This document shows positions 1 to 64,000 of a stretch of 64,000 nt of DNA, one piece after another (position 1 is the first letter of the stretch; the number at the start of each line of letters is the position of its first letter). Origin of the DNA: Anaerolineales bacterium (lineage in GTDB: Bacteria; Chloroflexota; Anaerolineae; Anaerolineales; Villigracilaceae); NCBI GenBank assembly GCA_030680795.1, contig JAUXUL010000025.1, positions 41,115 through 105,114 on the forward strand. Reading direction: 5' to 3'. The translations under genes and the position numbers were made by a program. Below the pieces are notes generated by a model. That model did not search any database, was not told the DNA's origin, and worked only from the letters and a program-made list of their open reading frames with translations.

Positions 1-2
1 GG

Positions 3-170
3 GATGAAGCCAGCGCACACCGATTGTATACAAAATTCTACACGCGCAAATCCATCCCACTCATATCAAAATCAACCGAGAAAAAACTCAACCTCGTACG
101 ACCTGACATTTTTAATGCCGAAACCCTCGGTACGGACATGAACTGGGTGTATGGCAATCGTGAAAAGTAA
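3..170 (+). CDS. C-terminal fragment of an unidentified protein (truncated by window edge)
   Basis: Open frame from base 3 (DEASAHRLYTKFYTRKSIPL...MNWVYGNREK) to TAA at 168-170. Confidence 0.5.
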   Translation, partial: DEASAHRLYTKFYTRKSIPLISKSTEKKLNLVRPDIFNAETLGTDMNWVYGNREK

Positions 171-209
171 ACGTAAAGAAGTAATAAAGAAACCGAATTA
201 CCCTCCAGA

Positions 210-845
210 CTACATTGGCACGATCATTTCCCTGGTTTCGATAATTTCCACCTGTAATTTCCCAGCAGAAAGCTCGCGCAAATCATTTTGAATTGTATCG
301 AATGTATCCACGCGGAGTTGCATCGTCAGTGTAATATCCCCCGCAAAATCTTCGCCGAGAACTTCCCCGCGCTGGCGAGCCACGTGCAAACACACACGTT
401 CCAGCAAGTGATACGGAATCACAAGCCTGACCACATGCACTGGGATTCTCATCCCCCGCCCAACGGCATTCACAACCAACTGAGCCGACTCGGTATAGGC
501 CTTCACCAATCCGCCTGTGCCGAGCAAAGTCCCGCCGAAATAGCGCGTAATCACCAGCGCCGCATCGCCGAGTCCACTACCGCGCAGGACGGCTAATGCA
601 GGCTTGCCCGAAGTCCCAGAGGGTTCGCCATCATCGGAAAAATATTCTGTCACTGTATTCCCGCCGCCGATAATATACACAGGCACATTATGCGTTGCAT
701 CTCCAAATTCTTTTTTTACACGCGCAATGAATGCGCGCGCTTCGTCTATGGATAAAGCAGGCGCAAGCGTGGCAATAAAGCGTGAATTGACCACAATATG
801 ATCAAGGCGAATTTCTTTTAGAGGAACAAAATAAGTTTTTACCAT
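210..845 (-). CDS. yigZ: YigZ/IMPACT family protein
   Basis: DDGEPSGTSGKPAL, VITRYFGGTLLGTGGLVKAY motifs. Confidence 0.93.
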   Translation of the reverse strand: MVKTYFVPLKEIRLDHIVVNSRFIATLAPALSIDEARAFIARVKKEFGDATHNVPVYIIGGGNTVTEYFSDDGEPSGTSGKPALAVLRGSGLGDAALVITRYFGGTLLGTGGLVKAYTESAQLVVNAVGRGMRIPVHVVRLVIPYHLLERVCLHVARQRGEVLGEDFAGDITLTMQLRVDTFDTIQNDLRELSAGKLQVEIIETREMIVPM

Positions 846-854
846 AATATGAAT

Positions 855-880
855 GCAGGTCGGATTGAAATCCGACCTGC
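855..880. repeat. Palindrome gcaggtcggatt-ga-aatccgacctgc between convergent-tail gene ends
   Basis: 12-bp perfect inverted repeat, read directly. Confidence 0.85.
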
Positions 881-885
881 AAATA

Positions 886-3135
886 TTAGTATCTACCTCT
901 ATTCAAAACCGCATCAGGATTCGGCAGTTCGTTCTCCCTCGCGGGGAAGACCTGCACCGCGCAGGCTTTAAATTCGGGAATCAACGCCTGCGGGTCAAGC
1001 GCATCATTCGTCAACAGATTCGCGGCGGCTTCAGCAAAATGAAAGGGGATGAAGACCACGCCTACGGATGTTTTCTCCGTGACCGTCACGCGCAGGATGA
1101 CTTCTCCTCGTCTGCTTTGGACTTTGACCGGGTCACCGTTTCGAATGCCGTGAATCTCGGCGTCAGCAGGATGAATCTCCACGCGCGCTTCGGGATAGGC
1201 TTCGTTGAGCGACGAGTTGCGAGTCATCGTGCCGCCGTGCCAATGTTCGAGCACGCGGCCTGTGGTTAAGATAAACGGATATTCGTCGCTCGGCTCTTCC
1301 ATCACACGGACATAATCCAACGGGTGGAATTTTCCGCGTCCGCGTGGGAAGGATTCTTTGAAGAGAGTCGGCGTGCCGGGGTGAGACATATCAGGTACGG
1401 GATAGATCAGCCCAACTTTATCAATGCGCTCATAAGTAATACCCGCATAATCTGAATTCACGCTGCCCATCTCGCGCAGAATCTCTTCGGGGTTGGAATA
1501 TTTCCAGTAAGCAGAATCAACCCCGAGCCGCGATTCGAGGCGCTGGGCTAAGTCGCAAATGATCTGCCAATCCACGCGCGATTTTCCGCGCGGGGCATGA
1601 GCCGCCCGCACACGCTGCACGCGGCGGTCTGTATTCGAGAACGTCCCATCTTTTTCGGCGAAGGGAGTCGCGGGCAGGAACACATCCGCAAAGGCTCCGC
1701 TCTCATTCATGAAAATATCCTGCGCAACCAAAAACTCCAGTTGCTGCATGTGCTTGCGCGTTTCATTCAAATTCGGCTCAGACATCATCGGGTTCTCGCC
1801 CATGATATACAGCGCGCGGATGCCGCCTTCATGTGCCTGACTCAAAATTTCAGTGGTGGTCAATCCAAGTTTGCGCGAAAGACCGCCCGATTCGATGTTC
1901 CATGTTTTTTCCCATTTGGCGGCGTTATCTTCATCGTCCACGCGCATGTAGCCGGGATAATGAAAGGGCATACAACCCATATCACTCGCGCCCTGCACAT
2001 TGTTTTGTCCGCGCAAGGGATTCAGCCCCGTACCATCGCGCCCGATATGACCCGTGAGAAAGGCAAGATTAATCAGCGCAAGCGCGCTGGCAGTGCCGTG
2101 TGAAAGCTGTGAGATGCCCATGCCCCAATAGATGGCCGCCTTCTCCGCATTGGCATACATGCGCGCTGCCTTGCGAATATCTTCGGCAGGCACACCGGAA
2201 ATTCCCTCGGCATATTCAGGTGTGAACTTATCAAGCGACTCAATAAAATCATTGAAGCCCTCGGTGCGATTTTGAATAAACTCGCCGTTGATCAAATCCT
2301 CTTTGACGATCACCTGCGCCATCGCAGAGAACACTGGCACATTCGTTCCCGGCTTCAGGGGAAGCCACATCTCGGCAAAATCAACCAGGTCAATGCGGCG
2401 CGGGTCAATCACGATCATCTTTGCGCCATACTTTCTGACAGCTTCCTTCATTTGTAATGCAATGATGGGGTGATTCTCACCTGTGTTCGAACCTGTGACA
2501 ATGAAGACATCATTTTGAATTACCTGTGAAGCCGTATTGCTCATCGCCGAAGAACCAGTCGCCTGTTGAAGGGCAACCACCGAACCCGCATGACACAAGC
2601 GTGTACAGTGATCCACATTATTCGTGCGAAAGATGGCGCGATACATTTTCTGTAAAAGGTAATTATCTTCGTTGGTTGCTTTGGCGCAGGCATAGACCGC
2701 CATCGCATCCGAACCATCGCGTTTGTAAATGCGGACCAGGTTATCGGCAATGACGTTGAGGGCTGTATTCCAGTCGGTTTCGAGCCAATCAGAGAGACTG
2801 GAGACTGGAGGATTGGAGATTGGTTGCCCATTGGCAGAACTAATCTCAAATCTCTGTTCTCTAATCTCTGGTCTCGGTTTTCCTTCCAGTAAATACCGCC
2901 GCATAAGCGGAGTCGTCACACGCTTGGGATGATACACATAATCATAGCCAAAGCGTCCCTTCACGCATAGATTGCCGTGATTAACAGGTGAGTCAAACGG
3001 CGAATTGACTTTGAAGATATGCTCGTCTTTGACATGTAACTGTAAATTACAACCGACGCCGCAATAGGGGCAGGTGGTCGTGACTATTCGGTCTGGTTTG
3101 ATCATGTTGGCATCCTCAAAAAAGTAATCCGTCAT
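886..3135 (-). CDS. fdhA: Formate dehydrogenase alpha subunit, molybdopterin type, Cys active site
   Basis: TTCPYCGVGCNLQLHVK 4Fe-4S motif, HCTRLCHAGSVVAL, MGENPMMSEPN; full-length ORF. Confidence 0.92.
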   Translation of the reverse strand: MTDYFFEDANMIKPDRIVTTTCPYCGVGCNLQLHVKDEHIFKVNSPFDSPVNHGNLCVKGRFGYDYVYHPKRVTTPLMRRYLLEGKPRPEIREQRFEISSANGQPISNPPVSSLSDWLETDWNTALNVIADNLVRIYKRDGSDAMAVYACAKATNEDNYLLQKMYRAIFRTNNVDHCTRLCHAGSVVALQQATGSSAMSNTASQVIQNDVFIVTGSNTGENHPIIALQMKEAVRKYGAKMIVIDPRRIDLVDFAEMWLPLKPGTNVPVFSAMAQVIVKEDLINGEFIQNRTEGFNDFIESLDKFTPEYAEGISGVPAEDIRKAARMYANAEKAAIYWGMGISQLSHGTASALALINLAFLTGHIGRDGTGLNPLRGQNNVQGASDMGCMPFHYPGYMRVDDEDNAAKWEKTWNIESGGLSRKLGLTTTEILSQAHEGGIRALYIMGENPMMSEPNLNETRKHMQQLEFLVAQDIFMNESGAFADVFLPATPFAEKDGTFSNTDRRVQRVRAAHAPRGKSRVDWQIICDLAQRLESRLGVDSAYWKYSNPEEILREMGSVNSDYAGITYERIDKVGLIYPVPDMSHPGTPTLFKESFPRGRGKFHPLDYVRVMEEPSDEYPFILTTGRVLEHWHGGTMTRNSSLNEAYPEARVEIHPADAEIHGIRNGDPVKVQSRRGEVILRVTVTEKTSVGVVFIPFHFAEAAANLLTNDALDPQALIPEFKACAVQVFPARENELPNPDAVLNRGRY
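2793..2872. repeat. Degenerate heptamer-type repeat inside fdhA
   Basis: gagactg gagactg gaggatt ggagatt ...; encodes RPEIREQRFEISSANGQPISNPPVSSLS in-frame. Confidence 0.65.
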
Positions 3136-3185
3136 ACGTGATACGTAAAATGCACGTTACGAATGATGCATAACGAATTACGCTT
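3125..3185. repeat. Degenerate heptamer-type repeat between fdhA and the ferredoxin subunit
   Basis: tacgtga tacgtaa ...gttacga...ataacga attacgc tttacgt. Confidence 0.55.
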
Positions 3186-3867
3186 TACGTTTCTTCCTAC
3201 CAGTATTCAAAACACTAATTTCCTGCGGACTCATGCCCTGCTCCAATAAATATTCACGCTTCGGCTTCAACGCACCCGTGGGGCAGACCGCAACACACTG
3301 TCCGCATAAGACACAACTTGTTTCTGGAATTGTTTTATCGAAGAATGTGCCGATCTGGGTTTCAAATCCACGGCCATCGAAGTTGATCGCGAATGTATAT
3401 TGGGCATCCTCAGCGCAAACCTGCACGCAGCGCCAGCATAGCAAACACTTCGAGTAATCGCGGATATACATCGGGTTGTCATCGATAACGTCCGACTCGC
3501 GTCTTTCTGCATCTGGAAAACGGCTTGTATCTGCGCCATATTCGCGCATCATGGTTTGGATTTCTGGTGCTTCAGATAGATCCATTGTGGAGGATAACAT
3601 TTCCAAAATGGTCTTACGCGCACGAATGACTTTCTCGCTTCGCGTCTGCACCTTCATGCCTGCTGCAGCCTTGACGATGCAGGCAGGCTGAAGCACTCTC
3701 TGTCCCTCCACCTCTACCACGCAGATTCGACATAACGCATTCGCTGTCGTCACTTCATGGAAGCAGATCGTGGGAATATCAATCCCATTCTCCCGCGCGA
3801 CTTCGAGCAGGGTTTTATTTTCTTCTACGATTACTTCTTTTCCATCCATTAAGAATGAGATTGTCAT
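3178..3867 (-). CDS. 2Fe-2S/4Fe-4S subunit (NuoG N-terminal / HoxU-like) of NAD-linked formate dehydrogenase
   Basis: [26 protein letters not shown] and [16 protein letters not shown] motifs. Confidence 0.9.
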
Positions 3868-3905
3868 AAGTTCACCTTGTTTTTGTCAAAAGTCAATAAT
3901 CTTGT

Positions 3906-5783
3906 CTATTTTTTCTTCGTTGTTTTGGTTGTTGTTTTCTTCTTTATCTTCGCCGCTGCTTTCGTAACCTTTTTTACCGCTTTCGGTTTCACCTTAGACA
4001 CTTTCTTCATAGCTTTCGACACTTTTGAAACCTTTGAAACTTCCTTTTTCACAACAGGCTTCTTTGCTGCCTCCGACACTTTAGACACTTTCTTTTTTTC
4101 ATCCTTCATCCCTCCTCCTTCATCCTTGAACAACTCGGGCCACAATTTCATCGCAGACAACACCGCACTTGCGGCAGTTTGACCCAAGCCGCACAGGGAC
4201 GCGTCTGTCATCGTCCAGCCGACATCTTCCAGGCGAACATAATCATCGGGCAACGCATCACCTACGGCCACGCGATTCAAAATTTCCATCTGACGTTGCG
4301 TACCCATCTGACATGGATAACATTTGCCGCAGGATTCATGCGCGAAGAATTTTCCAAGCCGCTTCAAGACATCGCGGATATCACGGGTTTCGTCGAAGAC
4401 CATTACAACACCGGAGCCAAGCGGTAAACCTGCGGAGCGTAAATCTTCGAACGTTAACTTTACATCCAGATGTTCGGATGTGGCAAAAGCTCCCGCCGCA
4501 CCACCGAATAAAACTGCTTTGAGGGATTTTTTACTAGCGACACCGCTCGCCATGATAATTAGGTCACGGAGGGTGACGCCAAACTCAACTTCATACAACC
4601 CAGGCTTAACTACGTCACCTGAAACGCAAAACAATTTCGATCCCGGTGATTTTTCCGTACCAATCCTGCGATATTCGGTTGAACCTTTTGAAATGATAAG
4701 CGGGACATTGCAAAGTGTTTCGACATTATTAATAATAGTTGGCTTATCGAACAAACCGTTTGTCGTCGGGAAGGGCGGTTTCACGCGCGGGAAACCGCGC
4801 TTCCCTTCGATTGATTCAAATAGCGCGGTCTCCTCGCCACAAATATAGGCACCAGCGCCGACACGAATTTCAATATCAAATTTCTCACCGAGATAACCTG
4901 CATCACGCGCTTCGATGATCGCGTTTTCCAAAACAGGAACAATGTATGGATATTCACCGCGAATATAAATATAGCCTTTGCTCGCACCGATGGCATACGC
5001 AGCAACACACATTCCTTCAATCGTACGATGCGGATCATCCAATAATAAAATTCTATCTTTGAATGTGCCGGGCTCGGATTCATCTGCATTGCAGACGACA
5101 TATTTCTGTGTTCCATCTGCCTCCGCCGCGCCTTCCCATTTAACCCCTGTTGGGAATGCCGCGCCGCCACGACCGACCAATCCGCTGGCTTTAATCTCAG
5201 CGATCACATCCTCAGGTTTCAATGTCATTGCTTTTTTATACGCTGAGTATTCGCCGTATTTTGCAAGAGTCGTTGTGCCTTCGCCGCAATTGGAAGTCAG
5301 CTCACGTATTTGACCGTAGACAGAAGACCGTGGACGATCATCCTCCTTTTCGCCATCACCCACCGTCCACTGTCCATCGTCCATCGTCCACACAGCGGGG
5401 GCTTGTTCGCAAAGCCCAAGGCATGGACTCCGCTCAATGGTTAGAGACAGGTCCTCGGTCGTCTGACCCGGCTTCACATCATAATGATTGCAAAGATGAT
5501 CGAGGAGTCGATCCGCACCTTTGAGCGCGCAGGCGGGGTCGGTACAAACTCTAATGAATGTTTTTCCGACCTGTTCGTTGTAATAGAGTGAATAAAATTC
5601 GATGACGCCATGCACATCCGCCAGAGGCACGTGCAATAATTTTGCAACTTCGCCCGCCACTACCTGAGGAAGCCAGCCATAAATTTTTTGAGCCGCGTGC
5701 AGGGCAGGTAAAAGCCCCGAGCGACCTAGTGGAATGTAAGATTCAATTGCAGGTTTTAGCGGGGTAAGGTCAATTTCAGACAT
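3906..5783 (-). CDS. Fused NuoE-NuoF-like NADH-binding protein with Lys-rich C-terminal tail
   Basis: NuoE part [27 protein letters not shown]; NuoF part [45 protein letters not shown]; tail [22 protein letters not shown]...KKK. Confidence 0.9.
5311..5393. repeat. Heptamer-type repeat inside nuoE-nuoF linker
   Basis: cgtccac tgtccat cgtccat cgtccac with flanking gaccgtagacagaagaccgtggac; encodes [28 protein letters not shown]. Confidence 0.75.
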
Positions 5784-5852
5784 TAAGTCTCCAATATGCC
5801 GAGTATAACCGATGACATTTTCATGCCGCGATGCACTTCCGAAATTCCGGAT

Positions 5853-5873
5853 GATTATATATAATATATAATC
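5853..5873. promoter_or_regulatory. 21-bp perfect palindrome abutting the GntR start codon; candidate operator / -10 region
   Basis: gattatatat-a-atatataatc immediately before ATG at 5874. Confidence 0.55.
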
Positions 5874-6617
5874 ATGGCGTCAATAGCCAATAAAGAACTC
5901 ACCCACAAACCTCTTAAACAGGAAATATACGACGCGCTTCATCGTCAGATCATCGCGGGCAAATACGGACCAGGGGATTGGCTGCGACAGGATGATATCG
6001 CCAGCCAAATGGGCGTAAGTATGACCCCCGTGCGGGAAGCGCTTGACCTGCTTGTTTCAACAGGCCTGGCGGAGCGTGTGCCGTATCGAGGCGTGCGTGT
6101 GCGTGATATGTCTACAAAGGATATTGTCGAAGCTTACGGTTTGAGATTGATACTCGAGGCAGTCATTGCCAGGGAAGCGGCTATGAACATTATACCTGGG
6201 CAGGTATCAGGGCTAAAAAAAATAATGGATGAAATGAACAGGCATGTCAAGCTGAGCGAAATGCCGCTCGAGCGCCAATTAAGCCGTGAGTTCCATACTG
6301 CCATTGCCGAAGCTTGTGGAAATGATCTACTGATCAAGTTATATGCCGTTGTTGCAAACGCCTTTCCTGATTGGTTATTATATGAAGCATTGTTCCGCAA
6401 ACCTGAATTGCTGGCCGGCAGCGTAGCTCAAACCCACGATGAACACACTGCAATTTTGGATGCGCTTTCAAAAGGAGATGCCGACTTAGCCGTGCAGGCA
6501 TCGATTGAGCACGTGATGGATTCTGGCAAGTGGCTGGAGGAATATCTCAATATTCCTGCAAAATTGTTAAGAGAAAAAGAAAAGCAAGTAACGCACTTAA
6601 TAAAAAAATCGAAATAA
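5874..6617 (+). CDS. GntR family transcriptional regulator (FadR/FCD type)
   Basis: w[48 protein letters not shown] plus C-terminal ligand domain. Confidence 0.94.
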
Positions 6618-6630
6618 ACCAGGAGGCAGT

Positions 6631-7284
6631 ATGTCGGAAGAATTATATAAGCAGATGGCACAATGCATTATTGATGGCGACTCGGATATCTCCGTCGAAC
6701 TTGCGAAGAAGTCCATCGAATTGAAGATGCACCCGTTGGAGACGATCACAAAGGGCTTCGTGGTCGGCGTGAATTATATCGGCGATCAGTTTGGCTTGGG
6801 TGAAGCGTTCCTGCCCGAACTGGTGATGGCAGGCGAGGCAATGAAAGCCGCGATTGCCGTGCTGGAACCTGAATTGCTCAAACTCGGTGAAACCCGCCAG
6901 ATGCTGGGACGGGTGGTTCTCGCAACCGTGGAAGGCGACATTCACGAGATCGGCAAGACTCTCGTCGGCACAATGCTGAGCGCCTCCGGCTTTGAAGTCG
7001 TTGACCTGGGCGTGGATCAACCCGCAGACAAGATCATCGGCAAGGCGCTTGAGATCAATGCGGACATCATCGGCATGAGCGCGTTGTTGACCACCACCAT
7101 GGTACGCCAGCGCGAAGTGATCGAAGAGTTGGATAAGGAAGGCTTGCGCCCGCGCATCAAAGTGATGGTTGGCGGCGCGCCGATCACACGCGACTGGGTC
7201 ACGAAGATCAAAGCCGACGGTTATTCAGAAGATGCGATCGGCGCGGTGAAGATCGCGAAGGAATTGATGGGCAAGGCAGATTAG
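6631..7284 (+). CDS. Corrinoid (B12-binding) methyltransferase protein, MtbC/MttC-like
   Basis: GDIHEIGKTLVGTMLSASGFEVVDLG (DxHxxG), ADIIGMSALLTTTM. Confidence 0.94.
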   Translation: MSEELYKQMAQCIIDGDSDISVELAKKSIELKMHPLETITKGFVVGVNYIGDQFGLGEAFLPELVMAGEAMKAAIAVLEPELLKLGETRQMLGRVVLATVEGDIHEIGKTLVGTMLSASGFEVVDLGVDQPADKIIGKALEINADIIGMSALLTTTMVRQREVIEELDKEGLRPRIKVMVGGAPITRDWVTKIKADGYSEDAIGAVKIAKELMGKAD

Positions 7285-7286
7285 TA

Positions 7287-7432
7287 AGCAGCGTTTTAAC
7301 GTTTGAAAATAAGCATTAAACGTTGAAGGTTGAAATTTGCACGTTATTCACACAACAAACCTGCAACCTTTATTCACTCTCTTCGCCAAAGAGACTAGAA
7401 TTCTGAATTCCTAATTCCTGATTTTTAATTTA
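7287..7432. repeat. Degenerate heptamer-type repeats upstream of first mttB-like gene
   Basis: attctga attccta attcctg attttta; ...ttaacgtttg...attaaacgttgaaggttg. Confidence 0.5.
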
Positions 7433-7442
7433 GAGGTGTCCC

Positions 7443-8921
7443 ATGCAACCAAAACTCACACTGCTAAGCGATGAGATCATCGCCCGTATTCTGGGAGAAG
7501 CCTACGAACTTCTTCTCAAGCCTGGCATCAAAGTCCAGAATGCCGAAGCGCGTGAAATGTTTGCTGCGGCTGGCGTGATCGTTGACCCGAAAACTGATGT
7601 TGCGCAAATTCCCGCCTCTCTCGTCCACAAGGCATTGGAGAGTGTACCGCGCGAATTTTATCTCTATGATTACGACGGCAATCCAACTGTACATTACGGC
7701 GGTGACTCCGTCCACTTTGACCCGGGCTCATCGGGCATCACAATACTCAACCCCGAAACACTTGAGCACGACACCACTGAAACAGAGCACCTCATTCGTT
7801 TACTAAAAGTCGCAGAACAACTTCCGCAATATGACGCGCAATCCACCGCCGTGATATGCCATGATGTTCCCAAAGAAATTCAAGACTCGTACCGCCTGTA
7901 TCTGGTTTTACTTCACTCAAAAAAACCGATCGTCACTGGCGCGTTCACAAATAAGACCGTGCAAGAGATGATAGACATGCTCTCCGTCTTCGCGGGTTCA
8001 GCGGAAGCCGCACGCGAAAAACCACGCGCCATCTTTGACGTGTGCCCCGCGCCGCCTCTTATTTGGAGCAATTTCGGCGCAGGCAATCTGATTGCGCTCG
8101 CGCGCGCAGGTGTCCCTGCGGAGATCGTCTCGGTGCCTCTTTCAGGCGCAGCGGCTCCAGTCACCATGCTTGGCACAGTTACCCAGCACACAGCGGAGTG
8201 TTTCGCGGGCATTGTCATACATCAACTTGCACATCCAGGCTCGCCGGTTGTTTGGGGCGGCGCAGCAGCGATCTTTGACATGCGCAAAGGTGCAACTCCC
8301 ATGGGCGCTGTTGAAACCACCATGCTTGATTGTTCTTACGCACAAGTCGCGAAGACGCTCAACATGCCCACGCACACCTATCTCGGCGCAACAGATTCAA
8401 AACTCGTTGACGCGCAGGCAGGACTCGAAAGCGGAATCTCAGCCATGGTCGGCGCGTTAAGCGGCATCAACATGATCTCTGGCTCAGGCATGTTGGATTT
8501 CCTTGCCTGCCACAGCGCGGAAAAACTCGTCGTGGACGCGGAAGGCATCTCCATGGCGAAGCGCATGATTGGCGGCGTGAAACTCCACACCGATACACTT
8601 GCCACAGGTTTTTTCGATCACAACATTGATTTCAAAGGCGGGGATTTCCTCAAGCAGAAAGCCACCATGCAGCTATTCCGTGAAGAACAGCACCTGCCGA
8701 GCAGCGTGATTGACCGCGACTCGATTCGCGCATGGAAAGCGGCCGGCTCATTGGATGCCTTTGGCAGAGCCAAACTCCGCGTGAACGAACTACTCGCTTC
8801 ATACAAGCGACCTGAAATTGATCCTGCCCAGGAGCGCAGACTCCACGCCTTTATGCTTGACCTCACTAAAAAAGCTGGCGTCGACATATTGCCACTGCTG
8901 GAACATTATCAACCCGCATAA
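7443..8921 (+). CDS. MttB-family (trimethylamine/betaine methyltransferase) protein, no amber codon
   Basis: MttB-like 492-aa ORF without internal stop; follows a corrinoid protein. Confidence 0.92.
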   Translation: MQPKLTLLSDEIIARILGEAYELLLKPGIKVQNAEAREMFAAAGVIVDPKTDVAQIPASLVHKALESVPREFYLYDYDGNPTVHYGGDSVHFDPGSSGITILNPETLEHDTTETEHLIRLLKVAEQLPQYDAQSTAVICHDVPKEIQDSYRLYLVLLHSKKPIVTGAFTNKTVQEMIDMLSVFAGSAEAAREKPRAIFDVCPAPPLIWSNFGAGNLIALARAGVPAEIVSVPLSGAAAPVTMLGTVTQHTAECFAGIVIHQLAHPGSPVVWGGAAAIFDMRKGATPMGAVETTMLDCSYAQVAKTLNMPTHTYLGATDSKLVDAQAGLESGISAMVGALSGINMISGSGMLDFLACHSAEKLVVDAEGISMAKRMIGGVKLHTDTLATGFFDHNIDFKGGDFLKQKATMQLFREEQHLPSSVIDRDSIRAWKAAGSLDAFGRAKLRVNELLASYKRPEIDPAQERRLHAFMLDLTKKAGVDILPLLEHYQPA

Positions 8922-8923
8922 TT

Positions 8924-10762
8924 ATGCTTAATCTCTCTCAACTTCTGCGTGTCCCACATGTAGATAGCGGATTAAAATTTGATATCTCACCCGACGGGCA
9001 GAGGTTGGTCTTTGCATGGAATAAAACAGGCAGATGGGAATTGTGGCAAATGTCATTGCGAGGAGGGCGCTCCCCCCGACGAAGCAATCCCCAACACGAC
9101 GAGGAGATTGCTTCGTCGCAACAAACGCTCCTAGCAATGACATCACACAACCAAGGGAGCAAGTTCTCCCCGCTTCATTCTCCCGATGGCACAATGCTTG
9201 CATATGCCTTGGATCTTGATGGCAGTGAGTCCTATCACATCGTCGTTCATGATCTAAGCACCAACACATGCACTGACCTCACACCCCAAATTGCCTACGC
9301 GCACCAACCAAACTTCTCGTGGTCACCTGACGGCAAAATGCTGGCCGTGCTATCTGATAAGCATGGACAATTTGCCTTGCACTTGCTCCCCGTTGACGGC
9401 ACTCCAAGTCGAATGATAAAAAATGTCTTCCACCCCTGCTGGGATGCAAAATGGTCGCCCGATGGTCAATGGATCGCAATCGAGGCTGAGTCAACTGCGA
9501 GTGACCGAAGCATTTATGTGATGCCTGTCAATCGTCCGCGCAAAGCGACTAAAGTCGCTACTACGCAATTGAAATTGAACGCGCAAAATCCTGCGTGGTC
9601 GCCTGATTCTAAATTCTTTGCCTTCTCTGGCGAAAATGGTGAATGGCACGATATTGGATTGTTCAATGTTGAGTCACAGGAAATTACATGGGTCAATCAA
9701 TCCGTTGGCGATGACATGCAACCTGCTTGGTCGCGGAGCGGAGAAGCCATCGGGTGGGTTCATTCCGAGGGCGCTGTCACCAGCTTTCAGTTTAAGAAAA
9801 GAGGCGCTGACATTAAGCAGGTTCAAGTCGGGGCGGGCGTCCATCATTTTCCGCAGTTCACTGCCAATGGCGCTGTAATTCTCTATGAAGATCCGCGTCA
9901 TCCATGTGACTTGTGGAAAATAAATCTTGAAGATGGTTCGATGCAGCAATTAACGAATTCATTGCCCGATGAGTTGTTCAATGCGGAATTCATTCAGCCT
10001 GAAGAAATTTGGTACGCAGGCAAAGATGGGACGCAAATACCCGCTTTGTTATATCGCCCGAAAAATGCAAGCAAGGATTCACCTGCTGTCGTAAATATTC
10101 ACGGCGGACCAAATTGGTTATATCAATTTTTATGGGAACCGATGATGAGTCATCTGGCTTCGCGCAGCTGGACGGTGCTCGCGCCAAATTATCGCGGCTC
10201 AACAGGCTATGGCAAAAAATGGCAGAACGCCAGCCGCTACGATATGGGCGGCGTGGACACTGACGATTGCGCAACGGGCGTGAAATATCTAATTGAGAAC
10301 GGACTGGCTGACAAAACTAAAATCGCAGTGACGGGGCGGAGCCATGGCGGCTATCTGACAATGACGTGCATGACGATGTATCCTGAATTATGGGCGGTCG
10401 GTTCGGCGATCGTGCCATTCTTGAATTGGATGAAGTCACATAAAAATTCACGGGAAGACTTGCAGCATTGGAATATCGAAAACATGGGCGACCCCGAAGA
10501 GAACCGCGAGTTATGGATCGCGCGTTCGCCCTATTTCTTTTTGGACAAAGTAAATGCGCCCGTGCAAATGATCTGCGGGGGAAATGATCCACGCTGCCCC
10601 GCGTCTGATTCGATAGATGCCCGTGATAAACTGATTGAATTGGGCAAGGAAGTTGAATTAATAATATACAAAGATGAGGGGCATTCATTTTTGGATATGG
10701 ATAATGTGATCAATGCGGAAGAAAAGTGCGTGGAGTTTTTGGCGAAGGTTTTGGAGAAATAA
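8924..10762 (+). CDS. S9 family (prolyl oligopeptidase-like) peptidase
   Basis: WD-like propeller repeats; GRSHGGYLTM nucleophile; GGNDPRCP; GHSF. Confidence 0.92.
   Translation: MLNLSQLLRVPHVDSGLKFDISPDGQRLVFAWNKTGRWELWQMSLRGGRSPRRSNPQHDEEIASSQQTLLAMTSHNQGSKFSPLHSPDGTMLAYALDLDGSESYHIVVHDLSTNTCTDLTPQIAYAHQPNFSWSPDGKMLAVLSDKHGQFALHLLPVDGTPSRMIKNVFHPCWDAKWSPDGQWIAIEAESTASDRSIYVMPVNRPRKATKVATTQLKLNAQNPAWSPDSKFFAFSGENGEWHDIGLFNVESQEITWVNQSVGDDMQPAWSRSGEAIGWVHSEGAVTSFQFKKRGADIKQVQVGAGVHHFPQFTANGAVILYEDPRHPCDLWKINLEDGSMQQLTNSLPDELFNAEFIQPEEIWYAGKDGTQIPALLYRPKNASKDSPAVVNIHGGPNWLYQFLWEPMMSHLASRSWTVLAPNYRGSTGYGKKWQNASRYDMGGVDTDDCATGVKYLIENGLADKTKIAVTGRSHGGYLTMTCMTMYPELWAVGSAIVPFLNWMKSHKNSREDLQHWNIENMGDPEENRELWIARSPYFFLDKVNAPVQMICGGNDPRCPASDSIDARDKLIELGKEVELIIYKDEGHSFLDMDNVINAEEKCVEFLAKVLEK
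9052..9141. repeat. ~90-bp palindromic repeat (GTCATTGCGAGG... family) inside the S9 peptidase gene
   Basis: gtcattgcgaggagggcg...gaagcaatcc...gattgcttcgtcgc...agcaatgac; related copies at 10767, 26591, 41539. Confidence 0.9.
9543..9564. repeat. Small palindrome agcgact-aa-agtcgct inside the S9 peptidase gene
   Basis: Encodes KATKVAT in-frame. Confidence 0.6.
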
Positions 10763-10766
10763 TTCC

Positions 10767-10860
10767 GTCATTGCGAGGAGGCGCTCTTCCCGACGAAGCA
10801 ATCCCTTTGGTGGTGTGGGAGATTGCTTCGGGCAAAGAGCAAGTGCGCTCTCACAATGAC
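10767..10860. repeat. ~94-bp palindromic repeat of the GTCATTGCGAGG family
   Basis: gtcattgcgaggaggcgctc...gaagcaatcc...gattgcttcg...ctcacaatgac. Confidence 0.9.
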
Positions 10861-10881
10861 ATAATTTATTGAGGAGCGCAG

Positions 10882-12306
10882 ATGGAGCCACTTAAATTTC
10901 TTAGCGACGACGACTTAAAAGCCATGCACGAAGCCACACTTCACATCATGAGTGAAGTAGGCATTATTTGGACACACAAACCGAGTTTGGATATTTTGCT
11001 CGGCGCGGGCTGCACAGTAAAAGGAAACCGAATATCCATGCCCGCAGAACTTGTCATGGATAGTGTTGCAAAGGCTAATAAACGCCCGAAGATCCGCGGG
11101 CGCAATGGGCAGGTGAATGAACTGGGCGGCGGAAATTTATATTTTCACAACCTCGGCGGGGCGCGGGATGTCTTTGACGCCAGGGCTGGCACCCGGCGTA
11201 TTGCGACCGACCAGGATGTCATAGATGCAACCCGTGTATTGGATGCATTGCCAAATTGCCACACCGTTACTCCTTTCTTCACACCCCAGGATGTGCCAGG
11301 CGAGTTGATGTCTTTATTTATGTATCGTCATTCGCTTCCGCACACCACCAAACCATTGCAGGGACCCGGCATTCAATTTGCAGAAGAAGTAAAGCACGCG
11401 GTTGAAATGGCGCAAGTGGTTGGCACAACACCCGCAGAACTGACACTTTCGCTTTCCCCAGTCAGTCCGCTGACTATTCACGATCCCGCGGCGGCGGCAA
11501 TTGTGGAGATGGCAAAAGCGGGTGTGATCTGCGCAAATCTCCCAGCCCCGATTGGCGGCGCAACTTCACCGATGACGATCTCCGGCAGTTTGGTTCAGCA
11601 AAGCGCAGAATCACTCGCCTTGTTGGTTCTCGCGCAGATCGTCAACCCTGGTTGCGGTGTTGTCTATTGCGGAAGACTCGGAATGCTGGAACCGCGCACT
11701 GGATTAATTTGGGGCGGCGTGGAACTTGGCATGTCATCTGCCGCCACGGTTCAACTCGGACATTATTACGGGTTCAGCGTCAATGTATATGGGTTTTCAA
11801 CGAACGCCCATACCCTTGATGCACAAAACGCCTTCGAGCGCGGACTCAATGCGACCATCCCTGCGTTGGCTGGCGCAGACGAACTCTCCGGCATCGGCGA
11901 AATGGAAGCGGGCGTGATGGGTTCGTACGGCCAAATGGTATTGGATAACGAACTCGTCGGCAGTGTCATGCGCTTGCGAAGCGGCTTATCGGCCGACGTG
12001 GAACATCTGGCGGTTGAGATCATCGGCAACGTGATGAACGGCACACGTAATTATCTCGGTCAAAAGCACACACTTAAACACCTGCGCGCCGGCGAACTGG
12101 CTCTGACAAAATTGGCTGAACGCAACTCATGGGAAACCTGGGAGGGTAAATTAGAGCGCAAACAGATGGCGGATCATGCCGTTGATGAAGCCGAGAGAAT
12201 CCTGCGTGAACATCAAGTCCCGCCGCTGGAGCCGCAGCAGGAAAAAGAACTTGATAAGATCATGGCGGCGGCTGAGAAAGAAATGGTAAAGAAGAAGAAG
12301 AAGTAA
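10882..12306 (+). CDS. Second MttB-family methyltransferase, no amber codon
   Basis: Same family features as 7443-8921 (PIGGATSPMTISGSLVQQSAESLALLVLAQI). Confidence 0.92.
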   Translation: MEPLKFLSDDDLKAMHEATLHIMSEVGIIWTHKPSLDILLGAGCTVKGNRISMPAELVMDSVAKANKRPKIRGRNGQVNELGGGNLYFHNLGGARDVFDARAGTRRIATDQDVIDATRVLDALPNCHTVTPFFTPQDVPGELMSLFMYRHSLPHTTKPLQGPGIQFAEEVKHAVEMAQVVGTTPAELTLSLSPVSPLTIHDPAAAAIVEMAKAGVICANLPAPIGGATSPMTISGSLVQQSAESLALLVLAQIVNPGCGVVYCGRLGMLEPRTGLIWGGVELGMSSAATVQLGHYYGFSVNVYGFSTNAHTLDAQNAFERGLNATIPALAGADELSGIGEMEAGVMGSYGQMVLDNELVGSVMRLRSGLSADVEHLAVEIIGNVMNGTRNYLGQKHTLKHLRAGELALTKLAERNSWETWEGKLERKQMADHAVDEAERILREHQVPPLEPQQEKELDKIMAAAEKEMVKKKKK

Positions 12307-12316
12307 TTTATACTCC

Positions 12317-12440
12317 GCTGGTCGAGTGCGCGATGCTCTTTCGCCGTATCGAGACCAGCAGTTAGAATCCTATTTATTGTTGGCAAGTTACACGGTGGTC
12401 TCGGTACGCTCGCAAAGAACGCTCACTACTCGACCACCGA
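12317..12440. repeat. Two tandem palindromes of the GGTGGTCGAGTAG...TATCGAGACC family
   Basis: ctggtcgagtgcgcg...cgtatcgagaccag and cggtggtctcggtacgctcg...ctactcgaccaccg. Confidence 0.8.
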
Positions 12441-12469
12441 AGCATATTAGAAATTAGGAGAGAAAACAC

Positions 12470-13627
12470 ATGCTCAAACAAGCACATGCAATTTCAGAAG
12501 AATTGATCGAATGGCGGCGCGATTTTCACATGCACCCCGAAACGGGTTTCGATGTTCATCGCACGGCGGGGATCGTGGCGGATGAATTGGAGAAGATGGG
12601 CTATCGCGTTACGCGCGGCGTTGGAAAGACCGGCGTTGTGGCAGAGATCGGCGCAGGCGGAAAGCTGGTCGCCATCCGCGCGGATATGGATGCGCTGCCG
12701 CTGCAGGAGTTAAATGAGTCCGAGTATAAATCCACAGTGGAAAATAAAATGCACGCCTGCGGACACGACTCACATACAGCCATGGCGCTCGGTGCGGCGC
12801 GAATCCTTGCAAAGGAAAAACTGAATGGACGCATTCGCTTCCTCTTCCAGCCATCTGAAGAGGCGGCCGATGAAGAAGGAAAAAGCGGCGCAGTACGCAT
12901 GTCTGAGGAAGGCGCAATGGAAAGCGTTGACTATGTCATCGCGCAGCATGTGGATCCCACCCAACCCGTCGGCACGATAGCAATCAATGCAGGTCCATGC
13001 TCGGGTGGTGTAGACTCATGGTATGGGATCATCAAAGGCAAGGGCGGACATGGCGCATATCCCCACACAACGGTTGACCCATTCTATCTGCTTGCTCATG
13101 TCATCATGGCATTGAACGCCATCACCTCGCGCAGGCTGGATCCCTTTACGCCTGCAGTTGTGAGTATAGGATCGCTCAATGGCGGTTTTACAGAGAATGT
13201 AATTCCAGATAGTATCAAGATCACTGGAACACTGCGCTTCACAACACAGGAAGCGCAGAAACAGATCCATGATGAGATCAAGCGCGCCTTCGAAATCGCA
13301 AAAACGCTCGGCGGCGATTATGAACTAAAACTTGAAATTGGCGCGCCGCCCATGATCAACAATGAAGAAGTATCTAATTTAATAGAAGCGGTTGGCAAAG
13401 ATTTGCTCGGCGCAGATAATGTACAGGAATTGCACAAATCTCTCGGGGCGGAGGATTTCGGGTCATTTATGGCACATGCCCCGGGCGCAATGTATACATT
13501 AGGCGTGCAGAAGAGCGGACATGAGGGGTATTTGCTTCATCATCCAAAATTTGATATGGATGAACGCGCCCTGCCAATCGGCACAGCGATGTTGACGGAA
13601 ACAGCATTGAGGTTTTTGAAATCATAA
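12470..13627 (+). CDS. M20 family amidohydrolase/peptidase
   Basis: WRRDFHMHPETGFDVHRTA, MHACGHDSHTAMALGAA. Confidence 0.94.
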   Translation: MLKQAHAISEELIEWRRDFHMHPETGFDVHRTAGIVADELEKMGYRVTRGVGKTGVVAEIGAGGKLVAIRADMDALPLQELNESEYKSTVENKMHACGHDSHTAMALGAARILAKEKLNGRIRFLFQPSEEAADEEGKSGAVRMSEEGAMESVDYVIAQHVDPTQPVGTIAINAGPCSGGVDSWYGIIKGKGGHGAYPHTTVDPFYLLAHVIMALNAITSRRLDPFTPAVVSIGSLNGGFTENVIPDSIKITGTLRFTTQEAQKQIHDEIKRAFEIAKTLGGDYELKLEIGAPPMINNEEVSNLIEAVGKDLLGADNVQELHKSLGAEDFGSFMAHAPGAMYTLGVQKSGHEGYLLHHPKFDMDERALPIGTAMLTETALRFLKS

Positions 13628-13633
13628 CAGGCA

Positions 13634-13664
13634 AACCTGACAGGTCTCGGAGACCTGTCAGGTT
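13634..13664. repeat. 31-nt palindrome aacctgacaggtctc-g-gagacctgtcaggtt
   Basis: 15-bp perfect arms between two genes. Confidence 0.85.
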
Positions 13665-13687
13665 TTAATATTTTTCGGAGGGCACAT

Positions 13688-14560
13688 ATGCACACCATAC
13701 TAAAAACAGAAAAGAAAGAAGTCATCATCGGCATTGACAAGCCATTTGTCATCATCGGGGAGAAACTCAACCCGACGGGTATGAAAAAGCTGGGACAGGC
13801 CCTGGTGGATGGCAATATGGATTACGTCGTTCAACTCGCGCAAAGACAGGTCGCCTGGGGCGCGGATGTTTTGGATGTGAATGTCGGTCATCCGCAAATT
13901 GATGAAGCGGCGATGATGCCAGTCGTTGTCGCAGCAGTCAAATCTGCTGTAGACTTGCCGCTTTGCATCGACTCTAATGACCCGAAGATTCTGGAAGCAG
14001 GGCTAAAAGTTGCTCCGGGCAAGCCGTTGGTCAACTCTGTCAACGGAGAGGAAAAACAATTGAGCGCTGTCCTGCCGATCGTTAAAGAAAGAGGCGCGGC
14101 TGTCATCGGGCTGACGATTGCCGATGAAGGCATCCCCGCCACAGCGGAGTTGCGTCTCGCCGCAGCGGGGAAGATCATCGAGCGCGCCGCCAAAATGGGA
14201 ATCCCGATTGAAGATATTATTATTGACCCGCTGGTAATGACGGTGGGGCACAACAGCAGCGCTGCAACCGTGACACTTAAGGCGATTGAATTGATCAGGA
14301 AAGAATATGGCGTAAATATGAGTCTGGGCGCGAGCAATGTTTCGTTCGGGCTGCCTGACCGTCATTCAGTGAACAGCGCATTCCTGGCTCTCGCCATTCA
14401 AGCGGGGGTGACCTGTTCGATCACTGATCCGATCAAATTGGGAAGTTCGATCCGCGCGACAGATCTCTTGCTTGGCAAGGATGCGAACTCGATGCGCTAT
14501 CTCAAATATTTCCGCGCGACGGAAAAGTTGCGGGAGCAGGAAGCGGTGGCGAAGGCGTAA
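13688..14560 (+). CDS. Methyltetrahydrofolate:corrinoid methyltransferase-like protein (pterin-binding/DHPS fold)
   Basis: VIIGEKLNPTGMKKLGQAL, ADVLDVNVGHP, SLGASNVSFGLPDR. Confidence 0.92.
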   Translation: MHTILKTEKKEVIIGIDKPFVIIGEKLNPTGMKKLGQALVDGNMDYVVQLAQRQVAWGADVLDVNVGHPQIDEAAMMPVVVAAVKSAVDLPLCIDSNDPKILEAGLKVAPGKPLVNSVNGEEKQLSAVLPIVKERGAAVIGLTIADEGIPATAELRLAAAGKIIERAAKMGIPIEDIIIDPLVMTVGHNSSAATVTLKAIELIRKEYGVNMSLGASNVSFGLPDRHSVNSAFLALAIQAGVTCSITDPIKLGSSIRATDLLLGKDANSMRYLKYFRATEKLREQEAVAKA

Positions 14561-14586
14561 AGACGGATACAAGTACACAGGTAAAC

Positions 14587-14618
14587 AAGAGGCGGTAATA
14601 AACTGCCTCTTATTGTTT
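14587..14618 (+). terminator. Rho-independent-type hairpin after methyltransferase operon
   Basis: aagaggcggtaataaactgcctctt followed by attgtttt. Confidence 0.65.
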
Positions 14619-14642
14619 TCTTAATGGATAAGGAGTTCTGCC

Positions 14643-15719
14643 ATGAAAAAAACTTTATTGGTTTTGGTAAATATCTCCCTTTTTGTAACCGCGTGCGCCC
14701 CGCAGTCTACTGCCCTTGAAATTATATCCGTTCCGAGGACGGAAATTCCAGGGGCTGCAAATACATTTAATCCTGCGGCAACACTCACGCTGACACCGCT
14801 GCCAACGGCTGCGGCAACGCCTATTCCCCACTCGATGAGCATCGAATATATGCGCGCGGGCGCTTACCCGGGCAGTGAAATCGCGATCGTAAAGGAATTG
14901 AATGGGGGTTTGAATTATCGCCGCTATTATGCATATTATCTTTCAGAAGGATTGAAGATTTACGCACTCCTTACCATCCCAAAGGGTGACGCACCCGAAG
15001 GCGGCTGGCCGGCCATTGTGTTCAATCACGGATACATTCCACCCAACGTTTATAAAACGACGGAACGTTATATCGCCTATGTAGATGAAATTGCAAAAGC
15101 CGGGTATGTTGTTTTCCGAATTGATTACCGCGGGCACGATGCCTCCGAAGGCGAAGCCACAGGCGCGTATGGCAGCCCTGGTTATCAAATCGATGTGCTG
15201 AACGCAGTCGCATCCATCAAACAATTGCCTGAAGTGAACCCGGAAAAAATCGGCATGTGGGGACATTCCATGGGAGGCTATCTCACACTGCGCGCGATGG
15301 TCATTTCAAAGGATGTAAAAGTTGGGGTGATCTGGGCGGGCGTGGTTGCCTCGTATACCGACCTGCTTTATAACTGGCGGCGCAGCGGCTCGTTTATACC
15401 GTCGCTCAGTCCACGCGGGGTGGGCTGGCGCACCGGCTGGATCGAAGCATTTGGCACGCCACAAGAGAATCCTGTTTTTTGGGATTCTATCTCAGCCACC
15501 ACTTATCTCGCCGATCTATCTGGACCGTTGGAACTGCACCACGGAACCGAAGATGAAGACGTCCCTTTGGCATTCTCCATCCGCCTGGCTGAACAGGCGC
15601 GCAATGCAGGCCAGATCGCCGACCTTTATACTTACCAAGGCGATAACCACAATATTTCCAAATATTTCTCAACAGCCATGCAGCGGACGATTGAATTCTT
15701 CGACGCTTATTTAAAATGA
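14643..15719 (+). CDS. Lipoprotein alpha/beta hydrolase (dienelactone hydrolase/S9-like)
   Basis: Signal with VTAC lipobox, Thr/Pro linker, GMWGHSMGGYLTL nucleophile, GDNHNIS. Confidence 0.87.
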   Translation: MKKTLLVLVNISLFVTACAPQSTALEIISVPRTEIPGAANTFNPAATLTLTPLPTAAATPIPHSMSIEYMRAGAYPGSEIAIVKELNGGLNYRRYYAYYLSEGLKIYALLTIPKGDAPEGGWPAIVFNHGYIPPNVYKTTERYIAYVDEIAKAGYVVFRIDYRGHDASEGEATGAYGSPGYQIDVLNAVASIKQLPEVNPEKIGMWGHSMGGYLTLRAMVISKDVKVGVIWAGVVASYTDLLYNWRRSGSFIPSLSPRGVGWRTGWIEAFGTPQENPVFWDSISATTYLADLSGPLELHHGTEDEDVPLAFSIRLAEQARNAGQIADLYTYQGDNHNISKYFSTAMQRTIEFFDAYLK

Positions 15720-15723
15720 TCTT

Positions 15724-16608
15724 TTATTTTACAGCGTTTCTTAATTGCTCAATGTGTTCAGGCGTAGTGCCGCAGCAGCCACCGATTATTTTGGCAGGCC
15801 AGTGGATAGCGTGTTCGCAATAGGCTTTGGGGTTTTCAGAGTCCGTGTTGACCCAGCCGACTTTTTCATCAGAATAGCCGATGTTGCCGTAAGCGATGAG
15901 AGGGAAATCTTTTCCACATGCATTTTGTAATTCAGCAAGTGGCCTGGCGAGATTTGGAGTTGGTCCACAGTTGACGCCGATGGCAGAGATGCCAAGGGGG
16001 AGCAATTGGTTGGCCGCGTCGGTGAGGCTTTCGCCCGAAAGTATTTTTCCTTCACGGTCACAAACAAAACTGACGACAACGAGTGTACCAGTGATCGTGG
16101 CAAGTTTCGCCATGCTGACTGCTTCACGAATCGTGTTGATGGTTTCGATCAGGATCAAATCCACGCCGCATTCGATGAGATGATGGATGCGTTCGGAGTG
16201 TTCACCGCGGAGTTCGTCATCAGGTGGGACGAGGTCGGGACGATAGCAATCTTCGAGTGTGGAGATCGAGCCAGCCACAAAGCGCGGCTTATCCGATGGA
16301 ATGTTCACACTCGCGGCGCGGGCTATATCCACTGCGCGACGCGTGAGTTCGAGGGCGCGGCCTGTATTTCCGCTGGGAGCAAGCGCGCGGCGATGCGTGC
16401 GGAATGTATTCGTGGTGATAATGTCTGCGCCTGCGCGAAGATAATCCTCATGGATTTGTTGCAGGATTTTCGCGTCGCGGTCATTCATTAAAGCATTGGC
16501 TGACCAAAGCGGCAAGCCCGTATCCACACCGCGGCGGTTGAGTTCCGTGCCTGTGGCGCCGTCGAGGATGAGAGGGTAAGTTTGTGAAAGAGAAATCGAG
16601 AAAGTCAT
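15724..16608 (-). CDS. Homocysteine S-methyltransferase family protein
   Basis: LILDGATGTELNRRGVD, GVNCGPTP, IIGGCCGTTPEHI Zn-binding motif. Confidence 0.92.
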   Translation of the reverse strand: MTFSISLSQTYPLILDGATGTELNRRGVDTGLPLWSANALMNDRDAKILQQIHEDYLRAGADIITTNTFRTHRRALAPSGNTGRALELTRRAVDIARAASVNIPSDKPRFVAGSISTLEDCYRPDLVPPDDELRGEHSERIHHLIECGVDLILIETINTIREAVSMAKLATITGTLVVVSFVCDREGKILSGESLTDAANQLLPLGISAIGVNCGPTPNLARPLAELQNACGKDFPLIAYGNIGYSDEKVGWVNTDSENPKAYCEHAIHWPAKIIGGCCGTTPEHIEQLRNAVK

Positions 16609-16675
16609 CAGTTAGCAGTGTTCAATTATTGGGATCGTGAAAAAGGGTGAAAGTGGAAAGAATTGTGGATAGTAA

Positions 16676-17101
16676 TCAGGCAGTTATATCAAATTTTTCC
16701 ATCCAGCGAGGAGGGTCACTGAGTTCGGTAAAACCGAATTGACTGTAAAGCCCGTGCGCGTCGCGCGTGACGAGAGACCATCGGCGAAGTCCCTGCAAAT
16801 CGGGGTGAGCCAGGATGGACTCCATCAGCCATTTGCCGAGGGATTGTCCGCGATAATCTTCGTGGATGAATACATCGCAGAGATAGGCAAAGACTGCATA
16901 GTCTGTCACAACGCGGGCAAAGCCTATTTGAATTTCGCCATCATACATGCCAAAATTCAATGAGTGTCTGATGGATCGTTCAATGGTCGGGCGCTTGCGT
17001 TGGTTTGCCCAATAGGCACGCGCGAGGAAATCACAGATCGTGTCGATTTTGAGACGTGAAACATCATCAGAAATCGTGAAGTTACCTTTTTTGTATTCCA
17101 T
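16676..17101 (-). CDS. GNAT family N-acetyltransferase
   Basis: DVFIHEDYRGQSLGKWLMESIL. Confidence 0.92.
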   Translation of the reverse strand: MEYKKGNFTISDDVSRLKIDTICDFLARAYWANQRKRPTIERSIRHSLNFGMYDGEIQIGFARVVTDYAVFAYLCDVFIHEDYRGQSLGKWLMESILAHPDLQGLRRWSLVTRDAHGLYSQFGFTELSDPPRWMEKFDITA

Positions 17102-17102
17102 T

Positions 17103-18380
17103 TTAGACCAACATCACTTCCACCATCTCGCCCGCGCTTAACCCTGTTGCGTCTGGGTGAATGCGTAGGAGTCCATCGGCGGAGGCGAGGGTGAAGATCA
17201 AATTGCTTTTTCCAAAGATCGGCTCGGCGGAAAAGCCCTCACCCTGCCCTCTCCCGAAGGGAGAGGGTAATAGTCGCACTGGCCACCAGTCTTCGCGGCC
17301 TGCTTGAGATGGGAGGTTGACGGTCAATTTCGCTTGAATAGTTGCTTTTGGTTTTGGCAACGCTCCCAAACATTTTTCGATGACTGGCACGATAAATAAA
17401 TATCCATTAACCAATGCGCTGACGGGGTTGCCGGGCAAGCCGATCACAGCTTTGCCGTTGCACACGCCCAGGATGGTTGGCTTGCCGGGGCGCGTGTTAA
17501 TTCCATGCACAAGCACGCCGGGTTCGCCCAATGTGCGGATGACATCGGCGGTCATATCTCTTGTGGATGCGGATGAGCCGGCGGTGATGATGACCAAATC
17601 ACATTCGGATAGCGCCTTCGCCGCCGCTTCTTTCAAGACCTCAAACTGGTCACTAAAAATCCCATAGCGGACTGCTGCGCCTCCGCTTTTTTCGACAAGC
17701 GCGCCGAGGGTATACGAGTTGATATCGCGGACTTGTCCAGGCCGCGGAGCTTGGCCTGGCTCAATGACTTCGTCGCCAGTTGAGATCAACCCTACGCGCG
17801 GCTTTTTTGCGACATTGATGGACTTGAATCCCAGTGCCATTAATCCGCCAATTTCTGCGGGGCGGATTAGTGTGCCTTTGGGAATGACCAATTGTCCTTG
17901 TGCAACATCTTCGCCAATGCGGATCACGTTCTCGCCATCGGCAACGGATTTGAAGATTTCAATTTCGGTTTGGGTAGGGGCGGAGCGACGCTCCGCCCCT
18001 ACGATATGTTGTGTGTATTCGATCATCACAGCCGCATCCGCGCCCTTGGGTAGCATTCCGCCTGTGTGGATCAATGCGCATTGACCAACGCCAATTTCAA
18101 ATGACGGCGTATCGCCCATCGGCACCTCACCGATGAGATCAAGATACGCGGGAAGCGAGTCGCTTGCGCCGAAAGTATCCTTTGCTCGGACAGCGTAACC
18201 GTCTACGGTAGTACGTTGGAAATCAGGCAAGGGGTGCGGCGCGAATGTATCCGATGCGGTGAAACGGCCCAAGGCCTGGACAACGTCTATTGATTCAGGA
18301 TCAATTTTCGGCGCGGCAAGATGCGAGAGCAATTTGTCGCGCGCTTGATCGGGAGGGAGGAGAGTTAAAAATTCGGGCAT
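17103..18380 (-). CDS. moeA: Molybdopterin molybdenumtransferase MoeA
   Basis: FQRTTVDGYAVRAKDT, STGDEV, GLPGNPVSALV. Confidence 0.95.
   Translation of the reverse strand: MPEFLTLLPPDQARDKLLSHLAAPKIDPESIDVVQALGRFTASDTFAPHPLPDFQRTTVDGYAVRAKDTFGASDSLPAYLDLIGEVPMGDTPSFEIGVGQCALIHTGGMLPKGADAAVMIEYTQHIVGAERRSAPTQTEIEIFKSVADGENVIRIGEDVAQGQLVIPKGTLIRPAEIGGLMALGFKSINVAKKPRVGLISTGDEVIEPGQAPRPGQVRDINSYTLGALVEKSGGAAVRYGIFSDQFEVLKEAAAKALSECDLVIITAGSSASTRDMTADVIRTLGEPGVLVHGINTRPGKPTILGVCNGKAVIGLPGNPVSALVNGYLFIVPVIEKCLGALPKPKATIQAKLTVNLPSQAGREDWWPVRLLPSPFGRGQGEGFSAEPIFGKSNLIFTLASADGLLRIHPDATGLSAGEMVEVMLV
17235..17267. repeat. GCCCTCTCCC/GGGAGAGGG palindrome inside moeA
   Basis: gccctcaccctgccctctcccgaagggagaggg; encodes PSPFGRGQGEG; related to 34482 and 61585. 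Confidence 0.85.
17974..18002. repeat. 29-nt perfect palindrome inside moeA
   Basis: gtaggggcggagcg-a-cgctccgcccctac; encodes VGAERRSAPT. Confidence 0.92.
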
Positions 18381-18389
18381 GGGTCAATT

Positions 18390-18418
18390 CCGTAATTCGT
18401 AATTGGTGATTGGTTAGC
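18390..18418. repeat. Degenerate heptamer-type repeat
   Basis: cgtaattcgtaattggtgattggtta. Confidence 0.5.
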
Positions 18419-19385
18419 GGAGCCAGAAGGTGAGAGTCAAAAAGTAGGTGGTTAATCCAAAGACAGCGAGGGCGGTGACGGTTAGGAGAGTCCAGTTTGG
18501 TTTGCCACCGAGGGAGATATGATGAAGAAAGATAATTTGCAAAACAGCAAAAGGCAGGGTGAGGAAGGCGGGCCAGATAAGATTAAATGAAAAGCCAAGC
18601 AGTGGCGCGAGGGCAAACATCGAATAGGCAAAAGAGACGAGACTGTGATGAAATGGCACGGCGCGTTCCCAGGTCAGGCTGCGCAGGAGGGTGGCACGTT
18701 GATATTTTTGGTCAGCGGTGAATGTTGTGAAGTTGAGTATTAGGAAATATGCAAGAGCCAGAGCCGTGAGGGGAAAAACAAGGATAGTGAGCAAGCGATG
18801 ATTTTCACCAGCTTGAAGTAAAAACGCGATGGATGGAATCAGATAGGCGATGTGTGCGGCAAGTGCTAATTCGCCGAAGCCGCGATTGGCCAGGCGAATG
18901 GGAGGCATGGCATAAGCGAGGACGAGGATGATGGATAAAAGAAGAAAGAGGAAAGCGCCGCCCTGAGGCTCTCGAAGGGAAGGGAGAACGAGGGCTTGAT
19001 TGATATAAAGAAGATAGATGATGAAAACTGTGACGGTCAGCGCGGCGACTGAAATATAAAGCATGCTGTTGCGGAGAGTCTCTTTTTGCTGGGGAGTCTC
19101 ACCTTCCACCAGCGGTTCGTTGTGCGGACGAAAGACTTCAGCAAGCAAAGCCATGCACAATTGCGCGAGGAGCACACCCGCAAGTCCAAGCGCAAAAGCG
19201 ACAGGTTGAAACGGCTTACCCAGATAGGCAGGGATACTCGCGCCGAGAGTGTAAGTCAGAGCGGCGAGCAGCAGGTGGAGAGGACGGGAGAGTTTGAGCA
19301 ATTTACGATTTCCGATTTTGAAAGAATAATAGAAGAAATGTGAATGGCGATGGAAATGGAGCAAAAAGCATCCGAGGTTTTGCAA
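18414..19385 (-). CDS. UbiA-like prenyltransferase superfamily membrane protein with degenerate Asp motifs; true start probably downstream of the ORF start
   Basis: LLKLSRPLHLLLAALTYTLGA, AYAMPPIRLANRGFGELAL; polytopic; ORF 5' end overlaps a hairpin. Confidence 0.65.
   Translation of the reverse strand: MQNLGCFLLHFHRHSHFFYYSFKIGNRKLLKLSRPLHLLLAALTYTLGASIPAYLGKPFQPVAFALGLAGVLLAQLCMALLAEVFRPHNEPLVEGETPQQKETLRNSMLYISVAALTVTVFIIYLLYINQALVLPSLREPQGGAFLFLLLSIILVLAYAMPPIRLANRGFGELALAAHIAYLIPSIAFLLQAGENHRLLTILVFPLTALALAYFLILNFTTFTADQKYQRATLLRSLTWERAVPFHHSLVSFAYSMFALAPLLGFSFNLIWPAFLTLPFAVLQIIFLHHISLGGKPNWTLLTVTALAVFGLTTYFLTLTFWLR
19233..19320. repeat. 88-bp segment (5' part of UbiA-like gene) duplicated at 20147-20234
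   Basis: Ungapped hand alignment, about 11 mismatches in 88. Confidence 0.88.
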
Positions 19386-19404
19386 GGTCTCGGATGCTTT
19401 TTGC
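19361..19404. terminator. Bidirectional hairpin terminator between the UbiA-like gene and DUF5615
   Basis: gcaaaaagcatccgag - loop - ctcggatgctttttgc, 16-bp perfect stem. Confidence 0.75.
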
Positions 19405-19411
19405 GATGGTT

Positions 19412-19790
19412 TTACCCGCTTTCACGAATTCGTATCCGATTTCTTTCCACGGTTACGATCGCGCCATCCGAAAGCGCCTCGCCATATCGTTTCAACGCTT
19501 CAAGGCAAAATGCGCCTTGTTCTTTGGCAGGCAAATTTACGAGTCGCATGATGCCTGAATGTGGCAAGTCAAACACAATTGCCAACTCGCCAAAATCTTT
19601 ATCAAGGGTGACCAAAACCCTGCCTTCGCGTTCTGCATAGTTAAGGATTTCTTCATCGCCTGGGTCTTTTTCCCAATCCCCAGTCCATATCACGTCATGA
19701 CCCGCACAGATACAAGGTCATTCTTCGCACCGCCCCACACCTGCCCTGGCGGGCGGTGCCAGGGAACGCATGTGTCCAGCAATACTTTCG
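19412..19790 (-). pseudogene. DUF5615 PIN-like toxin gene interrupted by a 27-nt palindromic insert and a frameshift
   Basis: KVLLDTCV [PWHRPPGQV] WGGAKNDLVS in one frame, then AGHDVIWTGDWEKDPGDEEILNYAEREGRVLVTLDKDFGELAIVFDLPHSGIMRLVNL in another. Confidence 0.72.
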
Positions 19791-20039
19791 TATTGCGCCG
19801 GCAACGATGAATTCAATCCGTTCATGGCTGACCAGGCGATTGGCATAAATAAGGCAGGCTTGAATATCCTCCGCTTCAAGCCAGGAGTATCCCTGCAAAA
19901 TGACATCCGCAGAATCGCCTGCGGCAAGCATTCCCAAAATATGTTCAACGGCAAGCCGCCTTCCGCGAATAATTGGCTTACCGCCAAAAATTGAAGGGTT
20001 GACGACAATTCGAGAGAGAAGTTTATCTTCGTTTGTCAT
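19695..20039 (-). CDS. DUF433 antitoxin-like protein
   Basis: LLSRIVVNPSIFGGKPIIRGRRLAVEHILGMLAAGDSADVILQGYSWLEAEDIQACLIYA; C-terminus runs into the toxin region. Confidence 0.88.
   Translation of the reverse strand: MTNEDKLLSRIVVNPSIFGGKPIIRGRRLAVEHILGMLAAGDSADVILQGYSWLEAEDIQACLIYANRLVSHERIEFIVAGAIRKYCWTHAFPGTARQGRCGAVRRMTLYLCGS
19738..19764. repeat. 27-nt insert with palindrome ccctggc-accgccc-gccaggg in DUF5615 gene
   Basis: Separates the TCV and WGGA codons expected to be adjacent. Confidence 0.65.
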
Positions 20040-20146
20040 GGTTATTTCTCCAAATGTTCAAAGCGATTACAAAATATTATAGCGCAATTTGAGGATGCTA
20101 TATATTACTTATGTTCACCGGGGCCCACACAAAGGTTGCCATAAAA

Positions 20147-20234
20147 AATGCCCGCACCGAGGGTGTAAGTCAGCGCGGCGAGCAGCAGGTGGAGGGGGCG
20201 GGAAAGTTTAAGCAATTTATGATTTCCGATTTTG
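20147..20234. repeat. Relic copy of 5' end of the UbiA-like gene
   Basis: Minus strand reads KIGNHKLLKLSRPLHLLLAALTYTLGAG, versus KIGNRKLLKLSRPLHLLLAALTYTLGAS in the gene. Confidence 0.88.
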
Positions 20235-20403
20235 GATTTACAATCAATGTTTGAAGAAAGAAGGGAGATGTATTAATTTCCTGATAACTCTGCTATTCGA
20301 GTAGCCTGAGCGTTCTTCGCGAAGATTGTACTGAGATCATCAAGGTTATTTTTTAGAGATTTATCCGATTTTATTTTCGAACTACATAAATCGCAGAGGA
20401 AAG

Positions 20404-21339
20404 TCAAGGATAATTAATTTGATTCTCCAATTTACCCGCGCGAGAATTTGGGTTGTCAAAAACAAACTTAATCGCAGCACTGTAACCATTGGGGAAACGT
20501 TGAGTTGCAATAACTTTCAATAATTCTTCGTCAACCCCCGGTTTTTTTTGACTCATCCACAAAGGTATCCATGTCAAACTTCTAGCTACCACAGTTGACA
20601 TACTTGTATTCGTTACTGCAACAGATTGGATTCCATTATAAATAATAAGATCGCCTTCATCAATACTAGTCCCCATTCCAAGAGTCGATTCTTCACTAAA
20701 AAACGATATATTCTCCATTTTGTTTGCATAAACAAAAGCTACAATAAATTTATCTATTCCCTTTACTCCTTCTGGCGTCGGCCCGGCCCACATCGGATAA
20801 ATCACCATCTTTTCCAGTTCGTATCCAGCAACGGCTAAATCATTTACCTTTATAGTAATCTGGACAGCATCCCACAAACCACCATTTTGAGCATCTGCCC
20901 ACATCTGCATAAAAGTTTCAAAATCGACTTTTTCAGACGGTCCAGTACCATTTAAACCACCATTTTTTAACCAGACTTTGTAAAACACTCTTGCTGTAAA
21001 TTCAGTCAAAGCGTCTTCTGAATTCTTACCAGCAAAGTTATTCCATCCATTGTGAATTTGAATTTCTGTAATTGATGATGAGGATAATGATTTATCCGTA
21101 ACTAACTCTGTTGTAATTTTCACACCATACAGCTCACTCGTAATTGTTTCTGTGTAGACCGGATTTAGATCTCTTTTAGCCGGCACCGGTGTAGATGTAA
21201 GAGTAAGAGTTGGGGTTACAGTTGGGATTAAAGTTAGCGTCGAGGTTGGCAATGGCGTGAGTGTTACCGTTGAAACGCCTGATTGTATTGGCGCGCAAGC
21301 AGTCATAATACAAATCACAAGTACAAGAAGCTTTTTCAT
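20404..21339 (-). CDS. Putative lipoprotein of unknown function
   Basis: N-terminal signal with MTAC lipobox, Thr/Pro-rich linker TLTPLPTSTLTLIPTVTPTLTLTSTPVP. Confidence 0.7.
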   Translation of the reverse strand: MKKLLVLVICIMTACAPIQSGVSTVTLTPLPTSTLTLIPTVTPTLTLTSTPVPAKRDLNPVYTETITSELYGVKITTELVTDKSLSSSSITEIQIHNGWNNFAGKNSEDALTEFTARVFYKVWLKNGGLNGTGPSEKVDFETFMQMWADAQNGGLWDAVQITIKVNDLAVAGYELEKMVIYPMWAGPTPEGVKGIDKFIVAFVYANKMENISFFSEESTLGMGTSIDEGDLIIYNGIQSVAVTNTSMSTVVARSLTWIPLWMSQKKPGVDEELLKVIATQRFPNGYSAAIKFVFDNPNSRAGKLENQINYP

Positions 21340-22445
21340 AAATCCTCCAGATATTCTTCCAATCTCTCCACAGCCTGTGGAAGATTCTTCCTTCCCAACC
21401 CCAATCGAAAATGATTTCTCGAATCATCATACATCGTTCCAGGTAAAAGCAACACTCCCGCCTTCCTGACAAGGCCATCACAGAAGTCTTCGATGTCACC
21501 TTTCAGTAGTTTTGGGAATCCCATTGAACCAGCCTGCGGACGCACCCAATGGAACAAGTCTGCGTGGCGGGAGAAGAGTTCGTCTATCACGTTCAGGTTA
21601 TGTTTGATAATGCCGAGATTGCAGTCAACCAACGCTTGGCGATTACGCATGGCGACTTCTGCAAGAAATTCACTTGGCGCAGAGTTGCAGATGGTGGTGT
21701 AGTCTTTGAGCGCGGCCATATTCTCGTAGACTTTTTTATTTTTCGTGGCAACCCAGCCAATGCGCAGGCCTGCAAGTCCGTATGTTTTGGATGTAACACC
21801 AAGCGAAACGGCATGTTCGCCATAGTCACACGCGGCGGGCAGGCGCGCCGCAGGGTCGTATTCAGATTCGCGGTAGACCTCATCGGAGAAGAGCAGCAGT
21901 TTATTCTCTTGCGCAAATTTATTCAGTTCGTCAAAATCCGCGCGGGACATGAGGTGACCTGTCGGGTTGTGCGGCGTGTTGATGATGATTGCTTTCGTGG
22001 TTGTGCGCATGAGATGACGAAGTTCGTTCAGATCGAGCGCCCAGTCATTCTCTTCGCGCGCCAGCCACGGGCTGACCTGACAGCCGATCCCTTTTGCGAC
22101 TTCGCTCAGGGATTGATAGCTCGGTGCATGCACGATGACATGGTCATTTTCTTTCAAGATGGCATGCATGAAAAGATAGATCGCCTCGCCTGCGCCCGTA
22201 TGAACAAGGATATTCTCAGGCTGAATGGTAGTGTAAAGATTGCAGATCTCTTTTCGCAAAGCAGGACTTCCCTGTGATTCGGTGTAACCGAGCCAGACGT
22301 TTTGGAGTTTCTCCGCCGCGCCTTCTTCAAACGCGAGCAAATCCGCAATGGACATGGCTTCACAATCCGAAGAGCAAAGCAGGAATTCGGCGTTGAATTC
22401 ATATTTGGCAAAGTAGCGTTCGAGTTTGAAGGGAGGAAGATTCAT
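21336..22445 (-). CDS. PLP-dependent aminotransferase class I/II
   Basis: HTGAGEAIYLFMHAIL, NTPHNPTGHLM, SDEVYRE, TSKTYGLAGLRIGW; start set at MNLPPFKLERYF because the longer ORF runs into a repeat. Confidence 0.93.
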   Translation of the reverse strand: MNLPPFKLERYFAKYEFNAEFLLCSSDCEAMSIADLLAFEEGAAEKLQNVWLGYTESQGSPALRKEICNLYTTIQPENILVHTGAGEAIYLFMHAILKENDHVIVHAPSYQSLSEVAKGIGCQVSPWLAREENDWALDLNELRHLMRTTTKAIIINTPHNPTGHLMSRADFDELNKFAQENKLLLFSDEVYRESEYDPAARLPAACDYGEHAVSLGVTSKTYGLAGLRIGWVATKNKKVYENMAALKDYTTICNSAPSEFLAEVAMRNRQALVDCNLGIIKHNLNVIDELFSRHADLFHWVRPQAGSMGFPKLLKGDIEDFCDGLVRKAGVLLLPGTMYDDSRNHFRLGLGRKNLPQAVERLEEYLEDL

Positions 22446-22454
22446 GGAATACCT

Positions 22455-22560
22455 ATTAAACACGAAGGACACAAAGACCACCAAGGTTTGTTGATTTGCT
22501 CAACAAGAGAACTCTTTTTGGATTTTCCTTTGTGTACGTCGCGTCCTTTATGTTTAATTC
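22455..22560. repeat. Interspersed AAACACGAAGGACACAAAG.../...CCTTTGTGT...TTTATGTTT repeat
   Basis: Inverted-repeat-like; related sequence at 35459-35519. Confidence 0.6.
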
Positions 22561-23027
22561 TTTAAAGCCTTTTTCAAATCACGGTAATGGATCTGGTTGT
22601 GCAGATACAGCATCTTCACCATTTCACGAATGGTGGTCACTTCAAGATATGGATGGCGGCCTTTGATCTCAAGGTCTTCCTCGTTCAGACCGGCGACCCA
22701 CGTCACAGAATTGGCGCGCACTTCCTTGTATTGCTCAAGCAATTCGGCTGGCGTGAGATCTTTCGTCTTTTCCTGCTGTGATTCGTTGTAACGGTCAATT
22801 GAAAAATCTTCCTTCGCGCCTTTACCACCCAACCGAATGGATTCAAATAATTTTACAAGTCCACGCTCGGAGGTAACGAAATGTGAAAGCACATTGCGAA
22901 TGCTCCAGATTGTGCCTTCGGTGTAGACTTCGGCTTTCCATTGCTCTTCTGTCAGGTTGGAAAATATTCCAACAAATTTTTCACCTTCAGATTTTAGTTT
23001 TTCGGCAAGTTCGGTTGTGACGGACAT
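22554..23027 (-). CDS. DinB-like domain protein
   Basis: WSIRNVLSHFVTSERGLVKLFESI, LHNQIHYRDLKKAL. Confidence 0.85.
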   Translation of the reverse strand: MSVTTELAEKLKSEGEKFVGIFSNLTEEQWKAEVYTEGTIWSIRNVLSHFVTSERGLVKLFESIRLGGKGAKEDFSIDRYNESQQEKTKDLTPAELLEQYKEVRANSVTWVAGLNEEDLEIKGRHPYLEVTTIREMVKMLYLHNQIHYRDLKKALKN

Positions 23028-23060
23028 GGGTGACTCCTATAAAATGTTGGTGTCGATAAA

Positions 23061-23112
23061 CAGGTGGTTTCGATACACCCTCGAAAACCACTCGGGCTAC
23101 TCAAGCACCGGC
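23061..23112. repeat. GGTGGTTTCGATACA...CTCGGGCTACTC repeat
   Basis: Same family as 12317, 23765, 59903. Confidence 0.6.
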
Positions 23113-23123
23113 TAAATATCAAA

Positions 23124-24800
23124 CTAGGGTTCAGGAAAATTTACGTAATTTATCGAGCGTTTTCCCGTTGTCGGATAATAATAATTCCTCATCTCAGAAA
23201 TTTTCTCGATCAATCTTTCGCTGTCTTCAAAATCCGTCCGCACGTAATAGGAATGCGTGTCATACGGGCTGTCGCCAAAGACCGCCGCAAGTACATATCC
23301 ATGCGCTTCGGCATAATCCTTCATAGTGATCGTCATGCTAAACCAGCGCTGCGCGAGGTTGGCTTCGGTCAACTTTGGCGGGACAAGCGGCGAGTAATAA
23401 TCATGGAACATTATGATCTGTGGTTTGTATTGATCAAGATATTCCGCAGTCAAACCACCGTTGTGCGCGATCCATTGATCATTTAAGCCCCAGGTGTCAA
23501 TCGCATCCCAGCCCGAATAATATGGAAGCAAGCCTGCCTCGGTCGTCGCGATCAGATAGCCTTTGCCGCGATACTCCGCCAACATCTTCGCCATCTCCAA
23601 GCGACCATCGCGTTCGTAAGGACGGTCACAGGCTTGCTGGAAGGAAGTGAGAAAACAATTCTGGAACCACGAATAATAAACGAGACTGGCCGACAAACCG
23701 ATCAACGCGACGAAGTACACGCTTCTTTGCCGCCCTGATAGTTGGTTCAGCCACGAAAAAGTTTTGTCTCGATACGGACTGGAAGAATCACTCAGCCCTA
23801 CTCGACCACCACCATGCAAAAGCTGAATCCATGACATGAGCGCAATTGGCACGATTGCGTATTGAAAGCGCGCGCCGTAATTCATCTCATCCGAGATCAA
23901 CACGAATGCGGATGCAAAGCCCAGAATGGGAATCAGATATGCCAGCGCCTGCCTGGTCATCTCACGCGAGCGGAAAGCGACGATGAACGCAAATGCCATC
24001 GGCAGACTCAATCGTAATGTGTTCAGCAGGGATTGATTAAACGAGTCCCAGTGCAGGCCGCTATCCCCTTTTTTATAATATGGATTCGGCAATGGATAAC
24101 CGAAGTAATCCCATCTCCATAAAAAGTACGCGCCGCCTAACAATAGAAAGACCGCGCTAAATATCGTAATTATCGAAATGGAATTCTTTAGTCCGCGCAT
24201 AACGACGATGGAGAATAACATTAACGAAGCGAGGATGACGCCTTCTGGGCGAATGAGCCCAGTGACGAGTCCGCTCAGGGCGAAGGCGAGAATCAGCCAA
24301 AAGCGTGGATTCTCTTTTTTAATCAGAAGCAGGCCCAAGGTCCAGGTGGATGCGGCGGCGAGGGCAAAGAAAGGCGTCCCGAAGTAAGCGGACACATAAG
24401 AGAGTCCAGTGCCTACGGCGAGGTAAAGTCCGCTTAAGAATGAAAGGGGAATGTTTGCGTTAGTGATGCGGCGATTCGTCCAATAAACAACCAGCACGGT
24501 AAGGAGGTGAGAAGCAAAACCGACGCCGCGAACGGATTGCCCAACCGTAAGTCCAAGTTTGATGAACCCGGCGGAAGTGACCATAAAAAGGAAATCGGTT
24601 GCGCCATCCACAGGCTGGCCGCCGATGTTCCAAACAATGCCGTAGCCACCAGCGAGGTGCTGGGCATAACGCATGAGCATGGCCGCATCTTCGAAGGGTG
24701 GGATGGAAAAATTAACATATCTGGCCGCGTAGTAAAGCGTGGAGGCAGTGAGGAGGATGCTGAGCAGGATATCGAGGAGGAGAGTTTTTTTGGAAGTCAT
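23124..24800 (-). CDS. Polytopic membrane protein, glycosyltransferase (GT-C)-like
   Basis: Multiple TM segments, early acidic FEDAAMLMRYAQHL, GLIRPEGVIL. Confidence 0.7.
   Translation of the reverse strand: MTSKKTLLLDILLSILLTASTLYYAARYVNFSIPPFEDAAMLMRYAQHLAGGYGIVWNIGGQPVDGATDFLFMVTSAGFIKLGLTVGQSVRGVGFASHLLTVLVVYWTNRRITNANIPLSFLSGLYLAVGTGLSYVSAYFGTPFFALAAASTWTLGLLLIKKENPRFWLILAFALSGLVTGLIRPEGVILASLMLFSIVVMRGLKNSISIITIFSAVFLLLGGAYFLWRWDYFGYPLPNPYYKKGDSGLHWDSFNQSLLNTLRLSLPMAFAFIVAFRSREMTRQALAYLIPILGFASAFVLISDEMNYGARFQYAIVPIALMSWIQLLHGGGRVGLSDSSSPYRDKTFSWLNQLSGRQRSVYFVALIGLSASLVYYSWFQNCFLTSFQQACDRPYERDGRLEMAKMLAEYRGKGYLIATTEAGLLPYYSGWDAIDTWGLNDQWIAHNGGLTAEYLDQYKPQIIMFHDYYSPLVPPKLTEANLAQRWFSMTITMKDYAEAHGYVLAAVFGDSPYDTHSYYVRTDFEDSERLIEKISEMRNYYYPTTGKRSINYVNFPEP
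23765..23812. repeat. GGTGGTCGAGTAG...TATCGAGAC repeat inside the glycosyltransferase gene
   Basis: Encodes HGGGRVGLSDSSSPYRDK in-frame. Confidence 0.75.
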
Positions 24801-24816
24801 GAAGAATACAGAGGTT

Positions 24817-25548
24817 TTATATCAAAGAATACCCACCATCTACAACAATGGTTTGCCCAGTAATATACTCGTTTTTGATAAGAAATTCGAGAGTGGATGT
24901 GATCTCTTCCAAAGCAGCGGCGCGTTTTAGAGGCAGTTTTTGCACAAGTTTATCCCACTGCTCGGGTGTGACCAAAGCCGAAGGAAGTACCAGTCCCGGC
25001 GCAATGGCATTGACGCGAATCTCAGGTGCGAGGGCGCGGGCGAGTAATTTGGTCAGTGATTCCAAACCTGCCTTACTGATAGTGTAGGATGGGTAGCGGC
25101 TCCAGGTTTTTTGTGCGCCAATGTCGGTGATGTTGACGATCAGCCCGCCATTTGTCATTCGCCTGGCGGCTTCTTGCGCGAGCAGAAACGGGGCGCGTAG
25201 GTTGAGGTCAAGAGCGGAATCCCAATCCTGTATTTTTAGTTCACGCGGATTTCCAACGGACATGATGGCGGCGGAGTTGACGAGCAGGGGTAATTGGTAA
25301 TTGGTAAGTGAAAGATGTGAATCGAGATTGGAGAATAGAGATTGGATTTGGTCGGGTTGGGTTAAGTCTGCTTTAAAGAGATGAACTTTTACGCCGAGGG
25401 ATTCGATTTCATTTTTTGTTTGTTGCGCCTGTTCCTCAGCAGAGTGATAGTGCAAAAGCAGGTCATAGCCCATGCGCGCTAGGGACAAGGCGAACGCTTT
25501 ACCCAACCTGTGAACGCCCCCAGTGACGAGGGCCATGGATTGGGTCAT
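24817..25548 (-). CDS. Short-chain dehydrogenase/reductase
   Basis: ALVTGGVHRLGKAFA, NSAAIM, YPSYTISKAGLESLTKLLA. Confidence 0.93.
   Translation of the reverse strand: MTQSMALVTGGVHRLGKAFALSLARMGYDLLLHYHSAEEQAQQTKNEIESLGVKVHLFKADLTQPDQIQSLFSNLDSHLSLTNYQLPLLVNSAAIMSVGNPRELKIQDWDSALDLNLRAPFLLAQEAARRMTNGGLIVNITDIGAQKTWSRYPSYTISKAGLESLTKLLARALAPEIRVNAIAPGLVLPSALVTPEQWDKLVQKLPLKRAAALEEITSTLEFLIKNEYITGQTIVVDGGYSLI
25289..25348. repeat. Heptamer-type repeat inside the SDR gene
   Basis: taattgg taattgg taagtga aagatg...gagattggagaatagagattgg; encodes SLFSNLDSHLSLTNYQLPLL. Confidence 0.7.
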
Positions 25549-25608
25549 GCGAAGATTGTAAATGGACAGACGTCCGCGTGCCTGGATTTGTGCATGTTAA
25601 TTCTTATC

Positions 25609-26568
25609 TTATCCTTTAAAGAAATTCGTAATAAAGAACCAGATATTCGCGGGTCTCTCCGCCAAACGCCTCATAAAGTACGGATACCAATGCCTGCCAA
25701 AGGGGACGTAGACACGCACAGGGTAACCTTCCTTGGCCAACTTCTCCTGCAAATCACGGCGAATGCCGTAGAGCATTTGGAATTCCAAACCATCTTTTGG
25801 CAAGCCTGCTTTCTCAGCATAGGATTTTGCAAAAGTGATGCGCTTTTCATCATGAGATGCAATTGCGGAAATAGGAGGTACGCGGCCATCTTTGGATAAT
25901 TTTGACTGAGCGGCAAGGGATGCGTCAATCAAGATTTTAGCAAGTAAATCGTAGTTTGCGTCCACATCCACTTTTTTGGGAAAGGCTTTATCAGGCGGCT
26001 CATTGTATGCGCCCTTCACCAAACGGATCGGCGTGGCATTCTGGGTCATGCGGCGTGTATCCGCTTCGGCGCGATACAAATAGGACTGCACAACCGCGCC
26101 GACATTTTCATATCCCTTTTCACGCATGGCGTAATACAAGTTGATGGTTATATCTGTGTAGGGCGTATCTTCAAGATCAATGCGGATGAAAGTCTTGTTC
26201 TTTTTTGCGCGGGCGAGGATGTGTTCAAGGTTTTGGGCACACAGGCTTTCATCAAGACCAAGGCCGATCTGCGTCAGCTTGATGGAGACATTGCTCCTTG
26301 CAGCAGAGTCGGCTCCCAGCGCGTCCAGAGTCGCGAAAATGTCATCTGTGGCTTGCTGGGCTTCTTCGAGGGTATTGGTATGTTCGCCCAGGTGGTCAAG
26401 GGTCGCATTGATCCCCTGGGCATTCAATGTGCGCACAACGCGCATGGCGTCTTCAAGTTTTGTGCCCGCAACAAAACGGGAGGCGGTGCGCCAGGCAAAT
26501 CCCAAACTTGTGACAAGTTTTTGCGCCCAGGCGGCTTTGGAAAGGTAGATGAAAAAGGAGCGTAGCAT
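25609..26568 (-). CDS. Proline dehydrogenase
   Basis: LDHLGEHT, RIDLEDTPYTDITINLY, RLVKGAYNEP, EFQMLYGIR. Confidence 0.95.
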   Translation of the reverse strand: MLRSFFIYLSKAAWAQKLVTSLGFAWRTASRFVAGTKLEDAMRVVRTLNAQGINATLDHLGEHTNTLEEAQQATDDIFATLDALGADSAARSNVSIKLTQIGLGLDESLCAQNLEHILARAKKNKTFIRIDLEDTPYTDITINLYYAMREKGYENVGAVVQSYLYRAEADTRRMTQNATPIRLVKGAYNEPPDKAFPKKVDVDANYDLLAKILIDASLAAQSKLSKDGRVPPISAIASHDEKRITFAKSYAEKAGLPKDGLEFQMLYGIRRDLQEKLAKEGYPVRVYVPFGRHWYPYFMRRLAERPANIWFFITNFFKG

Positions 26569-26590
26569 ATTCGTCCTAAAATATGAATAA

Positions 26591-26690
26591 TGTCGCTGCG
26601 AGGCGCTTTTGTTCTTAGCCGAAGCAGTCTCTAAACAACATGGGATTGCTTCGTCGGGAAGAGCAAATGCCCTCCTCGCAAAGGCATATT
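26591..26690. repeat. ~100-bp palindromic repeat of the GTCATTGCGAGG family
   Basis: gtcgctgcgaggcgc...gaagcagtc...gattgcttcgtcggg...cctcgcaaagg. Confidence 0.8.
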
Positions 26691-26800
26691 GAGAATTGTT
26701 TTATTCTAGCACAAGCCATCTAATTCGGTGTGTTATACTTTTTACGTGATTTTTGCCTGCACTGGGCCGCAGTCACACATGTCATTATTTTGGAGGCAGT

Positions 26801-28291
26801 GTGAGAAACCGCAATACCAACACCATCCTACGGGGTCTATCCATTTTATTCCTGACAGCCGCGCTCGTACTTACGATCACTTCCTTAATCAGTTACAGCC
26901 GCCAAAGAAATAGTTACCCAGCCGGCATGACAATTGCAGGCGTATCCGTCGGCGGATTAAATCCGGCGCAGACCTCTCAAAGACTGCTCGAAGTTTACAC
27001 ATCCCCCATTGAAGCTCTTTATAACCAGGCGGTCATTCATATTGACCCCGGCGCTGTCGGGTTTCAAGTGGATGTTGAAACCATGCTCGCCGCCGCAGAC
27101 CTTAGGCGCACAGGTGGTTCCTTCTGGGGCGGATTTTGGGACTCCCTCTGGAATCGCATCCCGCCTGAAACGCAAATCCCATTGAGTTCTTCGATCTCTG
27201 ATGAGCGCTTGCGCGAATACCTGCAAAACGAGATCGCCGCACGCTACGACCAGCCGCCCGCTCCTGCACAACCGATTCCAGGCGGGACCTCGTTCCTGCC
27301 CGGCGAACCTGGGCAGACTCTTGACCTTGACCGCGCTGTTCTGCTCCTCAGCGACTCATTAAGATCGCCGACCAATCGCTCGATAGCGCTTTCTTTTATC
27401 CGTAGTTCTGCCGCAAGACCAACGCTTGAAAACCTCGAGATCCTGCTCAAACAAATTGTAACTATCTCCAAATTCGACGGCTTGATCGGCTTTTATATGA
27501 TCGACCTGCAAAACGGGCAGGAAATCCATTTTGCCATCAATAATAAACAGGAGATTTCAACAGAGCCGGATATCGCCTTCACAGCCTCCAGCACGATCAA
27601 AGTTCCCATCGTCGCCTCCTACCTGATCAATCGTGGAAGCGACCTCGATGCCGACACAACCGATGATATCTCGCGCGTGCTGGGCAGGTCGGATAACTCT
27701 GCGACAGACCTGGTCCTCAAACGGATTGACGAATTTAACGGGCCCGTCATCGTCACCCGGGATATGGAATCGATCGGCTTGCAAAGCACATTCCTGGGAG
27801 GTATGTTCTACCTGGGCGCGCCAAATCTATTGCCCGGTCATTTAACGCCCGGTAACCAAAGGGATGATGTCTTTGCCGACCCGGACCCATATTCACAAAC
27901 CACACCCTCAGAAATGGGTATCCTGCTTGCGGATATTTATCAATGCGCTCAAAACAGAGGCGGCGCACTGATTGCTGCATTTCCAGATAAAATGAGCCCG
28001 GATACCTGTCAACTACTGATTGATTTCATGGCACAGGATAAACTTGGCGCGCTCATCCAGGGTGGCGTTCCGGATGGTACGCTCGTGCCGCACAAACACG
28101 GCTATGTCCTTTCCAGAGACGGCATCCTGCACGACACAAGTGACGTCGGAATCGTTTACTCTCCCGGCGGAAATTTTGTACTTTCCATATATACTTATCA
28201 TCCTGTACAAAACATCTGGGACATCACAAACCCGTTGTTCGTGAGCCTGACGCAGGCTGTGTATAACTATTTCAACATTTCAATTCGATAG
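26801..28291 (+). CDS. Exported serine hydrolase, class A beta-lactamase-like, with N-terminal TM and YoaR/peptidoglycan-binding-like region
   Basis: TASSTIKVPIVASYL (SxxK), SDNSATDLVL (SDN), HKHGY; GTG start at 26801 preceded by ggaggc. Confidence 0.83.
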   Translation: MRNRNTNTILRGLSILFLTAALVLTITSLISYSRQRNSYPAGMTIAGVSVGGLNPAQTSQRLLEVYTSPIEALYNQAVIHIDPGAVGFQVDVETMLAAADLRRTGGSFWGGFWDSLWNRIPPETQIPLSSSISDERLREYLQNEIAARYDQPPAPAQPIPGGTSFLPGEPGQTLDLDRAVLLLSDSLRSPTNRSIALSFIRSSAARPTLENLEILLKQIVTISKFDGLIGFYMIDLQNGQEIHFAINNKQEISTEPDIAFTASSTIKVPIVASYLINRGSDLDADTTDDISRVLGRSDNSATDLVLKRIDEFNGPVIVTRDMESIGLQSTFLGGMFYLGAPNLLPGHLTPGNQRDDVFADPDPYSQTTPSEMGILLADIYQCAQNRGGALIAAFPDKMSPDTCQLLIDFMAQDKLGALIQGGVPDGTLVPHKHGYVLSRDGILHDTSDVGIVYSPGGNFVLSIYTYHPVQNIWDITNPLFVSLTQAVYNYFNISIR

Positions 28292-28489
28292 TCAATCCGC
28301 CCCTTTTCAAACAACGCAGCTATTTCCAATTTGAAATCCTGTTATCCACAGATTCGACAGATTTAGTAGATTTTTCATTCTTAATCTTCGTAATCTGCGA
28401 CATCGTACCCGAATCGGTAAATCCGCGGATTGATAGAGAATTACTGACGAAAACAGGTTATTTATTCACACTTCGTATATAATCCAATC

Positions 28490-29191
28490 ATGAGCGCATC
28501 CCTGGGAATATACCGCTTGCAGCAAGTGGATCGTCAAATTGACCACGCCCGCGCACAATTGGACACGATCCGCAAGACCCTCGAAAATGACGCGGAATTA
28601 CGCGCAGCGCTTTCCCAGGTCGAAACTACACAGACCCAAAACCAGCGCGCCCTGCACGAAATGAAAAATGCCGAAGCAGGAGTGGATTCGCAAAAAATAA
28701 AGATCGAACAAGCCGAAGCCAGTTTATATGGCGGCAGTGTCAAAAATCCCAAAGAATTACAAGACCTGCAAAAAGATGTGGCTTCATTAAAAAAATATTT
28801 TGCCACACTCGAAGAGCGTCAACTCGAAACCATGCTAAAAGCCGAAGCCGCGGAATCTGAATTGCAAATTGCAGGAACAGAGCTTGAAAAAATACAAGCA
28901 CGGCTCGGTAGTGAGCATGGGAAGTTGATCCAGGAACAATTAACACTCTCAAAACAACTCGAAAGACTCACTGAAGAACGCGAAGCTGCCCACGCCCCAA
29001 TTGAAAGCAGCCTGCTTCAAACCTATGACGGGCTTCGTCAGCAAAAGCGCGGTGTGGCAGTCGCAGAGATCAACGACAATGCCTGCGCCTCCTGCGGCAC
29101 AACCTTGAACGCCTCCATCCAACAAAATGCGCGTTCTCAAAAACAACTGGTAAATTGTCCATCCTGCGGACGCATATTGTTCGCAAACTAA
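28490..29191 (+). CDS. Coiled-coil zinc-ribbon protein (DUF164/C4-type)
   Basis: Long coiled coil, then NACASCGTTLNASIQQNARSQKQLVNCPSCGRILF. Confidence 0.9.
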   Translation: MSASLGIYRLQQVDRQIDHARAQLDTIRKTLENDAELRAALSQVETTQTQNQRALHEMKNAEAGVDSQKIKIEQAEASLYGGSVKNPKELQDLQKDVASLKKYFATLEERQLETMLKAEAAESELQIAGTELEKIQARLGSEHGKLIQEQLTLSKQLERLTEEREAAHAPIESSLLQTYDGLRQQKRGVAVAEINDNACASCGTTLNASIQQNARSQKQLVNCPSCGRILFAN

Positions 29192-29200
29192 ACATTAAAT

Positions 29201-29410
29201 ATGTTCCAATCTTTTATTGACCCCTTATCATTCATCCTCGGCTTCGTACCCGCATCCATCTTCTGGCTGCTCGTTTCGCGGGCGCAGGCGCTTTGGGATG
29301 AAATGCGAACAGGCTGGGCGGAACAGCGCGAAGCCGCATACAACACACTTTGGGAAATCGGCGCTTCCGGAGTAAAACCCCTGCACCCCAGTCAATTTGG
29401 ATTCGATTAA
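29201..29410 (+). CDS. Small hypothetical protein with N-terminal hydrophobic segment
   Basis: 69-aa ORF directly downstream of the zinc-ribbon gene. Confidence 0.45.
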   Translation: MFQSFIDPLSFILGFVPASIFWLLVSRAQALWDEMRTGWAEQREAAYNTLWEIGASGVKPLHPSQFGFD

Positions 29411-29412
29411 CC

Positions 29413-30765
29413 ATGCTTATTACAAACGCAAATATCATCACCTGGGAATCGCCTAACCGCGTGCTGCAAAACCACGCAATCTTTACTGAAAGCGACCGCA
29501 TCAAAGAGGTCGGCACAACCAAAGCGCTGACTGCAAAATACCCCAAGGTAAAAACAACCGATGCAAACGGGCAATATGTGATGCCTGGCAATATCTGCGC
29601 GCACACACATTTTTATGGAGCGTTCGCGCGCGGCATGGCCATCCCCGGCCCTGCGCCGAAGGATTTTCCTGAGATTCTGCAAAAGTTGTGGTGGCCGCTA
29701 GACCGTTCGCTGGATGCGGAAGCCGTGCGTTACTCCGCGCTTGTTTGCCTTGTGGACGCGATCAAGCACGGCACAACAACACTTATTGACCATCACGCCT
29801 CGCCAAATTTTATTGATGGCTCACTTGACCTGCTCGCCGACGCCGTTGATAAAAGCGGGTTGCGCGGTGTGCTTTGCTATGAAGTCACTGACCGCGATGG
29901 GGTTGAAAAGGCCAATGCCGGCATCAACGAAAACATCCGCTTCTTAAGAAGGCTTGCAAGTGACCCACACCCGCGTCTGGCTGGGACCTTTGGCTTGCAC
30001 GCCAGTCTGACGCTTTCCGGCGCCACTTTACAGGCTTGCCGCGCCGCCGCAACCGAAGGGACGGGTTTCCACATCCACACGGCTGAACATGAATCGGATG
30101 AATATGACAGCCTGGGCAAAAGCGAAATGCGTGTGATTGACCGTTTGCAAAAGCATGGCATTCTCGGATCCAACACCATCGCTGCGCACGGCGTCCATTT
30201 TGATGCGCGTGAAATGGAAATTCTCAAAGAAACGGGCACATGGCTTACCCATCAGCCGCGCTCGAACATGAACAACGGCGTGGGCGTGGCGCCCATCGAA
30301 TCGATGCTCCGGCTGGGAATTAAAGTATGTTTGGGAAATGACGGTTTCTCCAACGCCATGTGGGAAGAATGGAAGACCGCATATCTTTTGCACAAAGTTC
30401 ATCACCGTGACCCGCGCCGCATGGGTGGATATGATGTGACTCAAATGGCTGTCTACAACAACGCCGCGCTTGCAAATCAGTTCTTCCCCGCAGCGCCGAT
30501 CGGACAGATCGTGGAAGGCGCATTTGCTGACTTAATTTTCGTTGACTACCATCCCTACACACCGCTGACCGATGGCAACCTGCCCTGGCATATCATCTTC
30601 GGCTTCCAACAAAGTATGGTGACGACAACCATTGTAGCAGGCAAATTCCTAATGAAAGACCGTCAATTGCTCACGTTGAATGAAGAGGAAATTGCTGCGC
30701 GCGCGCGTGAAATTGCGCCACGCATCTGGAAGAAGTATGAGGAAGAATTATCCAAAGTATCGTGA
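29413..30765 (+). CDS. Amidohydrolase (chlorohydrolase/SsnA/MTA deaminase-like)
   Basis: MPGNICAHTHFYGAFARG, GTTTLIDHHAS, HTAEHESDE, AHGVHFD, CLGNDGFSN; start at MLITNANIITWE. Confidence 0.92.
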   Translation: MLITNANIITWESPNRVLQNHAIFTESDRIKEVGTTKALTAKYPKVKTTDANGQYVMPGNICAHTHFYGAFARGMAIPGPAPKDFPEILQKLWWPLDRSLDAEAVRYSALVCLVDAIKHGTTTLIDHHASPNFIDGSLDLLADAVDKSGLRGVLCYEVTDRDGVEKANAGINENIRFLRRLASDPHPRLAGTFGLHASLTLSGATLQACRAAATEGTGFHIHTAEHESDEYDSLGKSEMRVIDRLQKHGILGSNTIAAHGVHFDAREMEILKETGTWLTHQPRSNMNNGVGVAPIESMLRLGIKVCLGNDGFSNAMWEEWKTAYLLHKVHHRDPRRMGGYDVTQMAVYNNAALANQFFPAAPIGQIVEGAFADLIFVDYHPYTPLTDGNLPWHIIFGFQQSMVTTTIVAGKFLMKDRQLLTLNEEEIAARAREIAPRIWKKYEEELSKVS

Positions 30766-30772
30766 TCGAATC

Positions 30773-30828
30773 GGAATGTGGACTTTAGTCCGCTCATTTT
30801 GTGTAAAGCGGACCAAAGTCCGCATTCC
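30773..30828. repeat. Palindrome ggaatgtggactttagtccgct...agcggaccaaagtccgcattcc
   Basis: Near-perfect inverted repeat; explains the apparent N-terminal ORF extension of the next gene. Confidence 0.85.
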
Positions 30829-30846
30829 ATGTTTTTTGGAGATCCC

Positions 30847-31521
30847 ATGACCAACTCCCATCTCATATTATGCATCGCTGTTTTAGGCGGGACAGGCAAG
30901 GAAGGCAAAGGACTTGCGTATCGTTGGGCACGCGCTGGCTACCATGTACGCATTGGCTCACGAAGCGCGGATAAAGCCGTTGCCGCCGCGAATGAGATCA
31001 AGGAAATGCTTGGGGAAGGAATCTCTATCGGAGGATTGAGCAACCCCGAGGCGGCGCGCGAAGCAGACATTATCGTGTTGACAGTTCCATATTCCGCCCA
31101 TCGCAATACTTTGGAATCGGTCAAAGATGAACTCAAAGGAAAAATCCTGATAGACGTGACCGTCCCGCTTGTTCCCCCAAAAGTTGCCACCGTGCAAATG
31201 CCGGCGGCTGGCTCTGCCGCTCAGGAAGCAAAAGAGATCGTTGGTGATGACGTGCAGGTATGCGCCGCATTCCAAAACATTTCGCATGAACATTTGCTGG
31301 ACAATGCGGAAATTGAATGTGATGTGATGGTCACAGGTACCAGTAAGGAAGCCCGCGCTGAAACGATCAAACTGGTTGAAGCCGCAGGTCTGCACGGCTG
31401 GGACGCTGGCCCGATTGAAAACTCAGTCGTTATCGAGGGAATGACGAGTGTATTAATTGGGATAAATAAAAAATACGGTTCAACATACGCAGGGATCAAG
31501 ATCACAGGTGTTGAACGTTAA
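30847..31521 (+). CDS. npdG: NADPH-dependent F420 reductase
   Basis: AVLGGTGKEGKGLAYRWARAGYHVRIGSRSADKA, next to cofE. Confidence 0.92.
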   Translation: MTNSHLILCIAVLGGTGKEGKGLAYRWARAGYHVRIGSRSADKAVAAANEIKEMLGEGISIGGLSNPEAAREADIIVLTVPYSAHRNTLESVKDELKGKILIDVTVPLVPPKVATVQMPAAGSAAQEAKEIVGDDVQVCAAFQNISHEHLLDNAEIECDVMVTGTSKEARAETIKLVEAAGLHGWDAGPIENSVVIEGMTSVLIGINKKYGSTYAGIKITGVER

Positions 31522-31547
31522 ACGTTTAACGTTCAACGTTTACTCGC
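31515..31547. repeat. Heptamer-type repeat
   Basis: aacgtta aacgttt aacgttc aacgttt, exact 7-nt period. Confidence 0.85.
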
Positions 31548-32321
31548 ATGTCTCTCACTCTCACCCCTCTCCAAAACATTCCCATCATCCGCCAAGGTGA
31601 CAACTTGGCGGACATTCTTGTTGATGCCCTGCAAAGTTCTAACCTTCAATTTGCAAATGATGACATTCTTGTTATCACGCAAAAGATCGTGAGCAAAGCC
31701 GAGGGGCGCATGATAAACCTCGCAACCATTACGCCAAACGCAAGAACCATTGAACTCGCAAAAAAAGCCGATAAAGATCCGCGGGTTGTGGAACTTATGC
31801 TTCAGGAAAGCAATGAAGTGTTGCGAGTACGAAAAGGGACGATCATCGTTGAACATAAACTCGGATTCGTATGCGCCAACGCAGGCATTGACCATTCCAA
31901 TGTTGTCCCGCCTGTCGAAGCAATGAGGGCAGAAGAATATGTTTTACTTCTTCCTGAAGACCCCGATCGATCTGCACGGATTATTCGTGAACAAATCAAA
32001 CAAAAAACGGGCATGGACATCGGCGTGATGATCATTGACTCACACGGCCGCGCATGGCGCAACGGCACAGTGGGTATTTGCATCGGCTTGAGCGGACTAC
32101 CCGCGTTGATAGATGAGCGCGGCTGGAAAGACCTGTTCGGTTACACACTCAAGATCACAGTCGTTGGTGTGGCAGACGAACTCGCCGCCGCCGCATCGCT
32201 GATGATGGGGCAAGCCGCCGAAGGAACTCCCGTTGTGCATGTGCGCGGCTTCCCCTATCCTCTGGGCGAAGGCTCGCTCAAAGAACTTATCCGACCAAAA
32301 GACCAGGATATGTTCCGCTAA
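31548..32321 (+). CDS. cofE: Coenzyme F420-0:L-glutamate ligase
   Basis: DNLADILVDALQSSNLQFANDDILVITQKIVSKAEGR, SHGRAWRNGTVGICIG. Confidence 0.95.
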   Translation: MSLTLTPLQNIPIIRQGDNLADILVDALQSSNLQFANDDILVITQKIVSKAEGRMINLATITPNARTIELAKKADKDPRVVELMLQESNEVLRVRKGTIIVEHKLGFVCANAGIDHSNVVPPVEAMRAEEYVLLLPEDPDRSARIIREQIKQKTGMDIGVMIIDSHGRAWRNGTVGICIGLSGLPALIDERGWKDLFGYTLKITVVGVADELAAAASLMMGQAAEGTPVVHVRGFPYPLGEGSLKELIRPKDQDMFR

Positions 32322-32368
32322 TATAATTCCAATATTCGTCTGGTATCTTTAAATAATAACGAGGCGCA

Positions 32369-32761
32369 ATGAAAAACTTTCCTCAAGAATATCTCGACCT
32401 GCTCAAAAACGAAACAAAAGCCTATCTCTTTCTTGCGACAACGATGCCCGATGGCTCGCCGCAAGTCACACCGATATGGTTCAATACAGATGACGACTAC
32501 ATCCTCATCAACACCAACGAGGGGCGCATAAAAGACCGCAACATGAAAGCGCGCCCGAATGTGGCGCTCGTCATTCAAGACCCCAAAACCCCTTATCGTT
32601 ATATTCAGATCCGCGGCAAGATCTCTGAGCACACCACGCAAGGCGCGGATGAACACATAAACCAACTCGCACTTAAATATGACAACGAACCGTGGAAATA
32701 CCGCGAGGGACAAAAGCGGATCATCTTCAAAATTAGACCGATTTCCATTGACCCCCATTGA
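32369..32761 (+). CDS. PPOX-class / F420-dependent pyridoxamine 5'-phosphate oxidase-like protein
   Basis: AYLFLATTMPDGSPQVTPIWFNTDDDYILINTNEGRIKDRNMKARPNVAL. Confidence 0.9.
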   Translation: MKNFPQEYLDLLKNETKAYLFLATTMPDGSPQVTPIWFNTDDDYILINTNEGRIKDRNMKARPNVALVIQDPKTPYRYIQIRGKISEHTTQGADEHINQLALKYDNEPWKYREGQKRIIFKIRPISIDPH

Positions 32762-33356
32762 TCTCCACACCTTCCTGCGGACTCGCCGCTCGATCCGCCG
32801 CTTCAAAGCGGACCTGATACCTGATTCGGTTATCGAGCGCATTCTCACCACTGCAACATACGCCCCCTCCGCGCATCACCGTCAGCCGTGGAGATTCGCT
32901 GTGATAACGGATTTATCCGTCAAAGAAAAACTTGCAGATGCAATGGGGATCGAATTCCAACGTGACCTCGAAGCCGATGCTATTTCATCTGATGCTGTAG
33001 AAAAAAAGGTTACCCGCTCTCGCGACAGGATCATCAACGCACCTGTGGTTATCATCATAAGTATAGATATGAGCGACATGGATTCATATCCAGATAAACG
33101 ACGCAAAAAAGCCGAATACATCATGGCAGCCCAATCCGCCGCAAACGCAGGCATGCAGCTGCTCCTGGCCGCACATGCAGAGGGATTGGGGAGTGTCTGG
33201 GTATGCAGTCCGCTGTTTGCACAGGAAACAGTGCAAGCTACATTGGGTTTACCAAAATCATGGGAGCCGCAAGCCATGTATTTATTGGGTTATCCAGATG
33301 AAATACCAAAAATCAAAGAGATGAAGGATATGCAAAATTTGGTGAAAATCTTTTGA
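32679..33356 (+). CDS. Nitroreductase-fold protein similar to the FbiB C-terminal (dehydro-F420-0 reductase) domain; true start uncertain, probably near 32750
   Basis: LRTRRSIRRFKADLIPDSVIERIL, YAPSAHHRQPWRFAV, AEGLGSVWVCSPLF; overlaps preceding gene. Confidence 0.87.
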   Translation: MTTNRGNTARDKSGSSSKLDRFPLTPIDLHTFLRTRRSIRRFKADLIPDSVIERILTTATYAPSAHHRQPWRFAVITDLSVKEKLADAMGIEFQRDLEADAISSDAVEKKVTRSRDRIINAPVVIIISIDMSDMDSYPDKRRKKAEYIMAAQSAANAGMQLLLAAHAEGLGSVWVCSPLFAQETVQATLGLPKSWEPQAMYLLGYPDEIPKIKEMKDMQNLVKIF

Positions 33357-33383
33357 CCGTGGACGGTAGACTGTAGACCGTAT
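33356..33383. repeat. Heptamer-type repeat upstream of four-helix-bundle gene
   Basis: gtggacg gtagact gtagacc gt. Confidence 0.65.
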
Positions 33384-33415
33384 TTTCAAACCATGATTCA
33401 AAACAAGGAGTTGAA

Positions 33416-33826
33416 ATGTCTTTCAAATTCGAACAACTGGATGTTTGGCAATTATCTCTGGATTACTCTGATTTGATTTACGGTTTGGTGGAGAAACTTC
33501 CAGACAGCGAGCGCTTCAATCTAAAGTCACAAATCACTCGCGCGGCTACATCTGTTTCGCTAAACATTGCGGAAGGGTCAACGGGTCAGAGCGACTCAGA
33601 ACAAAGCCGCTTCCTCGGTATGGCAATTCGTTCACTAATCGAAACTGTAGCCTGCCAAAGACTGATTTCCCGCCGAAAATACGTGACTGATAAAGCCTTC
33701 ATGGAGCAGTTGGATTTGAAAGCACAAGAACTCGCCAAACGTCTTCATGCCTTTCGCAAGTCACTTGCGAATCCCAAAAAATCAATTGGCGAAGAACAGG
33801 CCCTTTATGATGCCAACGAAAACTAA
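33416..33826 (+). CDS. Four-helix bundle protein (23S rRNA IVP family)
   Basis: [50 protein letters not shown]. Confidence 0.93.
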
Positions 33827-34805
33827 AGGCGCGCTCCACCGTCCACCGTCCACCGTCCACCGTCGAATAGTCGCCCTTGCGGGCGGAGTCGGCGGCGCGA
33901 AACTTGCGTACGGACTCGCCCAAATCCTTGCACCTGAAGACCTGACCGTCATCGTCAACACGGGCGATGACTTTGAACATTTAGGTTTATACATTTGCCC
34001 CGACCTGGATACGGTTTGTTATACACTGGCAGGACTGGCCAACCCCGAAACAGGCTGGGGACGTGTAAACGAAACCTGGAATACGATCTCGAATATAGAA
34101 AAACTTGGCGGACCGAATTGGTTTCGGTTGGGTGACCAGGATATCGCCACACATCTTGAAAGAACAAGAAGATTGAAAGGAGGCCAATCCCTATCTCAAA
34201 TCACAAAAGACTTCTGCAAAGCCTGGGGCATCAAACATACAGTTTTGCCGATGACCGATTCGCCTGTGCGGACAATTGTAGATACAGACGAAGGCGAGTT
34301 GGCTTTTCAGGAATATTTTGTCCACAGGCGCTGTGAGCCGAGAGTCAAAGGCTTTCGGCTCGACGGAGTCCAGGTCGCTGAACCAGTGATCGGGGCGCGC
34401 GAGGCGATTGAGTCGGCGGAGGCAATTGTCATTTGCCCGTCGAATCCCTGGGTGAGCGTGGATCCGATTCTGCGCATCATCCCCCTCACTCCAGCCCCTC
34501 TCCCTAAGGGAGAGGGGCGAAGGGATAAGGGAAAAAAAGTTGTCGCGGTTTCGCCCATTATCGGCGGAAAGGCAGTAAAAGGGCCTGCCGCAAAAATGTA
34601 TTCTGAGTTGGGTATTGAACCTTCGGCGCTGGCTGTGGCTGAGCACTATCGAGGTTTGCTAAGCGGGTTTGTGCTGGATTCGATTGATGCGGAACTTTCA
34701 ATGAAGATAGCTGTAAAAACTCTTGCCACTGATACACTTATGAAAAATCTTTCAGATCGCGCCCGATTGGCGACGGATGTGCTACACTTTATCGGGAGTT
34801 TATAA
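33810..34805 (+). CDS. cofD: 2-phospho-L-lactate transferase CofD/FbiA-like
   Basis: [50 protein letters not shown]; start probably ATG 33810. Confidence 0.94.
33836..33866. repeat. Heptamer repeat at 5' end of cofD
   Basis: ccgtcca x3 plus ccgtcg, exact 7-nt period; encodes [10 protein letters not shown]. Confidence 0.9.
34482..34529. repeat. CCCTCTCCC/GGGAGAGGG palindrome inside cofD
   Basis: ccccctcactccagcccctctccctaagggagaggggcgaagggat; encodes [16 protein letters not shown]. Confidence 0.88.
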
Positions 34806-34807
34806 AC

Positions 34808-35422
34808 ATGACACTTTGGGCAATCGTCCCTGTAAAGCCATTGCGACGAGGAAAATCTCGTTTGGCTGGAATGCTGACGGAAGATGAAAGAACCGTATTA
34901 AACCAGGAACTTTTGGAGCGAACACTAAAAACACTTTCAAGCTTGAAAGAGTTGGATCAGGTTTTAGTAGTGAGCCGCGACCCACATGCGTTGACCATTG
35001 CACGTAACCACGGCGCAAAGACCGTGCAGGAAGATGGTCAACCGCACTTGAATACCGCGCTGACGCGTGCGACAGTTGTGGCACAGGTCCATGCAATACA
35101 AGGCGTTTTGATCCTGCCTGCGGATTTACCTTTGCTTACTCAAGAAGATGTGCTTACATTAATTGACCGCGCGGCGAAACCGCCTGTGGTTGTGATCGCG
35201 CCCGACAGGCATGGCAAAGGGACAAATGCGCTGCTCATGGTTCCTGCCGGGCAAATTGAATATGATTTCGGCAAGGGTTCCTTCCAACGTCATTGCGACC
35301 GCGTAACAAAATCTGGTGCAAGGCTGGAGATCGTTGAATTGCCTTCTCTTGGATTGGACCTGGATTTGCCAGAAGATCTGGAAATGGTACGTAAGTTGGA
35401 AAGGATAAAAGAGCAAGGATGA
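34808..35422 (+). CDS. cofC: 2-phospho-L-lactate guanylyltransferase CofC/FbiD-like
   Basis: AIVPVKPLRRGKSRLAGMLTEDER, ILPADLPLLTQEDV, GTNALLM. Confidence 0.93.
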   Translation: MTLWAIVPVKPLRRGKSRLAGMLTEDERTVLNQELLERTLKTLSSLKELDQVLVVSRDPHALTIARNHGAKTVQEDGQPHLNTALTRATVVAQVHAIQGVLILPADLPLLTQEDVLTLIDRAAKPPVVVIAPDRHGKGTNALLMVPAGQIEYDFGKGSFQRHCDRVTKSGARLEIVELPSLGLDLDLPEDLEMVRKLERIKEQG

Positions 35423-35450
35423 AAGATAAAGGATGAAAAACTCAAGAAAG
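35410..35450. repeat. Heptamer-type repeat
   Basis: aaggatg aaagata aaggatg aaaaact caag. Confidence 0.55.
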
Positions 35451-35458
35451 GGTTAAAC

Positions 35459-35519
35459 TTTTTAAGGTTTCCTTGAATTTTCCTTTGTGTACTTTGTGAC
35501 CTTTGTGTTTGAAAAGGTA
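35459..35519. repeat. CCTTTGTGTACTTTGTGACCTTTGTGTTT interspersed repeat
   Basis: Similar to 22455-22560. Confidence 0.55.
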
Positions 35520-35554
35520 TTGCAATAATCTCGTTTATCCAAAAGGAGAATCCC

Positions 35555-36553
35555 ATGACCGAACGTGTTGCCCTCTACCTGCAAGATTCGCATGACCTGC
35601 GTGATGGACTGGATTACGCCAAATACGCAGAGGAAAAAGGTTTTGAAGCCGTATGGCAAGCCGAGAGTCGTTTGGTGCGCGATGCGATCGTGCCGATGGC
35701 GGCTTATGCTGCGGTGACCGACAAAATTAAAGTCGGCTCAGGTGTGATCAACAACTGGACGCGCAATATCGGATTACTTGCCGCCACTTTCCTAACGTTA
35801 GATGACCTTGCTCCGAATCGCATCATCTGCGGGATAGGCGCCTGGTGGGATCCGCTGGCGAAGAATGTCGGTATTGACCGCAAGAAGCCCCTGCTGGCCA
35901 TGCGCGAAACTGTCCAAGTAATGCGCAGGTTGCTGAACATGGAACGTGTCACCTTTCACGGCGAATTCCACCACGTGGACGGCATCGAACTGGACGTAGT
36001 GCATGGCCGCCGGGAACCGCGCAACGTGCCGATCATGATCGGAGCGACCGGCGACTTGATGATGGAAATGACAGGCGAGATCGCAGACGGCTGTGTGCTG
36101 AATTACTGCGTCGCGCCCGAATACAATGACAAAGCGCTTGAGCTGCTTGAAAAAGGTGCAAAAAAAGCCGGGCGCAAAATCGAAGACATTGATCGTCCTC
36201 AGTTGATCGTGTGCTCGGTGGACGAAGATCATAACAAGGCAATTGAGTACACCAAAGAACTGCTCTGCCAATATCTCGCGCAACAACCACACATCGCCAA
36301 GGCTTCGAATGTTTCGCAGGAAGTCATTAGCAATATTCAATCCACCTTGGGTTGGCCTGCCACAAAGGAACAGATCAACAAAGCCAAACACTTCGTCCCT
36401 GACGAATTGGTTCACAAGATCACCGCTTCTGGCACACCCGCCGAAGCCCGCGCCAAGGTTACGGAATATGTCAAGCGCGGATGCACCTGCCCCATTCTGT
36501 ATCCCGTCGGTGGGAATTTCAAGTTGTTGATTGATACGTTCGCGCAAAAGTAA
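35555..36553 (+). CDS. LLM class F420-dependent oxidoreductase
   Basis: TIM-barrel LLM features: [52 protein letters not shown]. Confidence 0.92.
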
Positions 36554-36582
36554 GTTTACGATGTGATTGCCGCCAGTTTTCC

Positions 36583-36614
36583 AAAAACGCGAGTGAAAAA
36601 ACACCCGCGTTTTT
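36583..36614 (+). terminator. Hairpin terminator
   Basis: aaaaacgcg ... cgcgttttt followed by cttttc. Confidence 0.65.
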
Positions 36615-36739
36615 CTTTTCCCACAAAAATCATCATAAAAAGCGGCTTTTCTACCCAAACATAACATTACATTTATCAATTACCAGTTGATTGTCGTAAG
36701 GCTAGAATTTCATCATTACATTTTGTAAGGAGAAATATT

Positions 36740-38725
36740 ATGAGCGAACTTGCCCGACCTGTGGGTATTGGCTTTGCTGCGCGCGGCAAAGTATCTGATG
36801 TTGTACGCTGGGCAGATAATGCCCAACAACGCGGCATACACTCGGTGTGGATGCATGATAGTTTGTACGAACGCGACGCGGTCAGTTACGCGTCCGCGAT
36901 CGCAGCGCAGGTACCGAACATCCGCGTGGCGCTCGGCGCGTTGAGTTCATACACGCGCACGCCGGCTCTGATCGCCATGACCATTTCCGCGTTGGATGAA
37001 ATGGCTCCAGGGCGGATCATTTTAGGAATGGGGACAGCCCTGCCATTGCGTCTCGCGCAACTGGGAATTCCATACAAACCAGACGAAGGCGTTGAAAATG
37101 TTAGCAAGGCGATTGATTTTATCCGCGCAATGTGGGCGGGACAACGCATCCCATCTGCGACGCCAAACCTGCCGCCCATTCAAGCGATGTTCCCGCCTGT
37201 TCATCGCGTGCCGGTTTATATCGCTGCGTATCGAACCCCCTTCCTGCAACTCGCTGGTGAAAAAGCGGACGGCTACCTGGCTCGCCCGGCAGAATCAATC
37301 CCCAACATGCAGCGCCTGATCACAAAATTACGCAAATCGTCGGTTGAGACGGGACGCGATGAAAATGTTGTGGATGTGGCAGGTTATCTGCTTACACATG
37401 TTGACAAGTCACGCCACGAAGCGTTAAACCGCGCCAAACGCGAACCGTTCGTCATCTACATGATGAGCGTGCTATCGAATTTCTCGTTGGAACAAGCGGG
37501 ATTCGAACCCGCCTTACGCGACCAGATCATGGCAGCATGGCGCGCGGAAGATTATCACAAAGCCGCACAGATCATCCCGGATGACATGCTCGACACGTTC
37601 ATGTTGTGCGGCACGCCTGAAGAGGTGGCTGAAGGCGCGGCAAAATTCAACGAAGCGGGCATGAACACGCCCATCATCCAACCCGTTATCCAGGAAGACG
37701 ACCAGGAAGAACTCGCGCTGGAAGCCGCGGCGTTGTACGGCTCGGTGGCTGTCAGGGAGGCGGTCACTGCACGGGAAACGGCAACAGTTTTGAGGTCCGA
37801 AGGCGAGCGCTTGAACGTCTTCGAACGCGCATGGCGTCGGTTTGGCGCGTGGACCGAGATCGCGCGTCCGTTCTCATTCACCGCATCCGCAATCCCAGTG
37901 CTGAGCGCAGGCGCGCTGGCTTTCATCCAAAATAAATTCTCATTCCTTCCATTTATCATTTCGCTTGCGGCTTCGGTTTTACTGCATGTCGGCACAAATG
38001 TGACCAATGAAATTTACGATGTGCGTAACGGCATCGACTCGATCACATCCCCGCGCGCAAGCCGGGCTTTGCTTAAAGGACGGTTGACCGAAAGCGAGGC
38101 GTTTGGACTCGTACGCGGGTCTTTCATATTGGCAATTCTCTTCGGCATCGCGTTAATCGCCATGCGCGGCTGGCAGGTAGCGCTGCTTGGGTTTTTAGGA
38201 TTGACTCTCGGCTATGGATACACCGCCCCACCCTTCCAATATAAATATAAAGCGATCGGCTTGCCGGTAGTCTTCATATTGATGGGACCCTTGATGGTGA
38301 TCGGCGCATATTACACAACCACCGGCGGGTTCGATTGGTCGGCGCTGATCGTCAGCATTCCAATTGGCTTATTGGTCACAGCCATCCTGCACGGCAATGA
38401 ATGGCGCGACATCACCGACGACGCGCGTTACGGCATTGGCACGCTCTCCGCACTAATGGGACGCAAGTGGGCGCACATTGTTTATGTTTCGCTGGTCACC
38501 AGCGCGTATCTTGTGGTTGTCATCGGAATTCTCGCGCACGCCCTGCCCGCAACAAGTTCACTGGCGTTTCTCTCCCTGCCTTTCTTTGTCTATTTGGTTG
38601 GAAACTCCCAACTTGGCATCCAAGGGCAGCAGCGCGCCATCGCAAAAATCGATCTTGAAACTGCAAAACTCCACGCCACCTTCGGCATTTTATATATCGT
38701 GGGCTTGATGATGGGAAAGGTGTAA
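36740..38725 (+). CDS. Fusion: N-terminal LLM (F420-dependent) oxidoreductase and C-terminal UbiA/MenA prenyltransferase
   Basis: N-term GRIILGMGTALPLRLAQLGI, VPVYIAAYRTPFLQLAGEKADGYL; C-term NVTNEIYDVRNGIDSITSPRASRALLKGRL, GYGYTAPPFQYKYKAIGLPVVFILMGPLMVIGAYY, NEWRDITDDARYGIGTLSALMG; one uninterrupted ORF. Confidence 0.9.
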   Translation: MSELARPVGIGFAARGKVSDVVRWADNAQQRGIHSVWMHDSLYERDAVSYASAIAAQVPNIRVALGALSSYTRTPALIAMTISALDEMAPGRIILGMGTALPLRLAQLGIPYKPDEGVENVSKAIDFIRAMWAGQRIPSATPNLPPIQAMFPPVHRVPVYIAAYRTPFLQLAGEKADGYLARPAESIPNMQRLITKLRKSSVETGRDENVVDVAGYLLTHVDKSRHEALNRAKREPFVIYMMSVLSNFSLEQAGFEPALRDQIMAAWRAEDYHKAAQIIPDDMLDTFMLCGTPEEVAEGAAKFNEAGMNTPIIQPVIQEDDQEELALEAAALYGSVAVREAVTARETATVLRSEGERLNVFERAWRRFGAWTEIARPFSFTASAIPVLSAGALAFIQNKFSFLPFIISLAASVLLHVGTNVTNEIYDVRNGIDSITSPRASRALLKGRLTESEAFGLVRGSFILAILFGIALIAMRGWQVALLGFLGLTLGYGYTAPPFQYKYKAIGLPVVFILMGPLMVIGAYYTTTGGFDWSALIVSIPIGLLVTAILHGNEWRDITDDARYGIGTLSALMGRKWAHIVYVSLVTSAYLVVVIGILAHALPATSSLAFLSLPFFVYLVGNSQLGIQGQQRAIAKIDLETAKLHATFGILYIVGLMMGKV

Positions 38726-39357
38726 TGAAAAAATCCCTACCCATGCTTGGGTTTGCAACAGCCCTGGCCGCGATCCTCTTCGCACTGACATTTTGCGGCC
38801 CAAAGAAAAAATTTTGGGATCGCATGACAGGAACAGGACTCTCCCTCGGCGGATTGTCGCTGGCGACCCAGCCGGAATTACGCCGCACCAAAATCGGACT
38901 CAAAGAGATCATCCTTGGGCTTGGGTCGGCCGCGGCGTTATATGGCATTTTCCACGCTGGAGACCGCATCTCGCGCCAGATCGTGCCAAACGGCGGAAGA
39001 CAAATCGAAGACATTTACGCGCTCAAACGCATTCGCCCAAAAAAGGAATTGATGATGAGGCTTGGCTTCATCATCGGCCCCGCAGAGGAATTTTTCTGGC
39101 GCGGCTTTTTGCAGGACGGTTTGATGAAAAAATTTGGACGCGTGTGGGGGTCGCTCATGGCAATCGCAGCGTATGGCGGGGTTCACATCGCCAGCGGCAA
39201 CTTCATGTTGGTCGGCGCGGCAACAGTGGCGGGCGCATTCTGGGGCGGCTTGTATGCGCTGGGCTTTCCTCTCGGCGCGCTGATTGTCAGTCACATCGCC
39301 TGGGATAACATTATCTTCCTCATCGCGCCAACCACAAAACTGGAAGAAGAAAAATAA
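38725..39357 (+). CDS. CPBP family intramembrane metalloprotease
   Basis: PAEEFFWRGFLQDGL, GGVHIASGNFM, SHIAWDNIIF. Confidence 0.88.
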   Translation: MKKSLPMLGFATALAAILFALTFCGPKKKFWDRMTGTGLSLGGLSLATQPELRRTKIGLKEIILGLGSAAALYGIFHAGDRISRQIVPNGGRQIEDIYALKRIRPKKELMMRLGFIIGPAEEFFWRGFLQDGLMKKFGRVWGSLMAIAAYGGVHIASGNFMLVGAATVAGAFWGGLYALGFPLGALIVSHIAWDNIIFLIAPTTKLEEEK

Positions 39358-40050
39358 ATGTCGCTACTCACAGGCAATGAACGCGCGGCATACGTCCAAA
39401 ATATGTTCACGCGTATCGCGCATCGCTACGATTTGATGAATCGCCTGATGACCGGCGGACAGGATATCCGCTGGAGGAAACAAGTCATCAAACTCGCGCG
39501 GATGGATGTCAACGCCTCATTACTTGACCTGGGAACCGGTACCGGTGATTTGGCACGCGAGGCCGTTTTGCAGTTTCCCCAGGCCAAGGTGACCGCCGCA
39601 GACTTTACCCTCGAAATGATGCGCGTGGGACAAAAGACCAGCCCGCTCAACTTCTCCAGCGCAGATGCGCTCCGCCTGCCCTTCAAGGACTCAACCTTTG
39701 ACGCAGTCATTTCTGCCTTTCTCATGCGCAACGTGATTGATTTACAAAAGGGGATCGAGGAACAATTCCGCGTGCTAAAGGAAGGCGGACGAATTGTCAT
39801 TCTCGACACCACGCACCCGAAAAAAAATATCCTCTCCCCGTTTATCTGGATCCACATGCACTTCATCATCCCGGCACTCGGCGGTTTGTTGACAGGCGTC
39901 AGCGAAGCCTATCGTTACCTGCCTGAAACCACAGAAGAGTTCGTCAACGCGGAGGAAATGGTCGCGTGCATGGCTTTGGCGGGATTTAAACAGATTGGAT
40001 TTAAGCGATTGATGTTTGGAACGATTGCTATTAACTGGGGAGAAAAGTAA
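39358..40050 (+). CDS. ubiE: UbiE/MenG-type C-methyltransferase
   Basis: VQNMFTRIAHRYDLMNRLMTGGQDIRWR, LDLGTGTGDLA, FGTIAINWG. Confidence 0.92.
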   Translation: MSLLTGNERAAYVQNMFTRIAHRYDLMNRLMTGGQDIRWRKQVIKLARMDVNASLLDLGTGTGDLAREAVLQFPQAKVTAADFTLEMMRVGQKTSPLNFSSADALRLPFKDSTFDAVISAFLMRNVIDLQKGIEEQFRVLKEGGRIVILDTTHPKKNILSPFIWIHMHFIIPALGGLLTGVSEAYRYLPETTEEFVNAEEMVACMALAGFKQIGFKRLMFGTIAINWGEK

Positions 40051-40177
40051 AAGTTCAGTCCTCCGAGTTTTTGCCCACAGGGCGCTTTGCGAAAAACCCA
40101 GAGGCCTGCTTTATGAAATGCTCTGGCTCGTTTCCACGTGTTGAAATTTTTCCTTCGCACCAAGGTAGGACTTTTGT

Positions 40178-41062
40178 CTATTCAGAAACCAACATCCATT
40201 TGGCGTAGCGTCCATGCCATGTGCCAATAAACTTTCCGATGTGCATGGTGACTGTCCACAGCAAAAAGCCGACCAGCACAAAAACTGGCATCGACCAGAC
40301 AGGCAGGAAGTATCGTACCGAGCCAAAGCTGACAATAGGAAAACGGAAAATCAATTGCAAAAGCAGCGCGGACATCAATCCAATTGATAGAGAAAACAGG
40401 GTGACTGTCATGGTAAAGTAAATAATGCCAAGCGGCATTTGCAGGAACAGGTAGACCAGCGCAAGCCATACATGCTTATCCATCAGGTTGGTTTTCAAGC
40501 TTTCAAACCAGGTTGTGCCTTTTTGAATGAACAATGGACGGCGCGGCATCCGCACTCCCAATAAACTCTCGACGAGCCTTCCTTCGAGTAAGGCCAGGCC
40601 GCGCAACGAGAAGATAAAGAATATCGCAAACACCAAGCCAAAGATAAATATCGCCAGTGACAGGGAAAGCGAAAGTCCCGTCACGACCCAGGTGAAGTAA
40701 ACAATTCCAGTCACAAGGGAAATCAACATGTATAGTAATGAACCCCAGGCTTTTGGGTCTTCGTAAATGCCGAAAAAGCGACTCAATACCGAGCGCGGTT
40801 TGCCAGACTGTTTTATGGATGGCGACGTGCGCCGCTCCACTTCCTTGTACGCGGATGCGGTTTCTTCAGGGGTTCCATATTCATCCACGATGGTTTTCAA
40901 CGCATCAGCTTCATTCAACTCAGCGTTTAATTGGCGGGCTATATCCAATGCAGTGGATAAATGCTCACGCGCATCGGCCAGCGCATCCTGAAGAAGAGCA
41001 GAGTCGCTTCCCTTCATTTCGGCTTTCAAAGCATCAAGATATTCTTCAATTGTATTAAACAT
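40178..41062 (-). CDS. Membrane protein with N-terminal HAAS/DUF1700-like domain, downstream of PadR
   Basis: LDALKAEMKGSDSALLQDALADAREHLSTA, then multiple TM segments. Confidence 0.75.
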   Translation of the reverse strand: MFNTIEEYLDALKAEMKGSDSALLQDALADAREHLSTALDIARQLNAELNEADALKTIVDEYGTPEETASAYKEVERRTSPSIKQSGKPRSVLSRFFGIYEDPKAWGSLLYMLISLVTGIVYFTWVVTGLSLSLSLAIFIFGLVFAIFFIFSLRGLALLEGRLVESLLGVRMPRRPLFIQKGTTWFESLKTNLMDKHVWLALVYLFLQMPLGIIYFTMTVTLFSLSIGLMSALLLQLIFRFPIVSFGSVRYFLPVWSMPVFVLVGFLLWTVTMHIGKFIGTWHGRYAKWMLVSE

Positions 41063-41066
41063 GGCA

Positions 41067-41423
41067 TCATCCTTTCAAAATCGCATCTACAAATTTTTTC
41101 GTCTGCTTCCAGATTTCCAGCCATTCTTTCAAGGCGCTTCGACCATCTTCGGTAATTTTATAATAGCGGCGCGGCGGACCAGAAACTGAAGGTTCAACTG
41201 AACTTTCCAGCAAGCCATTCTCCTCCAGCGAACGAAGCACAGGATACAAAGTCCCTTGCTTCATTAAGGGCAGGTCCGGCCCATTATCTTCGAGCATCTT
41301 TGCAATCTGATACCCATACATGGGCTCGCGACTGCGACTCAAAACGCTGAGCAATACCAGCGAAGACGTACCCGCGTTCAGTTCCTTTTGGAATTTTTTC
41401 GATTGTGTGGTGAGATCACTCAT
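41067..41423 (-). CDS. PadR family transcriptional regulator
   Basis: LLSVLSRSREPMYGYQIAKML, KQGTLYPVLRSLEENGLL, RRYYKITEDG. Confidence 0.93.
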   Translation of the reverse strand: MSDLTTQSKKFQKELNAGTSSLVLLSVLSRSREPMYGYQIAKMLEDNGPDLPLMKQGTLYPVLRSLEENGLLESSVEPSVSGPPRRYYKITEDGRSALKEWLEIWKQTKKFVDAILKG

Positions 41424-41538
41424 GTTTGCTCCTTCCTTTTGGAAGTAATATCAATTCAATACTAGTAACAACTTGATAATAATATAAATCTATTAATATG
41501 TCAAGAGTTAAACAATAGCAATTCGCAATATGAACAAT

Positions 41539-41630
41539 GTCATTGCGAGACGGTGCTCTCCCGAAGAGGTGGAAGCAATCCCCTATTTTTGCGAGGCGAT
41601 TGCATCGGGAAGAACGCCCTCGCAACGACA
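41539..41630. repeat. ~92-bp palindromic repeat of the GTCATTGCGAGG family
   Basis: gtcattgcgagacgg...gaagcaatccc...gcgattgcatcggg...cgcaacgac. Confidence 0.85.
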
Positions 41631-41803
41631 CACCCACTGGCGTACGGCGCAAGTGTATTTATACTTGCTGGTTAAATAAATAGCCCCGCCTCGCGACGGG
41701 ATTGATCACTAGTTACTATACTACCTGAACAGAGCCACACGTTCTTTGTGCGGCATAGTCGAAAGACGAGGATTCAAGATAGGTAGCGTTCGGGTTAAAT
41801 TGT

Positions 41804-41848
41804 CCTTCGACTGCGTCCCTTGAAGCCTGTCCTGAGCCTGTCGAAGGG
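41804..41848. repeat. ELVEG-type repeat (intergenic copy)
   Basis: ccttcgac...cctgtcctgagcctgtcgaaggg. Confidence 0.85.
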
Positions 41849-41865
41849 AGCGCTCGTCACTCCGC

Positions 41866-42891
41866 TCACATTGTCCCGATGGAATTTCGGGAGGACAAAG
41901 CGTTATACACTTCGGGATTTACACAATTCGGCAATCGCTCGCCTTTGAGTCCCGCGACCAGGTTTTGCGCGGCGAGAAGCGACATCATATCACGCGTCTT
42001 TTTGCTGGCGCTTCCGAGGTGAGGCACGATGATGCAGTTTTCCAACTCAAGCAATGAACTATCCATAGGAAGCGGCTCAGGATCGGTGACATCCAGCGCG
42101 GCGGCGAAGATTTGATTGGATTTCAGCGCGTGATGTAAAGCGTTTTGATCGAGCACACCGCCGCGCGCGGTGTTGACCAAAACTGCGTTCGGTTTCATCT
42201 TTGATAAAAATTCTGCATTCACTAAATGTTTTGTTTCAGATTTAAGCGGGACATGAATGGATACAAAATCGGATTCGTGCAACAGTGTATCAAGGTCAAC
42301 TGGGTGCGCGCCATAAGCAGGTTTTGCATAGGGGCTGTGATAAAGCACGCGCATATCAAACCCCTGTGCGCGTTTGGCTACAGCTTGACCAATTCTGCCA
42401 AAACCGATAATGCCCAAAGTTGAGCCTGCGAAGTCTGCACCGAGCAGAAGACTCGGATGCCATGTCACCCACTTGCCTGCTTTCAGGAATCTATCCGCTT
42501 CCACAATGCGGCGCGCGGCGGATAACATCAATGCAAAAGTTTGGTCGGCGGTCGCGTCTGTTAGAACGCCGGGTGTGTTTCCTACGGGAATTCCGCGCAA
42601 AGTTGCGGCGGCTACGTCAACATTGTCCACACCGACGGCCATGTTGCTGATGACCTTAAGTTGCGGACCGATCGCGTCCATCACTTCGCAGTCAATGTTA
42701 TCGGTGAGCAGGCAGAGCAAGCCATCCACGCCGCGTGCAAGTTCGACAAGTTCAGTTCGTGAGGGAGGGAGGTCTTGAACCCAAATGTCGGGGAGGAAAT
42801 GTTCCTTGACGAGATTCAAGCCAGGGTCAGGGATGAAGCGGGTGATGAAAATTTTTGGTCTAGTCATGTCCCAGAGTATAATCGCACACAT
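41866..42891 (-). CDS. D-isomer specific 2-hydroxyacid dehydrogenase
   Basis: GSTLGIIGFGRIGQAVAKRAQGFDMRVLYHSP, LVNTARGGVLDQ, LPHLGSA-like IVPHLGSA. Confidence 0.93.
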   Translation of the reverse strand: MCAIILWDMTRPKIFITRFIPDPGLNLVKEHFLPDIWVQDLPPSRTELVELARGVDGLLCLLTDNIDCEVMDAIGPQLKVISNMAVGVDNVDVAAATLRGIPVGNTPGVLTDATADQTFALMLSAARRIVEADRFLKAGKWVTWHPSLLLGADFAGSTLGIIGFGRIGQAVAKRAQGFDMRVLYHSPYAKPAYGAHPVDLDTLLHESDFVSIHVPLKSETKHLVNAEFLSKMKPNAVLVNTARGGVLDQNALHHALKSNQIFAAALDVTDPEPLPMDSSLLELENCIIVPHLGSASKKTRDMMSLLAAQNLVAGLKGERLPNCVNPEVYNALSSRNSIGTM

Positions 42892-43390
42892 GTCAAAAAT
42901 AAAACAACCAAACTCGCGTCACTGTTTCATTTGCGGAATGGAAAATCCAATCGGTTTGCATTTGCATATATATGAAGTGGAGCCAGGCGTTGTAGAAACG
43001 CAATACATCGCGCCCGATCATTTTCAGGGGTATCCCGGCGTGCTGCATGGCGGCATTGTGGCGGCGATCGTTGATGAAGTGAGCGGACGCGCGCATATGG
43101 GCAGCGATGGAAACAATCCGCGTTTTATGTTCACGGGTAAGTTGGAAGTGAAGTATCGTAAAAATGTGCCGATCGGAAAAATGCTGAAGATCATCGGCAA
43201 GGCTGGCAAAAGCAAAGGTAAGATCGCCGAAGCATGGGCAGGCATTTACGACGCAGAGACCCATGAACTTCTGGCGGAAGGTACGGGCATGCACATTGAT
43301 GTGCCAAACGTGCAAGACGCGCAATTTGATAAATCACACTTCGAAGAATTGGGGTGGCGGGTGTACCCCGATGAACCCAGCGGTTTATAA
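42890..43390 (+). CDS. PaaI-type hotdog thioesterase
   Basis: HCFICGMENPIGLHLHIY, FQGYPGVLHGGIVAAIVDE. Confidence 0.92.
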   Translation: MSKIKQPNSRHCFICGMENPIGLHLHIYEVEPGVVETQYIAPDHFQGYPGVLHGGIVAAIVDEVSGRAHMGSDGNNPRFMFTGKLEVKYRKNVPIGKMLKIIGKAGKSKGKIAEAWAGIYDAETHELLAEGTGMHIDVPNVQDAQFDKSHFEELGWRVYPDEPSGL

Positions 43391-43414
43391 TCATTCCACT
43401 CACGGAGACTTAAT

Positions 43415-44197
43415 ATGATAACTGCCTATCACAGACCTCAAACATTGGATGAAGCCCTGGCGCTTTTGACCCAACCAAATACCGTCCCCCTGGGAGGCGG
43501 CACGCTTCTCTCCCAGCCGAGGCCCGATTCTATTGAAGCAGTAGATTTACAATCCCTCGGCCTTGACTCCATCAACAAAAAAGGTACCGACCCTTCGACA
43601 CGCTCAGGGCAGGTTCTTGAGATCGGCGCGACGGCCACACTTCAAGCATTACTTGAAAGTGAACATTGCCCCGAAGCCTTGAAAACCGCCATCAAACTTG
43701 AAGCCCCGATCAATATCCGCAATTCGGCTACCGTAGCTGGGACACTTGTCTCAGGTGACGGGCGTTCCCCTTTTGCAACAGCCTTGCTCTCACTTGATGC
43801 GAAGCTGACTCTCGACCGAGGACCGAGGACCGAGGACGGTTTTTCCTCTTCCGTCCTCGGTCTGGGTGAATTCCTCCCCCTCCGCCCGCGCGGACTAATC
43901 ACCTCCATCGCCATCCCGCTCAATACAAAATTCGCCTTTGAATTCGTCTCCCGCACGCCAGTCGATAAGCCCATTATTTGCGCCGCGTTGACCCAGTGGG
44001 CTTCAGGCCGTACACGCCTCGTCCTCGGCGGATATGGCAAGAGTCCTATGCTTGCTATGGACGGCACAGAAGCCGATGGCTTGGAAATCGCTGCGAGTAA
44101 CGCCTACCACGAAGCCACCGACGAATGGGCATCTGCTGAGTATCGCATGGATGTTGCGGCGGTGCTGGCGAAGAGATGTTTGGAAGGATTGAAATAG
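43415..44197 (+). CDS. FAD-binding (medium) subunit of a xanthine/CO dehydrogenase-family Mo hydroxylase
   Basis: YHRPQTLDEALALL, PLGGGTLLS, INIRNSATVAGTLVSGDGRSPFATALLSLDAKL. Confidence 0.92.
   Translation: MITAYHRPQTLDEALALLTQPNTVPLGGGTLLSQPRPDSIEAVDLQSLGLDSINKKGTDPSTRSGQVLEIGATATLQALLESEHCPEALKTAIKLEAPINIRNSATVAGTLVSGDGRSPFATALLSLDAKLTLDRGPRTEDGFSSSVLGLGEFLPLRPRGLITSIAIPLNTKFAFEFVSRTPVDKPIICAALTQWASGRTRLVLGGYGKSPMLAMDGTEADGLEIAASNAYHEATDEWASAEYRMDVAAVLAKRCLEGLK
43590..43613. repeat. ELVEG-type repeat (opposite strand) inside FAD subunit gene
   Basis: cccttcgacacgctcagggcag; encodes DPSTRSGQ in-frame. Confidence 0.85.
43812..43852. repeat. Heptamer-type repeat inside FAD subunit gene
   Basis: tcgaccga ggaccga ggaccga ggacggt ... 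cgtcctcggtc; encodes LDRGPRTEDGFSSSVLGL. Confidence 0.8.
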
Positions 44198-44301
44198 TTC
44201 GATAAAATATCTTTAAGGATTCAAAAAAGTTTGCGATGCAACCATCCCTGCTGGGCAGGCCGTTTAGAGGAGAGCTGTGACCCATCAGGTACAATAAATA
44301 C

Positions 44302-44577
44302 ATGGATAAAATCAAACCCTCTGAAAAGATAGCATCACAATTCCAGATTTCACAAGAAAGCTCCAAATATTTCCTCGGCCGTGTTCAGAAAAGTTTCAAA
44401 ACAGAAAAACCACCCCATAAATTAATTCTGGAATTTATTGAAGCGCAAAAACTTGAGTTCCTGCTCACCCCTTATGAGATTGCATCCATGATGAATGGAA
44501 GTGGTGTTTGGGACTATGCGCTAAATACCGCACCTCCCATCTTCGAAGATGATGAGGATTTGGATGAGTTGCCGTAG
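44302..44577 (+). CDS. Hypothetical acidic small protein
   Basis: 91-aa ORF on the coding strand; family not recognised. Confidence 0.5.
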   Translation: MDKIKPSEKIASQFQISQESSKYFLGRVQKSFKTEKPPHKLILEFIEAQKLEFLLTPYEIASMMNGSGVWDYALNTAPPIFEDDEDLDELP

Positions 44578-44715
44578 TGTTAAGACCCCTACCTTTTGGA
44601 TTCTCCCAAAGGCATAATTCGTTGAGTGACCAAACTCCCCATCAACCAAATAATGAGCGAGGAATCAGTCTAACAATCTCATTGTCAATGCAAGTGAGTC
44701 AAAAGTCGAAATCCC

Positions 44716-44988
44716 ATGTCTCAAACATCACAACACTGCCCGATTTGTTCAAAACCCGTAACGCCCTCCGAGCGATATGCGTGCTATGTCTGCAGTGAAT
44801 GTAAATCAAAAGCGCAATCCAAAGAGGGCCGACTGTTGATTTTCCTTAACGAAAGTATGTCCGGTGGATTTGCCGCTCAATATGCCGACACAGGTGAGCC
44901 ATATCAAAGTCACGAATGTTACATTGATGGAGTCTTGTGCCGTGCGGATGAAGCCCGGTTTGGCGGCATCGTAATACAACCGGTATAG
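44716..44988 (+). CDS. Small hypothetical zinc-ribbon protein
   Basis: CPICSKPV...CYVCSECKSKA; QSHECYIDGVLCRADEARFGGIVIQ. Confidence 0.65.
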   Translation: MSQTSQHCPICSKPVTPSERYACYVCSECKSKAQSKEGRLLIFLNESMSGGFAAQYADTGEPYQSHECYIDGVLCRADEARFGGIVIQPV

Positions 44989-44991
44989 AAT

Positions 44992-45594
44992 ATGTTACCC
45001 ATCCCTCACACACTTGCCCCATTCTTTCAGGAATATGAATTCTCCAAACTAAGTCCACAAAAAGATTCTCACACGATCATTGAGCGCACTCTGCAATTCG
45101 GGAACCGCTCGGAAATCCACTGGCTATTCACGGTTTATTCGCGAGAGCAAATCACTGCATGGATCAGGCAATTTGGAAAAGACAAACTTCCCCAGCCGCA
45201 TCGGGCATTCTGGCAAATTATTTTGGAAATCAGTGATGGATACGGCTTTCCGCTCATTGCTCCAATGATCGAGTCTGAAGGAATCCGCCTTGCCTCTGTC
45301 GAAGATATTGCTTTAATGAAACTTGACGCCATGCTCTCACGCGCCGCGCGCAAGGATTTCTACGATCTTTATTTCATCTGCAAAAAAATTCCTTTGCCCC
45401 AACTATTTGAAAAGGCTCCTCAAAAATATCCATCTGTGCGAGACTTTGAAGCACAAACCACCAAGCGGTTGGTTTATTTTGAAAATGCAGAAAATGAGAG
45501 CGAGCCGTCACTAATTGAAAGTGTTTCATGGCAAACTGTAAAAGAGTATTTCATTGAACAAGTTAAAGAGATTGAACGGAGTTGGCTAAAATAA
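44992..45594 (+). CDS. Chimeric protein: DUF6922-like N-terminus joined to C-terminal part of AbiEii-type nucleotidyltransferase
   Basis: FFQEYEFSKLSPQKDSHTIIERTLQFGNRSEIHWLFTVYSREQI then GIRLASVEDIALMKLDAMLSRAARKDFYDLYFI. Confidence 0.72.
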   Translation: MLPIPHTLAPFFQEYEFSKLSPQKDSHTIIERTLQFGNRSEIHWLFTVYSREQITAWIRQFGKDKLPQPHRAFWQIILEISDGYGFPLIAPMIESEGIRLASVEDIALMKLDAMLSRAARKDFYDLYFICKKIPLPQLFEKAPQKYPSVRDFEAQTTKRLVYFENAENESEPSLIESVSWQTVKEYFIEQVKEIERSWLK

Positions 45595-46661
45595 ACCTTC
45601 CTCTCAACCAGATCCTGCCAGGCAACTGCATCGAGATTCTCAACGCGCTCCCTGAGAATTCGGTGGATTTGGTATTCGCCGACCCTCCCTATAACTTGCA
45701 ACTACAAAATGACTTGTATCGTCCCGACTTTAGCAAAGTGGATGCGGTGGACAATAAGTGGGACAAGTTCAGCAGTTTCGCAGAATATGATGCTTTCACA
45801 CGCGCGTGGCTTTCCGCAACTCGGCGGGTGATGAAAGAGACGGGTACGATCTGGGTCATCGGGTCGTATCACAATATCTTTCGTGTTGGCGCGATCATGC
45901 AAGACCTGGGGTTTTGGACTCTCAATTCTGTAATTTGGGAAAAAGGCAATCCAATGCCAAATTTTAGAGGAGTTCGATTTACAAACTCGCATGAGATTTT
46001 AATTTGGGCGCAAAAGAAAAAGGGTTCGAAATATACTTTTAATCATCATTCGATGAAAGCATTAAATGATGATTTGCAAATGCGCGCAGATTGGTTTTTG
46101 CCATTGGCAACAGGCAAAGAGAGAATAAAGTCCAACGGTGTGAAGGCACATCCCACACAGAAGCCTGAGTCATTGCTGTATCGGGTGATAATGTCGAGCA
46201 GTAATTTTGGGGATGTGATCCTTGATCCATTTTTTGGGAGCGGCACAACGGGCGCAGTGGCGAAGAAGTTGGGCCGAAACTTCATCGGTATTGAGCGCGA
46301 CAAAAAATATATCAAGGTCGCGCAGAAACGCATTGAGGCGGTCAAGTCCTCCCCTGCTGAGGCGTTGGAACTGCCAGAGAAACGGAATCAGGTACGGGTC
46401 CCGTTTGGGGCGCTGCTCGAGAACGGGTTATTAAATGTCGGGCAGAAGTTATACTTCGTGAAAGACAAACGTGAAGCCGTCGTGCTTGCCAATGGACATA
46501 TCAAGTGCGGAGAGGTAAGCGGTTCAATTCACACTGTAGCCAAATCTTTGATGAACGGTTTACCGGCTAATGGATGGGATCTTTGGTACTATAAAGAAGG
46601 CAACAAAAAACATTCGATCAACCAGCTACGCGAGTCAATCCGCTCTCGAATGGAGAAATAA
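45582..46661 (+). CDS. Site-specific adenine DNA methyltransferase, CcrM-like, with C-terminal extension
   Basis: FADPPYNLQL (DPPY), HPTQKPESLLYRVI, LDPFFGSGTTGAVAKKLGRNFIGIE. Confidence 0.93.
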   Translation: MAKINLPLNQILPGNCIEILNALPENSVDLVFADPPYNLQLQNDLYRPDFSKVDAVDNKWDKFSSFAEYDAFTRAWLSATRRVMKETGTIWVIGSYHNIFRVGAIMQDLGFWTLNSVIWEKGNPMPNFRGVRFTNSHEILIWAQKKKGSKYTFNHHSMKALNDDLQMRADWFLPLATGKERIKSNGVKAHPTQKPESLLYRVIMSSSNFGDVILDPFFGSGTTGAVAKKLGRNFIGIERDKKYIKVAQKRIEAVKSSPAEALELPEKRNQVRVPFGALLENGLLNVGQKLYFVKDKREAVVLANGHIKCGEVSGSIHTVAKSLMNGLPANGWDLWYYKEGNKKHSINQLRESIRSRMEK

Positions 46662-48269
46662 ATGTCAGAAATTTTTGTCATAGAAGAAATTGCTGTGGGA
46701 TTGCTTTTGATCGCAACATTTGTCGGCATCCTTGCACGCCGATTACGAATGCCATACACGGTTGGTTTAGTACTTGTAGGCGCAGCGCTGGCAATCCTGA
46801 ATCAGGAACTTCATATTGAATTGGATTCCGAAATTATTTTAGGAATCTTTGTCCCCCCTTTAATCTTTGAAGCGGCATTTCATTTGCCCATCCCCGACCT
46901 GAGGCGAAATATTGTTGCGATTCTGATCCTTGCAATCGCCGGGGTATTATTGACCACTTTGCTTGTCGGCGGTATCGTCTCATATGGTACAGGAATGCCG
47001 ATCGGGTATGCCATAATATTTGGATCGATCATCGCAGCAACCGATCCGATTGCTGTGATTGCATTATTCAAATCGCTGGGTGTTCCAAAAAGGCTTCAGG
47101 TTCTGCTGGAAGGGGAAAGTCTGCTAAATGATGGCACAGCCATTGTGATCTTCAATATTGCCATCGTCGCTGCTATAACGGGGCACTTTAATCTGGTTGA
47201 GGGGTTCAACGACTTTATTGTCAGCGCTGGCTTTGGATTGGGGGTGGGTTTTGTTTTAGGCATTTTAGCCTCGATCATGATTGCGCGAATCGATGATCAC
47301 CTGATTGAAACAGCCATCACTTTTGTGCTGGCGTATGGAGCATTCATCGTCGCTGAATCTCTTCATGTCAGCGGCGTGCTTGCCGTAGTGGCCGCAGGCC
47401 TGGCCAACGGCAATATCGGCCCGCGCGGCATGTCACCGACCACGCGCATTGTTGTATTCAATTTCTGGGAATTTATGTCGTTTATCACGAACTCATTCGT
47501 GTTTTTATTAATCGGCCTGATAACGGATATATCCCTAATAGTTAACAACTGGCAGGCAATCGTCTGGGGAATTTTCGCCGCTCTGGTTTCGCGCCTTCTG
47601 GTTATCTACGGATTACTCCAGCCGTTCAAAAATATCTCCATGAGATGGAAACATGTCATTTACTGGGGAGGCTTGCGTGGGGCGATCTCACTGGCGCTCG
47701 TTATAAGCCTGTCATCTAAACTCGATTCAGAAATCAGTAAACAACTTATGGCAATGGTCTTTGGGCTGGTGCTTTTCACATTGCTAATCCAGGGCACGAG
47801 CATGAATTGGGTCATCAAAAAATTAAAAATCATAACTCGCAGGGAAGATCGTACAGAATATGATATTAGCCGCGCGCGCGCCGTATCGACCAGGGCAAGT
47901 TATGAGCATTTGGAAAAAATCTACAAAAGCGGTATGATCTCCAAACATGTCTGGGAGATTTTGATAGGCGTGCTTGACCCATATACAAAAAATTTAACCA
48001 CTGAAGTCAGGGCAATCCTGAAAAAACACCCGGAGGTGAAAGCGGAGGAATTGGACACAGCCTGGCGCGAATTCCTCAGCTTTCAACGGAATCAGATCAC
48101 CGAATTATTGACCAATAATATAATCAACAATGATGTATATTCGGATCTGGTCAATCAAATTGATTATGCACTTGATCTGCGCGAAATCAAATGGGATGAT
48201 GTCAGGCATCTAAATGAACTTTTCCTGACTGCCCATATCGAAAACGAGCAACAGATCCCTGACGCTTAA
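46662..48269 (+). CDS. Na+/H+ antiporter (CPA1/NhaP-like)
   Basis: IIAATDPIAVIALFKSLGVPKRLQVLLEGESLLNDGTAIVIF; 12-TM-like. Confidence 0.93.
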   Translation: MSEIFVIEEIAVGLLLIATFVGILARRLRMPYTVGLVLVGAALAILNQELHIELDSEIILGIFVPPLIFEAAFHLPIPDLRRNIVAILILAIAGVLLTTLLVGGIVSYGTGMPIGYAIIFGSIIAATDPIAVIALFKSLGVPKRLQVLLEGESLLNDGTAIVIFNIAIVAAITGHFNLVEGFNDFIVSAGFGLGVGFVLGILASIMIARIDDHLIETAITFVLAYGAFIVAESLHVSGVLAVVAAGLANGNIGPRGMSPTTRIVVFNFWEFMSFITNSFVFLLIGLITDISLIVNNWQAIVWGIFAALVSRLLVIYGLLQPFKNISMRWKHVIYWGGLRGAISLALVISLSSKLDSEISKQLMAMVFGLVLFTLLIQGTSMNWVIKKLKIITRREDRTEYDISRARAVSTRASYEHLEKIYKSGMISKHVWEILIGVLDPYTKNLTTEVRAILKKHPEVKAEELDTAWREFLSFQRNQITELLTNNIINNDVYSDLVNQIDYALDLREIKWDDVRHLNELFLTAHIENEQQIPDA

Positions 48270-48294
48270 TATTCGTCAATCCCTTGGAGACCTC

Positions 48295-51204
48295 ATGCCC
48301 AAAGCATTTACATTAATCAAAGAACAACACATCACCGAAATCAACTCGGACGCAAAACTCTACCTGCATAAACGCACAGGCGCGCGCCTGCTTTCGATCA
48401 TCAACAATGACGAGAACAAAGTTTTCAGCATCAACTTCCGCACCACGCCCAGGGATTCAACAGGTGTGGCGCATATCCTCGAACATTCTGTGCTGGGCGG
48501 CTCGCAGAAGTATCCTGTCAAGGAGCCGTTCGTTGAATTGCTGAAAGGCTCGCTGGCGACCTTCGTCAACGCCTTCACATATCCCGATAAAACCTGCTAT
48601 CCCGTTGCCAGCCAGAATGCGCAGGATTTTTACAACCTGATTGATGTGTACATGGACGCGGTTCTTCATCCGCTGATCAGCGAGCAGACCCTGATGCAAG
48701 AAGGCTGGCATTACGAACTCAACGATGTTTCAGCGCCGCTTACTTATAAAGGCGTGGTGTTCAATGAAATGAAAGGCGCGTATTCTTCGCCTGAAAATTT
48801 ACTGGCGCGCACCATTCAGCAATCACTTTTCCCAAAACATATCTACGGCATGGATTCCGGCGGCGACCCTGCGGACATTCCCGATCTCACCTATGAAAAC
48901 TTCAAAGGCTTCTGGGAGAGTTATTACCACCCGTCCAACGCGTTCATTTTCTTCTATGGAAACGACAACCCCGAAAAACGTTTGAAGTTAATGGAAGGTT
49001 ACCTCAAGCCATACAAAAAGAAAAAAGTCAAATCGGCTGTGCCGCCTGCCAAACCGTTCAAACGCGCCAAAAAAATCATTTACACTTACGATGCAGGCAC
49101 AGATGCGGATATCGAAAAGAAACACTACCTGACGGTCAATTGGAAATTGCCCGATACCACCGACCCGGTCTTGAATTTCAGTTTTCAAATTTTAAGTCAC
49201 GCGCTGATCGGCACACCCGCGTCCCCGCTTAAGCAAGCCTTGCTTGATTCAGGTCTCGGCGAAGACTTGGCCGGGCTTGGTCTCGAATCGGATTTGCGTG
49301 AGCTGATTTTTTCCACAGGTCTCAAAGGCACGCGCGCGCGCCATGCAAAAAAAATCGAAACATTGATTTTCGCTACCCTCATCCGACTCGTCCGCGACGG
49401 CATTGACCCGGAGATGATCGCGGCTTCGTTCAACACGATTGAATTTGCCTTGCGTGAAAACAACACAGGCGCCTTCCCGCGCGGCATGGCCGTCATGCTG
49501 CGTGCGCTCACCACCTGGCTGCACGAAGATGAGCCCTTCAAACTACTGACCTTCGAAACGCCGTTGAATGAGATCAAAACAAGACTGGCAAATGACAAGC
49601 GCTACTTCGAGAAAATGATCCAGACCTATTTACTTGATAACGTCCACAGGACGACCATCCGTTTCAAACCCGACCCTGAGCTTGCCCGTCGTTTCGAGGG
49701 GGAGGAGAAAACCCGACTCGCCGCCCGCCGCGAAGCGATGAACGAAGACAAATTGCGTGAGTTGGTTGAGAATGCCAAACAACTCAAACTTAAGCAGGAG
49801 ACTCCCGACTCCGCTGAAGCGTTGGAGTCCATTCCTGTGCTGGAGTTGAAAGACCTCGATCAGCAAGTCAGGATTATTCCAATTGAAGAGTTACAAGTTC
49901 AAGATACTAAAGTCTTGTATCACGACATCTTCACGAACGGTATTCTCTATTTCGATCTCGGCTTTGACCTGCGCGCCATGCCGCAGGAATTACTCCCGCT
50001 CACCGAAATCTTCGCGCGCGCCTTGTTCGAAATGGGTACCGAGACCGAAGACTACGTCAAACTCTCGCAGCGCATCGGAAAAAGCACAGGCGGAATCCAC
50101 GGCTCCTCGATCACAGCCACAGTTCAAAAGTCCAGAGAGAGCGTGGCCATGCTGATGATCCGCGGCAAGTCCATGGTCGGCAAATCCATCGAGATGATGA
50201 ATATCCTGAGAGATGTGCTGCTGACCACGAAATTCGATAACCGCGAAAGACTCAAACAAATAGTGCTGGAGGAAAAATCAGGGCTTGAGTCTGGGTTGGC
50301 TCCCGCAGGGCATCGCTTTGCGAACACACGCCTGCGCGCACAATTTGGCGGCGCTGGCTGGATCAACGACCAGACCAAAGGCATAGGTTATCTTTTTGCA
50401 TTGCGCGAACTGGCCAGAGATATTGACCAGAAATGGCCGCAGGTTTTGAAGAAACTGGAAGACATGCGCGAGGCGTTGATCAACAGCAAGACCCTGCTTT
50501 GCAACGTGACGCTTGATTCTGCAAACTGGAAAACCATCCGCCCGCATTTGGAGAATTTCATTTTTGCACTGCCTGTCAAAGACGTGCAGTTGAAAGATTT
50601 TGAAACTGAAACAAAGACCGAAAGAGAAGGTCTTGCGATTCCCGCGCAGGTCAATTACGTGGGCAAGGGCGCGAACCTGTACGAACATGGCTACGAATTT
50701 GATGGCTCCTCGCAAGTGATTATCGGATATTTAGGAATGACACATCTTTGGGAAAAAATCCGTGTGCAAGGCGGCGCGTACGGCGCCTTTGCTCAATTTG
50801 ACGACAGCACAGGTGTGTTCAGCTTCCTTTCGTATCGCGACCCGAACATTGCCGCAACGATTGAGAATTACGATAAAGCCGCCGCCTTCCTGAAAGGACT
50901 CGCTGCCTTGCGTTTGTCTGATAATGAGTTGAAGAAAGCCATCATCGCCGCCATTGGCGACCTGGATGCCTATCAACTGCCAGACGCAAAAGGATATACA
51001 TCCATGATGAGAACCATCACTCAGCGCACAGATGAAATGCGCCAAAAGATCCGCGATGAAGTATTATCCACCAACGGCGAAGATTTCATCGCATTTGGCG
51101 ATGTGCTTGAAAAAGCTGCCCAATCGAATGCGGTCGTTGTGGTCGGTTCACAGCCTGCCCTTGAAGGCGCAGATGCTGGATTGAAAGTGACGAAAGTTTT
51201 GTAA
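48295..51204 (+). CDS. M16C insulinase-family metalloprotease (presequence protease-like)
   Basis: GVAHILEHSVLGGSQKYPVKEPFVELLKGSLATFVNAFTYPDKTCYPVAS (HxxEH). Confidence 0.95.
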   Translation: MPKAFTLIKEQHITEINSDAKLYLHKRTGARLLSIINNDENKVFSINFRTTPRDSTGVAHILEHSVLGGSQKYPVKEPFVELLKGSLATFVNAFTYPDKTCYPVASQNAQDFYNLIDVYMDAVLHPLISEQTLMQEGWHYELNDVSAPLTYKGVVFNEMKGAYSSPENLLARTIQQSLFPKHIYGMDSGGDPADIPDLTYENFKGFWESYYHPSNAFIFFYGNDNPEKRLKLMEGYLKPYKKKKVKSAVPPAKPFKRAKKIIYTYDAGTDADIEKKHYLTVNWKLPDTTDPVLNFSFQILSHALIGTPASPLKQALLDSGLGEDLAGLGLESDLRELIFSTGLKGTRARHAKKIETLIFATLIRLVRDGIDPEMIAASFNTIEFALRENNTGAFPRGMAVMLRALTTWLHEDEPFKLLTFETPLNEIKTRLANDKRYFEKMIQTYLLDNVHRTTIRFKPDPELARRFEGEEKTRLAARREAMNEDKLRELVENAKQLKLKQETPDSAEALESIPVLELKDLDQQVRIIPIEELQVQDTKVLYHDIFTNGILYFDLGFDLRAMPQELLPLTEIFARALFEMGTETEDYVKLSQRIGKSTGGIHGSSITATVQKSRESVAMLMIRGKSMVGKSIEMMNILRDVLLTTKFDNRERLKQIVLEEKSGLESGLAPAGHRFANTRLRAQFGGAGWINDQTKGIGYLFALRELARDIDQKWPQVLKKLEDMREALINSKTLLCNVTLDSANWKTIRPHLENFIFALPVKDVQLKDFETETKTEREGLAIPAQVNYVGKGANLYEHGYEFDGSSQVIIGYLGMTHLWEKIRVQGGAYGAFAQFDDSTGVFSFLSYRDPNIAATIENYDKAAAFLKGLAALRLSDNELKKAIIAAIGDLDAYQLPDAKGYTSMMRTITQRTDEMRQKIRDEVLSTNGEDFIAFGDVLEKAAQSNAVVVVGSQPALEGADAGLKVTKVL

Positions 51205-51278
51205 AAAAGGTCAAAAGGCGAAGGTTGCAAGCCGAAGGTCAAAGCCTGACTTTAGATTTTTGACCTTCGACCATTGTC
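51205..51278. repeat. Degenerate heptamer-type repeat upstream of Mo hydroxylase
   Basis: aaaaggt caaaagg cgaaggt tgcaagc cgaaggt caaagcc tga...ttgaccttcgacc. Confidence 0.6.
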
Positions 51279-51295
51279 AAGACCAAGGAGTTCAC

Positions 51296-54200
51296 ATGAA
51301 CATCACCCTAAAAATCAATGGCACTGAACATACAATAGAAACTCCCATCTCCACCACCCTGCTCATAGCCCTGCGCGGACTTGGTTATCACGGAGTCAAG
51401 TTTGGCGATGAAGGCGGCCTCACTGGTGCAGACACGATTCTACTAAACGGCAAACCCGTCAACGCAGGTTCGATCCTGGCCGCGCAGGCGGAAGGTCACA
51501 ACATTGCCACTATCGAAGCGCTCGGCGAACATCCCGAACAGGGCTGGAAGAAAACCGACGGCCTGCATCCGCTTCAAAAGGCCTTCGTCGAGTCAGGCGC
51601 GATTCAATGCGGTTACTGCACGCCCGCGCAAATCCTGGCAGCGAAATCTTTGCTGGAGAAGAAACCAAACCCAAGTGAAACTGAAGTTCGTGAGGCGATC
51701 TCTGGTGTCTTATGTCGTTGCACGGGCTATCTCAAACCTGTGCAGGCTGTCTTGAAAGCCGCGGCAGAAATCCGCGGCGATGAACCTGTGGAATGGAATG
51801 CGGTCAATTGGGATTTCGGCGACTCGCCCAAGGATGCCCCAAGCGGCGATTTCACCACGCCGCAAACTACAGGCGTAATGACACGCCCCAAAGTTGTGGT
51901 TACTCCCGAATCAAAAACATGGCAAACCGTCGGCAAGCCTGAAATAAAAGTGGATGCCGTCAAGCTCGTGCAAGGTAAGCCTGCTTTCACTGGTGATTTT
52001 GAAAAACGCGGCTTGCTGCATGCCAAAGTTTTACATTCGCCGCATGCTCATGCTCGAATTAAAAAAATTGACACAAGCAAAGCCAAAGCGCTCGAAGGCG
52101 TCGCGGCCGTGCTGACATGGCAGGATATTCCACGAGTGGTGTATTCCACGGCAGGGCAATCGGACCCGATCCCCGGGCCTTTGGATACATTTTCTCTGGA
52201 TCATAAAGTCCGCTTCGTGGGCGACCGGGTGGCCTTCGTGGCCGCAGAGACTGCCGAAATTGCAGTGAAGGCATTAAGTCTCATTGATGTCGAATACGAA
52301 GTTCTACCGGCCATTTTGGACTCACGCGAGTCTATGAAACCAGAATCCATTCGAATACATGAAGAACCTGAATATGTAAATTTCGCAGATTCAAACGCCG
52401 AAAAGAATCTCGCCGCTGAAATCCGCATTGACATTGGCGATGTGGAAAAAGGATTTGCCGAAGCCGATGAAATCTTTGAAGCCGAATATGAAGTTCCCAA
52501 AGTACAACAGGCGCATATCGAACCGCATATCGCCGTCACTTATTGGGATGAAGATGATCGCCTGGTCATCCGCACCTCCACGCAAGTGCCTTTCCATGTG
52601 AGAAGAATGCTCGCGCCTGTTTTGAGGCTGCCAGTCAAACGCATCCGCGTCATCAAACCGCGCATTGGCGGCGGCTTTGGCGGCAAACAGGAAGTGTTGA
52701 TGGAAGACGTGCCCGCACATCTCACCATTGCCACCAAACGCCCCGTCATTTACGAATACACCCGCGAAGAGGAATTCATCGCCGCGCGATCACGTCACCC
52801 CATGCGCGTGAGAATGAAAACAGGCGTCAAGAAAGATGGAACGATTACCGCAAATTCGATGTATGCGCTTTCTGATACAGGCGCGTATGGTTGTCATGCC
52901 CTGACCGTGACGGGCAACACAGGTCACAAGGCCATGGCTCTGTATGTCGGCGACGGAGCATATCGCCAGGCGCCCAACATCCGCTTTTATGCCGATGTGG
53001 TCTACACCAACACTCCACCGGCTGGCGCATTTAGAGGCTACGGCGTGCCGCAGGGATATTGGCCGCTTGACCGTCACATGGAAAAAATTTCCCGCGCCAT
53101 GGGCTTTGACCCGATTGACTTCCGCTTGAAGAATGCCGTTCACCCAGGAGAATATCATCCATTTTCAACGGCATGGAATGAAGGCCGTGAACCGCGCCCG
53201 GAGATCATTCATACCGTTGGTCTCGAACAATGTGTGGCACAAGGGCGCGCCGCGATTGGATGGGATTCGAAATACGGGAATGAGGAATGGCGCAATAATG
53301 TGCCAAGCGCCAGGTATCAGGTATCAGGTATAAGCCTGACACCTGACACTGGAACACATGGCAAAGCGAAGCGTAAAGGCATTGGGATAGCCATGGTCAT
53401 GCAAGGCACGGCGATTCCCTACCTAGATATGGGCGGCGCGTCCATCAAGATGAACGATGATGGTTCATTTAATTTATTAGTCGGCGCAACCGACCTGGGG
53501 ACAGGCTCGGATACCGTCCTGGCGCAAATGGCGGCGGAGATATTAGGCGTCCCTCTAGAAGATATGATTACATATTCATCCGATACAGATTTCACGCCCT
53601 TTGACAAAGGCGCATACGCTTCTTCAACAACATACATCTCAGGCACGGCGGCTGTCAATGCGGCCAAGGTCGTGGCGTGGAGGATCAAAGTCCGCGCGGC
53701 GATGATGTTGAAACTGGATAAGCATGACGATATCAGACTGGAAAATCGGCAGGCCATCGCGCCAGATGGACGATCAGTTTCCATGGCGGAGATTGCCCTT
53801 GATTCACTTCACAAAAACAACCAGGAACAGATCATGGGTGTGGCAAGTTACGTCTCACCCGTATCGCCGCCGCCTTTCGCCGCGCAATTTGCTGAAGTGA
53901 CTGTGGATACAGAAACTGGTCAGGTCACAGTGGACAGGCTGGTGATGGCGGTTGATTCGGGCGTCATTGTGAATCCGCTGACAGCCTCAGGTCAAATCGA
54001 AGGCGGTATGACTCAAGCATTGGGTTATGCGGTCTGCGAAGAAATGCGCTACGATGAAAAAGGCAGGGCCATCGAAAGAGACTTTGACCGTTACCACATC
54101 TTCCGCGCGGATGAAATGCCCGAACTCGAAACCATCTTTGTGGAAACCTTCGAGCCAAGTCACCCATTTGGCGTGAAAGCCGTAGCGGAGATACCGATGG

Positions 54201-54310
54201 ATGGAGTTGCACCTGCGGTTGGCAATGCCGTGCTGGATGCACTAGGCGTGAATGTGGATGAAATACCCATTACCCCGGAGAAAGTTTGGAGGGCGATCAA
54301 ACATCAGTAA
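51296..54310 (+). CDS. Mo hydroxylase, fused 2Fe-2S and molybdopterin-binding subunits (xanthine dehydrogenase-like)
   Basis: SGAIQCGYCTPAQIL, GVLCRCTGYLKPV, RIGGGFGGKQEV, GAFRGYGVPQ; ATG at 51296. Confidence 0.93.
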   Translation: MNITLKINGTEHTIETPISTTLLIALRGLGYHGVKFGDEGGLTGADTILLNGKPVNAGSILAAQAEGHNIATIEALGEHPEQGWKKTDGLHPLQKAFVESGAIQCGYCTPAQILAAKSLLEKKPNPSETEVREAISGVLCRCTGYLKPVQAVLKAAAEIRGDEPVEWNAVNWDFGDSPKDAPSGDFTTPQTTGVMTRPKVVVTPESKTWQTVGKPEIKVDAVKLVQGKPAFTGDFEKRGLLHAKVLHSPHAHARIKKIDTSKAKALEGVAAVLTWQDIPRVVYSTAGQSDPIPGPLDTFSLDHKVRFVGDRVAFVAAETAEIAVKALSLIDVEYEVLPAILDSRESMKPESIRIHEEPEYVNFADSNAEKNLAAEIRIDIGDVEKGFAEADEIFEAEYEVPKVQQAHIEPHIAVTYWDEDDRLVIRTSTQVPFHVRRMLAPVLRLPVKRIRVIKPRIGGGFGGKQEVLMEDVPAHLTIATKRPVIYEYTREEEFIAARSRHPMRVRMKTGVKKDGTITANSMYALSDTGAYGCHALTVTGNTGHKAMALYVGDGAYRQAPNIRFYADVVYTNTPPAGAFRGYGVPQGYWPLDRHMEKISRAMGFDPIDFRLKNAVHPGEYHPFSTAWNEGREPRPEIIHTVGLEQCVAQGRAAIGWDSKYGNEEWRNNVPSARYQVSGISLTPDTGTHGKAKRKGIGIAMVMQGTAIPYLDMGGASIKMNDDGSFNLLVGATDLGTGSDTVLAQMAAEILGVPLEDMITYSSDTDFTPFDKGAYASSTTYISGTAAVNAAKVVAWRIKVRAAMMLKLDKHDDIRLENRQAIAPDGRSVSMAEIALDSLHKNNQEQIMGVASYVSPVSPPPFAAQFAEVTVDTETGQVTVDRLVMAVDSGVIVNPLTASGQIEGGMTQALGYAVCEEMRYDEKGRAIERDFDRYHIFRADEMPELETIFVETFEPSHPFGVKAVAEIPMDGVAPAVGNAVLDALGVNVDEIPITPEKVWRAIKHQ
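53307..53357. repeat. Heptamer-type repeat inside Mo hydroxylase gene
   Basis: aggtatc aggtatc aggtata agcctga cacctga cactgga, 7-nt period; encodes ARYQVSGISLTPDTGTH. Confidence 0.85.
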
Positions 54311-54329
54311 ATGGGAGCAGGTTCGAGTT

Positions 54330-54361
54330 AAGAAAGACGCGCCTGGTTTCGCGTCTTTCTT
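54330..54361 (+). terminator. Hairpin terminator after Mo hydroxylase
   Basis: aagaaagacgcg-cctggttt-cgcgtctttctt. Confidence 0.8.
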
Positions 54362-54459
54362 TATAAACAGGGAATTCCCCCACAGGATGATTCGGAAAGG
54401 CGAGATATAATCAGCAACGTAACTGCATTTTTCAATACCGCTGGAGATGAAAGAATTAA

Positions 54460-55803
54460 ATGTCAGACCAAATTTACGTAGTAGGCCACATCAACCCTGA
54501 TACCGACGCAATCGCATCTGCAATGGGTTACGCCTGGCTGCTGCGCGAACGTGACAGCGCAAACGCTATTGCCGCCCGCGCCGGGGCACTTAATGCACAA
54601 ACAGCGTGGGTATTAAAAACCCTCAACATCGAAGCCCCCACCCTGCTGACAAATGCATCGCCTCGTTTCGGCTCTGTCATGCGCCGCCTCGATACTATCC
54701 GCCCGGATTCACAACTTGGCGCAGCGTGGATCCTGGCCAGCAAAACCGGCGGCCTTGCCCCGGTTGTCAGCGAAGACGGCCTGCCCTACGGCATTATCAA
54801 CGGCATGAGCCTTTTTAAATATTTCACCGAAACGCTCGGCCCGCGCCCCGGCGATACAACCGTGCGGGAAATGATGTCTGCCGAATGCAAGGACGCAACA
54901 GATACAGCCGTCCCGAAGTATCAGGCAAATGCGCACATCCGCGATTCGCTCAACAAATTATTACGCGATGAATACAATGAATTCTGGGTCGTGGATGAGC
55001 AGGGTGTCTACATGGGCATTGCATATCAGCGCGAAGTATTGAATCCGCCGCGGCTTAAGATCATTCTCGTGGATCACAACGAACCACGTCAGGCAATCGC
55101 GGCGCTCGAAGAAGCGGAACTGCTTGAGATCCTCGATCATCACCGTCTCGGTAACCCATACACTCATCAGCCGATCCGCTTCACAGTGGATATCGTTGGA
55201 TCAACTTCGACACTGGTGACGGAACTAACCACCGAGGCGGGGCTCTCCATGCCGCCGACGCTGGCGGGCACGCTTCTGGCTGGACTGGTATCTGATACGC
55301 TGATCCTGACATCTCCCACCACCACTGCGCGTGACAAAGACGCAGCCGAACGCCTGGCCCGTTGGGCATTTGTGGGCGGAAGTCTGCTCAAAGGCGAAAC
55401 GATTGAATCCTATGGAAAAGCTGTATTAAGGGCCGGCGTCGGACTCTCCAACCGTGACCCGAAAGACGTGGTCAGCACGGATTTCAAATCTTTCGAAGGC
55501 GGCGGATTCAAATTCGCAATTGCCCAAGTCGAAGTAACAGACATCCTGCAACTGACCGAACATCTTGAACCCCTGCAAAACGCGTTGAACGACCTGCGTG
55601 ACAAACGCGGACTGGATTTCAGCATGCTTTTGGTGACCGACATCGTGCGCGCCACAAGCCGCCTGCTCGTCTCATCTGATGCCCCCACTATTTTGAACGA
55701 CCTGCCTTATCCGCCCCTGCCTGACAACACCCGCGATGCGCAAGGTGTGGTTTCACGCAAGAAGCAATTATTACCTGCCGTGCTCGGGCTGTTAGAGCGT
55801 TAA
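54460..55803 (+). CDS. ppaC: Manganese-dependent inorganic pyrophosphatase (DHH family) with regulatory CBS-like region
   Basis: VVGHINPDTDAIASAMGYAW, VDHNEPRQA, EILDHHRLGN. Confidence 0.93.
   Translation: MSDQIYVVGHINPDTDAIASAMGYAWLLRERDSANAIAARAGALNAQTAWVLKTLNIEAPTLLTNASPRFGSVMRRLDTIRPDSQLGAAWILASKTGGLAPVVSEDGLPYGIINGMSLFKYFTETLGPRPGDTTVREMMSAECKDATDTAVPKYQANAHIRDSLNKLLRDEYNEFWVVDEQGVYMGIAYQREVLNPPRLKIILVDHNEPRQAIAALEEAELLEILDHHRLGNPYTHQPIRFTVDIVGSTSTLVTELTTEAGLSMPPTLAGTLLAGLVSDTLILTSPTTTARDKDAAERLARWAFVGGSLLKGETIESYGKAVLRAGVGLSNRDPKDVVSTDFKSFEGGGFKFAIAQVEVTDILQLTEHLEPLQNALNDLRDKRGLDFSMLLVTDIVRATSRLLVSSDAPTILNDLPYPPLPDNTRDAQGVVSRKKQLLPAVLGLLER
55688..55803. repeat. 3' end of ppaC, duplicated at 56891-57002
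   Basis: LNDLPYPPLPDNTRDAQGVVSRKKQLLPAVLGLLER. Confidence 0.88.
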
Positions 55804-55832
55804 TACATTCAAATAATGACTTTACTGCAAAA

Positions 55833-55975
55833 TGCCTGTTCTCACCGCGCAGGGACGATGACCACAAAGATTTTCAAGGGGAAGTTCAAGAATCTAAAGA
55901 ACATCCCCGAGTTTTTTTCTCTTCGCGGTCAATAAAATTCCTTCGCGCCCTTGGCTTCTTCGCGGTAAAAAGTAT
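55833..55975. repeat. Interspersed ...CACCGCG...CTTCGCGGT... repeat
   Basis: ctcaccgcgcagggacg...ctcttcgcggtcaataaaattccttcgcgcccttggcttcttcgcggt. Confidence 0.55.
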
Positions 55976-56175
55976 GTTTTTGCAGTGGAGTCAATAATAT
56001 TAATGTAACAAACCCTCATCCGTCACGAGGCGGTTATTACGGTAAAATGGATATATGATTAACTCTGCAAAAATACTGAACATCGTCCTCCCGAATAAGC
56101 GCCGGGAGGATGTGCGTTCGGTGCAGGGAAAATCGCCCACCAGTCCATTGGACCAAAAAGATAAGGCGGCAACCT

Positions 56176-56505
56176 ATGAGCAATAGTGATGCAGCTCTGG
56201 TGCGCCACATTATCAGCGCGATAGAACAGGTCGAGCGCTATACACGAGGTATGTCTGAAAGCGAATTTATCTCCCGCGGCATGGTACGGGATGCAACAGT
56301 CAGGCAGATCGAAATTATCAGCGCAGCCGCCAGCAGCATTTCATTCGAATTTCAGAACGCGCACCCGAAATTAGAATGGTCCAAGATGATCGGCCTCCGC
56401 AAAAAGATCGTCCCGGAAATTTTCAGTGCCAACCCCGCTACTATATGGAATACCATTCAGGATGATCTGCCTCCTCATAAACAAGCCCTCAAAAAGATCC
56501 TTTAG
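56176..56505 (+). CDS. HepT-like (DUF86) HEPN-family protein
   Basis: HIISAIEQVERYTRGMSESEFISRGMVRDATVRQIEIISAAASSIS. Confidence 0.87.
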   Translation: MSNSDAALVRHIISAIEQVERYTRGMSESEFISRGMVRDATVRQIEIISAAASSISFEFQNAHPKLEWSKMIGLRKKIVPEIFSANPATIWNTIQDDLPPHKQALKKIL

Positions 56506-56553
56506 ACGCCGGTTTACCTTAGGCCGCGTTTTGGAACTGCCAGAAAGAAAAAA

Positions 56554-56886
56554 ATGAACAGAATTCCCAATTCCCAATTAATAGAAAAAGATATTCCATC
56601 CCGCCGCGCAGGCTGGGGCAAAATTGAAACTTTTGCGCATACTTATAACGGCTATACACAGTGGGGTTCCTTCAAGAAATGCCGCGAAGTTGCCAAACAA
56701 GGGATCAACCTTTATAAAGGAAAAAAAGAACTGAATCAATCCTTAACAGACCTGCGGACCTGCCTGTTCTTTGAAGCCCGCCGCTGGAAGCATTTTGAAA
56801 AGGCTCCGAGTAAGAATGGACTGGGTTACATCCACGCGCTGGTTGAAGCCATTCGCACGCGGGTTGCGGCAAGAGAACTTTCATAA
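56554..56886 (+). CDS. Hypothetical protein
   Basis: 110-aa ORF on cassette strand: KIETFAHTYNGYTQWGSFKKCREVAKQ...LTDLRTCLFFEARRWKHFEKAPSKNGLGYIHALVEAIR. Confidence 0.65.
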   Translation: MNRIPNSQLIEKDIPSRRAGWGKIETFAHTYNGYTQWGSFKKCREVAKQGINLYKGKKELNQSLTDLRTCLFFEARRWKHFEKAPSKNGLGYIHALVEAIRTRVAARELS

Positions 56887-56890
56887 ATAA

Positions 56891-57002
56891 ACTATCTTGA
56901 ACAATCTGCCTTACCCGCATCTCTCCAACCATACTCGCGATGCTCAAGGCTCAGCATCAGGAAAAAAGTTGTCGCTTGCCGTATTGGGTCTGCTGGAGAG
57001 AT
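56891..57002. repeat. Relic copy of ppaC 3' end
   Basis: Reads LNNLPYPHLSNHTRDAQGSASGKKLSLAVLGLLER. Confidence 0.88.
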
Positions 57003-57033
57003 GGGATAAAATACAGGCAAGAGGATCAATGCG

Positions 57034-57408
57034 ATGTTTCAAATTGAAACAAAAATGAATCCAACTGGATTTCCACCTGTAGCAGATACATTGCCGCAGG
57101 CAGTTGAACGCATCGTATCTATGCTTAAGCCTGAGAAAATCGTTCTCTTTGGCTCATACGCCGGTGGAATCCCAAATCATGATAGCGACGTGGATTTATT
57201 AGTTATTTTGGAACTAAATGGAGATTACAAGGAAAAATACCGCGCCATTTCCATGCTGCTTTACCCAAGACAATTTCCAGTGGATATAATATTAAAAACC
57301 CCCAAAGAGGCTGCAGAAGCATTAAAAGGCGGTAAGGATAACACCTTCTTCATTCGCGAAATTCTCAAAAAAGGCAAAGTGCTTTATGACAGAAATAAGC
57401 GAGCTTAA
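57034..57408 (+). CDS. MNT-type minimal nucleotidyltransferase
   Basis: KIVLFGSYAGGIPNHDSDVDLLVIL (GSxxxG...DxD). Confidence 0.93.
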   Translation: MFQIETKMNPTGFPPVADTLPQAVERIVSMLKPEKIVLFGSYAGGIPNHDSDVDLLVILELNGDYKEKYRAISMLLYPRQFPVDIILKTPKEAAEALKGGKDNTFFIREILKKGKVLYDRNKRA

Positions 57409-57772
57409 GTCCTGGATTGAAAATGCAGAGGAAGATTTTTCCGCCGCCGAAGCATTGATTCATCTAAAAAAACCTTTAGCGTCAGCTGCGTGTTTTCATG
57501 CGCAACAATGCGCTGAAAAATATCTCAAAACCCTGCTCATCCTAAAAGATATTGATTTTCCGAAAACTCACGATCTACCTACTTTGGATACGCTGTGTAA
57601 CAATGCAGGCATTCTGACAGGGTTTTCCCCTCAACAACTTATAGACTTAACTGAATATGCAGTCCGCAGGCGTTATCCAGGCGATCAACCAACTTTGGAA
57701 GAAGCGCGGGAAGCCATAGAAATTGCATCATCTGTCCGCCAATTTGCGCTGACATTTTTAGACTTGGCATAA
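57386..57772 (+). CDS. HEPN domain protein, pairs with MNT
   Basis: ENAEEDFSAAEALIHLKKPLASAACFHAQQCAEKYLKTLLI; overlaps MNT ORF by 23 nt. Confidence 0.93.
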   Translation: MTEISELKSWIENAEEDFSAAEALIHLKKPLASAACFHAQQCAEKYLKTLLILKDIDFPKTHDLPTLDTLCNNAGILTGFSPQQLIDLTEYAVRRRYPGDQPTLEEAREAIEIASSVRQFALTFLDLA

Positions 57773-57779
57773 TTTTTCA

Positions 57780-58574
57780 ATGACCAAATCCATTTACCAG
57801 GCCCTCTCTGAAATCGAAAAAGGAAACGGCTGCGCTACGCTGTGCACGGTGACAAGCAGCGAAGGCTCCACACCGCGGCATGTGGGCAGTAAAATGCTGG
57901 TCTACCCCGATGGAAAATTCATCGGAAGCGTGGGCGGAGGCGACCTTGAGCATCGCGTGCTCGATGAAGCGTGGATGGCGATCAGTGACGGCCAGGCGCG
58001 TCTTTTACATTACAACATGGCTGACCCTTCACGCGGCGACCCCGGCGTGTGCGGCGGTCAGGTGGAGGTATTCGTGGAACCGATTCTTCCTTCCCCGCTG
58101 CTGGTCGTGATTGGCGCGGGACACGTGGGCAAGGCAGTAGTCCACCTGGCAAAGTGGCTGGGATTCCGCGTGGCCGTTTGCGATGACCGCGCTGAATTTT
58201 GCACACCTGAAGTAACGCCCGGCGCAGATGCCTACTATCCTGTGACGATGGATAAACTCACTGACCACATCAAAATTGACAAACACACCATCCTGATCCT
58301 GACAACCCGCGGCTCAAACGTGGATGTGGCAGGATTAGCCCCGCTGCTAGACTCCACCGCGGCTTATATCGGCGTGATCGGCTCCCGCCGCCGCTGGGCG
58401 ACCACCGTCAAAGCCTTGAAGGCAAAAGGTATCTCCGGAGGAAAAATCGCAAGAGTCCACTCGCCGATGGGTTTGGAACTGCAAGCGGAAACACCCGTAG
58501 AGATCGCCGTCAGCATAATGGCTGAGGTAATGATGTTGAAAGCCAAAGGGACGGGAAAGCCGATGAAAGGGTAG
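57780..58574 (+). CDS. xdhC: XdhC/CoxI family Mo-enzyme maturation protein
   Basis: VTSSEGSTPRHVGSKMLVYPDG, VIGAGHVGKAVVHLAKWLGFRVAVCDDR, YIGVIGSRRRW. Confidence 0.94.
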   Translation: MTKSIYQALSEIEKGNGCATLCTVTSSEGSTPRHVGSKMLVYPDGKFIGSVGGGDLEHRVLDEAWMAISDGQARLLHYNMADPSRGDPGVCGGQVEVFVEPILPSPLLVVIGAGHVGKAVVHLAKWLGFRVAVCDDRAEFCTPEVTPGADAYYPVTMDKLTDHIKIDKHTILILTTRGSNVDVAGLAPLLDSTAAYIGVIGSRRRWATTVKALKAKGISGGKIARVHSPMGLELQAETPVEIAVSIMAEVMMLKAKGTGKPMKG

Positions 58575-58668
58575 TTTAGTTGGGTAGTTGCGCAAAGCGG
58601 TTGGGTGATGGGAAGTTGGGATAGATGGATAGTTCAAAGTTATCAGTGGGCGGTTGAGGCGTGAAACG
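58572..58668. repeat. Degenerate heptamer-type repeat
   Basis: ttgggta gttgcgc aaagcgg ttgggtg atgggaa gttggga tagatgg. Confidence 0.6.
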
Positions 58669-58768
58669 AATCGGGATGGATTTCGTAGAAAAATAAGACA
58701 AACGGTTCTTGTACCAGCAAGTGCATTCGGCTATAATCTGAAAGTTATTATAAAAAAGGAGAGAAACC

Positions 58769-59803
58769 ATGGCTAGAATTTTCGATGTCATTGAATACGC
58801 AAATGAAATGTCCGATGAGATCGTCCACCGCTTTCCGGAGACCGGGATTGGCGATTTCCGCATCGGTTCGCAGGTGATCGTACGCGAAAGCCAGAGCGCG
58901 GTGTTCTTCCGCGACGGCAACGCGCTGGATGTGTTCAAAGCCGGGCGGCACACCATTGCAACAGCCAATATTCCCAAGTTGATTGATTGGATCGGCAGGG
59001 CGTTCAATGATCGCACGCCGTTCCCGGCGGAAGTGTATTTCGTTTCACGCAAGGAATTTGCAAATAAAAAATGGGGCACGCCGCAGCCGATCATTGTCCG
59101 CAATCCGGGAATGGGCCTGGGCGTGGCTTTGCTGCAGGGATTTGGATCATACTCATTCCAGGTGAAAGACCCGCAACAGTTCGTGACGCAAATCGTGGGC
59201 GCGCAGCATGCCTACCGCACCTCTGATATTGAAGAACGTTTACGCACAATGCTGCTCTCGAAGCTGCAGGATACGCTCGGTGAAACCGCAGCGAAGAATT
59301 CCGTGCCTGAAATGATCGGGTTGACGGAGGAGATCGGTGCGGCTGTGCGCGCGAAAGCCAAGGAAGATTTCGAGGCGATCGGTCTGACACTTAAGACTTT
59401 CTATATCGGTAACCTTAAGCCCTCTGAAAAATCAGCCCAGGAATTGCGCGACATGGGTATGCTGGATATGCAAACCTACACCCAATTGCAAGCCGCAGAT
59501 TCAATGCGCGATGCGGCCCAGAACGAAGGCGGCGGGGCCGGTCTGACGGCTGGTATCGGGGCCGGGATGGGCATCGGCAATATTATGGGACAGGCTTTAC
59601 AAAGCGGCTATCAAGGCGGATCATCCGGCGGCGGCGCGGGGACGATGCCTGACATTATGACTCCCGCCGAAGCCGCGAAAGTAATGAAAGTTACCGAGGA
59701 TGATATTCTGGCCGCCATCAAGGATAAAAGCCTGAAAGCCAAGAAGGTCGGCAAGGCCTATCGCATTAGCAAGGATAATCTTGAAGCGTTTATGAATAGT
59801 TAG
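58769..59803 (+). CDS. SPFH-domain (virion core protein-like) protein with C-terminal excisionase-type HTH
   Basis: ANEMSDEIVHRFPETGIGDFRIGSQVIVRESQSAVFFRDGNALDVFKAGRHTI; C-term TPAEAAKVMKVTEDDILAAIKDKSLKAKKVGKAYRISKDNLEAFM. Confidence 0.88.
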   Translation: MARIFDVIEYANEMSDEIVHRFPETGIGDFRIGSQVIVRESQSAVFFRDGNALDVFKAGRHTIATANIPKLIDWIGRAFNDRTPFPAEVYFVSRKEFANKKWGTPQPIIVRNPGMGLGVALLQGFGSYSFQVKDPQQFVTQIVGAQHAYRTSDIEERLRTMLLSKLQDTLGETAAKNSVPEMIGLTEEIGAAVRAKAKEDFEAIGLTLKTFYIGNLKPSEKSAQELRDMGMLDMQTYTQLQAADSMRDAAQNEGGGAGLTAGIGAGMGIGNIMGQALQSGYQGGSSGGGAGTMPDIMTPAEAAKVMKVTEDDILAAIKDKSLKAKKVGKAYRISKDNLEAFMNS

Positions 59804-59809
59804 TGAGGG

Positions 59810-59878
59810 GATGGTGATTGGTGAAAAGAGAGTGGAGAATTAGAGATTGGTAATGGGTGATTGGTGAAGAGGCTTTCC
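59810..59878. repeat. Degenerate heptamer-type repeat
   Basis: gtgattg gtgaaaa gagagtg gagaatt agagatt ggtaatg ggtgatt ggtgaag. Confidence 0.7.
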
Positions 59879-59902
59879 GAGAGGAGAGTCTCTTTTTTTT
59901 TC

Positions 59903-59996
59903 CGGTGGTTTCGATACGCCGCTGGGTTTCGATCCGGAATTCGATACGCTCCGCTACTCAATCCTAATCAACCAGCACCGGCTACACAACCACCGG
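59903..59996. repeat. GGTGGTTTCGATACGC...CACCGG palindromic repeat
   Basis: ccggtggtttcgatacgccgc...cgatacgctccgctactca...caaccaccgg. Confidence 0.7.
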
Positions 59997-60005
59997 GGTA
60001 ATTTG

Positions 60006-61580
60006 TTATTCCAATTCTGCAAGCACATCTGGGACGGCATCCAGCACGTCGCTGGCAAGGACAGAGGCAGTTGTGCCGAGGATTTCGGCAGCGCGCAGAC
60101 CGGCCTGGGCGTGGATAAATGCGCCTGCAACGGCGGCAGCATAGGCAGCCAGTCCTTGTGCGCGGAGACCGACGATCAAACCTGCCAGCACGTCGCCAGT
60201 GCCGGCGCTGGCCAGGGCTGGTGTGGCCACGGGGATGAGGGTGATATGCCCGTCCGGGGAGGCGATGACGGTGAAGGCGCCTTTCAAGACGACGACGTGG
60301 CCCCATTCTTTTGCATACCTGCCTGCAACTTCTGCGCGGTGATTTTGAATCTCTTCTTTTGATAAGCCAGTCAAGACGGACATTTCGCCAGGATGCGGGG
60401 TTAATATTGCGGGCGCAAATAATTTTTTATGCCAATCCCTGATGTGAGATAAATGCCTCAAGCCATCTGCGTCCACAACCATTGGCAATCTAATAGAGGG
60501 GATTATTTTTTCGATAAAGGTTCTGGTTGAAGGTTTATCGCCGAGGCCGGGTCCAACCAGGAAGGCTGTGGCACGTTGCAATCCTTCGACTAAGCTCAGG
60601 ACAGGGCTTTGTAATACGTCGTCTGAGGCTTTGTCTGAAATAAATCCGTTTTCGTGCGGGAGCAAAACCCAGATCGCTTCGGGCAGGTGACCTGCGAGAG
60701 CGGCGTGTAAGGGTTCAGGGACGGCCATTGCAACGAGTCCCGTGCCGATGCGATAGGCAGCCCTGCCCGCCAACAGCGCGGCGCCGGTGTAGGATGTGGA
60801 ACCAGCCACAACGAAGGCGGTACCAAATGTCCCTTTGTGTGAGGCGGGCGTTCGCTCAGGCAAGAGGGCAGAGACCATGTCCCAATCCGCAACCTCGGAT
60901 TTGATCGCATGCCATGAATCCAAATTTTCCGGCAAGCCGATATCCACGACCTGCAAGCCGCCGACGAATTCAAAGGCGGGTAATATTAACAAGCCCTGCT
61001 TGACGGCCGCCATCGTGACGGTGATATCGGCAGGGATGGTTTCAGGGGCGGCTGTGCCTGTGTCGCAATCCACGCCAGAGGGACAATCCACGGCGATGAC
61101 AAGGGGCGGAGAATGTAGTTCGGAGAGGATCAGGCTGCAGGTTTGGAGGAGGCGCGCCGCTTCTTTCTTTAACGGGAGCTGGAGGCCGGTGCCAAGCAGT
61201 CCATCCAGGAGGACATCTGACTGATCAAGAAAGGCGGTAAGGGTTTCATCATTTTTTTCATGCGCGGATTCGGATATCCCGCCGCCGGCAGACAAATAGC
61301 GCGTGATGAGTTCGTCATGCTGTGATTTGCGGTTGACGAGGCAGGCATGCGTACGCCAGCCTGCATTCGCAAGCCAGGCCAGGGCGACGAGGGTATCGCC
61401 GCCATTATTGCCCGAGCCGACCAGGCCGGTGACTTCATGCCAGCCATATTCCCCCCCAAGGGCATGGATGAGTTCGGCCAGCCCGCGCCCGGCATTTTCC
61501 ATCATCTGAGCATAAGAGAGGCCGCTTGCATCGGCTTCTTTTTCGATGGCGCGCATTTGGGCCGTAGTTACTAGTTTCAT
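60006..61580 (-). CDS. nnrD: Bifunctional NAD(P)H-hydrate epimerase/dehydratase
   Basis: NnrE part LVGSGNNGGDTLVALAWLA; NnrD part HKGTFGTAFVVAGS, LTPHPGEMSVLTG, ASAGTGDVLAGLI. Confidence 0.95.
   Translation of the reverse strand: MKLVTTAQMRAIEKEADASGLSYAQMMENAGRGLAELIHALGGEYGWHEVTGLVGSGNNGGDTLVALAWLANAGWRTHACLVNRKSQHDELITRYLSAGGGISESAHEKNDETLTAFLDQSDVLLDGLLGTGLQLPLKKEAARLLQTCSLILSELHSPPLVIAVDCPSGVDCDTGTAAPETIPADITVTMAAVKQGLLILPAFEFVGGLQVVDIGLPENLDSWHAIKSEVADWDMVSALLPERTPASHKGTFGTAFVVAGSTSYTGAALLAGRAAYRIGTGLVAMAVPEPLHAALAGHLPEAIWVLLPHENGFISDKASDDVLQSPVLSLVEGLQRATAFLVGPGLGDKPSTRTFIEKIIPSIRLPMVVDADGLRHLSHIRDWHKKLFAPAILTPHPGEMSVLTGLSKEEIQNHRAEVAGRYAKEWGHVVVLKGAFTVIASPDGHITLIPVATPALASAGTGDVLAGLIVGLRAQGLAAYAAAVAGAFIHAQAGLRAAEILGTTASVLASDVLDAVPDVLAELE
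60583..60606. repeat. ELVEG-type repeat inside nnrD
   Basis: ccttcgactaagctcaggacaggg; encodes SPVLSLVEG in-frame. Confidence 0.9.
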
Positions 61581-61584
61581 TTAT

Positions 61585-61618
61585 CCCTGACCTTGCCCTC
61601 TCCCTTTGGGAGAAGGGG
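61585..61618. repeat. CCCTCTCCC/GGGAGA palindrome at integrase 3' end
   Basis: ccctgaccttgccctctccctttgggagaagggg. Confidence 0.75.
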
Positions 61619-61690
61619 AATCGAGGGGGGATTTGACGGCGAGGCCGCCGCGTTGTAAGACATGCGTATAAATCATAGTGGTTTTTACGT

Positions 61691-61713
61691 CCCTTCGACG
61701 AGCTCAGGGCATG
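61691..61713. repeat. ELVEG-type repeat, 23-nt insertion (frameshift) near integrase 3' end
   Basis: [12 protein letters not shown]-stop; deleting the 23 nt restores [14 protein letters not shown]. Confidence 0.92.
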
Positions 61714-62134
61714 CCTTGTGGCCGAGGAGTTCCTGGATGGTACGGATATCATAACCGTTTTGGAGGAGTTGGGTGGCGAAGGAATGGCGGAAGGTATGAG
61801 GCGAGACGTGTTTATCTATTTTGGCGAGCAGGGATGCTTGACGAACTGCTTTTTGCAAGACGCTTGGGTCCATGTGGTAACGCCTGGTTTTTTTGGTTTC
61901 GGGGTCAACAGAACGCGCATAGGCAGGGAAGAGATATTGCCAGATCCATTCTTTAGGGGCGTTGGGATATTTTCGGGCGAGGGCATAAGGCAGGTAGACC
62001 TCGCCATAGCCTGCCTGGAGGTCTTGGTGATGAATGTCACCAACGGTTTTCAAGTGAGTTTGCAGGTCTGGGATCAGCGCATCAGGTAACATGGTGGCGC
62101 GGTCTTTTTCGCCTTTGCCATCGCGGACGATGAT

Positions 62135-62157
62135 ACTTCGACAAGCTCAGCACAAGT
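62135..62157. repeat. ELVEG-type repeat, 23-nt insertion (frameshift) in mid integrase
   Basis: [13 protein letters not shown]...; deleting 23 nt restores [26 protein letters not shown]. Confidence 0.92.
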
Positions 62158-62593
62158 CTGGTGGTCGCCGAAGTCAATATCCTTGACGCGCAGGCGCATA
62201 CATTCCATCAGGCGCAGGCCGCTGCCGTAGAGAAGCTTTGTCATTAACTGGGAAACGCCTGTCATTTTATTGATGACGGACATGGCTTCCGGGTGGGTGA
62301 GGACAACTGGCAGGGTTTCAGATCTTCGGGCGCGGATAATATCGGAGGGAAGGGTGATGTCTATTTTCAGGACGAAGCGATAAAGGAAGATGACGGCACT
62401 CAAGGCCTGATTTTGGGTGGAGGCGGCGAGTTGTTTTTGGTTGGCAAGATGGGCGATAAATGCTTGTATTTCCTCTGCGCCCATGTCTTTGGGATGGCGT
62501 TTATTATGGAACAGGATGTAGCGCCTGATCCAGTCTATGTATGTTTTTTCGGTGCGGGAGGAGTAATGTTTGATGCGAATGGCATCGCTGACA

Positions 62594-62617
62594 CGTTCGA
62601 CAAGCTCAGTGCAAGCT
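62594..62617. repeat. ELVEG-type repeat, 24-nt in-frame insertion near integrase 5' end
   Basis: [25 protein letters not shown]. Confidence 0.88.
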
Positions 62618-62771
62618 TGTTCGAGAAGTTTTTTCGCTTTTCCTCTTTCGGGGGTCTTCGAGGGGGAAGATGTAGGTTGTGGTTGCATGTATTCACCTGT
62701 TTAAGTTTGTGCTATACTGTGCTCCATGTTTCAGGGATTCGACCCCATACAACCATTGAAAGGAGAGCAAA

Positions 62772-63656
62772 ATGTGCGAGTTCTGTACTGAACACGGCGA
62801 GGGAAAGAAATGGTATCTCCAGATGAAGAACTACACCGACGAATTACTCCATGAGGAACTTTCTTCCGCCCAGAAGGACATCGAAGGAGTCACAACGCGT
62901 TTCGAGTGGTACAACCGCTTCTGGGAGAGCTTTGTGATGCCAGCCGTCGGTGGCGTAACCAAGACGGAAGGGGAACCACGAGAAGCTCCGCCACCGACTG
63001 AGCTTTCTAAGGCCCAACCCAGCGAAGATGAGATCGTGGCACAGCGGAAAATCACGCATTTCGGTCAGGTACTGCCCATCGAGGACGTTGAGCAAGTGAT
63101 AGATATGGTGAGCTCTATCACGAGAATGCCTTGTGGATGCCGGTTCATCACGACGGGGAAAGCAGACAAACGATACTGCTTTGGCTTGGGGATCGACAGA
63201 TTTGGTATACTTGGTAATTTTCCTGATGCCGCTTCGTCCCTGGAGGTGCTTGACAAGAAGGAGGCCAAGAGAATCTTCCGTAAATACGACGAGGAAGGGC
63301 TGATGCACAGCATTTGGACAAGCCTAACTCCCCACGTAGCAGGCTTATGCAACTGTGATCGCGATTGCGGGGTTTACAAGAGCTACATCGAGAAGCGAGG
63401 GACCCCGACTTTTTTCCGAGCGGAGTACATCTGCCAAATAAACTGGGACCTCTGCACGGGGTGCAAGGAATGTATGAGCCAATGCCAGTTCGGAGCTCAG
63501 TTCTACTCGTCTGCGCTTGCCAAGGTCTATATCGATTCGACTAGGTGCTTCGGGTGCGGCGTATGTAGAGCGGCATGCCCATACGATGCCATTGCGCTCA
63601 TTCCAAGGCAGGAAAACCCTGAGACGGCGAACGTTTGGCTGAGAAATACAGTGTAA
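62772..63656 (+). CDS. 4Fe-4S ferredoxin-type protein of unknown function
   Basis: CTGCKECMSQCQFGAQ and CFGCGVCRAACPYDAIAL; N-terminal CEFCTEHGEGKKWYLQMKNYTDEL. Confidence 0.88.
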   Translation: MCEFCTEHGEGKKWYLQMKNYTDELLHEELSSAQKDIEGVTTRFEWYNRFWESFVMPAVGGVTKTEGEPREAPPPTELSKAQPSEDEIVAQRKITHFGQVLPIEDVEQVIDMVSSITRMPCGCRFITTGKADKRYCFGLGIDRFGILGNFPDAASSLEVLDKKEAKRIFRKYDEEGLMHSIWTSLTPHVAGLCNCDRDCGVYKSYIEKRGTPTFFRAEYICQINWDLCTGCKECMSQCQFGAQFYSSALAKVYIDSTRCFGCGVCRAACPYDAIALIPRQENPETANVWLRNTV

Positions 63657-64000
63657 TAACGTTCTGTAAGTCGAAGCAGACTCACTGCACAAGCCGATGC
63701 TTAGCTGGCAACTATGCTTCTACATACAAGAAGAACAGCGCAGCCCAACACGCGCTTGGAGCCGACCGCCCTTCGGGCGTGTTATATCGAAGGTCGCTTT
63801 CGTTGTTGCGGTTGATGCTGGATTTAGGTAAACTCAGTTCAGCCAAGCGGCGGCTCAAGCGCCACCCGTTGAAACTGTCGAAAAAGTGGGGGAATAACTA
63901 GCACAAAGCTACAGGGTTCTATAAGATAGAGGAACCTATGGCAAAATTCAAACCATGCAATGAAGATCAATTGGTCATGCTCCCGATTTCCCTGCAGGAC

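Follow-up and report, generated by a model that had tools for sequence, protein, structure and literature searches.

The gene described here lies in a 64,000-nucleotide stretch (the window) of a contig (JAUXUL010000025.1) from an Anaerolineales bacterium. It occupies positions 36740..38725 of the forward strand, begins with ATG, contains no internal stops and encodes a protein of 661 amino acids. Residues 1–335 (36740..37744) form the LLM half, an F420-type TIM barrel resembling Mer, and residues 366–661 (37835..38722) form a UbiA/MenA-like membrane half. In Pfam, residues 17–309 match the Bac_luciferase family (PF00296, E 4.8e-47) and residues 385–617 match UbiA (PF01040, E 9.9e-31), both over the cut-off. 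The original prediction of a single open reading frame (ORF) joining an LLM oxidoreductase to a MenA-like prenyltransferase is borne out by the 661 codons and the two domains. The linker between the halves (residues 336–365, 37745..37834) is unconserved. In NCBIfam the C-terminal part is closest to MenA models and the N-terminal part to models of Mer and F420 LLM enzymes, none of these matches reaching its cut-off. No PHROGs family matched the query, no plasmid record covered 80% of it, and promoter- and terminator-like sites at the locus were not clearly above those in shuffled sequences.

Upstream on the same strand is an F420 locus, as had been proposed. NADPH-F420 reductase NpdG (30778..31521, TIGR01915), CofE (31548..32321, TIGR01916), CofD (33747..34805, TIGR01819) and CofC (34808..35422, TIGR03552) are all over the cut-offs of their models; the CofD match holds from residue 41, and the listed start of this gene is probably too far upstream. 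A nitroreductase similar to the C-terminal domain of FbiB (32679..33356) scores 149.8 bits against TIGR03553, which is below the cut-off. The locus ends with a separate LLM oxidoreductase, LLM1 (35555..36553), which is 26% identical to the LLM half of the fusion. Downstream, a gene for a CPBP/Rce1-like membrane protease (38725..39357, forward strand, PF02517) overlaps the stop codon of the fusion by one base, and the UbiE/MenG methyltransferase gene (39358..40050, forward strand; 206.9 bits against TIGR01934, over cut-off) follows it with a gap of 0. UbiE/MenG is thus nearby, as predicted, but does not adjoin the fusion directly, because the CPBP gene intervenes.

The CPBP gene is the conserved neighbour of the fusion. 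It lies downstream on the same strand at 72 of 81 loci (72 of the 77 with room for one), mostly at a spacing of no more than 150 bases and frequently with an overlap, and the EExxxR and His motifs of its product are retained across the 72 loci. UbiE/MenG is found close to the fusion at 11 loci, not always in the same arrangement. Other recurrent neighbours look like lineage synteny, and ring-forming or hydroxylase genes do not recur near the fusion among the loci of relatives.

Relatives were sought in one genome per species, covering 85,462 species. This gave 95 confirmed places, of which 80, at 47–82% identity, were kept. The kept loci are labelled as Chloroflexota (Anaerolineae, Limnocylindrales and Dehalococcoidia), Dormibacterota and a few Actinomycetota metagenome-assembled genomes (MAGs). 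In all 80, each from another species, the junction between the LLM and UbiA halves lies inside one ORF; three loci (L111, L113 and L115) are truncated by contig ends, and three (L043, L077 and L114) have frame slips, none of them at the junction. Among 300 evenly drawn Chloroflexota genomes, each at least 85% complete, the fusion is present in 38 at E≤1e-60, and no separate LLM and UbiA genes were found at this threshold. A frame error or assembly artefact has next to no chance of explaining the ORF and is ruled out by these results, since 80 independent assemblies contain an ORF that spans the junction, with linkers of many lengths, and no split pair occurs in the 300 genomes.

Both halves are strongly conserved and the linker is variable. 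Among 78 sequences, conservation of 97% or more is reached by 65 residues in positions 1–340 and 72 in positions 366–661, and by no residue in positions 341–365. The linker ranges from 21 to 85 residues among relatives. The evolutionary distances of the two halves are correlated (r 0.77), as expected under joint inheritance. Judged from these comparisons, the fusion is an old, conserved architecture in Chloroflexota and their relatives.

The solved proteins nearest to the LLM half in sequence are the F420-dependent methylene-H4MPT reductases (Mer). An AlphaFold2 model of this half (mean pLDDT 88) resembles Mer with F420 (1z69) at a TMt of 0.90, and F420 enzymes make up all of its first 28 structure matches. 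The match to the Mer family models is well below cut-off, at 129.8 against 348.7 bits for TIGR03555 and 147.9 against 276 bits for PRK02271. Mutants of Mer have been described, and Glu6 is its catalytic residue (PMC11094777). In the sequence alignment the position of Glu6 is occupied by Gly11 (36770..36772, Gly in 75 of 78 sequences), and Asp96, Gln178 and Phe233 correspond to Leu101, Tyr164 and Tyr240, so that all four substrate positions of Mer are changed. The LLM half also differs from Mer in being joined to a membrane domain. Since the catalytic Glu is missing, the LLM half is not a Mer and is unlikely to carry out the Mer reaction. A set of near-invariant residues is new relative to Mer (H39, E44, R45, D46, P102, R104, Q107, R182, P183, E185, S186, K233 and R234), which implies another conserved reaction. 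Loss of the F420-binding residues would have counted against the proposal; as far as this could be judged, the Gly-X site at which F420-dependent LLM enzymes have a non-prolyl cis-peptide bulge beneath the cofactor, placed from sequence only at Gly66-Ala67 (36935..36940; Gly in 76 and Ala in 73 of 78 sequences), and the Mer-like fold are kept. F420 is the likely cofactor of this half.

The UbiA half contains two Asp motifs. In the first, NEIYDVRNGID (residues 423–433, 38006..38038), N423, D427 and D433 are invariant in 50 sequences; in the second, NEWRDITDD (residues 553–561, 38396..38422), N553, R556, D557 and D561 are invariant in the same number. The best family-model matches are all to MenA models. 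In the window this half scores 82.8 bits against the menA model TIGR00751, for which the cut-off is 102.15; the description of a full UbiA/MenA domain therefore holds for UbiA and has to be weakened to MenA-like for MenA. The best of 50 fusion members matches the MenA model with E 2.3e-33, and some members may exceed the TIGR00751 cut-off. The standalone MenA of a sister genome is 35% identical to the UbiA half over 246 residues. In the tree the UbiA halves form their own clade beside standalone MenA (SH-aLRT 97), with long basal branches that leave the exact placement unsure. The UbiA half thus resembles MenA (TIGR00751, PRK06080) in its fold, Asp motifs, identity and place near ubiE, whereas the fusion differs in its LLM domain, separate clade and sub-cut-off score, and in that its carriers mostly lack MenB, MenD and Mqn proteins. 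Among solved structures, sequence comparison links the UbiA half to a single one, the menaquinone-4 synthase UBIAD1 (8djk, E 3e-26), but this is an animal enzyme without a redox domain. Divergent UbiA-family proteins of about 340–350 amino acids are also found in unrelated surroundings (loci L170, 9146-10165; L171, 9417-10451; L173, 9213-11433), and occur in tandem in genome G345.

In the genus and family of the window, the slot before ubiE is filled by a men block with menA, by an ABC importer with menA, or by the fusion with the CPBP gene. Genomes of the same genus contain the F420 genes (npdG, cofE, nitroreductase, cofD, cofC and LLM1), then differing cassettes, then ubiE. The men block of G001 consists of genes for TetR, isochorismate synthase, menD, menB, menE, DAHP synthase, menH and menA; men genes, menA and ubiE are likewise present in G022. 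An importer of the NMT1/THI5-like type accompanies menA in five genomes (G033, G026, G017, G028 and G014), and in four others (G021, G258, G131 and G338) importer, menA and ubiE are found with the F420 genes absent from the stretch examined. MenD was not found in seven of the importer-bearing genomes (G033, G026, G017, G021, G258, G131 and G338), nor was MqnA/D in the same seven, all but one of which were covered. The fusion and CPBP gene occupy the slot in the window and in G345, where LLM1 is about 10 kb away (L152).

The importer comprises a binding protein, an ATPase and a permease (L145, 8403-10993, with the permease at 8403-9143; likewise L146, L147, L149, L150, L160, L161, L167 and L169). 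Its gene context suggests that it may bring in DHNA or some other precursor of quinones. The genes between LLM1 and menA in sister genomes had also been considered as futalosine genes; NCBIfam identifies them as men genes (G001) and an ABC importer (G033), and a search with PF02621 for MqnA/D in the sister genomes found none.

The UbiE of the window has its nearest counterpart in G001 (86%), which belongs to the same genus and has the men block. The UbiE of G345 clusters with its own genus, whereas the fusions of the window and G345 are nearest to each other (82%); the UbiE tree is small and its support values are modest. The simplest reading of these sequences is that ubiE is resident and the partner module has been swapped. 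As ubiE remains constant while its partner changes, the fusion probably supplies the substrate of UbiE.

All 38 carriers contain a marker of F420 synthesis, CofD in 31 and CofE in the other 7. CofD is weakly enriched (31/38 carriers against 168/262 other genomes, p 0.04, uncorrected for kinship). A CofH-like FO synthase was not found at E≤1e-10 in any of 20 genomes, including that of the window, and FO may be scavenged or be the product of an unrecognised enzyme. CofE is present in 18 of these 20 genomes and CofD in several.

Haem-copper oxidase subunit I is present in 36 of the 38 carriers, and a quinone is therefore expected. MenB and MenD were detected in the same two carriers and MqnA/D in none of the 38; these counts come from draft genomes with strict thresholds for MenB and MenD, and the quinone markers searched for were those of the Men and futalosine routes. 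For 24 carriers the fusion is the sole strong MenA-like gene, every other candidate scoring no more than 100 bits; the oxidase is present in each of these genomes, and MenB, MenD and MqnA/D were found in none. They include the genome of the window, which is 97% complete and encodes two other UbiA-type proteins, of 94 and 84 bits, that fall outside the MenA group in the tree. In 12 of the 38 carriers there is a second MenA-like gene, scoring over 120 bits. G326 (L165) and G397 (L164) contain a full men cluster and a standalone menA together with the fusion, which is thus not solely a replacement for a lost MenA. A 2026 survey has reported that many Chloroflexota lineages lack a known quinone pathway, and suggested undiscovered quinones (PMC13386864).

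We propose, tentatively and at somewhat less than an even chance, that the fusion is a two-headed enzyme of quinone biosynthesis, which combines MenA-type prenylation with reduction of the head group by F420H2. The UbiA half would add a polyprenyl tail to an acceptor of the naphthoquinol type, performing the job of MenA for the resident UbiE/MenG. Module exchange beside ubiE points to this MenA-like role, since the fusion would have to supply a demethylquinol compatible with UbiE. With F420H2 as donor, the LLM half would reduce the quinone head group, whether in the acceptor before prenylation or in the demethylquinone product, the quinol of which UbiE would then methylate. The second option would be the F420 counterpart of the step catalysed by NDC1 in phylloquinone synthesis, where a separate reductase acts between MenA and MenG in plants and cyanobacteria (PMC8133638). 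The CPBP protein would be a conserved partner of the fusion. The acceptor could be scavenged DHNA, to which the importer-bearing sisters hint, or could come from an unrecognised pathway; no acceptor-forming genes were found. That the protein binds F420 and carries out both reactions, and which acceptor it uses and from where, is inferred.

The predicted link between F420 and quinone synthesis is supported, as are the F420 locus upstream and the nearness of UbiE. The two-headed enzyme is favoured by the conservation of the fusion as a single ORF with invariant Asp motifs, by the F420 enzymes among the structure matches, by the F420 markers in every carrier and by the oxidase in 36 of them. Known enzymes offer partial parallels. 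NDC1 shares the role proposed here, reducing the quinone after MenA and before MenG, but is a stand-alone type II NAD(P)H dehydrogenase that uses FAD and NAD(P)H and has an unrelated fold. Menaquinone reduction dependent on F420H2 has been described for Ddn, which has another fold (PMC8498797). Ddn acts on F420H2 and a naphthoquinone, the proposed substrates of the fusion, but is a split beta-barrel and is respiratory rather than biosynthetic. The weak enrichment of CofD, the failure to find CofH, the two carriers with a full Men pathway, the 12 with a second MenA-like gene, the modest support of the UbiE tree and the failure to find acceptor-forming genes count against the two-headed enzyme.

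The genomes without Men or Mqn markers also raise the possibility that the fusion stands at the centre of a quinone pathway not yet described, in which the acceptor is not DHNA, the LLM half helps to shape the ring and the quinone is of a type unrecorded in these bacteria. The 24 fusion-only carriers with an oxidase, the separate position of the UbiA half in the tree, its sub-cut-off score in the window and the survey of Chloroflexota are all in keeping with this, but we consider it unlikely. The UbiE beside the fusion is an ortholog of the UbiE adjacent to menA in sisters, suggesting a product of the menaquinone kind; sisters that lack men genes still have a true MenA together with an importer, which offers a scavenged precursor as an alternative; and ring-forming and hydroxylase genes do not recur beside the fusion. 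Similarly doubtful is a formulation in which the fusion and the CPBP protein would provide an F420H2-coupled prenyltransferase central to a quinone pathway of aerobic Chloroflexota and Dormibacterota, with an acceptor derived from neither the Men nor the futalosine route.

The acceptors of UbiA enzymes are many, and the fusion could instead prenylate a non-quinone substrate, with the proximity of UbiE due to chance. That UbiE is in reach at only 11 loci and that two genomes also have the full Men pathway would fit, but UbiE adjoins the fusion in more than one arrangement, the fusion occupies the place of menA beside a resident ubiE, and its top family matches are MenA models throughout; prenylation outside quinone synthesis is quite improbable.

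Partly saturated menaquinones are known, and attachment and reduction of the tail within a single protein would be economical. The suggestion that the LLM half acts on the prenyl tail and saturates its double bonds found no specific support, however, and we regard it as very unlikely. Enzymes known to reduce quinone tails belong to the FAD-dependent geranylgeranyl-reductase type, the chemistry does not favour passing a hydride from F420H2 to an isolated alkene, and no LLM enzyme is known to do so. Reduction of the head group fits the gene order better than reduction of the prenyl chain.

We give equally little credence to the LLM half being an FMN enzyme independent of F420, or a non-catalytic regulatory or scaffolding part. 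Replacement of the four Mer substrate positions and the failure to find CofH in the carriers examined are compatible with such a role, but the closest sequences and folds are F420 enzymes, and the 65 highly conserved residues with their new invariant polar set imply catalysis.

Full-text literature searches found no described LLM-UbiA enzyme, in agreement with the claim that no described enzyme was known to have this architecture. The nearest precedent for a redox enzyme joined to UbiA is the IspH-UbiA fusion (PMC4746011), but there the redox part is the iron-sulphur protein IspH and not an F420-type LLM enzyme. The parts of the protein are of known kinds; what appears to be new is its architecture and its tie to genomes in which no quinone pathway was detected. 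By its distribution, the fusion is a concrete candidate for a missing part of quinone synthesis in its carriers. As a single defined gene carried by respiring members without Men or Mqn markers, it makes the question of the missing quinone pathway directly testable. If the proposal is true, an F420-type reductase would be physically coupled to attachment of the quinone tail, a coupling without parallel in the literature searched, and annotators would be warned that lineages without a recognisable pathway may still make quinones.
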